In this document: in pieces, positions 1-52,986 of the stretch | Position numbering within the stretch: the stretch's first letter is position 1 | Layout of the letters: every line of letters begins with the position of its first letter | DNA from: Nitrospirota bacterium | Lineage (GTDB): Bacteria; Nitrospirota; Thermodesulfovibrionia; Thermodesulfovibrionales; Dissulfurispiraceae | DNA: 52,986 bases | Direction of reading: 5' to 3' | Assembly: GCA_023476565.1 (NCBI GenBank) | Contig: JAMCVZ010000047.1 | Coordinates: forward strand, 1-52,986 | Notes under the pieces: generated by a model | Told to the model about the DNA's origin: nothing | The model's input: the letters and a program-made list of their open reading frames with translations, nothing else | The model's database searches: none | Made by a program: the position numbers and the translations under genes

Positions 1-78
1 CTTTAGCATTCTAACCTTGCAGGACATTTCATTTTAGAACAAGATGTTGTCTGTTTCAAGGAAATAATTCAGGGGGGA

Positions 79-105
79 AAAGGCCGGTCAAATCGACCGG
101 CCTTT
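79..105 (-). terminator. Hairpin downstream of hppA
   Basis: An 11-bp perfect stem (79-89 pairing with 95-105, GGCCGG core) closes a 5-nt loop just past the hppA stop. On the minus strand the 3' arm ends in four T and then runs into C, so the U-tract is short. It probably marks the end of the hppA transcript. Confidence 0.55.
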
Positions 106-121
106 GTATTGAAATGTAAAC

Positions 122-2200
122 CTACTTGATTAACGGAACGATAAGCAGGGCCACGATGTTGATGACCTTGATCATCGGGTTGATGGCCGGGCCTGCTGTG
201 TCCTTATAAGGGTCTCCGACTGTATCGCCGGTGACAGAGGCTTTGTGTCCATCGCTCCCCTTCTTATGCATGACGCCTTTGTCGTCGATAACGCCGTCTT
301 CAAAGGATTTCTTGGCATTGTCCCAGGCGCCGCCGCCGCTGGTCATGGCAATTGCCTGGAAGAGTCCGGTCAAGATACTTCCGATAAGAACTCCACCGAG
401 AGCTTCCCTGCCGAGGGTAAGGCCAACTACGATAGGAACAACAACCGGGATAAGAGCAGGAACCATCATCTGCCTGATTGCGCCTTTTGTAACAATGTCA
501 ACGCACTTGCCGTATTCCGGCTTTGCCTTGTATTCCATAATGCCTTTGATCTCCCTGAACTGTCTTCTGACTTCCTCAACAATGCTGCCTGCCGCCTTTC
601 CAACAGCCTCCATAAGGAGTGAGCCGAAATAATAAGGGAGCAAACCTCCGATGAAAAGACCTGCCAGAACCATCGGGTTTGAAAGGTCAAAATAAAGCTG
701 TGCACTAAATGACCTTGAATACTCCGCAAAAAGAACCAGGGCTGCAAGGGCTGCTGAACCGATTGCATAACCCTTTGTAACAGCCTTTGTTGTGTTTCCG
801 ACTGCATCCAATGGGTCTGTGATGTTACGGATATCTTCAGGCAGTCCTGACATCTCTGCGATACCGCCTGCATTGTCTGTTATCGGTCCATACGAGTCAA
901 TCGCAACAACAATTCCTGTCATTGAAAGCATCGAAACCGCTGACAGGGCGATAGCAAAAAGACCGCCCGCTGCATCACCGGCAAATCCACCGCCCAATGA
1001 ATATGCGCCGAGGATTGAGGCAACAATAACTATAACAGGCGCGCCGGTTGACTTCATGCTGACTGCGAGGCCTGCGATCACGTTTGTGCCGTGGCCGGTC
1101 AAACTGGCCTTTGCAATGTGTTTCACAGGGCCATACTCCTTAGCGGTGAAGTACTCGGTTATAGCCACGATCAGTCCTGTCAATGCGAGGCCGATAAGCG
1201 CCATGAGGAAAACATTCATCTGTGTAAATGACGGATGCGCAACTAATGAAGCCTGTGCTGATGCGTCTTTCAGGAACTCGCCTGTCACAATATAAAATGT
1301 TATCGCCGCAAGAACGCCTGAAACAGCCAGCCCCTTATAGAGGGCGCCCATGATATACTGGCTTTTACCGAGTCTTACTGCAAAGGTTCCGATAATGGAA
1401 GCGATGATTGATATTCCGCCGAGAAGCATCGGGAATTCAACCCATGCGCTGCCGGCGCCAAAAACCGTCTTTGCCAGGAGCATTGCTGCAACGAGCGTAA
1501 CCGTGTATGTTTCATAAAGGTCAGCTGCCATGCCTGCGCAGTCGCCTACGTTGTCACCGACGTTGTCTGCGATAACTGCAGGGTTTCTCGGATCATCTTC
1601 AGGAATTCCTGCTTCAACTTTTCCAACAAGGTCGGCGCCTACGTCAGCAGCCTTTGTATAAATACCGCCTGCGATACGGGCGAACACGCTCATGAGTGAG
1701 CATCCGAATCCGAGTCCCACGAGTGCATGGAATGCCATCTCAGGGGCTGCCTGCTTTGCTATTGTATAAAAACCCGCAAGACCTATAATTCCTAGTCCAA
1801 CGACCATAACGCCGGTCACTGAACCGCCCTTAAATGCAAGGCTGAGCGCAGCCTGAAGGCCCCTGCTTGCTGCCTGAGTTGTGCGTACGTTTGCCCTGAC
1901 AGTGACCCACATACCGACAAAGCCGGCAAGCGCTGAACCGACTGTGCCGACGATAAAGCCAATAGCAGTCCAAATGCCGAGATTCATCGCCGCGATAAGA
2001 ACAACAAGGATCACTGCAACCATCGCTACTGTCTTATATTCGCGCGCAAGGAACGCATATGCGCCCTCTTTAATTGCATTCGAGATCTCCTGCATCTTGG
2101 CATTCCCTGCATCCTGTTTTGATACCCACATTGCGGTCATCACGGCGTATATCACGCCTAACAATCCGCACGCAAGGGCAAAGAGAATTGTTGAACTCAT
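122..2200 (-). CDS. hppA: Membrane-bound proton-translocating pyrophosphatase, K+-independent type
   Basis: Integral membrane pyrophosphatase that hydrolyses PPi and pumps protons. At 692 aa it has the family's usual length, with about 16 hydrophobic segments. The catalytic signature [19 protein letters not shown] lies at about 212-230 and the C-terminal [18 protein letters not shown] motif at about 660-678. At 468-475 the sequence is GNTTKAVT; Lys in this position with Thr three residues later is the known mark of K+-independent H+-PPases (K+-dependent enzymes have Ala and Gly). The start follows a strong AAGGAGGAAA. It lies downstream of qmoC in the same direction, so its likely job is to remove and conserve energy from the PPi made by sulfate adenylyltransferase. 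It may be transcribed separately, because 263 bp with a structured leader precede it. Confidence 0.95.
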
Positions 2201-2284
2201 TTAGTTTCCTCCTTATAAATAATTTTTACTTTTAAGTATGACCACTCTAAATTAATTCCAAAAGGGCTCGTGCCTTACACTCTT

Positions 2285-2332
2285 CAGCCGGGAATGCTCC
2301 TTGTAAGACGTAGAGCCGGCTGATATCTTACA
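2285..2332 (-). promoter_or_regulatory. Possible H-type pseudoknot in the hppA leader
   Basis: On the hppA-sense strand, TGTAAGA (2332-2326) pairs with TCTTACA (2308-2302). The loop between them contains CAGCCGG (2322-2316), which is complementary to CCGGCTG (2291-2285) downstream. The order of the four arms is that of an H-type pseudoknot with two perfect 7-bp stems. It ends 85 nt before the hppA start. The rest of the 2201-2463 gap shows only the hppA ribosome binding site and AT-rich sequence; no convincing promoter was found. The structure is seen by complementarity only and its function is unknown. Confidence 0.4.
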
Positions 2333-2463
2333 TTTAAGACCCTTCTTCACCTCCCTTTTTCGTTAATGTATCGTTTATTTATACATACTGCTTACAATGA
2401 ATTTACTATGCATTCCGGACACCGGGCCCCTTGTCTTCCAGAACATCCTTTACCGGCGTAGTG

Positions 2464-3621
2464 TTATCCCTCTCTCCGGGCGTATCTGGCAAAGACCATC
2501 GCCGTCGTCCTGTAAACCATGTGGGCCATCTTCGAGAACGGCGCATAGGCGAACAGGAAGAAAACGCACACGAGGTGAACAAAGTAAACCGGATAGGCCA
2601 GCAGGGCTATATCCAGAAGCCTCAGCACCTCGGAAAGTATGCCTGTGGCCACGATGGCGTATATGACGGAGATAAAGAGCCAGTCGAAGTAGCTGCCGCC
2701 GCCGGCCCTGGCAGCGTTTTTGAGGCGATTGCTGGTTACAAGGGTTATGCCGAAAAGCAGCGCAAGGGCGCTGACATTGCCGAGGATCTTCATTGGGTCA
2801 TAGAGCGGATAAGGGGATTCGCCAAAGTGAAGAAGAGACGTTCCCTGAATACCAAAAATTTCATGCCCATACAGGTAGACTATCGCCCATGTTGTCGTCA
2901 CAGCAAGCCCCGCAAAAGCATAGAATACCAGAAGATGTGCGGTAGACCTCTCTTTCGTCACCGTACATTCCTGGAACTTCTTGTGGGAGAGAATCTCGAT
3001 TATCGTATCCTTGATGTTCCCGACCAGGTTGCCCTGCAGGTTCACGCCCGCGCTCATGGCTGACCAGTATTTCTTTATGCCGATGATAAAGGAGATGAGC
3101 GCAAAGGTTGCCGCTGCAATAAACACGGCATCAATAAACGGAACTGGAATGAACTTGGCATACACTATGCCGCCGTCCTCGCCTCTCGGTATCGCAGAGA
3201 GGTTGAGGTTGCCCAAAGAAGCGATTATGGCGAGAAAAATTATCGCCGGTATGGCAAAGAGCACCAGAAGGTATTTGGCGTCTCCGACCATGGTTGCAAG
3301 CGCACCGGGCGCCGCATAAGCCTTAATGGTCATCTTTCTTATGGCGCCGAGCACTTCCCCTGGCTTTGCCCCTCTCGGGCAGTGGGCCGTACAATCGCTG
3401 CACTGATGGCAGAGCCATACGTCCGGGTTGCTGATGAGCTTGTCCTTTATGCCCCACTGGGCGTACATCATTTCCTTCCTCGGGAACGGCTTGGTGTCGG
3501 GAGTTACATTGCATACAACTGTGCAGGTTGAGCACTGGTAGCATTTCTTCAGGGATTCGCCGCCTGAGGCTATGATATCTTTAACAAAATTCAAATCCGG
3601 TTTTAGTACCTGTTCTGCCAT
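2464..3621 (-). CDS. qmoC: Quinone-interacting membrane-bound oxidoreductase subunit C
   Basis: Membrane subunit that takes electrons from the quinone pool and passes them through QmoA/QmoB to APS reductase. Of its 385 aa, the N-terminal HdrC-like domain has two [4Fe-4S] motifs (C27, C30, C33, C37 and C71, C74, C77, C81). The rest is a HdrE/NarI-like cytochrome b-type domain with about six membrane segments. The start follows TAGGAGGAAATAT. It is the last gene of the qmoABC set; 92 bp holding a repeat separate it from qmoB. The fusion of an HdrC-like and a membrane domain is diagnostic for QmoC. Confidence 0.93.
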   Translation of the reverse strand: MAEQVLKPDLNFVKDIIASGGESLKKCYQCSTCTVVCNVTPDTKPFPRKEMMYAQWGIKDKLISNPDVWLCHQCSDCTAHCPRGAKPGEVLGAIRKMTIKAYAAPGALATMVGDAKYLLVLFAIPAIIFLAIIASLGNLNLSAIPRGEDGGIVYAKFIPVPFIDAVFIAAATFALISFIIGIKKYWSAMSAGVNLQGNLVGNIKDTIIEILSHKKFQECTVTKERSTAHLLVFYAFAGLAVTTTWAIVYLYGHEIFGIQGTSLLHFGESPYPLYDPMKILGNVSALALLFGITLVTSNRLKNAARAGGGSYFDWLFISVIYAIVATGILSEVLRLLDIALLAYPVYFVHLVCVFFLFAYAPFSKMAHMVYRTTAMVFARYARREG

Positions 3622-3642
3622 ATATTTCCTCCTATAAACTTG

Positions 3643-3717
3643 AGTTATTAGTGCCAGCGATCAGCAAACAACAGGTAAAGCCTTTACCGGCACCGACACT
3701 ACAAACTGACACTTTAG
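3643..3717. repeat. Intergenic repeat, type A, copy 1 (qmoB/qmoC gap)
   Basis: Imperfect palindromic element with GTGCC/GGCAC and AGTGTC/GACACT arms, related to the elements at 9801-9857 and 29122-29207. Its right end overlaps the qmoB stop codon. It fills nearly all of the qmoB-qmoC gap. Confidence 0.5.
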
Positions 3718-5855
3718 AATCCTTTAAAAGGATTAGGGCCTATTTCTTTGACCCTTGCAACAAAGTCGTTAATAATAGTCGGTATCTTGTCATATTCATC
3801 TATGGCAAGCTGGATCATGCCGACCCTCTCGGATTCCAGTTGCAACCTGTTAAGCGTCTCCTGGACCTTTCCAAGCCTGTAGTTTGCAAGCTCGCTGCCC
3901 TTTGCAAAGTGGCATTGATAATTTTCGCCGTATTTGCAGCCGAGGAGGAGCATACCGTCAACTCCCCGTGAGAGGGCATCCGCCAGCCATACAAGGTTGG
4001 TGGAGCCGAGGCACCTGAGTTGTATGAACCTTACCGCGGGATCGAATTTCGCATGCTTCATCGCCGCGGTATCAATCGCGGGATATGAGTCATTCTCACA
4101 GGCAAGGACTATTATTCTCGGCTGGTCGTCCTCTGACGGGACCGAGACATTCTTCATCATCGAGCCGATCATGTCGACATGGTAATCCTTGAAGGAGACT
4201 ATTCTTTCAGGGCATGCGCCCATGCAGGTAGCGCACCTTCTGCAGCGGCCGGGCTTGTAGAACGGGGTGCCCTTCTCGTCTTCGTCGATAGCGCCGAAAG
4301 GACATTCCTCCGTACACCTCTTGCAGGAGGTGCACCTCTGCATGAACGCATCAGGGTAGGTCGTATCCCATGCCCTCGGATGCACTGCTATGCCTTTTGC
4401 CACATGCTCTGCCGCCTGTATCGCTTTCAGGGCGGCGCCTGCCGCATCTTCCTGCGCCTCTGCCATATTCATGGGCTGTCTTACGCAGCCCGCGGCGTAA
4501 ACGCCCGTCCTTCTGGTCTCGTACTGGAAACATATAAAATTGGAATCCGCAAACCCGTCGAACAGGTCGAGGTCCGGGAGCCCCGGTCCCTGCCTGTACT
4601 GCAGATTCAAGATCGGATCATCTACCGTTGCGGGGACAACGCCTGTTGCAAGGACCACAAGATCGGCCTCGACCTTTACCTTCTCTCCGAACAGGCTGTT
4701 TTCCATCTCAACGAACAGGTTTCCGTTTCCGGCATCGCTCACCCCGGTGACTTCTCCCTTTGTAAGCATGACGCCGGGATCATCCTGCGCGGCTTTATAG
4801 TAATATTCAAGTTTTCCGGGTGTCCTGATATCTTTGTACAGGATCATCGCGGTTGCATCAGGATTCTGCCTTACATATTGGGCCTGTTTCAAGGACGTCA
4901 CGCAGCACATGGCCGAACAGTAAGGGAGATGATTGGGGTCCCTCTGGCCTGCGCACTGGATGAAAGCGACCTTTTTCGCCTCTTTGCCATCGGACGGCCT
5001 GGTGATCTTCCCCTTTCTGGCAAGCTCCTCAAACTCGATATTGGTAACAACGTCCCTGGATTTACCGTATCCGAGGTGCTCAAGCTTTGCAGCATCATAA
5101 GGCCTCCAGCCTGCAGCCAGAACAACCGCACCGATCTTGACGACCTCCGAATTCCCGTTTGACGATATGGTCACATCGTATGCCCCGGGCTGCCCGTCGG
5201 TCTTTTCGACCTTTGCTGATTTGAAGACCTTTATGTTCCGGTTGCTCCCGACCTCTTTGACCATCTTGTCTATATCAGTATCGACGATCAGGGGCGCGCT
5301 GTATTCACCGGGCGCTGTCGGGACCTTTTTGTACAGCTTGTTTACAAAACCGCCGAGCTGCGCCTCTTTCTCGACGAGCACAACCTGGTATCCCGCGTTG
5401 GCGGCCTGGAGGGCTGAAGTCATTCCGGCCACACCGCCGCCGATAACCAGGATGGTTTTCACCGTCTCCGTGATGTACGGCTCGGGGATGTCCCCCTTTT
5501 GCGCCTTGATAACACCCATCTTCACATAATCTTCGGCCGCGAGCTGCGCCTGCTCCGGCTCCTGGCTCCATACGGCAAGCTCCCTCACGGGAACCCTTTC
5601 AACAATGCAGCCGGGGAAATCGAATTCCTTATACTTTACTCTCGAGGAGCAGGCAGCGATGATTACCGTATTGACCCCTTCGCTCTTTATATCGTTCTTT
5701 ATGAGCGCAACACCCTCTTTTCCGCACAGGGCAAAGTGGGATTTCACTACAGGAACCTTCAAGGCATTCTTGCTTATGTTGCCCAACTTCTCTATATCTA
5801 TGGCTTCTCCTATAGAGCATCCGGTGCATATGTAAAGACCTAAATTCTTGTCCAT
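3714..5855 (-). CDS. qmoB: Quinone-interacting membrane-bound oxidoreductase subunit B (HdrA-like with MvhD domain)
   Basis: Cytoplasmic iron-sulfur flavoprotein of the Qmo complex, which relays electrons between QmoC and AprBA. The 713 aa hold an N-terminal HdrA-type domain (residues 1-130, CTGC near residue 10), an FAD-binding GGGVAG at 139-144, two [4Fe-4S] motifs (C508, C511, C514, C518 and C538, C541, C544, C548), and a C-terminal MvhD-like domain from about 580. The start follows GAGGAGGTAATCGAAA. It lies 6 bp after qmoA. The domain order matches QmoB, and a paralogue of the same architecture is found at 48152-50422. Confidence 0.93.
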   Translation of the reverse strand: MDKNLGLYICTGCSIGEAIDIEKLGNISKNALKVPVVKSHFALCGKEGVALIKNDIKSEGVNTVIIAACSSRVKYKEFDFPGCIVERVPVRELAVWSQEPEQAQLAAEDYVKMGVIKAQKGDIPEPYITETVKTILVIGGGVAGMTSALQAANAGYQVVLVEKEAQLGGFVNKLYKKVPTAPGEYSAPLIVDTDIDKMVKEVGSNRNIKVFKSAKVEKTDGQPGAYDVTISSNGNSEVVKIGAVVLAAGWRPYDAAKLEHLGYGKSRDVVTNIEFEELARKGKITRPSDGKEAKKVAFIQCAGQRDPNHLPYCSAMCCVTSLKQAQYVRQNPDATAMILYKDIRTPGKLEYYYKAAQDDPGVMLTKGEVTGVSDAGNGNLFVEMENSLFGEKVKVEADLVVLATGVVPATVDDPILNLQYRQGPGLPDLDLFDGFADSNFICFQYETRRTGVYAAGCVRQPMNMAEAQEDAAGAALKAIQAAEHVAKGIAVHPRAWDTTYPDAFMQRCTSCKRCTEECPFGAIDEDEKGTPFYKPGRCRRCATCMGACPERIVSFKDYHVDMIGSMMKNVSVPSEDDQPRIIVLACENDSYPAIDTAAMKHAKFDPAVRFIQLRCLGSTNLVWLADALSRGVDGMLLLGCKYGENYQCHFAKGSELANYRLGKVQETLNRLQLESERVGMIQLAIDEYDKIPTIINDFVARVKEIGPNPFKGF

Positions 5856-5861
5856 TTTCGA

Positions 5862-7121
5862 TTACCTCCTCTGTCCTGTCTGGATTGCCCTCATCACAGC
5901 CCCGGTAGCATCCTGCCCGGATTTGGCAACATCCATCGGATTTTTGCTGCAGCCGGTAGCGAACACCCCTGTGCCCGACAGGGCGAATCCGTTTTCATTG
6001 TAGTCCACCCCGGAAAGCTTTTTGGCCGCCCCGGCAGGCTCCATCCCGGTTGCGAGGACTACCATGTCCACTTTGACTTTCACTTTATCGCCTGTCATCA
6101 TATCTTCCGCAATAACAACGACGTCATCGGACCCCTCAGCCTGAACAACGCTTGCAACCTTGCCTTTGGTAAGGGTTACGTTGGGGTCATCCTTAACTTT
6201 CCAGTAGAATTTTTCATATCTGCCCGGAGTTCTGATATCTATATAGAATATCCGGACCTTTGATTCGGGGTTCTGCTCCCTTATATAGGTGGCCTGCTTC
6301 AAAGAGGCAAGGCAGCATATATATGAACAGAACGGCAAATGGTTCTCGTCCCTGCTTCCGGCACACTGCACGAAAGCCACGGTCTGAACAGGCTTCCCGT
6401 CGGAGGGTCTTACTAGCTTTCCCGCGGTCGGCCCTGCCGGAGAAGCAAGCCTTTCCATCATCATATTGGTGATAACGTTTTTAACCTTGCCAAACCCGAG
6501 GATATCGAGCTTGTTGGCGTCATAGGGGTTCCAGCCTGTTGCGACGACAACGGAATCGACCTTCACGGTTATTGTCCCGGCCTTCATACCGAGGTCGATG
6601 GCGTCATATTTACACGCGGTCTGGCAGGCCTTCCCGCAGTCGCCCTTGCAATGAGCGCTGTCGATCACGTATTTCTGGGGGAACGCCTGGGTGAACGGAA
6701 GGTACGCGGCCTTTGTCGTGTCCATGCCGAAATTATATTCGTTCGGCCTTTCCGCGGGGCATGCCTCTGCACAGGCATTGCAAGCCACGCAATTGTCGTT
6801 TACATAACGGGGGTTCAGCTTTACGGTCACGCTGTAGTCACCGGGGCCGCCCGTTATATTATCGACCTCTGCCATGGTATAAAAAGATATCGAGGGATTC
6901 GTTTTGATCCTTCTGAAGTTTATTTCAAGCCCGCAAATGGGTGGACAGAGCTTGGGGAAGTATTTGTTAAGCTGTGCAACCCTTCCGCCAAGGTAAGGGT
7001 TCCTTTCCACCACTATAACCTCAGCGCCCGTTTCGGCGGCATCCACTGCCGTTGTCAAGCCGCTGAAGCCACCGCCAATCACGAGTATGCGACTGGCCTG
7101 CTTGTTATTTTGCTCTGACAT
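5862..7121 (-). CDS. qmoA: Quinone-interacting membrane-bound oxidoreductase subunit A
   Basis: HdrA-related FAD protein of the Qmo complex. The 419 aa start with an FAD-binding GGGFSG at 16-21. The Cys pair in PKLCPPICGLE is at about 59-63, a [4Fe-4S] motif follows (C111, C114, C117, C121), and there is a second Cys group (C158, C162, C166, C170). It is much shorter than HdrA, as expected for QmoA. The start follows AAAGGAGGAGTAGC. It is the first qmo gene, 151 bp after aprA; that gap holds repeat E and a GC-rich hairpin, which could set the relative expression of apr and qmo. Confidence 0.93.
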   Translation of the reverse strand: MSEQNNKQASRILVIGGGFSGLTTAVDAAETGAEVIVVERNPYLGGRVAQLNKYFPKLCPPICGLEINFRRIKTNPSISFYTMAEVDNITGGPGDYSVTVKLNPRYVNDNCVACNACAEACPAERPNEYNFGMDTTKAAYLPFTQAFPQKYVIDSAHCKGDCGKACQTACKYDAIDLGMKAGTITVKVDSVVVATGWNPYDANKLDILGFGKVKNVITNMMMERLASPAGPTAGKLVRPSDGKPVQTVAFVQCAGSRDENHLPFCSYICCLASLKQATYIREQNPESKVRIFYIDIRTPGRYEKFYWKVKDDPNVTLTKGKVASVVQAEGSDDVVVIAEDMMTGDKVKVKVDMVVLATGMEPAGAAKKLSGVDYNENGFALSGTGVFATGCSKNPMDVAKSGQDATGAVMRAIQTGQRR

Positions 7122-7136
7122 GCTACTCCTCCTTTA

Positions 7137-7265
7137 TTGAGTCATTGTTGAGTCATTGAGTCATCGAGTAATTAAGCAACCGGACTGTAAGCTCATCAAC
7201 TCCTCTCTTACTTAATGGCTTAATGACTAAATGGCTCAGAAGGGAGGGTTTCCCCCCCCTTCTGA
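7137..7265. repeat. Intergenic repeat, type E, with a G/C hairpin (aprA/qmoA gap)
   Basis: Octamer-like units of GAGTCATT (7137-7175) face variants of the complementary unit (about 7205-7237), giving loose inverted arms. The right end is a hairpin, TCAGAAGGG at 7236-7244 against CCCTTCTGA, with a run of eight C. A T-run follows the hairpin only on the plus strand, so it is not a standard terminator for the apr transcript. Confidence 0.5.
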
Positions 7266-7272
7266 ATTTTTA

Positions 7273-9249
7273 TCAGTCGGCTACGAGTTGAACATAGGGA
7301 ACTTTCTTGATTTCCCATGTATTCTTTTCAACATCGTATGTTGAGTTGACGAAACACTTCCAGTTCTTGTCGTCGATCGGGAGGAAGTCGCCCCTGTAGT
7401 AGTATCCGGGATACCTGGTCTCTTCCCTGAAGAGGATATGACGTGCATGCGCCTCAACGGAAAGAATCCTGTGGTAGTTTTCCCAGCATCTCATGAGCTC
7501 GTGGAGGTTTGCCGCTCCCATCTTTGCAGCGTCCTCTTTGAGCATCTCAAGCAGCTTCAGCCCCTCGTTCAACATGGTCTTGGAAGTCATGTACCATGTG
7601 GAGATGCCGCCAAAGTACTCGTCGGCGATCTTCTGGAGCCTTGTCTGGAGCATTTTCGGCCTGATGTAGTGCGGGTTGATGGCCGGGTCTGTTGAAACGG
7701 TCTTGTATTTCTCGTAAGTCTCGAACGGGAAATAAAGGTCTGTTGCAACCTGATCAGCAGTCTCTTTGAGCGCCGGCTTGTAGTCAGGATGATCGAGGAT
7801 GAATGCTATTGCGGCCTTGGCTGCAATCCTTCCCTCTGCGTGCGAGCCCGAGGAGAATTTGTGGCCTGATGCGCCGCAAATATCGCCTGCCATGAAGAGG
7901 CCCGGCACGGTGGACATCCTGTTATACCCCCAATGATAGTGGTCAGGAGCGCCAAGATCATCAGGTCCGCTGCACCAGAAGCCTGCGCAGCCTGCGTGTG
8001 AGCCGAGAAGATACGGCTCTGTCGGCATGATCTCGGACGGCTCCTTGTCGGGCTCGACGTTCTTACATGCCCAGAGGCCTGCCTGGCCGATAGCCATATC
8101 GAGGAAGTCTTCCCATGCCTCTGCTTCGAGGTGTTTGATCCTCTTTGCGTCCATTGTCTTGGCAAGCTCCGCCATGGCGGTATGGGTGTTCATGAGGATG
8201 GGGCCTTTGCCCAACTTCATATCAACCATCATCATGTGGTTTCTGATACAGGTGCCGAGCTTTTCTGCATAGGGGCTGTAGAGTTTCTTCGTATCCTCGA
8301 GGTGTGTTACGCAATAATCTTCCCCAAGGGAGTTGGTTGCCTTTGCCTTGAAGAAGAGGAACCATGCGCCGACCGGACCGTATCCGTCCTTGAAACGCGC
8401 GGGGACGAACCTGTTCTCCATCATGGTCAGCTCTGCGCCGGCCTGCAGTCCGAGAGCGTATCCCGAGCCCGAGTTCCATACAGGATACCATGCCCTGCCC
8501 TGGCCTTCCTGGGTTGACCTCGGCCTGAAGACGTTCACTGCTCCGCCGGAAGCGTTTATGATGGCCTTTGCCTTGAAGACATATATCTTGTTTTCCCTTA
8601 CGCTGAAGCCTGCTGCCGCTGCAACCCTCTTGGGGTCGTTGGCATCTTTGTAAAGTTTTACGACGAATATCCTTTCAAAATGGTTCTGGGCAACGCCGGT
8701 CGCCTGCCTGTTGAACTCAAGGGCCTTCTTGGCGGCTTCTGCGACGATGACCTTGTAGGATTCACCGTTGATCATGATCTGCCACTTACCGGACCTTACC
8801 GGCACTCCGCCGTCCTTAAGCATTGCCTTTCCCTGGTCCCTTGCCTGGAAGCCGTCGAGGGAGAAACCGTCATCAGCCTTTTTCCAGATGGGGAGTCCCC
8901 ATTCCTCAAAGAGGTGAACGGAATCATCTACGTGCCTGCCGAGGTCATACACAAGGTCTTCCCTGATTATGCCCATCAGGTCGCCCCTGACCATCTTCAC
9001 ATAGTCTTTGGGGTCGTTCTCGCCCATGTAGGTATTGATAGCCGACAGACCCATTGCAACAGCGCCGCTTCTGTCCGTTGCCGCCTTGTCGACCATGGTT
9101 ATCTTTACGCCCTTCGGGGTTCCCCAGCGTGCTCCCTCGAATGCCGCGCCGCAACATGCCATGCCGCCGCCGATGAGAAGGAGGTCTGTCTCTACCTCAA
9201 CAACCTCAGGCTTCTGGCAATATGAAAACGTACAAGTTTCTTTTTCCAT
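7273..9249 (-). CDS. aprA: Adenylylsulfate (APS) reductase alpha subunit
   Basis: FAD-containing catalytic subunit of dissimilatory APS reductase, reducing APS to sulfite and AMP. The 658 aa match the family length. The Rossmann motif LLLIGGGMACCG is at 24-34 and INTYMGEN at 71-78. Arg285 in PARFKDGYGPVG and His418 in GSHAGCAGFW occupy the positions of APS-binding residues known from the Archaeoglobus enzyme. The segment CSGPDDLGAPDHYHW (426-440) is present, unlike in the second copy. The start follows AAGGAGGGAAGGATA. It is 13 bp downstream of aprB. Confidence 0.96.
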   Translation of the reverse strand: MEKETCTFSYCQKPEVVEVETDLLLIGGGMACCGAAFEGARWGTPKGVKITMVDKAATDRSGAVAMGLSAINTYMGENDPKDYVKMVRGDLMGIIREDLVYDLGRHVDDSVHLFEEWGLPIWKKADDGFSLDGFQARDQGKAMLKDGGVPVRSGKWQIMINGESYKVIVAEAAKKALEFNRQATGVAQNHFERIFVVKLYKDANDPKRVAAAAGFSVRENKIYVFKAKAIINASGGAVNVFRPRSTQEGQGRAWYPVWNSGSGYALGLQAGAELTMMENRFVPARFKDGYGPVGAWFLFFKAKATNSLGEDYCVTHLEDTKKLYSPYAEKLGTCIRNHMMMVDMKLGKGPILMNTHTAMAELAKTMDAKRIKHLEAEAWEDFLDMAIGQAGLWACKNVEPDKEPSEIMPTEPYLLGSHAGCAGFWCSGPDDLGAPDHYHWGYNRMSTVPGLFMAGDICGASGHKFSSGSHAEGRIAAKAAIAFILDHPDYKPALKETADQVATDLYFPFETYEKYKTVSTDPAINPHYIRPKMLQTRLQKIADEYFGGISTWYMTSKTMLNEGLKLLEMLKEDAAKMGAANLHELMRCWENYHRILSVEAHARHILFREETRYPGYYYRGDFLPIDDKNWKCFVNSTYDVEKNTWEIKKVPYVQLVAD

Positions 9250-9262
9250 TATCCTTCCCTCC

Positions 9263-9700
9263 TTACTTTATTGTGGGCATAGCTTTGCCCGCGCCCTGGT
9301 GTGTGAAATAGCCGGGCTGTTTGATTTTTGAGATATCAGGCTCGGGCTTCCCTTTGTACGGTTCGATAGATCCTTCCGGGGTCGTCCTGATGGGGAATTT
9401 GAACCTCTTCAGGGAACCGTTCCTGAATTTGATTGTCCACATAATGGAATCAGTGCCTCTCATCGGGATGACATTACCTCCCAACGGTGCGAAGTCCTGA
9501 TAGGCCCTTACCTCGATCGCCTGCTGAGGGCAGATCTTTACACAGTTGTAGCACTCCCAGCACTGCTCGGGCTCCTGGTTGTATGCCTTCATGATATCCC
9601 TGTTAAGGGTCATGAGGTCATTCGGACAGATGTACTGGCATGCTGTCTTGTCCTGGGCCTTGCATCCGTCACACTTCTCGGTAATTACATAGCTTGGCAT
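9263..9700 (-). CDS. aprB: Adenylylsulfate (APS) reductase beta subunit
   Basis: Ferredoxin-like subunit carrying two [4Fe-4S] clusters that feed electrons to the FAD of AprA. The 145 aa contain C10, C13, C21, C25 and C47, C50, C53, C57. Trp48, next to C47, is the residue placed between cluster and FAD in known structures. The C-terminal tail (about 105-145) is the part that wraps around AprA. The start follows TAGGAGGTTAACAA. It lies between sat and aprA in the canonical order. Confidence 0.96.
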   Translation of the reverse strand: MPSYVITEKCDGCKAQDKTACQYICPNDLMTLNRDIMKAYNQEPEQCWECYNCVKICPQQAIEVRAYQDFAPLGGNVIPMRGTDSIMWTIKFRNGSLKRFKFPIRTTPEGSIEPYKGKPEPDISKIKQPGYFTHQGAGKAMPTIK

Positions 9701-9800
9701 TTGTTAACCTCCTAATGGTTTGATATTGATTAAGCTATCAGCTGCTGCAGCATTACTTTGACAACCTTGTCGGTTTCGAGTTCTACTCTGCACCCCCTTT

Positions 9801-9857
9801 CATTAGTAATTAGTGTCAGGAGTTCAACCGGCACTATTCACTGACACTGATACTTTA
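9801..9857. repeat. Intergenic repeat, type A, copy 2 (sat/aprB gap)
   Basis: The stretch 9823-9849, read on the minus strand, matches 29131-29157 at 25 of 27 positions by eye. The element ends 2 nt before the stop codon of sat. It lies inside the 159-bp gap between sat and aprB, a gap otherwise without recognisable signals. Confidence 0.65.
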
Positions 9858-9859
9858 AT

Positions 9860-11062
9860 TTATGCGCCTTCAGCATATTTATGGGTCTTTATCTCTACCT
9901 TTTCGGTCAATCCCTCATAATACGCTCTCAATATCGTAAGGACCTCGGGCCTGCTGAAATGATCGGGAACGTCTTCACCCTCGGAAAGCATCTTCCTCAG
10001 TTTTGTTCCGCTGAGGATCAATCTGTCCTCTTTGCCGTGCGGGCATGTCCTCATTGACGCCATGCCGTCGCATCTCTTGCAGTAGAAAGTCCAGTCTATC
10101 TTAAGCGGCTTTGTCTCCAGGGCGCCCCTGGGGATCTCATCGAATATCTTCTGCGCATCGAACGGTCCGTAGTACTCACCGACGCCGGCGTGGTCCCTGC
10201 CGACGATTAGGTGGCTGCAGCCGTAGTTCTGCCTGAAGAGAGCATGGAGAAGGGCCTCCCTCGGGCCCGCATATCTCATATCGAGGGGGTAGCCGCCCAC
10301 AACAATGGTATCCTTCACAAAATATTTGTCATTGAGCACGTCGATAGCCTTCTGCCTTACATCCGAGGGGATATCGCCCGGTTTCAGCTTGCCGAGGAGC
10401 ATGTGAACAAATACGCCGTCACAGGTCTCGATAGCGATCTTGCAGAGATATTCGTGGGAGCGGTGCATCGGGTTTCTTGTCTGGAATGCTGCGACCGTGT
10501 TCCAGCCCTTTTCGGTAAAGAGGTGCCTTGACTGCGCAGGGGTCAGATAGATTCCGGGATACTCCTTCGGGAAGGTTCCCTGACTGAGTACCTTTACCGG
10601 CCCGGCGAGGTTGGCGCCTGCCTGCTTCATGACCATGACAACACCGGGGTGCTCCATATCGGCGGTCTTGTATATCTGCTTGCATTCGTACTCCTTATCG
10701 ATCTTATAAGTCTCGGTAATCTTCATGGTTGCCATGATCTCACCGAACTCTTCGGAATAAAGGGCGACCTCCTCGCCGACCTTCACGCTCTCATCGGTGG
10801 AAACGGTGATAGGAATCGGCCAGAAGGTGCCGTCAGCCATTTTGTACTCGGCGCAGACATCCTTCCAGTCCTCATACGTCATAAAACCGTCGAGCGGGGT
10901 GAAACCGCCGATACCCATCATAATAAGGTCTCCGGTTTCACGGGAAGAGATATTGATCTTTTTCAGCGCAGCCGCCTTTTTCTTCTCTGCCTCCAGCTCA
11001 GCGCCTGTCAGCAGGAGAGGCTTTAACTTCTTTTCTTTTCCATGCGGATTTACTAATGCCAT
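9860..11062 (-). CDS. sat: Sulfate adenylyltransferase (ATP sulfurylase)
   Basis: Activates sulfate with ATP to give APS and PPi. The 400 aa carry the nucleotide-binding motif [10 protein letters not shown] at 194-203 and [10 protein letters not shown] at 287-296. A C-terminal Cys/His group (C327, C330, C339, H341) resembles the metal site of prokaryotic dissimilatory Sat. The start follows AGGAGGAAACTTAATT. With aprBA downstream and adk upstream, it sits at the head of the sulfate-activation block. Homo-oligomeric Sat, not the CysDN type. Confidence 0.96.
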
Positions 11063-11123
11063 AATTAAGTTTCCTCCTGTTTAGTATTTAATGTCTTTCA
11101 AGACCAAACCTGAATTCACTGCT

Positions 11124-11771
11124 TCAGTTAATGCCGAGCGCGCTGCAGACTTTGCCGAATATGTCGTCGATACCGCCGGTGCCTGCAACCGCTTTCAATA
11201 TGCCTTTCTTGCCGTAGTAATCGATCAGGGGGGCTGTCTGGGCATTGTAGACATCGAGCCTCTTCTTTATAGTCTCCTCCTTATCATCGCCCCTCTGGAA
11301 GAGCTCTCCGCCGCACTTGTCGCATACGTTATCTTTTTTGGGGGCATTGAAATAGACATTGTACATCTGGCCGCATGCCTTGCAGGTCCTTCTGCCGGTA
11401 AGTCTTTTCATCAGGTCCTCGAAGGGGACATCCACGCTGAGGGCTGCGCTCAGCGACATATTCAAGGAAGCGAGCATCTTGTCCAGGGTCTCTGCCTGCT
11501 TGGTATTTCTTGGGAAGCCGTCAAGAATATAGCCTTCCTTGCAATCATCCTGCTTGAGCCTCTCTTCGACCATGCCGAGAACAACGCTGTCGGGGACAAG
11601 TTCTCCTTTATCCATATAGGATTTAGCCTCTTTGCCGAGTGCGGTCCCTGCTGCAACCGCCGCTCTCAATAAATCACCTGTGGAAATCTGGGGGATGGGG
11701 TATTTTTCGATAAGTTTCTTTGCCTGAGTGCCTTTTCCGGCTCCAGGCGCACCGAGAAGAACTATTCTCAT
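11124..11771 (-). CDS. adk: Adenylate kinase (zinc-type lid)
   Basis: Interconverts ATP + AMP and 2 ADP. The 215 aa begin with the P-loop GAPGAGKGT (7-15). The long LID domain carries four Cys (C130, C133, C150, C153), so it is the zinc-binding type. The start follows TGGAGGTTCTCCT. In many bacteria adk is a lone or ribosomal-operon gene; here it lies 61 bp upstream of sat in the same direction. The natural reading is that it recycles the AMP released by APS reductase. Confidence 0.95.
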   Translation of the reverse strand: MRIVLLGAPGAGKGTQAKKLIEKYPIPQISTGDLLRAAVAAGTALGKEAKSYMDKGELVPDSVVLGMVEERLKQDDCKEGYILDGFPRNTKQAETLDKMLASLNMSLSAALSVDVPFEDLMKRLTGRRTCKACGQMYNVYFNAPKKDNVCDKCGGELFQRGDDKEETIKKRLDVYNAQTAPLIDYYGKKGILKAVAGTGGIDDIFGKVCSALGIN

Positions 11772-11816
11772 AGGAGAACCTCCATTATGTAAAGAAGTTT
11801 TTTAGAATAACGGTAT

Positions 11817-11846
11817 AGGATAATCGAACGAATGAAGTTTATTCAA
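11817..11846 (-). promoter_or_regulatory. Candidate sigma-70 promoter for adk-sat-apr-qmo
   Basis: On the minus strand, TTGAAT (11846-11841), 18 nt, then TATCCT (11822-11817), about 45 nt before adk. The match is weak. It is the only candidate in the AT-rich 107-bp gap between rdgB and adk. Confidence 0.3.
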
Positions 11847-11878
11847 TTTTAAAATTATAATTAGAACATTAAAATTCT

Positions 11879-12478
11879 TTATATTTTAAAAAGCAAGATT
11901 TTCAAGCAGCTTTTGAGTTTTTCGAGGGCCGCCCTCCTGTGGCTCAGGGCATCCTTCTCCCCGGGACTCATTTCAGCGAAAGTCCTCGTATGCCCCGCCG
12001 GATAAAAGACAGGATCGTATCCGAACCCCATCCTGCCATGCATTTCCCTGCTTATGGAGCCTTCCGCAAAACCCGAGAATTTTATAACCTCGCCGTCAGG
12101 AAATGCAAGCGCGATGCAGCAGACGAACCGGCACCCCCTCCTGTCGTCGGGCAAGCGGTCCATCTCCGAAAGTAATTTATTAATATTATCAATGTCTTTT
12201 GCATTATCGCCAGCATACCTGGCTGACCTGATCCCCGGGGCATTGTCCAGGGCATACACCTCAAGGCCCGAATCGTCGGCCAGGGCCGTTTTACCCGTAC
12301 ACCGTGCTATTTCTACAGCCTTTTTGGAGGCATTCCCTTCAAAGGTATCCGCATCCTCCTCGACTTCCGGGCAGGAAGGAAAATCGTTTAAAGTCAAAAG
12401 GGTTACCTCCATATCACCGAGAATCCTGTTTATTTCCTCGACTTTTTTCAGGTTTCTTGTTGCAAGCACGATTTCCAT
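11879..12478 (-). CDS. rdgB: XTP/dITP pyrophosphatase (non-canonical purine NTP hydrolase)
   Basis: House-cleaning enzyme that hydrolyses deaminated purine triphosphates to monophosphates and PPi. The 199 aa have the family hallmarks: an N-terminal [29 protein letters not shown] near residue 66, GRMGFGYDPVFYP, and a C-terminal SHRRAALEKL. The start follows AGAGGTAATAACT. The 3' end is AT-rich and the last residues are hydrophobic. The first 28 codons lie inside the 936-bp duplicated unit, so a second, useless copy of the 5' end occurs at 13330-13414. Confidence 0.93.
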   Translation of the reverse strand: MEIVLATRNLKKVEEINRILGDMEVTLLTLNDFPSCPEVEEDADTFEGNASKKAVEIARCTGKTALADDSGLEVYALDNAPGIRSARYAGDNAKDIDNINKLLSEMDRLPDDRRGCRFVCCIALAFPDGEVIKFSGFAEGSISREMHGRMGFGYDPVFYPAGHTRTFAEMSPGEKDALSHRRAALEKLKSCLKILLFKI

Positions 12479-12558
12479 AGTTATTACCTCTGAAAATGTT
12501 TTTAATCAAAAACTTACAAATGGCTCACAAATATAAGGATAGGGACTTTTAACCCGAA

Positions 12559-12587
12559 AGATATCCTGCCCGCCGGTCGTTTGTCAA
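12559..12587 (-). promoter_or_regulatory. Candidate promoter for rdgB
   Basis: On the minus strand, TTGACA (12587-12582), 17 nt, then ATATCT (12564-12559), about 80 nt upstream of rdgB. A perfect -35 with a poor -10. The same sequence occurs again in the duplicated copy. Confidence 0.3.
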
Positions 12588-12772
12588 GAAATTTTACAGA
12601 AAACGGGCCCTGCCCCGCTCTCCGGCGAACAATTAAATTATCCTTGCAAGGGCAAGCAGATGTTCTTTACAGAGGGCGGGGTCATATGCTAACCTATTAC
12701 TCTGAACGTGTTGCCGGATTTAGAAAATTACTGGGTACACATTTAAAAAACATATTGAAAGGTGGTGATGTT

Positions 12773-13042
12773 ATGTCTCTCGATACCATGAAGAAGAAAG
12801 AGATTATCGAGTCCTACAAGATTCACGAACGCGACACAGGTTCCCCGGAAGTTCAGGTAGCATTGTTAACGGAAAGGATAACTTATCTGACAGAGCATTT
12901 TAAGACCCACAAGAAAGATCATCATTCCAGGCGGGGACTCTTGAAGCTCGTCGCACAGAGAAAAAAGCTCCTTAACTATCTCAGAACTGCTGACAGGAAC
13001 CGTTATGATAAGGTAATAGAGAATCTGGGCCTCAGGAAATAA
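12773..13042 (+). CDS. rpsO: 30S ribosomal protein S15, copy 1
   Basis: 89-aa primary rRNA-binding protein of the small subunit, with the exact family length. It carries [16 protein letters not shown] and the conserved [16 protein letters not shown] region. The start ATG is chosen because AAAGGTGGTG precedes it; an in-frame extension upstream has no family similarity. It is followed 64 bp later by the start of a truncated pnp. The protein is identical to that of the second copy at 13709-13978. Confidence 0.95.
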
Positions 13043-13106
13043 CATCCCGGTAAGATTCAAAGGCAAGACACGGAAATACAAATTAAGAGGAGATAGAAGA
13101 GATTTA

Positions 13107-13336
13107 ATGACTACTGTAGAACTTGAGATAAAAGGAAAACGATTAATTATTGAAACCGGGCAAATGGCAAGGCAGTCAGGCGGCTCCGTAGTTTTAAGGT
13201 ACGGCGATACGGTTGTCCTTGCCACGGCAGTTGCAGACAAGAGGGTAAAGGAAGGACTGGATTTCTTTCCGCTTACCATAGATTATCAGGAAAAAACATA
13301 CTCCGCAGGAAAAATTCCCGGGGGCTTTTTCAAAAG
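13107..13336 (+). pseudogene. pnp: 5' stub of polynucleotide phosphorylase gene (duplication product)
   Basis: The first 76 or so codons of pnp with the normal ribosome binding site (AAGAGGAGAT), then a switch into reversed rdgB sequence at about 13330-13336. The frame stays open for about 45 more meaningless codons to 13472. It exists only because of the 936-bp duplication and cannot be functional. Confidence 0.9.
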
Positions 13337-13414
13337 GGTTACCTCCATATCACCGAGAATCCTGTTTATTTCCTCGACTTTTTTCAGGTTTCTTGTTGCA
13401 AGCACGATTTCCAT
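13330..13414 (-). pseudogene. rdgB: 5' fragment of rdgB (duplication product)
   Basis: Second copy of the first 28 codons of rdgB with its ribosome binding site, running into antisense pnp. No stop or catalytic part follows in frame as rdgB. Confidence 0.85.
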
Positions 13415-13708
13415 AGTTATTACCTCTGAAAATGTTTTTAATCAAAAACTTACAAATGGCTCACAAATATAAGGATAGGGACTTTTAACCCGAAAGATAT
13501 CCTGCCCGCCGGTCGTTTGTCAAGAAATTTTACAGAAAACGGGCCCTGCCCCGCTCTCCGGCGAACAATTAAATTATCCTTGCAAGGGCAAGCAGATGTT
13601 CTTTACAGAGGGCGGGGTCATATGCTAACCTATTACTCTGAACGTGTTGCCGGATTTAGAAAATTACTGGGTACACATTTAAAAAACATATTGAAAGGTG
13701 GTGATGTT

Positions 13709-13978
13709 ATGTCTCTCGATACCATGAAGAAGAAAGAGATTATCGAGTCCTACAAGATTCACGAACGCGACACAGGTTCCCCGGAAGTTCAGGTAGCATT
13801 GTTAACGGAAAGGATAACTTATCTGACAGAGCATTTTAAGACCCACAAGAAAGATCATCATTCCAGGCGGGGACTCTTGAAGCTCGTCGCACAGAGAAAA
13901 AAGCTCCTTAACTATCTCAGAACTGCTGACAGGAACCGTTATGATAAGGTAATAGAGAATCTGGGCCTCAGGAAATAA
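13709..13978 (+). CDS. rpsO: 30S ribosomal protein S15, copy 2
   Basis: Identical 89-aa protein and identical ribosome binding site to the first copy, here followed 64 bp later by full-length pnp. This is the arrangement found in most bacteria, so it is probably the ancestral rpsO-pnp junction. Confidence 0.95.
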
Positions 13979-14042
13979 CATCCCGGTAAGATTCAAAGGC
14001 AAGACACGGAAATACAAATTAAGAGGAGATAGAAGAGATTTA

Positions 14043-16178
14043 ATGACTACTGTAGAACTTGAGATAAAAGGAAAACGATTAATTATTGAAACCGGGCAAA
14101 TGGCAAGGCAGTCAGGCGGCTCCGTAGTTTTAAGGTACGGCGATACGGTTGTCCTTGCCACGGCAGTTGCAGACAAGAGGGTAAAGGAAGGACTGGATTT
14201 CTTTCCGCTTACCATCGATTATCAGGAAAAAACATACTCCGCAGGAAAAATTCCCGGGGGCTTTTTCAAGAGGGAAGGCAAGCCTTCCGAAAAAGAAGTA
14301 TTAACATCACGCCTTATCGACCGTCCACTCAGGCCGTTGTTCCCCAAGGGCTTTTATTCCGAGACCCAGGGAATCGTGTCTGTGTTGTCATATGGAAGCG
14401 AGAATGCATCTGATATACTGGGAGTAATCGGTATGTCTGCTGCCGTTCATATATCGGATATCCCTTTCGGCGGTCCGGTGGCAGCCGTAAGGGTCGGCAG
14501 GCTTGACGGCAATCTGGTTGTCAACCCCGATCTGTCCGAATTGGAAAATCTTGATCTTAATCTTGTAGTAGCGGGAACCGAAGATGCCGTTATTATGGTA
14601 GAGGGCGGCGGCTCGGAAGTTTCGGAAGCGCTGCTGCTTGAAGCTATAGAATTTGCTCATAAAGAGATCAAAAGGCTCGTAGCGCTTCAAAATGAATTAA
14701 AAAATCTGGCGGGCAAGGAAAAGAGAGCCCTTATACCCGTTGAAGAGAATGTTGAGATCAAGCGCGAAATAAGGCAATTTGTTTCCGACAGGATGAAAGA
14801 GGGCATAAGGATACCGGGCAAACACCGCAGGCAGGAAGCCCTCAACCTTATACTCGAAGATGCGATAAAGCATTTCAATACCCCCGAAAATGCGGAGAAG
14901 TTCTTCGGCAATGCCGGAAAAGACCTCACCAGGGACATAGCAACTATATTCGACAATTACGAAAAAGAGATTGTAAGGGATATGATCCTCCAGGAAGGGG
15001 TAAGGGCCGACAACAGGAAACCCGATGAGATAAGGCACATCACCTGTGATATGGGATTCTTGCCGAGGACCCACGGCTCCGCGCTGTTCACCAGGGGCGA
15101 GACCCAGGCCCTTGTGGCAACCACCCTCGGCACCTCCGAAGATGAGCAGAAAATAGATTCGCTCGAAGGCGAGATGTACAAAACCTTTATGCTCCATTAC
15201 AACTTCCCGCCCTTCAGCGTAGGCGAAGTAAAGCCGCTGCGCTCGCCCGGAAGAAGGGAAATAGGGCACGGCGCCCTCGCAGAGCGCGCGTTGAAGTACG
15301 TACTCCCTTCAAAAGAGGTCTTCCCCTACACGATCAGGATTGTTTCCGATGTCCTCGAATCCAACGGCTCGTCCTCCATGGCAACGGTCTGCGGCGCAAC
15401 CCTGTCGTTGATGGATGCCGGGGTCCCCATATCGGCGCCCGTGGCAGGTATCGCAATGGGACTCGTCAAAGAGGGCAATCAGGTTGTTGTGCTTACCGAT
15501 ATTCTCGGTCTCGAAGACCATCTCGGAGATATGGATTTCAAGGTCGCGGGGACTGAAAAAGGAATTACCGCCTTCCAGATGGACGTAAAGATAGGTGGAG
15601 TAAGCGCCGAAATTCTCCGGAATGCCCTTGAACAGGCGCGGGCGGGAAGGATGCACATTCTGGGCAGGATGAAAGAGGCAATGCCCGGTCCCAGGGCAGA
15701 CCTTTCTCCTTTCGCACCCCGTATCTACACCATGCAGATAAGGCAGGAGAAGATAAGGGACGTTATCGGAACGGGCGGCAAGGTCATCAGGGGGATAATA
15801 GAACAGACGGGCGTCAAGATTGATATTAATGATGCCGGTACAGTGAATATTGCGTCACCTGACGAAGAATCGGCGAAAAAGGCGATAGATATAATAAAAG
15901 GCATCGTTGCCGAAGCCGAGCTGAACAAAATATATCTGGGCAAGGTGGTAAGAACAGCCGATTTCGGGGCCTTTGTGGAAATTCTTCCCGGTGTCGACGG
16001 CCTTCTGCATATATCCCAGATATCGGAAAAGAGGATCGCGAAGGTTACCGATGAGCTCAATGTAGGCGACGAAGTGCTGGTCAAAGTTATAGAGATAGAC
16101 GGCCAGGGGAGAGTCAGGCTCAGCAGGAAAGAAGCGATGCGTCAGGAAAAGAAGAAAGAAGAGGCGCACGCCGAATAA
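14043..16178 (+). CDS. pnp: Polynucleotide phosphorylase
   Basis: 3'-5' phosphorolytic exoribonuclease of RNA turnover. The 711 aa comprise two RNase PH-like domains (about 1-225 and 300-540), joined by an all-helical linker. A KH domain (VIGTGGKVIRGIIEQTG, about 570-590) and a C-terminal S1 domain (about 622-697, FGAFVEILPGVDGLLHISQ) follow. The tail is rich in Lys and Glu. The start follows AAGAGGAGATAGAAGAGATTTA. It is co-directional with rpsO. Confidence 0.97.
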   Translation: MTTVELEIKGKRLIIETGQMARQSGGSVVLRYGDTVVLATAVADKRVKEGLDFFPLTIDYQEKTYSAGKIPGGFFKREGKPSEKEVLTSRLIDRPLRPLFPKGFYSETQGIVSVLSYGSENASDILGVIGMSAAVHISDIPFGGPVAAVRVGRLDGNLVVNPDLSELENLDLNLVVAGTEDAVIMVEGGGSEVSEALLLEAIEFAHKEIKRLVALQNELKNLAGKEKRALIPVEENVEIKREIRQFVSDRMKEGIRIPGKHRRQEALNLILEDAIKHFNTPENAEKFFGNAGKDLTRDIATIFDNYEKEIVRDMILQEGVRADNRKPDEIRHITCDMGFLPRTHGSALFTRGETQALVATTLGTSEDEQKIDSLEGEMYKTFMLHYNFPPFSVGEVKPLRSPGRREIGHGALAERALKYVLPSKEVFPYTIRIVSDVLESNGSSSMATVCGATLSLMDAGVPISAPVAGIAMGLVKEGNQVVVLTDILGLEDHLGDMDFKVAGTEKGITAFQMDVKIGGVSAEILRNALEQARAGRMHILGRMKEAMPGPRADLSPFAPRIYTMQIRQEKIRDVIGTGGKVIRGIIEQTGVKIDINDAGTVNIASPDEESAKKAIDIIKGIVAEAELNKIYLGKVVRTADFGAFVEILPGVDGLLHISQISEKRIAKVTDELNVGDEVLVKVIEIDGQGRVRLSRKEAMRQEKKKEEAHAE

Positions 16179-16186
16179 TAACCGGG

Positions 16187-16206
16187 CCCCGCTGCCCGCA
16201 GCGGGG
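16187..16206 (+). terminator. Hairpin after pnp
   Basis: CCCCGCTG/CAGCGGGG, an 8-bp stem with a 4-nt loop, starting 8 nt after the pnp stop. No T-run follows directly, so it may be an RNA-stability hairpin instead of a full terminator. Confidence 0.4.
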
Positions 16207-16278
16207 AGTATGCCTGCTTTTCTTTAAAGTTTCCATAGAGTTTCCTTGGTAGACAGGCGAGTCGTCCCTTGAACGTGA

Positions 16279-17225
16279 ATGTTTACAAAAAAAAACCTCG
16301 ATAACGGCATACCGGTTGTCATGGAGCAGTTGAAGAATTTCCGCTCCGTGCTGCTGGGCATATGGGTAAAAGTCGGTTCCCGCAGCGAGCCCTTCGATAA
16401 AAACGGCATCTCTCATTTCCTTGAGCACATGTTCTTCAAAGGCACCAAAAAGCGCACCGCCACCGACATCGCCTTTGAAATTGACTCTATGGGCGGCGAC
16501 CTCAACGCATTTACCTCAAGGGAAAACACCGCCTTCTATGTGAAAGTGCTCGACGAGTATATCGACAGGGGAATATATCTGCTTACCGATATCTTCATGA
16601 ACTCCACCTTCCAGGAAGAGGAAATCGAAAAAGAGAAGGGCGTAATAAAAGAAGAGATAAAGCTCGTCGAGGACACACCCGATGATTACATACACGACCT
16701 CTTCAGCAAGACGGTCTGGGGTGACACGGGGCTCGGCCAGCCCGTTCTCGGGCGCCGCGAAACGATCAAGACGTTTACCCGTGAGGATTTGACGGGCCAC
16801 GTAAGAAAATACTACGGCACGGCCGACACCGTGGTCGCGTGCGCAGGCAACTTCGACCCCGACCATGTTGTGGGTCTTCTGAACAATCACCTTGGAGGGC
16901 TCAGGCGCGGATCGGAGCCCAAATTGTTCTCCCCGGAGTACTTCAGGAACGGCATCGCCGTATACCCCAGGGACCTTTCCGAAACCCATATCTGCCTGGG
17001 GGTTGAGGGAATTCCTTACGCAAGCCACGAACGGTACGCAGTAGGCATCCTGAATTCAATCCTCGGCGCCAGCGTGAGCTCGAGACTGTTCCAGGAAATC
17101 AGGGAGAAAAAAGGGTACGCATATTCCATTTATTCCTTTGCATCTCTCTACGCGGATACCGGCTTCTGGGCAGTGTATGCGGGCACAGGCAGAAAAAAGG
17201 CTGTAGCCGTTACAGAGCTCATCAT
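16279..17225 (+). pseudogene. M16 zinc peptidase, N-terminal part (gene broken by duplication)
   Basis: The first 315 codons of a pitrilysin/processing-peptidase-type M16 metallopeptidase. The zinc motif HFLEH is at 46-50 and the downstream Glu region EIEKEKGVIKEE at about 115-126. At 17226 the sequence jumps back to the GGCATC of 16405 in another frame, giving about 46 nonsense codons to 17364. Removing one 821-bp copy restores a single 415-aa protein (16279-18347), a normal length for the family. The ATG lacks a clear ribosome binding site. As written, the C-terminal half is missing. Either a real inactivation or an assembly error. Confidence 0.85.
16405..17225. repeat. 821-bp tandem duplication inside the M16 gene, copy 1
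   Basis: Direct repeat with 17226-18046; the copies look identical by eye. There is no microhomology at the joint. Since 821 is not a multiple of three, the duplication shifts the frame. Confidence 0.95.
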
Positions 17226-18046
17226 GGCATCTCTCATTTCCTTGAGCACATGTTCTTCAAAGGCACCAAAAAGCGCACCGCCACCGACATCGCCTTTGAA
17301 ATTGACTCTATGGGCGGCGACCTCAACGCATTTACCTCAAGGGAAAACACCGCCTTCTATGTGAAAGTGCTCGACGAGTATATCGACAGGGGAATATATC
17401 TGCTTACCGATATCTTCATGAACTCCACCTTCCAGGAAGAGGAAATCGAAAAAGAGAAGGGCGTAATAAAAGAAGAGATAAAGCTCGTCGAGGACACACC
17501 CGATGATTACATACACGACCTCTTCAGCAAGACGGTCTGGGGTGACACGGGGCTCGGCCAGCCCGTTCTCGGGCGCCGCGAAACGATCAAGACGTTTACC
17601 CGTGAGGATTTGACGGGCCACGTAAGAAAATACTACGGCACGGCCGACACCGTGGTCGCGTGCGCAGGCAACTTCGACCCCGACCATGTTGTGGGTCTTC
17701 TGAACAATCACCTTGGAGGGCTCAGGCGCGGATCGGAGCCCAAATTGTTCTCCCCGGAGTACTTCAGGAACGGCATCGCCGTATACCCCAGGGACCTTTC
17801 CGAAACCCATATCTGCCTGGGGGTTGAGGGAATTCCTTACGCAAGCCACGAACGGTACGCAGTAGGCATCCTGAATTCAATCCTCGGCGCCAGCGTGAGC
17901 TCGAGACTGTTCCAGGAAATCAGGGAGAAAAAAGGGTACGCATATTCCATTTATTCCTTTGCATCTCTCTACGCGGATACCGGCTTCTGGGCAGTGTATG
18001 CGGGCACAGGCAGAAAAAAGGCTGTAGCCGTTACAGAGCTCATCAT
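17226..18046. repeat. 821-bp tandem duplication inside the M16 gene, copy 2
   Basis: Second copy of 16405-17225; the unique 3' end of the peptidase gene follows directly. Confidence 0.95.
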
Positions 18047-18347
18047 TAAAGAAATGAGGAGCCTTTATACAACTATTTCCGAAGTAGAACTGAGAAGGGC
18101 GAAAGACCAGTTAAAGGGCAATATAATGCTCGGGCTGGAATCTACAAGCAACAGGATGCAGAACATAGCCCATCAGGAGATTTATTACGGCAAATACCTC
18201 TCCTCAAAAGAGATAATAAAAGAAATAGAATCCGTGACTCTCGACCATGTGAGAGACCTTGCATCCAGGCTTATCAACGAGGGCAGAATGAGCCTGACAA
18301 TGCTCGGTCCCGTTAAAGAGGAGGATTTCAAACACATTATAGCGTGA
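17226..18347 (+). pseudogene. M16 zinc peptidase, second part (duplicated middle plus unique C-terminus)
   Basis: Encodes the M16 protein from GISHFLEH to the natural C-terminus. The first in-frame ATG (17250) lies just after the HFLEH motif, so a product started there (365 aa) would lack the zinc-binding histidines. No ribosome binding site precedes it. Together with the upstream part it once formed one gene. The stop codon lies within repeat D copy 1. Confidence 0.85.
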
Positions 18348-18410
18348 AGCACCAGGCGTTATAGCGCAGATGTAAAACGCTCAACGCTATAACCATAGAA
18401 CGCGACAAAT
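18341..18410. repeat. Intergenic repeat, type D, copy 1 (M16/recN gap)
   Basis: GTTATAGCG (18358-18366) and CGCTATAAC (18385-18393) form a 9-bp inverted repeat, and further TATAGCG-like units extend both arms. The M16 stop codon (ATTATAGCGTGA) is part of the left arm. The right arm runs up to the recN start and leaves recN without a visible Shine-Dalgarno sequence. The segment ACGCTCAACGCTATAAC recurs at 29827-29843. Confidence 0.65.
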
Positions 18411-18413
18411 GCT

Positions 18414-20219
18414 ATGCTGCGGGAATTAAGGATCAAGAATTTTACTATTATTGACGACCTGTCAATACAGTTTGAAACGGGCCTGAATATCCTGACCGGG
18501 GAAACAGGCGCAGGCAAATCCGTAATCGTCGACGCGATCGGCATACTCCTCGGCGAAAAAGCCTCTCAGGACATGATCAAGACCGGGGAAAAAGAGGCCC
18601 ATATCGAGGCGTATTTCGATAATACGGACCACCCGCTGCTCAAAGAGCTCTCCATCGAAAGCGACGAAGGCATTATCCTCAGAAGAAGCATCAATTCCCA
18701 GGGCAAGGGGAGATCTTACATCAACGATATAGCTTCCAGCATACAGACCCTTTCCAGCGTCGGCAGGAGCCTTATCGATATCCACGGCCAGCATGAGCAC
18801 CAGAGCCTTTTGAAAAAAGAGAGCCACCTGGCGTTCCTCGATGCTTTCGGGGGACTGAATAAAGACAGTAACAAGTTACAAGTAACGGGTAACGAGTTAA
18901 AAGATAAGAAGGAATCCGAAAACTTGTTACTCGTTACTCCTCACTCGTCACCGCCTTCAGACCCGTCACTCGTCACTCGTTACTCGTTACTGTTTAGTGA
19001 AGTGGTCGAGCTGAGAAATAAAGTGACCGGGATGAAACAAAAAATACGCGAACGGAGCCAGCGCATTGAATTCCTGCGTTTCCAGCTCAATGAAATAGAT
19101 TCGGCCCAGCTCAAACAGGGCGAGAAGGAATCCCTTGAGGAAGAAAGGGCCATACTGCTGAATCTCAGCAAGCTCAAGGAGTCCTCGGAGACGGCCTATA
19201 TGCTGCTATACGAGGCTGAAGGCTCTTCACTTGAGCGCCTTTCTGCTGTCGCGTCGCGGATCAGGGAAATAGCACAGATAGACCCTGATGCCCGGGAGCT
19301 CCTGGCAACTCTTGAAGCGGCAGTTCCCCTCCTTGAGGATTCGGCAATCCTGCTCAGGGGGCTCAAGGACAAGTACGACATCGACCCGCACAAGCTCGGT
19401 GAGGTAGACGAGCGTTTTGAGCTGATAAAGAGACTCGAAAAAAAGTACGGAGAAAACGTAGAGGGGATACTCGGATACGGGGAGCGGGCCCGTGAGGAAC
19501 TGAAGTCGCTTGAAACTGCGGACGAACAACTTGAGGCATTTGATAATGAACTCAAGGCAAGGGAGCGTGAGCTTTTGTCGCTGGCGGAAGCGCTCTCGAA
19601 AAAGAGACAGTCCGCTGCAAAACACATAGAGACCACGGTCATGGCCGAGCTCCGCGAGCTCGGATTCCAGAAGGCGGAATTCAGGATCGATATGAAGAGA
19701 AAGGACGCGGTTACGGCAACCGGCCTGGACGATGTCGAATTCCTCTTCTCGGCCAATCCCGGGGAGTCGCCGAAACCTCTGGCAAAGGTCGTATCCGGAG
19801 GTGAGCTGTCGAGAATCATGCTCGCGTTGAAATGCATCAAAAGCCGTAACGAGCCATCAGTAACGAGTGACGAGTCAAAGAGAAAAGACAAAAACCGATC
19901 ACCCATGACGCTGATTTTCGATGAAGTGGATGCGGGTATAGGCGGGGTCACCGCTCAGCACGTGGGGAAAAGGCTGAAGGACATCTCAGGCGCTTACCAG
20001 GTGCTCTGCATTACCCACCTGCCGCAGATAGCCGCGCTTGCCGATTACCACATGAAGGTTGAGAAGAGCATGGCCAAGGATACCGTAAAAGTTGCAATCG
20101 AGCCCCTGTCCGATTACAAGCGTGAGGAAGAGCTTGCGCGGATGCTCAGCGGAAGGATTACCGACGGCTCCCTGAAACATGCAAAGGAACTGCTCAGCAC
20201 CCCAAAAAGCAAGCGCTGA
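18414..20219 (+). CDS. recN: DNA repair protein RecN, with two in-frame repeat insertions
   Basis: SMC-like ATPase of double-strand break repair. Walker A (GETGAGKS) is at 29-36, the signature VSGGELSR at about 462-469 and Walker B TLIFDEVDAGIGG at about 500-512; a coiled coil lies between. The 601 aa are longer than typical RecN (about 550-570). The surplus is explained by about 43 residues at 151-193 and about 16 residues at 477-492, both encoded by GTAACGA/GTGACGA heptamer repeats that keep the frame. The start MLRELRIKNF is canonical although no ribosome binding site is visible. The motifs are intact, so it is probably functional. Confidence 0.92.
   Translation: MLRELRIKNFTIIDDLSIQFETGLNILTGETGAGKSVIVDAIGILLGEKASQDMIKTGEKEAHIEAYFDNTDHPLLKELSIESDEGIILRRSINSQGKGRSYINDIASSIQTLSSVGRSLIDIHGQHEHQSLLKKESHLAFLDAFGGLNKDSNKLQVTGNELKDKKESENLLLVTPHSSPPSDPSLVTRYSLLFSEVVELRNKVTGMKQKIRERSQRIEFLRFQLNEIDSAQLKQGEKESLEEERAILLNLSKLKESSETAYMLLYEAEGSSLERLSAVASRIREIAQIDPDARELLATLEAAVPLLEDSAILLRGLKDKYDIDPHKLGEVDERFELIKRLEKKYGENVEGILGYGERAREELKSLETADEQLEAFDNELKARERELLSLAEALSKKRQSAAKHIETTVMAELRELGFQKAEFRIDMKRKDAVTATGLDDVEFLFSANPGESPKPLAKVVSGGELSRIMLALKCIKSRNEPSVTSDESKRKDKNRSPMTLIFDEVDAGIGGVTAQHVGKRLKDISGAYQVLCITHLPQIAALADYHMKVEKSMAKDTVKVAIEPLSDYKREEELARMLSGRITDGSLKHAKELLSTPKSKR
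18865..18992. repeat. Heptamer-repeat element inside recN, insertion 1
   Basis: Units of GTAACGA/GTGACGA. The left arm starts ACAGTAAC at 18865 and the right arm ends GTTACTGT at 18992, so the ends are inverted repeats; a middle block (about 18920-18950) carries the unit in reverse. The encoded peptide has no match to RecN. Confidence 0.8.
19843..19882. repeat. Heptamer-repeat element inside recN, insertion 2
   Basis: A shorter, direct run of CGTAACGAG/AGTAACGAGTGACGAGT units with the same heptamer as insertion 1. It encodes the extra residues between the signature motif and Walker B of RecN. Confidence 0.7.
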
Positions 20220-20256
20220 CCCGGTCTTTGACACCTCTTTAATTCTTATGGACTTA

Positions 20257-20511
20257 TTATTCCCCATAATGTGTCTTTGCCCTGTGGATATAGATTATTT
20301 GATGCTCCTCATCAATGCTGTAAACTATCCTGTCTTTTAAGGACAGCCGTAGCGAATAGAATCCCGTCAAATCTCCAACGAGCCTCTTCCCTGCGTATGG
20401 ATTGTGAGTAAGCTGGCCGGCTATTATTTCTCTTAATTTCTTTTGAAGCTTTGGAGATAAACTCTTAACGTCCCTGAATGCCACCTTGGAAAATCGAACT
20501 TCATACGGCAT
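20257..20511 (-). CDS. YoeB/RelE-type toxin of a type II toxin-antitoxin pair
   Basis: 84-aa protein of the RelE/ParE fold, predicted mRNA interferase. Family features are the Lys/Arg-rich helices (LSPKLQKKLREI), LVGDLTGFYSLRLSLKDRIVYSI, and the C-terminal AKTHYGE that resembles the AKSHY/CRYHY end of YoeB-like toxins. It overlaps the antitoxin gene by one base (TGATG type), so translation is coupled. It lies 37 bp after recN, convergent with it. Confidence 0.85.
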   Translation of the reverse strand: MPYEVRFSKVAFRDVKSLSPKLQKKLREIIAGQLTHNPYAGKRLVGDLTGFYSLRLSLKDRIVYSIDEEHQIIYIHRAKTHYGE

Positions 20512-20771
20512 TAGTCCGTTTCTCCAAATACTTCATCAAGAGAGTATGTTTCTCCTTTTTCGATCTGCTTGAGTGATCTCTTTATGCTTTCTCTGAAGCC
20601 CGGAATTGAAAGAAGCTCTAATGTCTCCTGAAGACTTTCGTATTCATCTTCCGACATAAGAACGACGTCTCCCTCGCGATGATGAATACGGAATATTGTG
20701 TGCTTGGCAAGTGCATCTTTGATAAGATCAAAAAACTCTTTTCGTGCTTGCGTTGCATTTACGACTGTCAT
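20511..20771 (-). CDS. Phd/YefM-type antitoxin
   Basis: 86-aa antitoxin. The N-terminal Phd/YefM DNA-binding domain is TVVNATQARKEFFDLIKDA, followed by VVLMSEDEYESLQETLELL, typical of YefM. The acidic C-terminal tail (EKGETYSLDEVFGE) is the toxin-neutralising part. The start follows GTGAGGTGTTAAAAT. It is the first gene of the pair. Confidence 0.88.
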   Translation of the reverse strand: MTVVNATQARKEFFDLIKDALAKHTIFRIHHREGDVVLMSEDEYESLQETLELLSIPGFRESIKRSLKQIEKGETYSLDEVFGETD

Positions 20772-20790
20772 ATTTTAACACCTCACTAAG

Positions 20791-20836
20791 TGTACGTTTA
20801 TATGTACATAATAACTATCGGCAGGAATTTTGTCAA
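20791..20836 (-). promoter_or_regulatory. Promoter and operator of the toxin-antitoxin pair
   Basis: Minus-strand TTGACA (20836-20831), 17 nt, TATTAT (20813-20808): a near-consensus sigma-70 promoter 36 nt upstream of the antitoxin. Directly downstream, TGTAC (20791-20795) and GTACA (20804-20808) form an inverted repeat, a likely site for autorepression. Confidence 0.65.
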
Positions 20837-20846
20837 TAAATAAAAA

Positions 20847-20869
20847 TTAGGGGCACATCCCATATTTAG
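20847..20869. repeat. REP-like sequence, left border of the transposase remnant
   Basis: TTAGGGGCACATCCCATAT. It is the inverted counterpart of the copy at 21290-21311 (about 15 of 18 positions agree). Confidence 0.6.
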
Positions 20870-20918
20870 TTGCTTCGCCCTTTGGGTCTGCCCGGTCTAT
20901 GCAGTATAAACCTTTTGT

Positions 20919-21251
20919 TCACTTGTCAACTATGCATGAATGGTATCTGCTTTCCCACAATCTTCCTGTTTTTTAATACTTCCTGTTGATATGCTGGGTG
21001 TAACAAAGCGTTATGCCTTGCATCATCTTATAAAGCGATTCCTCGCGTTTAGGCCTTGCAAGCAAATGGACATGGTTGTTCATAAGGCAGTATGCAAGGA
21101 TCGGGCATTCCCATTTGTCTGAATATTTTTTGAGCAACTCCAGATACTTTTGTCTGTCTTCTTTTTCAAAGAAGACCTTCTCTTTATTGTTTCCCCTTTG
21201 GATTATATGATGAGGGAATCCTACCGCTACGGCTCTTGCTATCCTCGGCAT
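20919..21251 (-). pseudogene. REP-associated tyrosine transposase (RAYT), truncated and interrupted
   Basis: The N-terminal half of a Y1 (IS200-like) transposase: MPRIARAVAVGFPHHIIQRG, then the HUH motif in MNNHVHLLARP. After QHINRKY (20973) a TAA stands where the family continues; in the same frame KTGRLWESRYHSCIVDK follows and then a TGA at 20919. The remaining C-terminal third is absent. The two inverted REP-like sequences flanking it fit a REP/RAYT unit. No mobility of its own is expected. Confidence 0.85.
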
Positions 21252-21289
21252 GTAGTAATTCTACAGGACAGCTATATTAATGTCAAAAA

Positions 21290-21311
21290 ATAAGGGATGT
21301 GTCCCTATTGG
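21290..21311. repeat. REP-like sequence, right border of the transposase remnant
   Basis: ATAAGGGATGTGTCCCTATT, inverted relative to 20847-20869. A related single copy is at 52733-52750. The 175 bp from here to 21486 show no gene. Confidence 0.6.
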
Positions 21312-21486
21312 CCCTTCGCTCTGAAACTCGCACCATTTTACTGTGCTTTGTCACCAAGGGGTATAAGAAGAAATCTGAACAATAGATCAAGGGTATCTCC
21401 CGGCTTTCAAATGCGCTGCCTTTGCCGGAGGCATTTCACCCGGACAATACAGTATAATGAAGAATGCTTCACAAGGCAGATGAAAG

Positions 21487-22188
21487 ATGCTTCAGCCGAT
21501 CCTTCTGATAGAGGATGACAAGAAAATCGCCAGGGTGGTAAAGGTTTATCTTGAAGAGGCGGGCTATAAGGTCATCCATGCCGAAAAAGGCAGGGATGCC
21601 GTAGACTCCGCTTTAAAACAGATGCCCCTTGCCGCGATCCTCGATCTGAAACTGCCCGACACCACCGGAGAAGAGGTCTGCCAGGAACTGAAAGAGATCG
21701 GCGACTTTCCTATTATCATGCTCACCTCAAAATCCTCGGAAGAAGAGAGAATAGCGGGGTTCGCCCTCGGCGCGGACGATTATGTGGTCAAGCCTTTCAG
21801 CCCGCGCGAATTGGTTTACAGGGTCAAGGCTGTTTTGAAAAGGATGCAGAAAGAGGATCTGGGCCCTGCCGGGCCCTTGAGTTTCAACAGCGGGCTTTTG
21901 ATGATCGACGGCCACAGCTATGAGGTAAAGAAAAAGGGCGTCGCGCAGAACCTGACGCCGACCGAGTTCAAGCTCCTCCACACCCTCGCCTCTTATCCGG
22001 GCAAAGTCTTTACGCGGGAAGAACTTGTGGAAAAGGCACTCGGCTATCAATTCGAAGGTTATGAGCGAAGCATCGACGCACACGTCAAGAACATCAGGCA
22101 CAAGATCGAGGACGATCCCAGAAACCCCTCGCTGATACTCACCATCTACGGCGTAGGATACCGGTTCTCAGGGAAAAAAGATGCTTAA
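21487..22188 (+). CDS. OmpR-family response regulator
   Basis: DNA-binding regulator of a two-component system. The 233 aa begin with a receiver domain (LIEDD near residue 7, phosphoacceptor Asp53 in LDLKLP, Lys102 in KPFSPREL). A winged-helix domain follows from about 135 (NLTPTEFKLLHTLASYPGKVFTREEL, then RSIDAHVKNIRHKI and VYGVGYRF-like YGVGYRF). The start follows a weak GATGAAAG. It overlaps the sensor kinase gene by 8 bp. The target genes may be the small exported proteins downstream, which is an inference from position only. Confidence 0.93.
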   Translation: MLQPILLIEDDKKIARVVKVYLEEAGYKVIHAEKGRDAVDSALKQMPLAAILDLKLPDTTGEEVCQELKEIGDFPIIMLTSKSSEEERIAGFALGADDYVVKPFSPRELVYRVKAVLKRMQKEDLGPAGPLSFNSGLLMIDGHSYEVKKKGVAQNLTPTEFKLLHTLASYPGKVFTREELVEKALGYQFEGYERSIDAHVKNIRHKIEDDPRNPSLILTIYGVGYRFSGKKDA

Positions 22189-23527
22189 GAGCCTCTGGAT
22201 AAAGTTTCTCCTCCTGCTTGTCACCGTCTCTGTCATCGCGCTGTCGGCGGCGCTTTTGCTGCGCGAGCTGATGATAAAGGATTTCCGGGAATACCTCGAA
22301 GGAGAGAGGGAAGACAGAGTTTACTGGGTAACCGCAGCGCTCGAAAGCTCTTACGAGAGATATTCGGGGTGGGAGGCCCAGCGCACCATCGAGGATGTCG
22401 TCTGGGCTCTCATGCTCGGCTTCGAAATGAAGCTCAACGATGCGAACGGCCGGCTTATAACGGACACAGAAGCGGCGATCAACTCGCTCTCCCCTCTGGT
22501 CAAGAAGAGGATCGCGGCAATTTCCCGCCAACGATTACAAGAGGGCAACAGCAAGTTCCTCCCGTATGCGCTTTTTATAGGCGGCAAGGAAATCGGCAGA
22601 GTTGAGATCAGGTTCCTTCACCCCAGAAAAGAGACCGTTTTCATAAGCCGGTCTAACAGGCTGCTCCTGTTTTCTCTTCTGGCGCTGGGTGGAATAGCCA
22701 TCTTTCTGAGTGTCATATTTTCAAGAAGGTTGACGAATCCTATCAAAGGGCTGACCGATGCGGTCGTATCGATCGGAGCGGGAAACCTCAAAAGCAGGGT
22801 TGCCCCGTCAGGCAGGGATGAGATAAGCAGATTATCGGATGCCTTTAACCGCATGGCCCATATCCTTGAGACACAGGAATCTCTCAGGAAAAAACTGACC
22901 TCCAACATAGCCCATGAACTCAGGACGCCTGTAAGCGCCATCAGGGGAGAGCTCGAAGGCATGATCGACGGGCTTATGCCGGCGGACAAGGAACAACTCC
23001 AGTCTCTCTACGCCGAGATCGGGAGGTTCAGCAGCATTATCGAAGGGCTTGAAGAGCTTTCGCAGGCCGAGGCGAGCAGCCTTACACTCAGGAAGCAGGC
23101 TTTTGAGCTTCAGCCGTTTCTAAAGAACATAGCCGGAAGGTTCAAGAGAGTGTTCCAGGACAAGGGACTAGGGATTGAGCTTCAATGCGATGCCGGACTT
23201 GCCATCAATGCCGACCCCGACAGGCTGAGCCAGATCATAATCAATCTTTTGAGCAATGCACTGAAGGCTACGCGAGGCGGCGGGAATATCCTGATTAAAG
23301 CCGCCGGCAAGGGAACAGAAATAATCATCGAGGTTATCGACAACGGGTCCGGCATAAAGGCCGGGGACCTGCCCTTTATCTTTGAGAGGTTCTATAGAGG
23401 CGCAGAAGGGGGACTCGGACTCGGGCTCGCCATTGTAAAAGAGCTTGTAGAGGCCCACGGCGGCAGGATAACCGCAACCAGCGAATACGGGAAAGGTTCG
23501 ACCTTTACCGTATCTTTTCCGCTTTAA
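22181..23527 (+). CDS. Sensor histidine kinase
   Basis: Membrane partner of the preceding regulator, 448 aa. One membrane segment is at about 7-27 and another at about 160-180, with a periplasmic domain of about 130 residues between. A HAMP domain follows (about 183-233), then the HisKA box NIAHELRTP with His245, and the ATPase boxes NLLSNALKA, DNGSGI, FERFYRG and GLGLGLAIVKELVEAHGG. It has the BaeS/CpxA-like layout. The signal is not identifiable from sequence. Confidence 0.93.
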   Translation: MLKSLWIKFLLLLVTVSVIALSAALLLRELMIKDFREYLEGEREDRVYWVTAALESSYERYSGWEAQRTIEDVVWALMLGFEMKLNDANGRLITDTEAAINSLSPLVKKRIAAISRQRLQEGNSKFLPYALFIGGKEIGRVEIRFLHPRKETVFISRSNRLLLFSLLALGGIAIFLSVIFSRRLTNPIKGLTDAVVSIGAGNLKSRVAPSGRDEISRLSDAFNRMAHILETQESLRKKLTSNIAHELRTPVSAIRGELEGMIDGLMPADKEQLQSLYAEIGRFSSIIEGLEELSQAEASSLTLRKQAFELQPFLKNIAGRFKRVFQDKGLGIELQCDAGLAINADPDRLSQIIINLLSNALKATRGGGNILIKAAGKGTEIIIEVIDNGSGIKAGDLPFIFERFYRGAEGGLGLGLAIVKELVEAHGGRITATSEYGKGSTFTVSFPL

Positions 23528-23663
23528 AAATTCACTGCAGTGAATTTCTCTTATCTTCACAATTCTTCATAATCCTTTCGACAGTCCTTCACAGCCGGTC
23601 TGGTAAGCTGTAATCAACAAAGCAAGCACAGCATTTTGAGCAGAGTACGGAAGGAGGCACTGC

Positions 23664-23720
23664 ATGAAACAAAAAATGGTGATGGGTATAGGATCCGGCA
23701 GACGTGAGATTAAAAATTGA
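23664..23720 (+). CDS. Possible 18-codon leader ORF
   Basis: An ATG 5 nt after GGAAGGAGG, one of the best ribosome binding sites of the region, opens an 18-residue basic peptide ending at TGA 31 nt before the next gene. It could be a leader peptide, or the stranded 5' end of a lost gene. No known family. Confidence 0.35.
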   Translation: MKQKMVMGIGSGRREIKN

Positions 23721-23751
23721 GATATTAAAAGAATCACAGGAGGTAAATAAA

Positions 23752-24132
23752 ATGAAAAGAATTCTAACGATAATTCCGGTTTTTATCCTTGCGTGCAGCT
23801 TCATGCTCGCCGGAAACACCAGGGCTGAGGCGATGAACAATGAATCGGCGGCGATGCTGGCAGGCGCAATCGCCATATTCGGCAAGCCCGTGCTCCAGAC
23901 CATAGTAAGGGAAGTAACCCCTCAGCCGGCCTATGCCTATAATAATTCCTACTCGTATGCGGCCTACCCTGCCAGGAGCGAGGTGGTTTATGTGGCGCCG
24001 GAACCGGCGAGGTGCTATAAGCCGAGGGGCCGGGCATATGAAAGAGGCTGGCGCGATGAAAGGAGGCGCATGGAATATCAGAGGGGCCGTGAGGACGCAA
24101 GGAGGCACTATTACGACGACTATGATGACTAA
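23752..24132 (+). CDS. Small exported protein with Tyr- and Arg-rich tail
   Basis: 126 aa of unknown function. The start is the ATG after CAGGAGGTAAATAAA; an upstream GTG in frame is less likely. The N-terminus is a signal peptide; Cys15 in VFILAC could be a lipobox cysteine, or cleavage could be after TRAEA. The middle is rich in Tyr, Asn and Pro and the C-terminus is strongly charged (ERGWRDERRRMEYQRGREDARR, then Tyr/Asp). It follows the two-component system and may belong to its regulon. Confidence 0.75.
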   Translation: MKRILTIIPVFILACSFMLAGNTRAEAMNNESAAMLAGAIAIFGKPVLQTIVREVTPQPAYAYNNSYSYAAYPARSEVVYVAPEPARCYKPRGRAYERGWRDERRRMEYQRGREDARRHYYDDYDD

Positions 24133-24249
24133 TGCAATAATTGTCTATCGGCTTGCCGGGAAACAGGTAAGCGCGATATAGGAAAGGAGGTGAAACAGGT
24201 GGAATCAGCAGTTTATTCAACACCCGATAAAAAGAAAGGAGACAAACAC

Positions 24250-24567
24250 ATGAGAATAATTGCAGCAGTAATGATCGTATTGGTGGCAGCCCTGTTCGCG
24301 GGGAGCGCGCTGGCAGTGCCCTCCGGGAAGACCCTAGAGTGGAGCAGCGCAAATGGAAAGGTTGTTTTTGAAGGCAAGGTCCATGCAGACAAGGGACTCA
24401 AATGCAATGACTGCCATACAAAGATATTCAAGATGAAGAAGGGTTCATCGGAGATGCACATGAAAGATATCAATGCAGGAAAGTTCTGCGGCGAATGTCA
24501 CAATGGAACAAGGGCTTTTAAAACAAGCGAGGCGAAGAACTGCGTCAGATGCCATAAGAAAAGCTGA
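24250..24567 (+). CDS. Tri-haem cytochrome c (c7-type)
   Basis: 105-aa exported multihaem cytochrome. A signal peptide (to about ALA at 20-22) precedes three CxxCH motifs: CNDCH 52-56, CGECH 80-84 and CVRCH 98-102. Additional His (H45, H70) can be distal ligands. It resembles the tri-haem c7-type domains that occur singly or in long arrays in metal- and sulfur-cycling bacteria. The start is the ATG after AAGAAAGGAGACAAACAC. A terminator follows directly. The likely role is periplasmic electron transfer; partners are not visible. Confidence 0.9.
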   Translation: MRIIAAVMIVLVAALFAGSALAVPSGKTLEWSSANGKVVFEGKVHADKGLKCNDCHTKIFKMKKGSSEMHMKDINAGKFCGECHNGTRAFKTSEAKNCVRCHKKS

Positions 24568-24576
24568 GGCGAGAGG

Positions 24577-24611
24577 TCCGGAAAGGCGTCAATCCGTGCC
24601 GCCTTTCCGGA
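24577..24611 (+). terminator. Terminator after the cytochrome gene
   Basis: A perfect 12-bp stem (TCCGGAAAGGCG, 24577-24588, with its complement 24600-24611), an 11-nt loop, then TTGTTT. A good intrinsic terminator 9 nt after the stop. From here to 24763 no gene is seen. Confidence 0.75.
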
Positions 24612-24763
24612 TTGTTTGCACAAACAAGAGAGCCTGCGGAAAGCCCTGGGCAGCCATCCGGGTGCCCGATCCTCATTGACCTGCCCGGCCGTAACCTCTA
24701 TAATGTTCTTTAAGGAGACGGGGCCTGGATTGGTAAAATTAAAAAAGAGCGAGGTAGATACCC

Positions 24764-25159
24764 ATGAAGATACCGTTCACGCCAAAGGGCTTTGGTGCAG
24801 TTGCAGCAGTGCTGATCCTTATGTTTACAGCCATCCCCGACCGGGTCGCTATTTACGGACAGAGTGTCCCCTCCATGCACATCAATACCGTTTCCACCGC
24901 TTACGCAGCTAACGGCCAGGGAGACAGCTCTCCTTACGGGGGGTCGAAAAGCGGAGCATACGGCGAAAAAAAAGCGGTAGCCACAGCGGAAGATGCCCGG
25001 AAAATCCTTAAAGAATACTTTTCGAAGAAAGATGTGGAAATAGGCGAAATCAAGGAAAAAGAGCTCTACTTCGAGGCCGAGATCAGGGATAAAAACAACA
25101 GGCCTGTCGATAAGGTGATAGTAGACAAGAGGACCGGCAGGATAAGGTCAATATACTGA
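24764..25159 (+). CDS. Exported small protein with PepSY-like C-terminus
   Basis: 131 aa. The N-terminal 25 residues form a signal or anchor segment (GFGAVAAVLILMFTAI). A Gly/Ser/Tyr-rich linker follows (about 50-72). The C-terminal domain starts with TAEDARKILKEYFSKKDV and ends VDKVIVDKRTGRIRSIY, a pattern seen in PepSY-type domains. Function unknown. The start follows CGAGGTAGATACCC. It is separated from the cytochrome by a terminator, so probably has its own promoter. Confidence 0.75.
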   Translation: MKIPFTPKGFGAVAAVLILMFTAIPDRVAIYGQSVPSMHINTVSTAYAANGQGDSSPYGGSKSGAYGEKKAVATAEDARKILKEYFSKKDVEIGEIKEKELYFEAEIRDKNNRPVDKVIVDKRTGRIRSIY

Positions 25160-25229
25160 GCCGGCAGGATTTTCGGGATCCGGTTTTCTGGAACTATCGT
25201 TGTTACCCGTGATATAATCAGGGACCGGC

Positions 25230-25481
25230 ATGCTGAAAGTGGCAAAAACTCCAAAAAAGAGAATTAAAGGCACAATCGTTATCGACAGGGAATTGTGCAA
25301 GGGCTGCAAGTACTGCCTTGCGGCATGCCCCAGGGGTTCTATTGCCGTGGACGAGAAATTCAACAGCATGGGATATTTTCCTGTGCGTTTCAAGCACCCT
25401 GAGAAATGCACCGGCTGTGCCGTCTGCGCCCGCATGTGCCCGGAGATTGCTATTGAGGTGTGGAAGGAAGAGGATGATTAA
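25230..25481 (+). CDS. 2[4Fe-4S] ferredoxin, KorD/PorD-like
   Basis: 83 aa with two classical motifs (C23, C26, C29, C33 and C60, C63, C66, C70). The text around them (IDRELCKGCKYCLAACPRGSI and GYFPVRF...KCTGCAVCARMCPEIAIEV) is that of the delta subunit of 2-oxoacid:ferredoxin oxidoreductases. Normally korA, korB and korC follow; here the next gene is an M16 peptidase, so the subunit is an orphan. It could serve as a general ferredoxin. No clear ribosome binding site. Confidence 0.85.
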   Translation: MLKVAKTPKKRIKGTIVIDRELCKGCKYCLAACPRGSIAVDEKFNSMGYFPVRFKHPEKCTGCAVCARMCPEIAIEVWKEEDD

Positions 25482-25579
25482 GCGGCGGCCGTGTGTGCAG
25501 AAAGGGATTTACCTCCGCGGGCTTTTATTTTATTTGCCGGATTTGCCCATTTGGCGGTTTTTTTGATATATTAGTCGGT

Positions 25580-26905
25580 ATGCGTCGTTTGGGTTTTCTA
25601 TTGATACTCTTTCTTTGGTTTGTCCCTGCGGTTGCCGGCGCCTCAACAATCACCTCAGCGGTAAAGGAATACAGGCTCAAAAACGGCCTGAAAGTGCTTA
25701 TTGTTGAGGACCACAAGGCGCCGCTGGCCACGTTCCAGATATGGTACCGGGTCGGCTCGGTGAACGAGCCCGCCGGGAGAACAGGCATGAGCCACCTGCT
25801 CGAGCATATGATGTTCAAAGGCACCCCGAAGTACGGTTCAAAGCAGTTTTCCAATATCATCTCGAGGAACGGCGGCACGGACAATGCCTTTACAACCAAA
25901 GAGTACACAACATATTTCCAGACCATCGCCTCGGACAGGATAAATATATCCATTGAGCTTGAGGCTGACAGAATGGCCAATCTCCTGCTCGATCCGAAGG
26001 AAGTTGCGGCTGAGAAGAATGTGGTCATGGAAGAGCGGCGCATGAGGTACGAAGACGAACCCCAGAGTGCGGTATATGAGGACGCGGTAGCCGCCGCATT
26101 CAAGGCGCACCCCTACCACTGGCCGGTCATCGGCTGGATGTCCGACATCGCCTCCATACAAAGAGACGACCTTTACAAATACTACAGGACCTCTTATTCA
26201 CCGGACAACGCGTTTATCGTCATTTCAGGCGATGTGCAGCCTGAAAGCATACTTACGAAAATTGAAAAAGAATTCGGGAATATCGCGCCCACGAACAATA
26301 AGGCGAGAGTCAATACAGTAGAGCCGGAGCAGCAGGGGGAAAGAAGAATATATGTCAAGAAAGAGGCGGAACTGCCCTATATCACCATGTTATACCATGT
26401 CCCAAACTTCCCCCACGAGGACAACTTTGCTCTTGACGTACTGTCAACCATACTCTCGGACGGCAGGAGTTCACGGCTTTATAAAAACATCGTTTACGAA
26501 AAACGTCTTGCCCTCAATGCGTCCGCCGAATACAGCGGGTTTTACAGGAACCCCTTCCTCTTCACGTTCAGCGCCACCGCAGCGCCCGGAAAGCCCATAG
26601 AGGATGTGGAAAAAGCGATCTATGAAGAGATAGACAGGATCAAGAAAGAGCCACCGTCTGAAACGGAAGTGCAGAAGGCAAAAAACCAGATTGAGGCGTC
26701 CTTCATTTTCGCCCAGGATTCGAACTACTCAAAGGCCCTCTATGCAGGAATGTTCGAGATGATGGGCGATTGGAGGCTTATGGATAAATACCTTGAGGGG
26801 ATAAGAAAGGTCAAGCCCGCAGACGTGCAGGCAATGGCGAAAAAGTATTTAACCGGCGACAATAAAACAGTGGGCGTATTGATACCAATTAAAAATTCAA
26901 AATGA
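25580..26905 (+). CDS. Exported M16 zinc peptidase, catalytic partner
   Basis: 441 aa from the ATG at 25580; a longer in-frame extension upstream is unlikely because the 25580 start gives a clean signal peptide (MRRLGFLLILFLWFVPAVAG). The zinc-binding HLLEH is at 72-76 and the third ligand region AEKNVVMEERR lies about 70 residues later. The second, inactive M16 domain makes up the C-terminal half. It overlaps the next gene by 4 bp; the pair forms the usual active/inactive heterodimer set. The last codons are encoded by repeat B copy 1. Confidence 0.92.
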   Translation: MRRLGFLLILFLWFVPAVAGASTITSAVKEYRLKNGLKVLIVEDHKAPLATFQIWYRVGSVNEPAGRTGMSHLLEHMMFKGTPKYGSKQFSNIISRNGGTDNAFTTKEYTTYFQTIASDRINISIELEADRMANLLLDPKEVAAEKNVVMEERRMRYEDEPQSAVYEDAVAAAFKAHPYHWPVIGWMSDIASIQRDDLYKYYRTSYSPDNAFIVISGDVQPESILTKIEKEFGNIAPTNNKARVNTVEPEQQGERRIYVKKEAELPYITMLYHVPNFPHEDNFALDVLSTILSDGRSSRLYKNIVYEKRLALNASAEYSGFYRNPFLFTFSATAAPGKPIEDVEKAIYEEIDRIKKEPPSETEVQKAKNQIEASFIFAQDSNYSKALYAGMFEMMGDWRLMDKYLEGIRKVKPADVQAMAKKYLTGDNKTVGVLIPIKNSK

Positions 26906-26970
26906 AAAATTCAAAATATCGGGAAATATCAATTTACTCGTTAATTTTTATTTTTGCTTTTTTATTTTTT
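26888..26970. repeat. AT-rich repeat, type B, copy 1 (across the M16 gene junction)
   Basis: AAAATTCAAAATG units on the left, TTTTTGC/TTTTATTTTT units on the right, as in the copies at 34601-34680, 45863-45942 and 52810-52870. Here it carries the end of the upstream M16 gene and the start and signal peptide of the downstream one. Low complexity makes the exact ends uncertain. Confidence 0.5.
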
Positions 26971-28278
26971 ATCTCCTCCTCGCATGCCGTTGAGATAAGG
27001 AGGGAAGTCACGCCCAACAAACTCACGGTACTGCAGGTCGAGCGGCACAACCTTCCTGTAGTCATGGTAACGCTCCTGGTAAAGGCATCGCCCTTGAGCG
27101 AGCCCGGGGACAAGGCGGGGATCGCCTATCTCACCTCAAAGATGCTCAATGAGGGCACATCCAGGAGAACTTCATCCGGTATAAGCGGGGAGATAGAGTT
27201 TCTCGGCGCAGCGCTTGATGCGTCTACCAATTACGATTTCACCACCATCTCGCTGTCCGTATTGAAAAAGGATATCGAGAAAGGATTTGACCTGTTTTCG
27301 GATATCCTTCTGAACCCGTCGTTTAAAGAGGATGAGCTCAAACGGAAAAAGGAGCTGCTCAAAGGCGCGTTAAGGCAGCGGGAGGAAGACCCTTCGTTTG
27401 TCGCCAATAAGACATTTATAAAAGAGGTCTTCGGGGGCCATCCTTACGGCAGGCTCGTGGAGGGAAGCGTCGAAAGCATAGATGCCATAAAGAGAGAGGA
27501 TGTCGTCAATTTTTATCACCGGCATTACCTGCCAGCCAACGCGATCCTCTCGGTTGTCGGCGACCTCACTCCCCGGGAACTCGACTCTTTGCTCAAAAAA
27601 TACCTGTCCGGCTGGAGCGCCGGGGCACCCGGCATCAACCGTCAAACCGAAACCGCATCCGGGAATGAGACGGACAGCATCGCTGTTCCGGCCCGGGGAG
27701 AGGTCGTTCTGGTGAACAAGGATGTGACCCAGGCGAGCATTATCCTCGGCAACCTCGGGATATCAAGGAGCAATCCGGATTATTACGCGGTGCAGGTCAT
27801 GAACTATGTCCTCGGCGGCGGGGGCTTTGCCTCAAGGCTGATGAAAATAGTGCGGGACGAGATGGGCCTCACCTATTCCATATACAGCGCATTCGTGGGG
27901 AACAAAGAGCCCGGGCAGTTCGAGGTGGAGGTCCAGACCAAGAACGGATCAGCAGGCGCGGTAATCGAAGAAATTCTGAAGCAGATACGCCTGATAATGA
28001 CAGCGCCGGTAACGGACCAGGAGCTGAGCGATGCCAAGGCATATCTTACCGGGAGCTTCCCCAGGAGACTCGAGACCAGCAGGAAGGTGGCTGATTTCCT
28101 TGCAGCAGTGCAGTTCTACAACCTGGGGGACGATTACATTGAAAAATACCCTGAGTATATAAACAGGGTAACAAAAGACGATGTCCTGAGAGTCGCAAAG
28201 AAATACCTTGATCCGGAAAATTACAAGCTTGCTGTCGTAGGCAATGAGAAAAAACTGATTATGGACTTCAAAAAGTAA
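26902..28278 (+). CDS. Exported M16 peptidase-like protein, non-catalytic partner
   Basis: 458 aa. The place of the zinc motif HxxEH reads YLTSK (76-80), so the protein cannot bind catalytic zinc. The rest follows the M16 fold, including the LGGGGFASRLMKIVRDEMGL region near 310, which in active partners contributes an Arg/Tyr substrate-binding pair. A signal peptide (IYSLIFIFAFLFFISSSHA) is present. It starts within the ATGA overlap with the catalytic partner. Expected to form a heterodimer that clears peptides in the periplasm. Confidence 0.9.
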   Translation: MKNSKYREISIYSLIFIFAFLFFISSSHAVEIRREVTPNKLTVLQVERHNLPVVMVTLLVKASPLSEPGDKAGIAYLTSKMLNEGTSRRTSSGISGEIEFLGAALDASTNYDFTTISLSVLKKDIEKGFDLFSDILLNPSFKEDELKRKKELLKGALRQREEDPSFVANKTFIKEVFGGHPYGRLVEGSVESIDAIKREDVVNFYHRHYLPANAILSVVGDLTPRELDSLLKKYLSGWSAGAPGINRQTETASGNETDSIAVPARGEVVLVNKDVTQASIILGNLGISRSNPDYYAVQVMNYVLGGGGFASRLMKIVRDEMGLTYSIYSAFVGNKEPGQFEVEVQTKNGSAGAVIEEILKQIRLIMTAPVTDQELSDAKAYLTGSFPRRLETSRKVADFLAAVQFYNLGDDYIEKYPEYINRVTKDDVLRVAKKYLDPENYKLAVVGNEKKLIMDFKK

Positions 28279-28301
28279 GCCCCGGGCAGCCTGAAGCGCC
28301 G

Positions 28302-29015
28302 TCACTTCCGGCGCATCCTCAATCTCCTGAATATGTACATCAATTCGGACGCTGATATCTGGCCCGGCGCAGACGGGTGATCGATATAACCGTATGTTAT
28401 GAGAGAACCGAAAAGGGGATTGAAAACCCTTGACGCCAGCCCATCGCCCCCCATGGAGATGGTGATCAGCCCCTTGTCCTTGTGCCTTAAATTAAGGAGC
28501 ATAAGCCTTACCAGATCATCCCTGTTGTTGGCCATTGCGGCTATCTTGATGATGTCAGCACCGGCCTCTTTTCCCTTCATGACGATATTATCAATAAAAT
28601 CGCCGTCAGGTGTAGCCTCAAAATTATGGTACGAGCCGATGAGGACCTTTTTATGTTCCGAGCATAATTGCCTTACATCCGGGAAGATGTCCTGTGCGCC
28701 CAGTTCCACATCGATGATATCGGATAACGGGGCAACGATCCGGTAAATGCTCAGCCTGTCTTTAACCTCCTTCTGGCCGCCTTCCCTGACGTCCCTGACC
28801 GTGGCGATTATGGGCTTCCTGAACCTATCCCTGACAGTTTTGAATACGGTCTCGATATGTTCCAGCGAAAGGTTTGAAAACATATCGACTCTCAGCTCTA
28901 TCAGATCAGCGGCGTTCAGATAGTCGCTGTTGAGCGTAGGGATATCAATATCCGTAAGTATGCCCGCTATGAGGGGTTTCTCCCCAAGTTTTAAATTGCA
29001 AATATATATATCCAT
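28302..29015 (-). CDS. aroD: 3-dehydroquinate dehydratase, type I
   Basis: Third step of the shikimate pathway. The 237 aa start at the ATG after GAGGCGCTCG; an 18-codon in-frame extension upstream looks unrelated. Class I features: ELRVD at 40-44, catalytic His130 in GSYHNF, Schiff-base Lys157 in ADIIKIAAMA, and the C-terminal SAPGQIS. It stands alone and is convergent with the M16 pair. Confidence 0.93.
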   Translation of the reverse strand: MDIYICNLKLGEKPLIAGILTDIDIPTLNSDYLNAADLIELRVDMFSNLSLEHIETVFKTVRDRFRKPIIATVRDVREGGQKEVKDRLSIYRIVAPLSDIIDVELGAQDIFPDVRQLCSEHKKVLIGSYHNFEATPDGDFIDNIVMKGKEAGADIIKIAAMANNRDDLVRLMLLNLRHKDKGLITISMGGDGLASRVFNPLFGSLITYGYIDHPSAPGQISASELMYIFRRLRMRRK

Positions 29016-29121
29016 CGAGCGCCTCAAAAAAACTCTATCTATTATAATGATTTGCCTCGGTGAAAACAATTCTCATAATCGCCACGGAAATGATATAATT
29101 TTAAAAATGCCGGAGAATAAC

Positions 29122-29207
29122 AGCAGTGAACAGTGTCAGTGTTTAGTGCCGGTTGAAGGAATTCTTTCACTCCACTACTTGCACTAATCACAGACGCTGA
29201 CACTCAA
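29122..29207. repeat. Intergenic repeat, type A, copy 3
   Basis: CAGTGTCAGTG...TAGTGCCGGTTGAA at 29131-29157, matching copy 2 at 25 of 27 positions, with an inverted arm GCACTAATCAC...GCTGACACT at about 29180-29203. It fills the gap between divergent aroD and the methyltransferase and ends 22 nt before the latter. Confidence 0.65.
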
Positions 29208-29229
29208 CAATTTTCGAGGTTAAAATTTT

Positions 29230-29769
29230 ATGAGAATATGTCCGTCTTATTTATCGTTTATCCTGTACAACCCGATAAGGAAGGCTCTGACGAACAGGGA
29301 GAAGGTGCTGGAGGAGTCCGGAATAAACAGGTCCTCCGTCGTCCTCGAGGTCGGCGCAGGCAACGGGTTTATAACAGAAGCGCTTGCCCAAAAGGCAAAA
29401 AAAGTTTATGCCCTCGAGCTGCAGGAAGGCATGGTCAGGAAACTCAAAAAGAGGATGAGGAAGTTCGGCGATAAGGTGGACATCATACTGGGCGATATCG
29501 CTACGTACAGCATCAGGAGCGCCTTTGCCGATGTGGTTCTGATGTACTATAGTTTCCATGAGGTAGGCAATCAGGCCGATGCCGCAAAAAATATCAGCAC
29601 GGCAATAAAGCCGGGGGGCAAACTATCCATTTACGAGCCGACGATAGAGGTGAAGAAATCAGATATGCAGAAAACCGTAAGGCTGTTCGAATCCGCAGGG
29701 TTCGAGAAAGAGGCAATACATCACGGCGCGTTCACCAGATTTGCGAGATTGAGGAAAAAACGTCTATAG
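29230..29769 (+). CDS. Class I SAM-dependent methyltransferase
   Basis: 179 aa. Motif I VLEVGAGNGFITEAL is at about 38-52 and the acidic end of strand 2 is YALEL near 71. GDIATYS, then VVLMYYSFHEVG, lie where motifs II/III are expected. The substrate is not predictable. The start follows GAGGTTAAAATTTT. The last codons adjoin repeat D copy 2. Confidence 0.85.
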   Translation: MRICPSYLSFILYNPIRKALTNREKVLEESGINRSSVVLEVGAGNGFITEALAQKAKKVYALELQEGMVRKLKKRMRKFGDKVDIILGDIATYSIRSAFADVVLMYYSFHEVGNQADAAKNISTAIKPGGKLSIYEPTIEVKKSDMQKTVRLFESAGFEKEAIHHGAFTRFARLRKKRL

Positions 29770-29846
29770 CGTTTATTGCGTTATAAACAAATAATGTTTT
29801 ACTATATTTTTATGCTATAATGCTGTACGCTCAACGCTATAACTCG
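29763..29846. repeat. Intergenic repeat, type D, copy 2 (before tRNA-Ala)
   Basis: CTATAGCG/GCGTTATA on the left and CGCTCAACGCTATAAC on the right, with a TA-rich centre. The right arm shares ACGCTCAACGCTATAAC with copy 1 before recN. Confidence 0.6.
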
Positions 29847-29850
29847 ATTC

Positions 29851-29926
29851 GGGCGGTTAGCTCAGCCGGGAGAGCATCACGTTCGCAACGTGGGGGCCGG
29901 GGGTTCGAATCCCCTACCGTCCACCA
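29851..29926 (+). tRNA. tRNA-Ala (anticodon CGC)
   Basis: 76 nt including an encoded CCA. Acceptor GGGCGGT/ACCGTCC with a G3:U70 wobble pair, the main identity element of tRNA-Ala. D-arm AGCTCAGCCGGGAGAGC, anticodon loop TTCGCAA (CGC), T-loop GTTCGAATC. All four stems pair. Confidence 0.97.
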
Positions 29927-30136
29927 ACCAAATCAATAGGTTTCATTTACTGCAAGGGGCCGGTTGCTGCCGACCGTAGTAAAAGCGTAGTAATCGGCTG
30001 GAATGAACATTGAGCTATGTTTTCCGTGGTTTTACTGAACTGGTACTGAACTAATTACCACCCCGCCAGCACGGCTTTGGTCGAATCCTTCCACCGCACC
30101 TCCGAATAGGGGTGCAGCCTCTCGTCCCTCCTATTT
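29927..30136. other. Gene-free segment after tRNA-Ala, possible integration remnant
   Basis: No open frame of interest. ACTGAACTGGTACTGAACTA (30033-30052) is a direct repeat of ACTGAACT-like units. GGTCGAATCCTTCCACCGCA (about 30079) resembles the 3' end of a tRNA (T-loop to acceptor). A cargo of toxin-antitoxin remnants follows. This fits a decayed integrated element next to a tRNA gene, but no integrase is present. Confidence 0.3.
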
Positions 30137-30445
30137 TCACGCATGCACGGCCTCGACATGCAATTTAAGCCCGAGCGCCCGTATCACCTTTAGCACTGTT
30201 GCAAATTCCGGGTTGCCTTCGGGGGAAAGAGCCTTGTACAGGCTTTCCCTCCCCAATCCTGTCTTGCGGGCTATCTCAGACATCCCCTTGGCGCGGGCAA
30301 TATTGCCCAGAGCAACGGCAATAGATGCGGGATCGCCGTCGGACTCCTCGATCATGGCCTCCAAATACAACGCCATGTCTTCTTCGGTTTTCAGATATTC
30401 GGCTGAATCCCATGGTATAGTTTTAACTTTTTTCTTGCCTTTCAT
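30137..30445 (-). CDS. HI1420-type addiction-module antitoxin
   Basis: 102 aa from the ATG after CAGGAGAATAGAA. An N-terminal extension (TIPWDSAEYLKTEEDMALYLEAM) precedes the helix-turn-helix GMSEIARKTGLGRESLYKALS and NPEFATVLKVIRALGLKL, typical of the downstream gene in HI1419/HI1420-like pairs. The toxin gene upstream overlaps it but is frameshifted. Confidence 0.85.
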   Translation of the reverse strand: MKGKKKVKTIPWDSAEYLKTEEDMALYLEAMIEESDGDPASIAVALGNIARAKGMSEIARKTGLGRESLYKALSPEGNPEFATVLKVIRALGLKLHVEAVHA

Positions 30446-30745
30446 TTCTATTCTCCTGCAGATTGCGCGCAAATTCGAGCGCTGTTTTTATATCTTTGTT
30501 TTGTGTGTGCTTGTCCCCGCCCGCCAGCAGAATCACCAGCTCTCTGCCCTCTGTATGAAATACACCCTGTAGCCCGGACCGTAATGAATTCTCATTTCCG
30601 ATACCCCCTCGCCGACCGGCTCGCAGTCACCGAAATTGCCGATAGATGCACGGTCTACTCTCGCCTGAATGCGCGCCCTGGCATGCTTGTCGCGCAATTC
30701 GGCAAACCAACTCGCGAATGTTTCGGTCTGGCGAATCTCGATCAC
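30423..30745 (-). pseudogene. HI1419-type (RelE-like) toxin, frameshifted
   Basis: From a GTG at 30745 the frame reads IEIRQTETFASWFAELRD, RARIQARVDRASIGNFGD and VGEGVSEMRIHYGPGYRVYF, then hits a stop (30536). One base added at the GGG run at 30547-30549 restores the family C-terminus (RGRELVILLAGGDKHTQ, then KDIKTALEFARNL) up to a stop at 30423, inside the antitoxin start. So the gene has lost one G of a run, or the sequence has an indel error. Confidence 0.85.
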
Positions 30746-30749
30746 AATT

Positions 30750-30775
30750 ATATTGTATCCTATGCGATACAATAT
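30750..30775. promoter_or_regulatory. Operator-like palindrome at the toxin start
   Basis: ATATTGTATC, 6 nt, GATACAATAT: a perfect 10-bp inverted repeat just upstream of the toxin GTG. Its position and symmetry fit an autorepression site of the toxin-antitoxin operon. Confidence 0.55.
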
Positions 30776-30899
30776 TGCAAGAAGAAAAAGAGAACTGCAA
30801 TACCCGGAATTACTGTGGGCTGTCGAGCAGATAGAGCAAGCCCGAGCAGATCCCGATTGGGATGACCGCTTCGATCAAAGTGACTTGTTAATAAGTTAA
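30762..30899 (+). CDS. Small hypothetical protein
   Basis: 45 codons from an ATG inside the palindrome: a basic N-terminus (RRKREL), then WAVEQIEQARADPDWDDRFDQ. The composition looks protein-like, but no ribosome binding site is seen and it may be the remnant of a longer gene. Family not recognised. Confidence 0.3.
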   Translation: MRYNIARRKRELQYPELLWAVEQIEQARADPDWDDRFDQSDLLIS

Positions 30900-30921
30900 G
30901 GTTGCAAGGTATTTTAATGAG

Positions 30922-31224
30922 TTGATTAATATTTTAAACAAATTGAACATTTTTTTTAAATATCCCTGCGAGGCGGCGGCGTATCTCAATGCAGCGATTA
31001 AGGAAGGAGATCGCGCGGTTTTCCTACTGGCGCTTCGCAATGTAGCTGAAGCGCATGGAGGGATGGCGGCCATCGCCCAAAAAGCAAACCTGAACCGTGA
31101 AAGTCTTTATCGGATGCTCTCCGGAAAAGGGAATCCGGAAATCAAAAGCCTTTACGCTCTGCTCCATGCCATTGGACTTCGACTTGCGATAGAAGCTGAG
31201 CCGCATACCTGTGGGGTTGCTTAA
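30922..31224 (+). CDS. Second HI1420-type antitoxin, apparently without toxin
   Basis: Up to 100 aa, starting at a TTG in very AT-rich DNA. The core CEAAAYLNAAIKEGD, VFLLALRNVAEAHGG, MAAIAQKANLNRESLYRMLS and NPEIKSLYALLHAIGLRLAIEAE is the HTH antitoxin of HI1419/HI1420 modules. No toxin gene lies next to it on the same strand. Opposite in direction to the first antitoxin. Confidence 0.75.
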   Translation: MINILNKLNIFFKYPCEAAAYLNAAIKEGDRAVFLLALRNVAEAHGGMAAIAQKANLNRESLYRMLSGKGNPEIKSLYALLHAIGLRLAIEAEPHTCGVA

Positions 31225-31389
31225 CGGCTACCAAAAATTTCTCTTATATCGCACCACTCCGTACTCATAAGGGCAATTTCAGCATGAAGCTCATCGAAAA
31301 GGTGCGATGTTAGCAAGTAAGCGGAAGGGGAATGAGCTTTGCAAGGGTTAGTACCATTAAAAACGAAATATTTTCGACACATGAATGGC

Positions 31390-31436
31390 GACCTTGTCCC
31401 GTCCTTTCGTTGAAGTAGAAAGGACGGGACAAGGTC
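31390..31436. repeat. Perfect 19-bp inverted repeat
   Basis: Arms 31390-31408 and 31418-31436 (GACCTTGTCCCGTCCTTTC and its exact complement) around a 9-nt loop. No T-run on either side, so not an intrinsic terminator. Confidence 0.8.
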
Positions 31437-31504
31437 AAGGGCTTCTGGTCGGATAACAAAGAAAGGCAAGTTTCAATTATTTTCTGCTCTGAATCAAGTC
31501 GATA

Positions 31505-31565
31505 GTTGATACTTTGAATGCTCTCATTTCCTTTCAAAATGTACCTGCCTCTATAAAGTATCAAC
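31505..31565. repeat. 11-bp inverted repeat
   Basis: GTTGATACTTT at 31505-31515 and AAAGTATCAAC at 31555-31565, 39 nt apart. Confidence 0.5.
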
Positions 31566-31692
31566 GCAAACTTTCGTCTTTAATATAACGGGAACAATGA
31601 AGGCTGTCAACAGTAATTTTCGGTATGGCATCCAGAGGTACAATTTGCAAGGATCTCTAAACCTTCTATAATCAAGGCTTCACAAGAAATGC

Positions 31693-33084
31693 TTACCCTA
31701 TCACCACCGAAGGCATGATGCCGATAATGAAGACCATTAGCACGGTTATCAGTATTGCCAGGCCCAATGACGGCGATGGCGCTATGGCTGCCTCTTGTTT
31801 CATCTCTTTCATGTACATGTTCATTACTACCCTTAGATAGTAGTATGCAGAGATGGCTGAGAATATCACGGCTATAACTACAAGCCATGTATATCCTGCC
31901 TTTATGGCTGCCATGAAGATATTGAATTTTCCGATGAACCCCGCTGTCGGCGGGATGCCGGTAAGGGAGAACATGAATACGAGCATCAAGGCCGCCACCA
32001 GCGGACGGCTTTTCGAGAGCCCTTCGTAATCCTTTATTTCATCGCCCTTGTCGAGGAGTATTACTATTGCGAATGCCCCGATATTCATGAACGCGTAAAT
32101 CAGCAGATACGTCATCATTGCGTGCAGCCCCTCCTCTGTCCCTGCTATTATGCCCAGCAGCGCATACCCTGCATGGGCGATGGATGAGTAGGCGAGCATC
32201 CTCTTGATATTCGTCTGTGATAAGGCGACGATATTTCCGACCGCCATGGTAAGTATGGCAATCCCTATAAGGATCGGCGTCCAGTCAGCCTGCATGCCCT
32301 GGAAAGCCGACATCAGGAAAACCCTGCCGATTACAGCAAAGCCGGCGGCCTTCGGCCCTACCGACATGAAGGCGGTCACCGATGTCGGGGCGCCCTCATA
32401 AACATCAGGGGCCCACATATGAAACGGGGCTGCGGCTATCTTGAATGAAAATGCCACGGCTATAAGTGTCATGCTCATCAGCAGGGGCATTGATGACCCT
32501 GTCTGCTTCAAATACGCGGCTATCTGATAAAGGTCAGTCGTAGTAGTAAGACCGTATAGAAGAGATATGCCGTAGAGGAGCAGCGCAGAGGAGAAGGAGC
32601 CCAGCAGGAAGTATTTCATCGCCGCCTCGTTTGATTTGATATCATGCCTCTTTATGCCTGCAAGGATGTAGGTGCTCAGCGCCATCAATTCGAGGCCGAG
32701 ATACAGAACTATAAGGTCCTTTGCAGACGCCATGAGCATCATCCCCGCTGTGGCAAACAGCAGCAAGCTGTAATATTCGCCGTACTCGGCCTTTTGCCTC
32801 TGCAGGTACTTCAGGGAGATGAGCACGGTGAGTATAAGGTTGACCATGAATATCAGCTTGAAATAGACACTGTAGCTGTCGCTTATGAACATGCCCCCGA
32901 ATGTCTCCCCGAGGCTTGCGGGCTGGATTATGGCATAAACCGTTACTCCTGCCGCCAGCAAGCTCAGAAAGGCAAGCGGGCCTTTATTTCTCAACGCAAG
33001 GTCGAATATAAGCAGAATGGATGCCGCTACTGTTATGATAATCTCAGGCGCTACCGGCATCAGGTTCGGGAACGGGATATTCAT
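31693..33084 (-). CDS. nuoN: NADH-quinone oxidoreductase subunit N
   Basis: Antiporter-like membrane subunit of complex I, 463 aa with about 14 membrane segments. Conserved features are the Glu/Lys sites in LYLGLELMALSTYILAG and FKIAAAPFHMWAPDVYEGAP, and YSSIAHAGYALLG. It is the last gene of the nuo operon and starts in a 4-bp overlap with nuoM. No terminator is visible after it. Confidence 0.95.
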   Translation of the reverse strand: MNIPFPNLMPVAPEIIITVAASILLIFDLALRNKGPLAFLSLLAAGVTVYAIIQPASLGETFGGMFISDSYSVYFKLIFMVNLILTVLISLKYLQRQKAEYGEYYSLLLFATAGMMLMASAKDLIVLYLGLELMALSTYILAGIKRHDIKSNEAAMKYFLLGSFSSALLLYGISLLYGLTTTTDLYQIAAYLKQTGSSMPLLMSMTLIAVAFSFKIAAAPFHMWAPDVYEGAPTSVTAFMSVGPKAAGFAVIGRVFLMSAFQGMQADWTPILIGIAILTMAVGNIVALSQTNIKRMLAYSSIAHAGYALLGIIAGTEEGLHAMMTYLLIYAFMNIGAFAIVILLDKGDEIKDYEGLSKSRPLVAALMLVFMFSLTGIPPTAGFIGKFNIFMAAIKAGYTWLVVIAVIFSAISAYYYLRVVMNMYMKEMKQEAAIAPSPSLGLAILITVLMVFIIGIMPSVVIG

Positions 33085-34589
33085 TTTATCACCTCTATTA
33101 TATGCTGTGCCGTTTGAGGCTGCCCTGCCGTGTTCACCCTGTTGATGAGGTTCTGCACCGATGCATCCATAAAGCTGAGGAATGTATTGGGATAGACGCC
33201 TATCCAGAACACCAGGATAAGCAGCGGGACAAGCGTCAAAATCTCTCTCATGTCCATATCCTTGTATCCCTGCAATTTGGGGTTTACTTCCATGAAGAAC
33301 ACCCTCTGGTAGAGCCAGAGCATGTAAGCGGCGCCTAGGATTATTCCGGTTGCTGAAAGGGTCCCCAATACCTTTGAGGCGGTAAAGCCCCCGAGGATTA
33401 TGAGGAACTCACCTATGAACCCGTTTGTAGCAGGCAGGCCTATGGACGCCAGGGTGAACACCATGAAGAATGCCGCGTACACCGGCAGCACCGATGCCGC
33501 TCCACCGTAATCCGCAATCTGCCGTGTGTGGGTCCTGTCATAAATGACCCCTACGGAAAGGAACAGCGCGCCGGTAACTACACCGTGGTTTATCATCTGG
33601 AGTATGCCGCCCTGCAAGCCCTGCATATTCAACGCAAAAAGCCCGAGCGTCACAAAACCCATGTGGCTCACCGAGCTGTAAGCTATGAGCCTCTTGAGGT
33701 CGGTCTGGCCGAGGCATATGACCGCCCCGTAGATTATCGCTATAACCGAGAGCACCATCATGGCGGGCGCCATTGCCTTTGTGGCCTCCGGCAGTATGGG
33801 CATATTGAATCTCAGGAAGCCGTAAGCGCCCATTTTAATGAGTATGCCCGCAAGGATAACACTGCCTGCGGTCGGCGCTTCGGTATGGGCGTCGGGCAGC
33901 CATGTATGGACCGGGAACATCGGGACCTTCACCGCAAAGGCCGCGAAGAAGGCCCAGAACAGGATGACCTGCAGATCATATGGATAGTTGGTTGCCATCA
34001 TCTGCAGGATATCGAAGCTTCTTCCCGTATTAAGATAAAGGACGATTATTCCGACAAGCATCAGCACGCTTCCCACCAGGGTAAAAAGGAAAAACTTTAT
34101 CGCAGCGTAAATCCTGTTCGGACCTCCCCAGATACCGATAAGCAGATACATCGGGATGAGCATCGCCTCCCAGAAGATATAGAAAAGGAACAGATCGAGG
34201 CTGCAGAAAACGCCGATCATTGAGCCCTCTATCAGGAGCAAAGCCGCGTAAAATTCCTTTGTCTTCAGTTTGATGCTGTTCCATGAGATGGTCACGCAGA
34301 GTATGGCCAGGAGCGTGGAGAGCAGCACGAACAACACGCTTATCCCGTCTACTCCAAGGGCGTACTTGATCCCCCATGCGGGGATCCAGTCTGCGGTCTC
34401 CCTGAACTGCATACCCGCCGTCGTCTTGTCAAAATCGGTGAACAGAGGAAGGCTCAGCGCAAAGGTCAAGAGGCTCAAAAGCAACGCTGTCCATTTGATA
34501 AGGGTCTCGCTCGTTCTCTTTATCAAGAAAATGAATATCGCACCCACTATGGGCAGGAATATTACTGTGCTCAGTATCGGGTAGCTCAT
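33081..34589 (-). CDS. nuoM: NADH-quinone oxidoreductase subunit M
   Basis: Proton-channel subunit of complex I, 502 aa, about 14 membrane segments. Hallmarks are FYIFWEAMLIPMYLLIG (key Glu), FFAAFAVKVPMFPVHTWLPDAH and RLIAYSSVSHMGF. The start follows TTGGAGGATAG. Separated from nuoL by 97 bp that hold repeat B copy 2. Confidence 0.95.
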   Translation of the reverse strand: MSYPILSTVIFLPIVGAIFIFLIKRTSETLIKWTALLLSLLTFALSLPLFTDFDKTTAGMQFRETADWIPAWGIKYALGVDGISVLFVLLSTLLAILCVTISWNSIKLKTKEFYAALLLIEGSMIGVFCSLDLFLFYIFWEAMLIPMYLLIGIWGGPNRIYAAIKFFLFTLVGSVLMLVGIIVLYLNTGRSFDILQMMATNYPYDLQVILFWAFFAAFAVKVPMFPVHTWLPDAHTEAPTAGSVILAGILIKMGAYGFLRFNMPILPEATKAMAPAMMVLSVIAIIYGAVICLGQTDLKRLIAYSSVSHMGFVTLGLFALNMQGLQGGILQMINHGVVTGALFLSVGVIYDRTHTRQIADYGGAASVLPVYAAFFMVFTLASIGLPATNGFIGEFLIILGGFTASKVLGTLSATGIILGAAYMLWLYQRVFFMEVNPKLQGYKDMDMREILTLVPLLILVFWIGVYPNTFLSFMDASVQNLINRVNTAGQPQTAQHIIEVIK

Positions 34590-34600
34590 CTATCCTCCAA

Positions 34601-34680
34601 TAAAAATGCAAAATGCAAAATGCAAAAATCAAAATTATGGAATTCCTTATCTTTGCATTTTTCTCTTTTATTTTTAATCT
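34601..34680. repeat. AT-rich repeat, type B, copy 2 (nuoL/nuoM gap)
   Basis: Heptamers GCAAAAT on the left, a centre ATTATGGAATTCCTTA, and ATTTTTC/TTTTATTTTT on the right. It occupies the gap between two genes of one operon, so it is unlikely to stop transcription. Confidence 0.65.
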
Positions 34681-34686
34681 TCATAG

Positions 34687-36612
34687 TTATTTGCTTGCTG
34701 CTATCAAAAACAGAGTGATTATTACAAACAGCCCTATTGCCATGCTCATGGCATAGTGCTGGACATACCCTGTCTGTAATTTTCTGAGCCGCGCGCTCAA
34801 ATTGGCAATCGCCTTCGGAATTCCGTTGACGATTCCTTCTATGATCGCCCCGTCGGTTACGGCCATAAGCACATTGACCGCTGTCCATTTGACGGGCCTG
34901 ATAATAATGAAGTCGTAAAGCTCGTCTATGTAATATTTATTCCACAAGGTCGTGTATATGCCTTTGAAGTTCGCGGCAAGGGACCTGGGGATCCCGGGTT
35001 TCAGCGAATAGAACACCCATGATACGAATATGCCCCCCATCGCCACTGCTACGGATATGCCCATCACTATCCATTCCTCGTCATGTCCCGCATGCACGTG
35101 AGGATGGCCGAGGACAGGCTGGAAGAAGCGGGCTATCGCGTTGCTGCCGCCTACTACGGACGGGATTCCCACCCATCCTGCCGCTATTGCGCCTACGGCC
35201 AGTATTATCAGAGGTATGGTCATTGATTTCGGGGATTCGTGCAGGTGATGCTCCTGCTCGCGGGTGCCCCTGAATTTCCCGTGGAAGGCGAGGAAAATTA
35301 TCCTGAAACTGTAGAACGCGGTAAGGGCAGCCACTAGGGTGCCGATGGCCCATACCACTTTGCCTACCGGGCCCCCGTTGTACGCCAGCCAGAGGATCTC
35401 GTCCTTGCTGAAGAAGCCTGCCAGTCCCGGTATGCCCGCTATGCTGAGCGAAGCGATCAGGAACGTCCAGTACGTCACCGGCATGTATTTCTTGAGGCCG
35501 CCCATCTTCTGTATATCGAGCTCGCCTGACATGGCGTGCATTACGCTGCCTGCACCGAGGAACAGCAGGGCTTTAAAGTATGCATGGGTGTAAAGATGGA
35601 ATACACCGGCCCCGTATGCGCCGACTCCGCAGGCCAGGAACATGTAGCCGAGCTGGCTCACCGTGGAGTATGCGATGATTCTCTTTATGTCGTTCTGTAC
35701 CAGCGCTATAGTTGCCGCAAAGAGGCTCGTTACAGCTCCGGTAACCGCCACTACATTCATGGCGACTTCCGACAGGCTGAATACCGGGTTGAACCTCGCC
35801 ACCATAAATACTCCGGCCGTGACCATTGTGGCCGCGTGTATCAATGCGCTGACCGGGGTCGGGCCTTCCATCGCATCGGGAAGCCAGACATGGAGCGGTA
35901 TCTGCGCCGATTTGCCGACCGCCCCGCAGAACAGCAGCAATGCGATGAGTGTTATGAGGTTAACGTCGTACCCGAGCAGGTTGATTGTCTGTCCCTGGAG
36001 CGTTCCTATCTTGCTGAATATGTCCGCATAATAGACGCTCCCGAGGGTAAGGAATATCATGATCACTCCCAGGCCGAATCCGAAGTCTCCGAACCTGTTC
36101 ACGATGAATGCCTTTTTCCCGGCATCAGCCGCGCTCTTCTTTTCATACCAGAAGCCGATGAGGAAGTAGGAACAGAGGCCCACTGCCTCCCATCCGAAGT
36201 AAAGCTGCAGCAGGTTGTTGCCCATAACGAGCATGAGCATAGAGAAGGTAAAAAGGCTGAGATACGAGAAAAACCGGTAATAGCCGCCGTCCCCGTGCAT
36301 ATAGCCTACCGAGTATATATGGACCAGCAGGCTTATGCTGGTAACGACTATGAGCATTATGGCCGTCAACTGGTCTATAAGGAAGCCCATCGACACCCTG
36401 AAGCTGCCTGATACGAACCAGGTATATACATCCTGGTTGACTGTCTTGCCGCCCAGAACTTCCGTAAAGGTATGCAGCGCTAAAACGAATGAACCCAGCA
36501 CAGCAAGGATCGCCACCCAATGGGCCTTGTCCTTTGTTACCGACTTCCCGAAAAGGATGTTTATGATAAATGCCGTGAGCGGTAATAACGGGATTAAAAT
36601 GTATTTATCCAT
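34687..36612 (-). CDS. nuoL: NADH-quinone oxidoreductase subunit L
   Basis: Distal antiporter-like subunit of complex I, 641 aa. About 14 core membrane segments (FGWEAVGLCSYFLIGFWY, GKSAQIPLHVWLPDAMEGPTP, RIIAYSTVSQLGYMF) are followed by the long lateral helix and a final membrane anchor at the C-terminus (SMAIGLFVIITLFLIA). Four bases separate its start from the nuoK stop region. Confidence 0.95.
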   Translation of the reverse strand: MDKYILIPLLPLTAFIINILFGKSVTKDKAHWVAILAVLGSFVLALHTFTEVLGGKTVNQDVYTWFVSGSFRVSMGFLIDQLTAIMLIVVTSISLLVHIYSVGYMHGDGGYYRFFSYLSLFTFSMLMLVMGNNLLQLYFGWEAVGLCSYFLIGFWYEKKSAADAGKKAFIVNRFGDFGFGLGVIMIFLTLGSVYYADIFSKIGTLQGQTINLLGYDVNLITLIALLLFCGAVGKSAQIPLHVWLPDAMEGPTPVSALIHAATMVTAGVFMVARFNPVFSLSEVAMNVVAVTGAVTSLFAATIALVQNDIKRIIAYSTVSQLGYMFLACGVGAYGAGVFHLYTHAYFKALLFLGAGSVMHAMSGELDIQKMGGLKKYMPVTYWTFLIASLSIAGIPGLAGFFSKDEILWLAYNGGPVGKVVWAIGTLVAALTAFYSFRIIFLAFHGKFRGTREQEHHLHESPKSMTIPLIILAVGAIAAGWVGIPSVVGGSNAIARFFQPVLGHPHVHAGHDEEWIVMGISVAVAMGGIFVSWVFYSLKPGIPRSLAANFKGIYTTLWNKYYIDELYDFIIIRPVKWTAVNVLMAVTDGAIIEGIVNGIPKAIANLSARLRKLQTGYVQHYAMSMAIGLFVIITLFLIAASK

Positions 36613-36615
36613 TGC

Positions 36616-36918
36616 TTACCCTTTCATCTCAGTTATTTCATTTGTGTGAACTGCCTCTTTATTCTTGTATAACGCGACCAGTATCGCCAGCCCTATCGCC
36701 GTCTCGGAGGCAGCCACCGTGATGATAAAAAACACCAGTATCTGGCCCCTCAGGTCCTGCAGGTAATGGCTGAAGGCCACAAGGCTTATATTTACGGAGT
36801 TCAACATCAATTCAATGGACATAAGCATCACGATTATATTTCTCCTGATGAGGAAGCCCACCACCCCAATCATGAATATCACGGTGCTCAGCCCTATATA
36901 CCAGCTTAACGGTACCAT
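36616..36918 (-). CDS. nuoK: NADH-quinone oxidoreductase subunit K
   Basis: 100 aa, three membrane helices, with the conserved Glu in MLMSIELMLNSVN and in SETAIGLAILV. Family length. 5 bp after nuoJ. Confidence 0.95.
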   Translation of the reverse strand: MVPLSWYIGLSTVIFMIGVVGFLIRRNIIVMLMSIELMLNSVNISLVAFSHYLQDLRGQILVFFIITVAASETAIGLAILVALYKNKEAVHTNEITEMKG

Positions 36919-36923
36919 CTGTC

Positions 36924-37430
36924 TTATGACCTCCTCTTTGCCAGCACAATGGCTCCAACGATGGCTATTAATAAAATCAGCGATGCGATTTCAAAGGGGA
37001 ACAGATATTCCGTATAGAGCAGTTTGCCCAGCGCCTTTGCGTGCGTTTCGGACTTTATGACTTCTATGGTGTATTTGCCCACAGGTCCATGCACGAAGTC
37101 GCCCGTGGTCAGGAGCATAAGCACAAAAATGATCGCGCTCACCGAAACGCCCAGGGGCCATGCCCCTTCGAACCGCTCCCCTGAAATTTCCTCTTTCAGG
37201 TTCAGCATCATTATCACGAACAGGAACAATACCAGTATCGCCCCCGCATACAGGATGACCTGCACCGCGGCCAGGAACTCGGCGTTCAGGAGCAAATACA
37301 AGCCCGCTATATGGAAAAACAGCACCAGCATCCACAGCACGCTGTGCACCGGATTCCTTCTCGTTATGATCAGCAGCGACAGTACGACCATGGCAATGGC
37401 GAAATATCCGAAAAATATCTTAGGCAGCAT
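36924..37430 (-). CDS. nuoJ: NADH-quinone oxidoreductase subunit J
   Basis: 168 aa, five membrane helices, with the conserved segment VQVILYAGAILVLFLFVIMML that forms the pi-bulge helix. The start overlaps nuoI by 11 bp. Confidence 0.94.
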   Translation of the reverse strand: MLPKIFFGYFAIAMVVLSLLIITRRNPVHSVLWMLVLFFHIAGLYLLLNAEFLAAVQVILYAGAILVLFLFVIMMLNLKEEISGERFEGAWPLGVSVSAIIFVLMLLTTGDFVHGPVGKYTIEVIKSETHAKALGKLLYTEYLFPFEIASLILLIAIVGAIVLAKRRS

Positions 37431-38028
37431 CGCTCAATCCTCCCTGAACCTCCACGGTCTCTTTCCCGGGCAAGGCCTTCGGCGCACCCGCACCGCCCCT
37501 GAACACGGGCTGGTCCTCCGGCGTCGCGTAATCCTCGCTGAGGGGTCTCCAGAATCTCTTGAAGTACTCTTCGCCCTTTGGCCCTGCCATGAACTTGTCC
37601 CAGTTGGCAAGGAGCTTCTCCTTGTCCATATCAAAAGCGGCCCTCGAATAATCGGAATACTCATAATGGTCGGTAAGCACCACAGCACCGAACGGGCATG
37701 CCTCAACGCAGAATGCGCAATAAACGCATCTCAGGACCTCTATCTCGTATCTGTCGACGACCTTGTTGTGGTCAGAACCCTCGCTCGTATAAACAGAGAT
37801 GCATTTTGACGGGCATATGGCAGCGCAGAGTCCGCACCCGACGCATTTTGCTTCGCCGTTTTCCTTTCTTACAAGCGCGTGCAGTCCCCTGAATCCCGGG
37901 AACGGGGGCCTCTTCTCTTCAGGATACTGCCTCGTCACTGCGTGGGTGAATATCATTCTCAAGGTCAATGCCATACCCTTCAGTATCTCGACCAGGAAAA
38001 CCCTTTTTGCCAAATCCTTTATTGTCAT
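37420..38028 (-). CDS. nuoI: NADH-quinone oxidoreductase subunit I
   Basis: 202-aa peripheral subunit with clusters N6a and N6b: CVGCGLCAAICP and CVYCAFCVEACP. These pass electrons towards N2. A 70-bp gap to nuoH without clear signals. The C-terminal extension after about 150 is rich in charged residues and Pro/Gly. Confidence 0.94.
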   Translation of the reverse strand: MTIKDLAKRVFLVEILKGMALTLRMIFTHAVTRQYPEEKRPPFPGFRGLHALVRKENGEAKCVGCGLCAAICPSKCISVYTSEGSDHNKVVDRYEIEVLRCVYCAFCVEACPFGAVVLTDHYEYSDYSRAAFDMDKEKLLANWDKFMAGPKGEEYFKRFWRPLSEDYATPEDQPVFRGGAGAPKALPGKETVEVQGGLSDAA

Positions 38029-38098
38029 AATTTACCCCTCTATTCTTGAACAGTTAAGCAGAAGGATTCCTTGCATTTGATTCCCGTGCCGGCTGTCC

Positions 38099-39139
38099 CT
38101 AACTGCCCGCAAAGAACTTCACGACGGATGTCACCACGATATTGGCCAACGCCAGCGGCAGCAGCACTTTCCAGCCCAAGGACATGAGCTGGTCATATCT
38201 GTACCTCGGCACCGTGGCCCTTACCCAGTAGTACAGGAACACGTGGAAGTATACCTTGGCCAGGAACCAGACTATTCCGGGCACGGCCGCCAGCGCAGGC
38301 ACTGCATCGACCAGCACGGGAGGCAATGTCCAGCCGCCCCAGAAACATATTACCGCGACACAGGACATTACTATCATGCCGATGTATTCGGCAGCGTAAT
38401 AGAATGCGAACCTCATGCCGCTGTATTCGACGAAATAGCCCGCGACCAGTTCGCTCTCAGCCTCGGGCAGATCGAACGGTGTCCTGTTGGTCTCGGCAAA
38501 GGCCGACACCATGAAAACAAAGTATCCCAGGAACTGCGGTATCAGGTACATCCCGAACCAATACTGCTGCTGGGCCTTTACGATTTCGGTGAGGTTCAGC
38601 GACCCGGATAGAAGCATTACCCCGACGAGACTCAAACCCATCGGCACTTCGTAGCTGATGACCTGGGCCGATGACCGCAAACCGCCGAGGAATGAATATT
38701 TTGAATTGGATGCCCATCCCGCCATAATCACGCCGTATGCCGCAAGCGAAGACATGGCGAAGAGATAGAGCAGCCCTACATTGATGTTAGCGATGACAAA
38801 CCCGTCGAAGAACGGTATTACCGCAACAGCGCTCAACGTGGCGAATACCGGTATTATGGGCGCTATTTTGAATACCGTCTTGTCCGCCTCCGCCGGGACG
38901 ACGTCCTCTTTGAAAAAGAGTTTGATGCCGTCCGCGAAAGGCTGTAATATCCCGTGGTACCCTACTCTCATAGGTCCGAGCCTTACCTGCATGTGGCCTA
39001 TCACTTTCCTTTCAAAATAGGTGGCGTACAGGACATGCAGCATGGTCACGGCTACGATAACGGCTATCTTGACGATGATAATCGCAATACTTGTTGCAAG
39101 TTCAAAGCCGGCAGGCACCGTCATTCCAAAAACATTCAC
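38099..39139 (-). CDS. nuoH: NADH-quinone oxidoreductase subunit H
   Basis: 346-aa membrane subunit forming the quinone-entry chamber. Hallmarks are ERKVIGHMQVRLGPMRVGYHG, the acidic AETNRTPFDLPEAESELVAGY and the C-terminal RATVPRYRYDQLMSLGWK. Overlaps nuoG by 4 bp. Confidence 0.95.
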   Translation of the reverse strand: MNVFGMTVPAGFELATSIAIIIVKIAVIVAVTMLHVLYATYFERKVIGHMQVRLGPMRVGYHGILQPFADGIKLFFKEDVVPAEADKTVFKIAPIIPVFATLSAVAVIPFFDGFVIANINVGLLYLFAMSSLAAYGVIMAGWASNSKYSFLGGLRSSAQVISYEVPMGLSLVGVMLLSGSLNLTEIVKAQQQYWFGMYLIPQFLGYFVFMVSAFAETNRTPFDLPEAESELVAGYFVEYSGMRFAFYYAAEYIGMIVMSCVAVICFWGGWTLPPVLVDAVPALAAVPGIVWFLAKVYFHVFLYYWVRATVPRYRYDQLMSLGWKVLLPLALANIVVTSVVKFFAGS

Positions 39140-41760
39140 TCTGACACCTCCGCAGAAACCCTCTCTAGCTTCTTCAGCACAGCCTCCATCCCGTCCAGCG
39201 CCGGGGCTTTGAATGCCGCGTTCATCTTCCAGCCCATAACCCTGAAAGCGCCCCTGCCTTCGAAGTTATTCGGCACCAGGACGATATTGTCCGGCATGTC
39301 GGAATCTATGACCGCAGCCAGTTCGATAGCTCCTGCGCCTGTCGAGATGGATATATGGTCGCCACTGGCCACGGATAGTTTCGCGGCCAGGTTTTTACCG
39401 ATCTTTGCATGCGGTTCCGAATAGATGCTGTTCAACGCGAATGAGTTCCTGCTCAAGCTTGCCGAATGGAAGAGCACTTTGTCCACACCGATATACACTT
39501 TGTCCTTCTCGGGCTTTTTGAGCAGGGCTTTCATATCGGGCATATCTATTCCCACAATGTTCAGGTCATGCCTTAACGGCTCGCCTTTATACGGCCACAT
39601 GCATTCCCCGCTGTCCATATCTTCATAAGTGACCCCCTTGTGCAGGGGCGAGACCTTCGCTATCTCGGCCAGGATATCCCTTGAATCCCTGTAATTCATA
39701 TCAACGCCGAGCACCTTGCTGACTTCAGCGATGATCTTCCAGTCCTCAAGACCGGCAACGCTGTCTATCGCCTTTTTCAGATGCTGCATCCGGCCTTCCA
39801 GGTTGGTATACGAACCTTCCCTCTCGGCCCAGGAAGCGGCAGGCAATACAACGTGTGCGAACCGGGTGGTCTCGGTAGTGAAGATGTCCTGCACTACCAG
39901 CAGCTCCAGCCTGGAAAGCGCATCTTTTACGAATTTATTATCAGGGATATTGAACGCGATATTTTCGCCCATCACGTAAAGGGCTTTTATATTTCCGGAA
40001 TGCGCGCCCTCTACCATTTCCATAAGGCTCAAGCCCTGGGCAGAAGGGACCTCGGCATTAAAGAATTCGCCGTACCGCTTCCTGAAACTGTCTACAGCCA
40101 CCGGCCTTCCGCCGGGGAGCATATCCGGCAGGCACCCCATATCGATAAGTCCCTGCTCATTCGGCAGCTCCGAGGAAAGGTAAATACGCCCGTTCAGCGC
40201 CTGTGCAAGTGCTGCGAGCAGGAGCAGGTTGGCCTGTCCTTCACTCCTCTGGATAATATCTCTACCGATGACAAGCGCGGGGTTGGTCATACCTGAAAGG
40301 CTGTCCACACAGGCGCTGATTTCGCCGGATGCTATGCCGCATGCACTCTCAGCCTCATTAAGAGATACAGGCTGGATTTTGCCGATAATCTCTTCAAAGG
40401 GTGTTTTTTCAGCAGGAAGAGGCTTTCTTTTGAGCATTTCGGTAAGCAGCGCGGCCAGGAGCGCGGCCTCAGTGGACGGCTTCGGGATCAGCCTGTTTGC
40501 GGCAAAGCCCTTCAGGCCGGGGGCATATCCTACGGTTGCCACGGGGATGTCCTTCTGCGACGCCGCCCTTATCTGAAGACCCAAAACGGGGTTTATCGCC
40601 GTCGGGTCTCCTCCGATTACAAAAATGCCGTCAGACCTTGAGATACCCTGTATGGGGTTCGCCGTCACGCCCTGCCCGAATATCTTCTCGAAAAACTTCC
40701 GGGCCGGCGCATAAGCGAATCCGGCGATGGAATCTATATTATTGCTGCCGACTACCAGTCTCATAAACTTCTGGAAAACGTAATTGTCCTCATTGGTGCA
40801 TCTGCCCGAGGCAACTCCCGCGATAGCAGCGCCCCCGTTCTTTTCTTTTATCTCTTTTATTTTTTGAGCGATGTACATGAACGCCTCGCTCCAGGTGGTC
40901 TCCTGAAGAGAACCGTTCTTCCTTATCATCGGGGACTTAAGCCTGCCTGAATTGCTGATATAGTCGTAGCCGAACCTGCCCCTGTTGCATAGAAGACCTC
41001 TATTCAGCCCTTTTTCGGATTCAGGGATGATCCTCACAATGGAATTGCCCCTGATCTGCGCCGTTACCGAGCAGCCCACCCCGCAGAACGAGCAGACGGT
41101 ATCAACGGTTTTCTCTATGAACCAGGGTCTGTAGGTATGCTTGTGGAGTCTCGACATGATGGCGCCGACAGGGCAGACGTTTATGCAGTTGCCGCAGTAT
41201 TCGCAGTTGTAGCGGCCGCCCGAGAAAGGCTCTACAAAGGTCTTGCTGGTCCTGTTCACCATCGATATTGCGGAAGCGCCCTGCACCTTGCTGCACATCC
41301 TGACGCACCGTGTGCAGGAAATGCACCGCTCCATGTTCCTCACGATAATCGGATCATCATAACTCTCGGGGTGCTTTCTCTTGCCTTCGGTGAAACGTCC
41401 CGCAGCCGGACCGTACTTCATTACGAGGTCCTGCAGATCGCATTCCCCTGCCTTGTCGCAATAAGGGCAGTCGAGCGCGTGGTTTATAAGCAGGAACTCG
41501 AGCATCGCTTTCCGCGCCTCGACAACCCGCCCGGTTTCGGTCCAGACGACCATACCGTCGGTCACATACTGGGTGCATGATGCCTGGAGCCTCGGCATTT
41601 TTTCTATCTCTACGAGACAGAGCCTGCACCCCCCGTAAGCCTCGAGGGATTTATGGTGGCAGAGGGTCGGTATTTTTATTCCGGTCATTTTCGCCGCTTC
41701 CAGGATGGATACCGGTTTTTCGAGTTTTATCTGCTTGCCGTTTATCGTTACTGTTATCAT
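39136..41760 (-). CDS. nuoG: NADH-quinone oxidoreductase subunit G
   Basis: 874 aa. A [2Fe-2S] domain (C34-C48 region and CRLCLVEI) and the His-Cys cluster region lie N-terminally. Two [4Fe-4S] motifs follow (CISCTRCVRMC and CEYCGNCINVCP). CSFCGVGC with a fourth Cys in GLLCNRGRF is the cluster N7 motif, found in a subset of bacteria. The remainder is a molybdopterin-oxidoreductase-like domain without catalytic function. Overlaps nuoF by 4 bp. Confidence 0.94.
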   Translation of the reverse strand: MITVTINGKQIKLEKPVSILEAAKMTGIKIPTLCHHKSLEAYGGCRLCLVEIEKMPRLQASCTQYVTDGMVVWTETGRVVEARKAMLEFLLINHALDCPYCDKAGECDLQDLVMKYGPAAGRFTEGKRKHPESYDDPIIVRNMERCISCTRCVRMCSKVQGASAISMVNRTSKTFVEPFSGGRYNCEYCGNCINVCPVGAIMSRLHKHTYRPWFIEKTVDTVCSFCGVGCSVTAQIRGNSIVRIIPESEKGLNRGLLCNRGRFGYDYISNSGRLKSPMIRKNGSLQETTWSEAFMYIAQKIKEIKEKNGGAAIAGVASGRCTNEDNYVFQKFMRLVVGSNNIDSIAGFAYAPARKFFEKIFGQGVTANPIQGISRSDGIFVIGGDPTAINPVLGLQIRAASQKDIPVATVGYAPGLKGFAANRLIPKPSTEAALLAALLTEMLKRKPLPAEKTPFEEIIGKIQPVSLNEAESACGIASGEISACVDSLSGMTNPALVIGRDIIQRSEGQANLLLLAALAQALNGRIYLSSELPNEQGLIDMGCLPDMLPGGRPVAVDSFRKRYGEFFNAEVPSAQGLSLMEMVEGAHSGNIKALYVMGENIAFNIPDNKFVKDALSRLELLVVQDIFTTETTRFAHVVLPAASWAEREGSYTNLEGRMQHLKKAIDSVAGLEDWKIIAEVSKVLGVDMNYRDSRDILAEIAKVSPLHKGVTYEDMDSGECMWPYKGEPLRHDLNIVGIDMPDMKALLKKPEKDKVYIGVDKVLFHSASLSRNSFALNSIYSEPHAKIGKNLAAKLSVASGDHISISTGAGAIELAAVIDSDMPDNIVLVPNNFEGRGAFRVMGWKMNAAFKAPALDGMEAVLKKLERVSAEVSE

Positions 41761-43016
41761 CGCTCAGCTCTCACCTTGTTGTTTATATGTGCTTCGAACT
41801 CATTTCTGAAATTCTTTATGAAATTCTGCACGACCGTGGCAGCGCCGTCGCCGAGCGGGCAAAACGTCTTACCCATGACGTTCTTCGAGACCTCCAGCAG
41901 GAGATCGATATCGCCTGCATTTCCGGTACCGCCGCATATCCTGCCGAGTATGGATCTCATCCACCCTATCCCCTCCCTGCAGGGAGTGCATTTGCCGCAT
42001 GATTCGTGCTCGAAGAATTTTATCGCCCTGAGGCATACTTTCGGCAGGTCGACCGTCTCGTCGAAAACCATAACGGCCCCTGACCCGAGCATGCTGCCGT
42101 GCTTGGGCATATTGACGAAATCCATCGGGCAGTCTAGCTTGTCCGCCGGAAGCACCGGGGTCGAGATCCCGCCCGGGATAACGGCCTTGAGTTTCTTGTC
42201 ACCCGTGACGCCGCCGCAATGGGTATAGATGATGTCCCGCAGGGTCGTCCCCATCGGGAGCTCGTAAACGCCCGGCTTTTTTACGTGGCCGCTTACCGAA
42301 AAGAGCTTCGGGCCCGGGCAGTCGGAGCTTCCGATTTTCGAGTATTCCTCAGGGCCTATTTCCAGGACATAGGGGACATTGGAGAAAGTTTCCACATTGT
42401 TGACGACCGTAGGCTTTGCGAGGAACCCTTCGTTTACAGGGAACGGCGGCTTGATCCTCGGCTGTCCCCTCCTGCCTTCGAGGGACTCTATCAGCGCCGT
42501 TTCCTCACCGCAGATATAAGCGCCTGCGCCCTGATGCACGCAGAGATCGAATTTTACGCCTCTCCCGAGTATGTTATCCCCGAGGAATTTCTTCTCATAT
42601 GCCTGTTTTATCGCGGCCTCAAGTATGTCCTTTGCCTGCGGGTATTCGCCCCTGAGATAGATGTACCCGTACTTTGCCCGGAGCGCATGCCCGGAAATAA
42701 TCATCCCCTCTATTAAAAGGTGGGGGTTCTTTTCGAGAAGGGGCCTGTCCTTGAATGTTCCCGGCTCGCCTTCATCGGCATTGCACAGGAGGTATTTCGG
42801 CATTTTGGGGTCCGCCGCGGCAAACGCCCATTTCATGCCTGTGGGGAAGCCCGCGCCGCCCCTTCCCCTGAGACCGGATTTCTTGACCTGTTCGATAATA
42901 TCGGCCGGCTTCATGTCCATCGCCTTTGCAAGGGCCTTGTAACCGCCGGCTTTTACATATTCGTTGATGTCCGCTGAGTTTGGATTTTCAATATTCCTCA
43001 ATAAATATTTTTCCAT
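41757..43016 (-). CDS. nuoF: NADH-quinone oxidoreductase subunit F
   Basis: 419 aa; binds NADH and FMN and holds cluster N3. GLRGRGGAGFPTGMKW is the nucleotide site and ESCGKCTPCREG plus a downstream Cys bind N3. Its presence with nuoE shows that this complex I can take electrons from NADH. Confidence 0.95.
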   Translation of the reverse strand: MEKYLLRNIENPNSADINEYVKAGGYKALAKAMDMKPADIIEQVKKSGLRGRGGAGFPTGMKWAFAAADPKMPKYLLCNADEGEPGTFKDRPLLEKNPHLLIEGMIISGHALRAKYGYIYLRGEYPQAKDILEAAIKQAYEKKFLGDNILGRGVKFDLCVHQGAGAYICGEETALIESLEGRRGQPRIKPPFPVNEGFLAKPTVVNNVETFSNVPYVLEIGPEEYSKIGSSDCPGPKLFSVSGHVKKPGVYELPMGTTLRDIIYTHCGGVTGDKKLKAVIPGGISTPVLPADKLDCPMDFVNMPKHGSMLGSGAVMVFDETVDLPKVCLRAIKFFEHESCGKCTPCREGIGWMRSILGRICGGTGNAGDIDLLLEVSKNVMGKTFCPLGDGAATVVQNFIKNFRNEFEAHINNKVRAER

Positions 43017-43017
43017 A

Positions 43018-43485
43018 CTATTTATAGTTCTCCAGCGTATCGATTATATTTTTCTCGTTAAGGTTCTCATGGAAATCCGTATCCACGAGCATCGCCGGTG
43101 CAGTGCCGCAGGCCCCTATGCATTCCATGATAACGAGGGAGAACCTGCCGTCAGGCGAAGTGCCGTTGGGTTCGAGTCCGTATTTCCCCTTCAGAATATC
43201 CACGAGCTCCTCCGCGCCCATGACCAGGCACGCCACATTCGTGCAGAGCTGGATAAGATGCCTGCCCATCGGCTTGTGCCTGAACATGGAGTAAAAGGTC
43301 GCAACCCCCTTCACCGTGGCCCCCGGCACATTCAGCAGCTCTCCAACCGCAGCCATGGCCTCGGGGGCTATCCAGCCGTCTGCCTTCTGGACAACGTAAA
43401 GGGACGGAAGGAGGCAGGATCTCGGGTCCTGGTATCTGCTTTTTATACTGTTGATTTCCGCTGCTACCTTATCGCTTAGCTTCAT
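43018..43485 (-). CDS. nuoE: NADH-quinone oxidoreductase subunit E
   Basis: 155-aa thioredoxin-like subunit with [2Fe-2S] cluster N1a: CTNVAC and CIGAC. One base separates it from nuoF, and it overlaps nuoD by 4 bp. Confidence 0.95.
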
Positions 43486-44696
43486 CTGTCGACTTCTCCC
43501 AGCACTATATCGATAGTTCCTATATTTGCAATAACGTCGGCTATAAGAGCATCCTTACACAGCTCGGGCAGCACCGAAACATGGACAAACGACGGCGACC
43601 TCAGCCTCATCCTGTAAGGCTTTCCGCTACCGTCACCGATCATATAAAATCCCAGCTCGCCTTTCGGGACCTCTGTCGCAGAGTAGATTTCACCCTCAGG
43701 CGATGCTATCGGCCCTTTGGTTATCAGAACAAAGTGGTGTATCAGGGATTCCATATCAGTGAGTACTTTGTCTTTGGGAGGAAGCGTAAATTTCGGAGCA
43801 TCCGGAGCCATGATCGGCCCCCTCGGCATTTGCTCTATACATTGCCTGATAATACGGTTGGACTGCTTCAACTCCTCCATCCTGCACTTATACCGGTCAT
43901 AGACATCGCCGTTCTTTCCTACCGGCACATCGAATTCGACCTTGTCATATGCATCATAAGGAGCATGCTTTCTGACATCATAAGGGACCCCTGAGCCCCT
44001 CAGGGTAGGTCCGGTCAGGCCCCAGTTTATGGCATCCTCGGCGCTTATGACGCCTATGCCCTTTGTCCTCTGGAGCCATATCCTGTTCCGGTCTATCAGG
44101 GTCTCGTATTCCCGCTCTATCGTCTCCGGGAAATACCCGGTAAATTCATAGAGCTTATCGATGAACTCCTGGCTTACGTCGTTTCTTACGCCCCCTATCC
44201 TCGGATAGCTGACGGTAAGGCGCGCGCCGCAGGTCATCTCGAACAGATCCAGCAGCGTTTCCCTGTCCCTGAAGGAATAGAGGAACAAGGTTGTTGCCCC
44301 TATGTCCAGAACGTGGGTGGCAACCCCGATTATATGGCTGCTTATCCTGGTCATTTCAGCCATGATGGTCCTGATGTATTTCGCCCTTTCCGGCGGCTCT
44401 ACGCCGAAAAGCCTCTCGACCGCTACGCAGTATCCTATGTTATTGGCCATGCTGGAAATGTAGTCCAGCCTGTCAGTCAAAGGAAGGGCTGACATATACG
44501 TGCGGTTCTCGGCGAGCTTCTCGACTCCCCTGTGCAGGTACCCGACATACGGGGTGCATTTGACTACCGTTTCCCCGTTCAGCTCCAGCACCAGCCTCAA
44601 GACGCCATGGGTTGCCGGATGCTGCGGCCCCATATTTACAGTGAGTTCTTTCGTTTTGACCTCTTTCTTCCCTATCTCTTCTGGCGCCGCCGGCAT
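43482..44696 (-). CDS. nuoD: NADH-quinone oxidoreductase subunit D
   Basis: 404-aa subunit of the quinone site, related to the large subunit of [NiFe] hydrogenases but without the metal Cys. [13 protein letters not shown] and [16 protein letters not shown] are conserved. Not fused to NuoC, unlike in some enteric bacteria. Confidence 0.95.
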
Positions 44697-44697
44697 T

Positions 44698-45234
44698 TTA
44701 CCTGACCTCGTATTGTTTATTCTTTTCAGCTATTTTTATTACCTCTTTATATGTGCTCCATTCTCCCTCACCGAGATCGCTCTTTAACGGGAAATCCTTC
44801 CTGAGGGGATGGCCCTCCCAATCCTCAGGCATGAGTATCCGCCTCAGGTCAGGATGCCCCTTAAAGGTTACGCCGAACATGTCGTAGCATTCTCTCTCGT
44901 GCCAATTGGCTCCTGCCCAGATATCCACTACACTCTCTATGGCGCAGTCATTTTCGGGCACTTCAGTCCTGATCCTTACCATATGCCTGTGCTTAATGGA
45001 ATACAGGTGATAAACCACTTCAAATCTCGGCTCCTTCTTGCCGAAGTAGTCCACACCGCAGAGGTCTGTGAGAAGATCGAAATACAGCTCGGGCGTGTCA
45101 TGCAGATATTTCATCATCTCTTTTATCCTGCCCTTACTCACGATCACCGATACCTGATTGCGGAATTCCCTGATGTCTTTAACCTCTGTAGGATACCTGT
45201 CTTTTATCAGTTCAGCTATTTCCTTCGGCTCCAT
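44698..45234 (-). CDS. nuoC: NADH-quinone oxidoreductase subunit C
   Basis: 178 aa; [20 protein letters not shown] and [15 protein letters not shown] are diagnostic. The start follows ACGGAGGTAGA. An 86-bp gap with a heptamer repeat separates it from nuoB. Confidence 0.95.
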
Positions 45235-45243
45235 TCTACCTCC

Positions 45244-45318
45244 GTTATGCGTAATCCGTAATGCGTGATCTGTGATTATTGTTCATGCCCATTACCCATT
45301 ACGCTTTACGCATCACGA
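45244..45318. repeat. Heptamer repeat, type C (nuoB/nuoC gap)
   Basis: Left arm of GTAATGC-like heptamers (GTTATGC, GTAATCC, GTAATGC, GTGATCT), right arm the inverted series (from 45287, ...ACGCTTTACGCATCACG). Built on the same 7-bp period as the recN insertions but with another unit. Confidence 0.7.
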
Positions 45319-45320
45319 TT

Positions 45321-45842
45321 TTATCTCCACATGCTCCATCTGAAATGCTCATGCTTTATCTTTTCCTGCAACTTTATGATTCCCTCCAGCAGCGCCTCGG
45401 GCCGCGGCGGGCAGCCCGGTATGTAAACATCCACCGGCAGGAACGAGTCGACCCCCTGAACCGTGCTGTATGAATTGAATATTCCTCCGCTGCAGGCGCA
45501 ACTGCCCATGGCGATTACATACCTCGGCTCGGGCATCTGGTCATAGACCCTCCTCACGATAGGCGCCATCTTCTTGGTCACTGTTCCGGCTATTATCACG
45601 AAATCAGCCTGTCTCGGCGAGCCCCTGAAGATCACCCCCAATCTGTCCAAATCATAGTGTGACGATCCCGTCGTCATCATTTCAATGGCGCAGCAGGCCA
45701 GGCCGAAAGTCATCGGCCATAATGACGACAGTCTGCTCCAGTTGACTATCATATCAAGGCCGGCGATAATGGTATTGGCCCCGGGAATTATCTTCAACCC
45801 CTTCTCTATCTCAACCAGTTGTGTGGCGCCGTCGATTACCAT
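45321..45842 (-). CDS. nuoB: NADH-quinone oxidoreductase subunit B
   Basis: 173 aa; holds cluster N2, the donor to quinone. The tandem cysteines C50-C51 in [19 protein letters not shown] and [11 protein letters not shown] are the ligands. The start follows AAAGGAGGTAAAAATT. Confidence 0.95.
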
Positions 45843-45862
45843 TAATTTTTACCTCCTTTCTT

Positions 45863-45942
45863 TAAAATTCAAAATGCAAAGAGAGAAATTTGAAAATATG
45901 GAAACTCCTCAATTTTGAATTTTGCATTTTGAATTTTGCATT
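45863..45942. repeat. AT-rich repeat, type B, copy 3 (nuoA/nuoB gap)
   Basis: AAAATTCAAAATGC on the left, centre AAATATGGAAACTCCTCAAT, and TTTTGAATTTTGCATTTTG on the right: an imperfect palindrome of the same plan as copies 2 and 4. Confidence 0.65.
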
Positions 45943-45946
45943 GTAT

Positions 45947-46330
45947 TCAGTCCCACTTAAAGGCCTCTTTTTTCCATGCGTATATATAGCCGACAACCAG
46001 AACGGTTATAAAGAGCATCATTTCTATAAGCGCATAAAGGCCTATCTTGTCATATACCAGCGCCCATGGATACAGGAATACCGCTTCCACATCGAACACG
46101 ACGAACAACATGGCTATGATATAGAATTTGACACTGAACCTGTACCGCGGCTCTCCGATGGGCGGGTTTCCTGATTCATACGGCATCAGTTTTTCTCTAT
46201 AGGATCTTCTGATTCTGAACAGGGCGCCTACGATCAAAGCTCCTGCGCCGAAAGCACCGGCTATAATCATTAAAATCATTATGGGAAGGTATTCGGAAGG
46301 AAGATAATTGCCTGGCGTTATCGGGCTCAT
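45947..46330 (-). CDS. nuoA: NADH-quinone oxidoreductase subunit A
   Basis: 127 aa, three membrane helices, YESGNPPIG and [12 protein letters not shown] conserved. First gene of the nuo operon. The start follows TTAAGGAAAATTATC. Confidence 0.95.
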
Positions 46331-46376
46331 GATAATTTTCCTTAATTAAATTTTTTAATTTAACTATAACTTTTTA

Positions 46377-46406
46377 TTTATACTTTAAGCCAATGAAACT
46401 TGTCAA
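46377..46406 (-). promoter_or_regulatory. Proximal promoter of the nuo operon
   Basis: TTGACA (46406-46401), 18 nt, TATAAA (46382-46377) on the minus strand, about 47 nt before nuoA. Near-consensus sigma-70 type. Confidence 0.6.
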
Positions 46407-46579
46407 GTCAATCTCGAATCCAAGCCATTTTGCTATGATTCCCCAAGGCATTTCAATATTTATACGAAGAAGGGATAATATTATCTGACTGGCTGCTTAC
46501 CTCCTCTTGAACGGGAACTGTTATTCCGGCATAAGACTACGAGGCGCCGGATAAAGCGACTATTCAACAAACCAGCTTA

Positions 46580-46609
46580 GTTATAATTCAAATTAGCATG
46601 TGTTGTCAA
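46580..46609 (-). promoter_or_regulatory. Distal promoter of the nuo operon
   Basis: TTGACA (46609-46604), 18 nt, TATAAC (46585-46580) on the minus strand, 250 nt before nuoA. The 380-bp gap 46331-46710 holds no gene; besides the two promoters nothing else is recognised, and no terminator for the upstream hdr genes was found. Confidence 0.5.
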
Positions 46610-46710
46610 GTTTAAAAGATAGGCGATTTGCACAAATAGTTTCAGTGTATTCTAAACGCTAAACGCAGTCCAAGCGGAATCACTATTCTTGCAAAGGATG
46701 AATTTTTAGA

Positions 46711-47586
46711 TTACAGGATAAGGCTCCCGGTAATCTTATCCGACTTGATCCTGTTAAATTCAAAACCCAGTTCCCGCTCACTCAACCCCAGGGCAAGCCC
46801 GAGGACCTGTGTAAAGTAGAGGACGGGCACGTTGAACGCTTTCCCGAGCGTCCTTCCCGCAAGCTTCTGGTTATTCTCGTAAGCAATGCAACATGAAGGG
46901 CACGCCACCACCATTGCATCCACTCCCCTCTCTGACAGGCACTCAAGCTTCTCAGCAGCAAGCCTGAGGCCCGTATCCTCCGATATACCCATTATAGTAA
47001 GACCGCAGCAGAGGTTTTTATTTGTATAATCGATACTCTTTGCGCCGGCACTCGTGATAAGCCTGTCAAGAGTAACAGGGTTTGAGGGGTCATCGAAATA
47101 TTCGTGAGCCCGGGCCGGCCTCATATAATGACATCCGTAATGCACGCCGAACTCCAAAGAACCCAACGGATTAACGACCTCTTTTCGTAAGCGCTCCAGC
47201 CCGTAGTCCTCGATCAATATCCTTGCAAAATGTCTGACTCTGACCCTGCCGGTAAACTCTTTTACTCCAAGGGCTTTCAATTTCTTATTGACTTCACTGC
47301 GGAGGTCCCCGTCTTCGAGGTATTCCTTTGCCTCTGACAGGGTTGCAACGCACCCGGTACAGGCGCCTACGATATCCATATTTCTTTCTTCCGCTAGAGC
47401 AAGGTTGCGTGCGGCCATAATAAGAGCGACATGAAAGTCCATGGATTTCGCCGGATATCCGCAGCAGCCGAACTCAGGGACATCGACCAGCTCTATGCCG
47501 AGTTTCCTTGCGAGACTCCTCGTGGATATCTCGTATTTCAATGCCTTGACAGGCATTGCGCAGCCAGGGTAAAAGGCGTATCTCAA
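46711..47586 (-). CDS. hdrB: Heterodisulfide reductase subunit B-like protein
   Basis: 291 aa with two complete CCG domains. C9, C41-C42, C76, C79 and C152, C193-C194, C229, C232 match the ligand pattern of the two non-cubane [4Fe-4S] clusters that reduce disulfides in HdrB. The start is set at a TTG 8 nt after AAAGGAG, giving the canonical RYAFYPGC beginning; a GTG 15 codons upstream is the alternative. Last gene of the apr2-hdr cluster. No membrane segment. In this setting the electron acceptor or donor is probably a thiol/disulfide, which is not known. Confidence 0.88.
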   Translation of the reverse strand: MRYAFYPGCAMPVKALKYEISTRSLARKLGIELVDVPEFGCCGYPAKSMDFHVALIMAARNLALAEERNMDIVGACTGCVATLSEAKEYLEDGDLRSEVNKKLKALGVKEFTGRVRVRHFARILIEDYGLERLRKEVVNPLGSLEFGVHYGCHYMRPARAHEYFDDPSNPVTLDRLITSAGAKSIDYTNKNLCCGLTIMGISEDTGLRLAAEKLECLSERGVDAMVVACPSCCIAYENNQKLAGRTLGKAFNVPVLYFTQVLGLALGLSERELGFEFNRIKSDKITGSLIL

Positions 47587-47719
47587 AATATCTGCTCCTT
47601 TCTCTGTTATCTCAATAAGGGAATCAACCACAGCCGAAAATAGGCGCTTCTAAGCGAGGACACAGTAAATACTGATGGGAAACGGTATTTATTTTTCCCT
47701 GTGCTCCCCGTGGTTTTCA

Positions 47720-48148
47720 TCAATGCTTCCGGACCATCTCAAATATCCGCGCTGCAAGGGAGGGCTCTTCTTGTATCTGGGGAAGGCCGGCCCTCTCCCT
47801 TTTCCTGTTGTCTACAGGAATGAGCCGCCCGGTCCTGAGCAGGGCATCTCTCTGGTTTGCAACCAGGTCAGGGACAAAACCCGAAGCGACTGCCATAGCC
47901 CTCGCAAGCCAGAGGATTTCGGTCACCCTGATTCCTTGCGGACATCTCTCTGAGCAGGCAAAGCAGGTGGTGCATTTCCAGATCCCTTCGTCCTTAAGAA
48001 GCCTGGCCCCGGCCCCCATGCTGATCAGGTGGAGAAACCTGTGGGGCTGGAACGAGGGATCAAGCCGGTTGATATCGCACCCGGAAGAGCATTTCCCGCA
48101 TTGATAACAGTATCCGAGTCTCTCTTTATCGAAGAGCTTGCCGTGCAT
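47720..48148 (-). CDS. hdrC: Heterodisulfide reductase subunit C-like protein
   Basis: 142-aa soluble protein with two [4Fe-4S] motifs (C14, C17, C20, C24 and C59, C62, C65, C69), the electron wire between HdrA and HdrB. Unlike QmoC (2464-3621) it has no membrane domain. It starts 3 bp after the stop of the hdrA-like gene. The 133 bp to hdrB show no clear signal apart from the hdrB ribosome binding site. Confidence 0.9.
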   Translation of the reverse strand: MHGKLFDKERLGYCYQCGKCSSGCDINRLDPSFQPHRFLHLISMGAGARLLKDEGIWKCTTCFACSERCPQGIRVTEILWLARAMAVASGFVPDLVANQRDALLRTGRLIPVDNRKRERAGLPQIQEEPSLAARIFEMVRKH

Positions 48149-48151
48149 ACA

Positions 48152-50422
48152 CTAAAGCCTTAAAGGGTTCCTGCCCAGGAGTTTCAATTCACTGACGTAC
48201 TCCGTCACTGCCCGTGCAAACTTTTCCGGCTCATCCCTGCTGACAGCTACAAAGCGTACCCTTTCCGGCTCCAGATACATCTCCCTGAGCTTGTTTGAGA
48301 TATCGTCCAGTCTCGTTTTTGCCAATGCACTCCCCTGAATGTAATGGCACTGGCTGTCAGGGCATCCTGCAATGAGAATTCCGTCAATACCCGTTGAAAT
48401 GGCCTTCGCCACGATAGCTCCGTTTACTGCTCCCGCGCAGGGGACCATGATGCCCAGGAAATTCGGCGGGTACTGAATCCCCCGCAGGCCGGCATCATCC
48501 GCTGCCCTGTATGCATCGTTTCTGCACAGGAAGCCGAGGATTACCGGCTCATCCTCGTCGAGATACGACCTGTCGAAGACATCGATCATCTCCGAAAGCT
48601 GAACTATCGAAAGTTCCCCAAGCGATACAGCGGCAAGAGGGCAGCCCCCCATACATATCCCGCACCTGCGGCATTTGAGGATATCGGCCTTCGGGAAGCC
48701 TTTTTCATCGAGGGCATATGCCTTGAACGGGCATTCCTCGATGCAACGTTTGCAGACATCGCATTTCAATGTATTTACCGCCGAATGGTCGGGGACTACT
48801 TCTATGCCGCCTGTCAGGAACTGAAGGGCCTTGACCGCGGCTGCGCCCGCGCTCTCGATGGACCTCGAAACATCCATCGGCGCCTTGCAGCAGCCCGCGC
48901 TGAAAACAGCCGCCCTCCGGGTATCCTGAGGATAACATTGGAGATGGGATTCGACAAAGCTGTTTTTATTCAGGGCAATGCCGATTTTGCCCCCTAATTC
49001 TGCAATTCCGCTCGAAGGTCTCATGCCCGTTGCAAGGACCACAAGGTCAGCGGACAATTCAAGGCGTTCCCCTGCCACGGTATCGAAAACTGAAAAGTTT
49101 ATTTTGTTCGCATCACCCGGCTTCAATTCCGAGGGGATGCCCTTTACAAATATCACCCCGGCCTGCCGCGCCTTCCGATACAAGTCTTCATATTCTCCGG
49201 GGGTCCTGATGTCGTTATAAAATATGTACACCTCCGTGTCTTGTTCCATCTCTTTCAGCAAGATCGCCTGTTTTATGCTCACCATGCAGCAGACGCCGGA
49301 ACAATAGGAAAGATGCCGTTCATCACGGCTGCCCACACACTGAATAAAAGCTATCCGTTTCAGTCCTCTTAAAAATGCCCCATGCTTCCCGGCGATCTTT
49401 TCGAATTCCAGGCCCGTAACGACATTTTCGAGTCTTCCGTATCCAAGCTCCGCAAGAGGAGTCGGATCAAAGGGTTCCCATCCCGTTGCAAGAATAAGAG
49501 CTCCCGCCTTGCTATTGCTCACCTTCTCCTCTTCATCAAGGGCTATTGCATGCACAGGGCAGGCCCCGGCGCATTTATCACAGCCCTCAATACAGAGTTT
49601 CCTGTTTATAGCCGGGGCATTCGGGAAGGAGGGGCCTTCCGGATAAATAACGGCATTTTGAGGGCATACCTCAAGACATTTACCGCACAACACGCACCTC
49701 TCCGCATCAATATGCCGTGGACATGTCCTTACCATAATCTCGAAATTCCCCGGAGGGCCGCTTATGGAGTCTATTTCAGAAGAGGTCAGGATATGAATAG
49801 CGGGATTGTCTTTCAACTTCGAAAACATGAGCTCCAGGCCGCAGGACGGCGGACACATCCGCGGGAAATACCTGTGCAATCCTGCCACTCTCCCACCGAG
49901 AAACGGGCTCTTTTCGATAAGGAACACCTCATGACCGGTCTCTGCAATATCAATCGAAGCGTTTATTCCGGCTACCCCGCCCCCGAGCACCAGAGCACTC
50001 TTCAAGGCAGGGAGTTGTAAAGGCTGAAGCGGTTGAGAATGCCTTGCCATCTCGAGGGAGCCCCTGAGCATGGTCTTTGCCTTTTTTGTGGCATGCTCAG
50101 GGTTATTACGGTGGACCCGGCTGCACTGCTCCCTTAAATTCACCCGCCCGACAAGGTATTTGTTTATGCCGAGACCGGAAAATTCTTCTACCTTAAAGAA
50201 AGGAGAGCAGGCAGCTATCACTACTCTGTCGAGTCCGAGCTTTTCAACATCCCCCCTGATTTTGCGTATCCCGTCCGTTGAGCACAGAGAGGCATCTTTG
50301 TGGATAACGGTTACCCCCGGCCATCCTGATGCCTCTTTTGCCAATAAACCGGCATCAACGGCCTGCTCGACCTCGCCTCCGCAGGTGCAGAGGTAAATCC
50401 CTATTTTCAGGCTGTCATCCAT
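48152..50422 (-). CDS. HdrA-MvhD fusion flavoprotein (QmoA/QmoB-related)
   Basis: 756 aa from the ATG after ATCCAGGAA; a 24-codon extension upstream is unlikely. Order of parts: HdrA N-terminal domain (1-140; C12, C14, C47), FAD site GGGVAG (147-152), a Cys pair in RYFPRMCPPSCGLEL as in QmoA (about 190-194), an inserted ferredoxin (C243, C246, C249, C253 and C277, C281, C284, C288), a second ferredoxin (C554, C557, C560, C564 and C584, C587, C590, C594), and an MvhD-like domain (about 625-740, GCPDSQCHYIQG). It combines QmoA- and QmoB-like features in one chain. Expected to be the flavin hub of the apr2-hdr module. Whether it bifurcates electrons cannot be read from sequence. Confidence 0.88.
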   Translation of the reverse strand: MDDSLKIGIYLCTCGGEVEQAVDAGLLAKEASGWPGVTVIHKDASLCSTDGIRKIRGDVEKLGLDRVVIAACSPFFKVEEFSGLGINKYLVGRVNLREQCSRVHRNNPEHATKKAKTMLRGSLEMARHSQPLQPLQLPALKSALVLGGGVAGINASIDIAETGHEVFLIEKSPFLGGRVAGLHRYFPRMCPPSCGLELMFSKLKDNPAIHILTSSEIDSISGPPGNFEIMVRTCPRHIDAERCVLCGKCLEVCPQNAVIYPEGPSFPNAPAINRKLCIEGCDKCAGACPVHAIALDEEEKVSNSKAGALILATGWEPFDPTPLAELGYGRLENVVTGLEFEKIAGKHGAFLRGLKRIAFIQCVGSRDERHLSYCSGVCCMVSIKQAILLKEMEQDTEVYIFYNDIRTPGEYEDLYRKARQAGVIFVKGIPSELKPGDANKINFSVFDTVAGERLELSADLVVLATGMRPSSGIAELGGKIGIALNKNSFVESHLQCYPQDTRRAAVFSAGCCKAPMDVSRSIESAGAAAVKALQFLTGGIEVVPDHSAVNTLKCDVCKRCIEECPFKAYALDEKGFPKADILKCRRCGICMGGCPLAAVSLGELSIVQLSEMIDVFDRSYLDEDEPVILGFLCRNDAYRAADDAGLRGIQYPPNFLGIMVPCAGAVNGAIVAKAISTGIDGILIAGCPDSQCHYIQGSALAKTRLDDISNKLREMYLEPERVRFVAVSRDEPEKFARAVTEYVSELKLLGRNPLRL

Positions 50423-50438
50423 TTCCTGGATACGTTCC

Positions 50439-50765
50439 TTACCTTTTGTTCCTTGTGCGGTAGGTGAACCGTTCCACCTTGCCGTTAATGTCAACGCATG
50501 TCCAGGTTATGGAATCAGTGCCTATCATCGGGATGAGCTTTGCGCCGTGGTATCCGAGCTGATAGGGTATCCTCTGCTCAATGGCGCCCTTCGGACATAT
50601 CTTCGTGCAGGACATGCAGTCCCAGCAGTCTCTCAAAGACCTGCAGTACGCCTTTCCTGTTCCCGGGTCCAGTGTCATAAGGTCACCGATACATATCTGC
50701 TCGCACAGGGGTTCTTCTTTTCCCTTGCATCCATCACACTTGTCTTTTACCACATATGGCGGCAT
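50439..50765 (-). CDS. AprB-like ferredoxin subunit, short form
   Basis: 108 aa from the ATG after AAAGGAGGATACGCC. All eight cluster Cys are at the same numbers as in AprB1 (10, 13, 21, 25, 47, 50, 53, 57) and Trp48 is kept. A Pro normally after C25 is Ile (CIGDL). The C-terminal tail of about 37 residues that clamps AprA in the canonical enzyme is absent. It lies 40 bp after the AprA-like gene and 16 bp before the HdrA-MvhD gene. Confidence 0.88.
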   Translation of the reverse strand: MPPYVVKDKCDGCKGKEEPLCEQICIGDLMTLDPGTGKAYCRSLRDCWDCMSCTKICPKGAIEQRIPYQLGYHGAKLIPMIGTDSITWTCVDINGKVERFTYRTRNKR

Positions 50766-50805
50766 GGCGTATCCTCCTTTATAGTGAAAATTTTCTGTCT
50801 CATGC

Positions 50806-52638
50806 TCAGGACTTCTCTGCGGAAAGCGGCAGAGGGGACGGTGCCTTTGTCCTGTCTCCCGGCAGTACCTGCTCATAGGGCCTTTTAAGCATCCCGATCT
50901 CTCCTGTTTCAAGGTCTTTTCTCGAGTTAATGAAGCAGTCGAGGTCTTGGTCGACCCCGGGATAATCCGTCCTGGTCTGCCATCCGGGCCATCTGCTTTC
51001 CCTTCTCTCCCTCAGGTGCATTACCACCACCTCCGCCACATCGAGGCGGTCGATAACATCGTGAACCAGAACGAGCTCATGCAGATCGGTAGCGAAGAGC
51101 CTGCCGACCTGGTCCTTCAGCATCTTGATGTGTTTGAGCGCATAATTAAGCTGCTCTTCATTGCATTTGAAAAACTGGCCCACCCCTGCTGCATATTCGT
51201 CCATGAGCCTCTGGAATCTCTCTTCCATTTCCTCAGGGGTAACGCCGTCATACTGCCAGCGCTGGTCCTGTCCGGCAGGGATATTGTATTTGGCCTCCAT
51301 GCTCAAGCCTTTGAGAAGCGGCGAGAACACCCTCTCCTTCTCTGAAGCTATCTGATTCTCATCAAGATTGCCATGTTTAACGCTTGCGATATACTTCAGG
51401 GCGCCCCGTGCTGCGAGGACCCCCTCGGCAGCACACCCGCCGACAAATTTATTCGGCATCCCCCCTGCACATTCGCCTGCGGCAAAGAGACCGGGGAGGG
51501 TTGACATCCTGTCAATATCAACCCAATAACCGCTGCCCGTATGTCCACCTACTATGTAGGGGTCGCTGCCGTATATCTCCAACGGCTCTTTAGCGGGGTC
51601 CTGCCCCCTTGCCGCCAGGAAAAGCACATAGGTGGGCCGTTCATTGAGGTAATCTATCTTCAGGTCCTTGACCTGCTCGGGAGAAAGATGCCGGGTATCC
51701 ACAAAAGTCGGCCCGCGCCCCTCGCTCCATTCATTCATGGGCGCATTCGCCCTGATATAGCGCGGCGCCGTATCTCCTCCGAGGTGGGCATATCTTTCCT
51801 GGAGGATCATCTCTCCTTTGCTGTTTATCATTTTTGCCTTATACCCCACGGATATGGTGTCCACAGGCCCGGTAAAATCCTTTACTCTCGCTGCGCACCA
51901 CCTCTGCTCCATCAGGGTAAATTCCGCTCCGGCCCTTACACCCATGGCATATCCCGTACCTACATTGAACGGGCACATCCACATCTGATGATGCGAGGTG
52001 GCGCCGTCATTGGTTGCTGAACGGTAAAGACCCGCGGCCCCCCCTGTCGATACAACGGTCGCTTTGGCTTTTATTATGTAGAACTTGCCGTCCCTGATGC
52101 CGAAACCCACGGCGCCGGTTATCCTGTCGCCGGACCTGATAAGATTGGTTGCAGCCACCCTGTTCAATATCCGCGGATTAAGGCTCTTTGTCTTCTCTGC
52201 AATAATCGGCTTCAACTGTTCTCCGTGAATCGAAATGTCAAACCTCCCTCTTCTTTTGTACCTTTCCTTCTCGTCCTTCTTGAAAGGCACTCCCCACTTT
52301 TCCAGAGACTCCACGCATTCATTGAGGATCTTGGCGTTGCTCAGAGCAAGGTCTTCCCTCAGGGGACCGCCGCCCACCTGCGCGCGGCTCCATGCAACAA
52401 GGGTTTCAGGCGTCTCTCCTTCGCCTATGTACGTGTTAATGGCGTCCATGCCGGCAGCCAGTGCGCCGCTTCTATCTATATGCGCCTTCTCCATAATAGT
52501 CACATCGAGGTCAGGATTTTTTTCCTTGGCCTCGATTGCGACAAAGCACCCCGAGTTGCCTCCGCCGATAATGAGGAGATCGGTCTCTATCCTTACCTCT
52601 TCAACTTCCTTGACAGTTTTCGGGAGATTCTTCTTCAT
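50806..52638 (-). CDS. AprA-like flavoprotein, divergent second copy
   Basis: 610 aa, fumarate reductase/APS reductase alpha-subunit superfamily. FAD motif LLIIGGGNSG at 21-30, DAINTYIGEG at 65-74, Arg251 in AARVKDFTGPV and His366 in VGGHTGSGYW align with Arg285 and His418 of AprA1. Differences: the region after His366 is about 15 residues shorter (no GPDDLGAP segment), and the stretch matching residues 135-165 of AprA1 is replaced by RRGRFDISIHGEQ. So it is homologous to AprA, but its substrate is uncertain. The start follows AAGGAGGTAAGGACG. First gene of the cluster; order A-B, opposite to the canonical aprB-aprA. Confidence 0.85.
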   Translation of the reverse strand: MKKNLPKTVKEVEEVRIETDLLIIGGGNSGCFVAIEAKEKNPDLDVTIMEKAHIDRSGALAAGMDAINTYIGEGETPETLVAWSRAQVGGGPLREDLALSNAKILNECVESLEKWGVPFKKDEKERYKRRGRFDISIHGEQLKPIIAEKTKSLNPRILNRVAATNLIRSGDRITGAVGFGIRDGKFYIIKAKATVVSTGGAAGLYRSATNDGATSHHQMWMCPFNVGTGYAMGVRAGAEFTLMEQRWCAARVKDFTGPVDTISVGYKAKMINSKGEMILQERYAHLGGDTAPRYIRANAPMNEWSEGRGPTFVDTRHLSPEQVKDLKIDYLNERPTYVLFLAARGQDPAKEPLEIYGSDPYIVGGHTGSGYWVDIDRMSTLPGLFAAGECAGGMPNKFVGGCAAEGVLAARGALKYIASVKHGNLDENQIASEKERVFSPLLKGLSMEAKYNIPAGQDQRWQYDGVTPEEMEERFQRLMDEYAAGVGQFFKCNEEQLNYALKHIKMLKDQVGRLFATDLHELVLVHDVIDRLDVAEVVVMHLRERRESRWPGWQTRTDYPGVDQDLDCFINSRKDLETGEIGMLKRPYEQVLPGDRTKAPSPLPLSAEKS

Positions 52639-52732
52639 CGTCCTTACCTCCTTAAAAGTATTCTTGAACCTATACTACAAACTAAAAACATTTAATGATG
52701 TTTGCTGGACGACACTAACCTAATTTTTGCGC

Positions 52733-52750
52733 TGGGGACTGTCCCTATTT
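52733..52750. repeat. Solitary REP-like sequence
   Basis: TGGGGACTGTCCCTATTT: a short palindrome sharing GGGA...GTCCCTATT with the border of the transposase remnant at 21290-21311. It lies in the 225-bp gap upstream of the AprA-like gene, which has no other recognised signal than the ribosome binding site. Confidence 0.5.
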
Positions 52751-52809
52751 ACCAAAAAAGAATCGTCACCGGTATGCAAGAGCACTGTCTGCTATGATAA
52801 CCGGAGAGA

Positions 52810-52870
52810 TCAAAAAGCAAGAGAAAAAATTCAAAAACGTGGGAATTCCTTAATTTTGTTTTTTTATTTT
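52810..52870. repeat. AT-rich repeat, type B, copy 4
   Basis: AAAAATTCAAAAACGTGG, centre GGGAATTCCTTAATTTTG, then T-rich. The right end contains the stop codon of the lpd gene. Confidence 0.6.
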
Positions 52871-52986
52871 CTGGGTGAGTGTATCGCCTCTCCATGCACG
52901 TCTTCAGCCGCTTCCATAATCCCCTCGGCAAGGGTAGGATGGGCATGGATCATGTCGGCAACCTCTTTTGCCGTCAACCCGGCCTT
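52864..52986 (-). CDS. lpdA: Dihydrolipoamide dehydrogenase, C-terminal end (partial)
   Basis: 40 codons of the 3' end; the gene runs off the window. [21 protein letters not shown] is the end of the dimerisation domain with the catalytic His-Pro of the family, followed by [15 protein letters not shown]. The stop is provided by repeat B copy 4. It points in the same direction as the apr2-hdr cluster, 225 bp upstream of it; co-transcription cannot be decided. Confidence 0.85.

Follow-up and report, generated by a model that had tools for sequence, protein, structure and literature searches.

An APS-reductase-like flavoprotein with an altered nucleotide pocket, encoded with HdrA-MvhD, HdrC and HdrB, is a candidate source of sulfite from imported sulfo-compounds

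A second pair of AprAB-like proteins, here termed AprA2 and AprB2, is encoded together with a fused HdrA-MvhD, HdrC and HdrB in the 52,986-nucleotide stretch of Nitrospirota DNA analysed here (the window). AprA2 belongs to a clade of its own, in which the residues binding the APS sulfo group are retained and those that contact AMP are replaced. We tentatively propose that AprA2B2 acts as a reductase on a candidate class of imported sulfo-compounds, cleaving them to provide sulfite for Dsr.

The five genes are arranged head to tail on the minus strand (52638→46711) with intergenic gaps of about 40, 16, 3 and 133 bp, an arrangement already recognised in the earlier note. The canonical aprBA-qmoABC genes that it had placed in the same genome were found with sat in the same window (Table 1); the canonical AprA scores 940 bits against TIGR02061, and QmoA, QmoB, QmoC and Sat are encoded on the same contig. 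Two start codons were reassigned: hdrA-mvhD is taken to begin at the ATG at 50422 and hdrB at the TTG at 47586, the listed starts (TTG at 50494 and GTG at 47631, respectively) probably lying too early. The cluster pattern of AprB2, including CWDC, is present in 63/63 family members. HdrA-MvhD is of the HdrA2 type, has FAD and ferredoxin domains with ferredoxin-type Cys motifs as well as an FlpD domain, and has solved homologues for both HdrA and MvhD; the HdrC clusters and both C...CC...CxxC motifs of HdrB are intact. The view that an AprAB-like flavoprotein is joined to a soluble HdrA(MvhD)-HdrC-HdrB module was therefore borne out.

Table 1. Features of the window discussed in the text.
Feature	Position	Strand	Size and evidence
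aprA2: FAD subunit, APS-reductase-like, altered nucleotide pocket	50806..52638	-	610 aa; NF005331 597 bits
aprB2: ferredoxin subunit, two [4Fe-4S] motifs, electron-transfer Trp48	50439..50765	-	108 aa; TIGR02060 96 bits, under family cut-off
hdrA with mvhD (FlpD) fused C-terminally	48152..50422	-	NF040770 618 bits; PF02662 128 bits
hdrC: two [4Fe-4S] motifs	47720..48148	-	TIGR03290 87 bits, under cut-off; motifs
hdrB: two CCG domains	46711..47586	-	TIGR03288 240 bits, under cut-off; PF02754
dihydrolipoyl dehydrogenase gene, 3' end (contig end, upstream of aprA2)	52864..52986	-	by eye from translation
canonical sat, aprBA, qmoABC (comparison set)	2464..11062	-	profile matches

AprA2 scores 393 bits against TIGR02061, under the curated cut-off of 641.75, and exceeds the cut-off of 557 of NF005331 ('adenylyl-sulfate reductase subunit alpha'), a model that apparently covers the assimilatory as well as the AprA2 clade. 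In the tree requested by the earlier note, AprA2 (44 rows, support 100/100) falls outside the assimilatory APS/PAPS reductases (18 rows, support 98/92) as their sister clade. Identity is 45% to MtPAPSR, whose solved structure makes the fold of AprA2 clear, and 38% to Archaeoglobus fulgidus AprA; an origin by recent aprA duplication is rejected on 33% identity to the canonical protein and the separate clades. The AprA2 clade comprises at least 67 loci in three phyla (Nitrospirota, Desulfobacterota and Bacillota), and the Nitrospirota relatives examined, with AprA2 identities of at least 63%, keep the five-gene order over whatever part of it their contigs cover. This conservation, with recurrence in three phyla, excludes a local coincidence. 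No description of the operon was found in the literature searched, which did not extend to subscription papers.

Among AprA2 members, the sulfo-group residues N74, W234 and R265 are kept in 63/63 and H398 in 62/63, corresponding to N68, W220, R251 and H366 of the window protein. The AMP contacts of AprA as listed by Meyer & Kuever (PMC2211403) are changed throughout the clade: G274D, Y95W and H446N in 63/63 members and L278V in 62/63 (D260, W83, N396 and V264 in the window). With the channel residues F261 and F277 replaced by W247 and S263, the window protein has none of these six AMP-binding and channel residues of AprA. Y95 varies among canonical proteins too; G274 and L278 are kept in the canonical clade and, apart from MtPAPSR at L278 (1/18), in the assimilatory clade. 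Judged from the sequence, G274D would place a carboxylate where the AMP phosphate and ribose bind. The pocket codes of known PAPS and APS types differ in accordance with their operons, and AprA2 has a fourth. As a control, the Ilyobacter AprA, encoded in an operon with cysC, is identical to MtPAPSR at 20/20 pocket positions, indicating that the pocket code tracks the substrate.

Sat adjoins 18/18 sister-clade loci versus 0/67 AprA2 loci. An anion transporter of the DASS, TctABC (TctA) or TauE/SafE type adjoins AprA2 at 53/55 loci, and a Crp/Fnr regulator at 39/43. In the window genome this adjacency cannot be judged, since DASS, a periplasmic binding protein and Crp lie on a separate contig; a gene reading like gcvH follows the Crp set at the end of that contig. 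DsrA is above cut-off in 42/48 carriers, a co-occurrence confounded by lineage, and canonical AprA in only 34/48. Sat is missing from 12/50 carriers, most of these genomes being MAGs, and no CysD above cut-off was found in the Sat-less carriers. Both Sat and canonical AprA are lacking in about ten carriers, most of which have DsrA; to these is added a genome on a single 2.17 Mb contig (G390) that contains AprA2, TctABC and Crp and lacks Sat and canonical AprA. APS supply by Sat, whether in the operon or the genome, is accordingly not a consistent property of the clade, although the window genome itself has Sat. Replaced AMP residues, the lack of adjoining Sat, the adjoining transporters and the carriers without Sat or canonical AprA together leave an APS-reductase role, which the earlier note had envisaged in sulfate reduction or in the oxidation of sulfite to APS, without support; its third option, another substrate, is favoured.

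The loss of the APS-gripping pocket and the anion importers next door make sulfite release from a different imported sulfur compound probable. The partner transporter would bring in a small sulfo-bearing anion, whose sulfo group would be positioned above the flavin by Asn68, Trp220, Arg251 and His366. N5 of reduced FAD would attack the sulfur, the remainder of the molecule would leave, and the N5-sulfite adduct would free sulfite for reduction by Dsr. By analogy to Qmo feeding AprBA, electrons would pass from HdrA through AprB2 (two [4Fe-4S] clusters and Trp48) to FAD; HdrA in this genome would be served by HdrBC on a thiol/disulfide side, where DsrC is possible, and by MvhD on a putative donor side. 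The electron module may be interchangeable (Hdr, Flx or quinone type), as Flx-like NADH modules adjoin five AprA2 loci and a relative (L105) carries a QmoC-like cytochrome b fusion. Hence the label 'quinone-independent' suits the window copy, which has no membrane subunit, but not the clade in general. Taken jointly, the whole explanation (a branch of the assimilatory APS/PAPS-reductase line that has acquired a new function, import, sulfite release and this electron route) falls, in our estimate, just short of probable. Thiosulfate was considered as the substrate and set aside. G390 seems to correspond to a published organism able to grow on thiosulfate, in whose proteome AprAB was not detected with thiosulfate, taurine or sulfolactate (PMC10507020), a result that also counts against the explanation favoured here.

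The carboxylate of G274D at the AMP phosphate/ribose site, together with the loss of L278, Y95 and H446, makes it somewhat unlikely that AprA2B2 is still an APS reductase, be it a second, quinone-independent enzyme that draws electrons from Hdr, MvhD or NADH, or an enzyme using external APS, as proposed for Bilophila. Such a role would accord with the nearest characterised relatives, which reduce APS or PAPS, with the conserved catalytic residues and with Sat in 38/50 carriers; DASS, moreover, can presumably carry sulfate, a DASS protein about 22% identical to the AprA2-associated ones being encoded in the Ilyobacter assimilatory operon. Bilophila wadsworthia QI0013, which lacks Sat and has the two AprAB-like pairs WCP94_000309-310 and WCP94_000741-742, reportedly grew with 10 mM APS (PMC11610557), possibly supporting imported APS as substrate if these pairs belong to the AprA2 clade. 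Nonetheless, Sat never adjoins AprA2, which also occurs without Sat, CysD or canonical AprA. DASS, TTT and TauE are not known to import nucleotides. A PAPS reductase like MtPAPSR is highly improbable even though MtPAPSR alpha is the best solved match (8a8o, 500 bits). Its K120-R121-S122 reads R132-F133-D134 in the window, with Asp facing the place of the 3'-phosphate, cysC was not recognised in the AprA2 neighbour lists read, and AprA2 does not share the PAPS code that Ilyobacter retains; the loop and the Ilyobacter control led us to reject this assignment.

A return to fumarate-reductase-like chemistry on an imported sulfur-free carboxylate, with AprA2 as reductase or dehydrogenase served by DASS and tricarboxylate transporters, is unlikely. 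AprA does lie within the fumarate reductase superfamily (PMC10504309), two of the transporter types, DASS and TctABC, belong to families that carry carboxylates, and R265, R317, H398 and K447 are kept, the first three of which may suit carboxylates as well; yet every residue holding the APS sulfo group is also kept, the AprA2-associated DASS proteins lack the paired SNT motifs for carboxylate, TauE/SafE is a sulfite/sulfonate family and AprA2 is nearly confined to Dsr-bearing genomes. The oxidative direction, whereby AprA2B2 would join sulfite to an acceptor, yielding a sulfo-compound and handing electrons to Hdr in the service of disproportionation or sulfite detoxification, we consider very unlikely: the natural acceptor AMP does not fit the pocket, MtPAPSR showed no reverse reaction (PMC10322725), Flx modules of the NADH type point to a reductive role and carriers come mostly from sulfate- or sulfite-reducer lineages, despite the reversibility of AprBA and the ability of TauE, going by its family name, to export sulfite or sulfonates.

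Returning to sulfite release from an imported sulfo-compound, we suggest with more reserve that an AprAB-derived enzyme may represent a new class, one that desulfonates imported organosulfonates or S-sulfonates reductively by way of flavin N5. It would supply Dsr respiration with sulfite without the need for lyases or glycyl radicals, and would work with interchangeable Hdr, Flx or QmoC-like modules. This would be an unrecognised route feeding sulfur respiration. Genome annotation labels AprA2-type genes APS reductase, and the AprAB homologues found in gut sulfidogens without Sat have been interpreted as belonging to an incomplete sulfate pathway or as an imported-APS route (PMC10507020, PMC11610557). 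If the pocket argument holds, a widespread enzyme is misnamed, sulfate reducers are overcounted in surveys that rely on aprA-like annotations, and a source of sulfite, and hence of H2S, has gone unrecognised in Desulfovibrio piger, Bilophila, Mailhella and groundwater Nitrospirota.

Among known systems, MtPAPSR of Methanothermococcus thermolithotrophicus (PDB 8a8o; PMC10322725) resembles AprA2B2 in its short AprA-like and AprB-like subunits, its catalytic residues and its sister clade, but has the KRS specificity loop and an operon with ATPS, APSK and PAPP, and lacks the Hdr module and the transporter-Crp signature. AprBA-QmoABC shares the sulfo-binding residues and an AprB-HdrA-type electron entry, QmoA and QmoB being HdrA-like and QmoB having an MvhD domain; dissimilatory AprA differs in its 33-38% identity, TIGR02061 membership, AMP pocket and adjoining Sat, and one HdrA-MvhD with HdrCB stands where AprBA has QmoABC. 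AprBA-QmoAB-HdrBC of Gram-positive sulfate reducers (PMC10504309) likewise combines HdrA-type proteins with soluble HdrBC and no QmoC, but there separate QmoA and QmoB serve canonical AprBA, whereas the AprA2 locus has a single fused HdrA and an AprA of another clade. The FlxABCD-HdrABC NADH dehydrogenase/heterodisulfide reductase shares the HdrA, HdrB, HdrC and MvhD/FlxD parts, and Flx-like genes occur in some AprA2 operons; known Flx-Hdr systems lack AprAB, however, and the window copy has no adjoining FlxABC.

AprA2B2, the APS-reductase-like subunit pair of the window's five-gene set, is a new, widespread variant of AprAB-type reductases and is tied to Hdr modules. The earlier note had placed aprA-like, aprB-like, hdrA-mvhD, hdrC and hdrB genes in one direction with short gaps, in a genome with canonical aprBA and qmoABC, and the gene coordinates agree. 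Upstream of AprA2 the contig breaks off in a sequence resembling the 3' end of a dihydrolipoyl dehydrogenase gene; a nuo operon comes after HdrB. AprA2 passed the NF005331 profile (597 bits, cut-off 557) and, at 393 bits, fell short of the 642-bit cut-off of the dissimilatory aprA model. Its best solved relative was the alpha subunit of MtPAPSR, the PAPS reductase of Methanothermococcus thermolithotrophicus (8a8o; 500 bits, 45% identity), followed by A. fulgidus AprA (344 bits, 38%).

Coordinates of the AprA2 gene set and of features at other loci
Feature	Location	Positions	Strand	Remark
AprA2	window	52638-50806	minus	first gene of set
AprB2	window	50765-50439	minus	~40 bp after AprA2
HdrA with C-terminal MvhD (FlpD) domain	window	50422-48152	minus	~16 bp after AprB2
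HdrC	window	48148-47720	minus	~3 bp after HdrA
HdrB	window	47586-46711	minus	~133 bp after HdrC
Canonical Sat, AprBA, QmoABC	window	11062-2464		same contig as AprA2 set
aprA2 in two reading frames	L151 (G054:C12, MAG)	10001-11715		sequencing error or pseudogenisation
NarI-like cytochrome b fused to QmoC/HdrC-type Fe-S domains	L105	14540-16294		follows AprAB2-HdrA; HdrB then
Divergent HdrA beside AprAB2	L104	8309-10666		deltaproteobacterial
AprA/FrdA-like flavoprotein cluster	L175	4986-11038		cyanobacterial plasmid
AprA/FrdA-like flavoprotein cluster	L176	5046-11450		cyanobacterial plasmid
AprA/FrdA-like flavoprotein cluster	L173	4955-7719		cyanobacterial plasmid
Two dsrA copies ~5 kb apart	G331:C34 (Desulfovibrio piger)	2526-9234		likewise in D. 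piger G353

AprA2 was present at 63-94% identity in 6 of 60 relatives searched, with AprB2 and Hdr genes downstream wherever the contig reached, and two further members of the window's class had the same order. The five-gene order thus recurs in the relatives examined, as far as contigs allow. A scan of named genomes yielded 67 AprA2 loci in Thermodesulfovibrionia, Deltaproteobacteria (Desulfovibrio piger, Solidesulfovibrio, Nitratidesulfovibrio, Fundidesulfovibrio, Bilophila, Mailhella, Desulfarculus, Desulfobulbaceae) and Bacillota (Desulfosporosinus, Acididesulfobacillus); 29 of 119 sampled species in the Bilophila genome's family are carriers. Maximum-likelihood analysis supported the AprA2 (100/100), assimilatory (including MtPAPSR; 98/92) and canonical (100/100) clades, with long branches between the groups flagged by the tool. 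A MAG labelled Burkholderiales (L147) holds the whole operon with an AprA2 86% identical to Nitrospirota copies, and is therefore probably misbinned or mislabelled.

The adjoining electron modules vary. HdrA-MvhD, HdrC and HdrB occur in the window, other Nitrospirota and some Deltaproteobacteria, while five loci carry HdrA with AsrA/AsrB-like NADH genes of the Flx type. The L105 operon is a membrane-bound version of the system. No electron module adjoins AprAB2 in most Desulfovibrionaceae, though two loci have HdrA after AprAB2. HdrA at L104 and similar deltaproteobacterial loci lacks the N-terminal Cys motif (CTC) of the window's HdrA.

Counting only loci with sufficient contig, AprB2 followed AprA2 in 60/61, HdrA lay downstream in 26/49 and a Crp/Fnr-type regulator was nearby in 39/43. 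An anion transporter was near 53 of 55 (DASS 34, TctABC 15, TauE/SafE 3, DASS plus Tct 1; families confirmed by Pfam on example loci). In the window's genome, contig C46 has a DASS permease gene, whose product is 87% identical to a partner permease, accompanied by genes for a periplasmic binding protein and Crp. Sat adjoined none of the 67 AprA2 loci. It adjoined all 18 loci of a ~50%-identical sister clade from the same phylum, with an Rrf2-like regulator in 14 and a sulfite-reductase-like gene in 7; this clade is therefore assimilatory. Across other classes of the phylum, Sat-AprAB assimilatory operons turn up frequently, many with an Rrf2 regulator and some with a sulfite/nitrite-reductase-like gene.

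DsrA was matched in 46 of 48 carrier genomes (over cut-off in 42), and 34 of 48 passed the canonical AprA cut-off. Sat was absent from 12 of 50, and no Sat-less carrier had CysD over cut-off. Ten carriers, most with DsrA, had neither Sat nor canonical AprA; many such genomes are MAGs. Neither gene was found in the single-contig genome G390 (2,172,708 bp, local GC 43%), which carries AprA2, TctABC and Crp. Taurinivorans muris LT0009 (2.2 Mbp, 43.6% GC, complete) has AprAB without Sat or QmoAB, regarded as an incomplete pathway (PMC10507020).

In A. fulgidus AprA, N74, W234, R265 and H398 contact the sulfate group of APS; R265, V273, G274, Y95 and H446 the phosphate and ribose; and R317 and L278 the adenine, within a strictly conserved channel (Meyer & Kuever, PMC2211403). 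The sulfate-group set is retained in 63 AprA2 sequences (H398 in 62), as are R317 and F448 (all 63) and V273 (46). Replaced are G274 by Asp, Y95 by Trp, H446 by Asn and F261 by Trp (63/63 each), and L278 by Val and F277 by Ser (62/63 each). G274D and L278V set the clade apart from the canonical and assimilatory proteins, which share the same residues at these positions (except MtPAPSR, with Q at 278). The residues suggest that the AprA2 pocket no longer binds AMP. Loop K120-R121-S122 of MtPAPSR has been tied to PAPS and Gln145 to APS (Jespersen & Wagner, PMC10322725), whereas the corresponding AprA2 residues are R132-F133-D134, Asp134 being invariant (63/63). An Ilyobacter AprA, encoded in a plasmid operon with cysC, cysD and a GTP-binding protein, served as a control and matched MtPAPSR at 20/20 compared positions. 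Four codes at 143-145 follow: K/Q-W-Q (canonical), R-W-N (assimilatory with Sat), K-R-S (with APS kinase) and x-W/F-D (AprA2, without Sat).

The substrate is thus probably not APS. Of the earlier interpretation, an AprAB-like flavoprotein linked to an Hdr module holds, while APS as its substrate is at odds with the pocket codes and the lack of adjoining Sat. APS nevertheless keeps a minor chance, since Bilophila wadsworthia QI0013, without Sat and with two AprAB-like pairs, grew on 10 mM APS (PMC11610557); were these pairs AprA2 and the APS uncontaminated, the enzyme would act on APS, and the reasoning from the pocket would be wrong or incomplete. A sulfur-free carboxylate is somewhat less likely still. 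DASS, TTT and TauE families overlap in range on small sulfonates, sulfocarboxylates and oxyanions, so our first guess is a sulfocarboxylate or similar compound.

The cyanobacterial plasmid clusters encode the flavoprotein (~30% identical to AprA2) and a small ferredoxin along with HEAT and Mrp proteins. Flanking genes code either for an ABC transporter, TauE/SafE and a putative sulfate exporter or for a sulfonate-binding protein. The clusters may be an aerobic equivalent that serves the use of sulfonates, and lend weak external support to a sulfo-compound role of AprA2.

For AprA2, an imported sulfo-anion would be attacked at sulfur by N5 of reduced FAD, and sulfite would leave the resulting N5-sulfite adduct for Dsr. 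Both HdrB cluster motifs are present, making a thiol/disulfide partner such as DsrC plausible; the title of a paper on FlxABCD-HdrABC, cited in PMC10553843, points to such a partner. By analogy with AprBA-QmoABC, electrons would enter from HdrA through AprB2.
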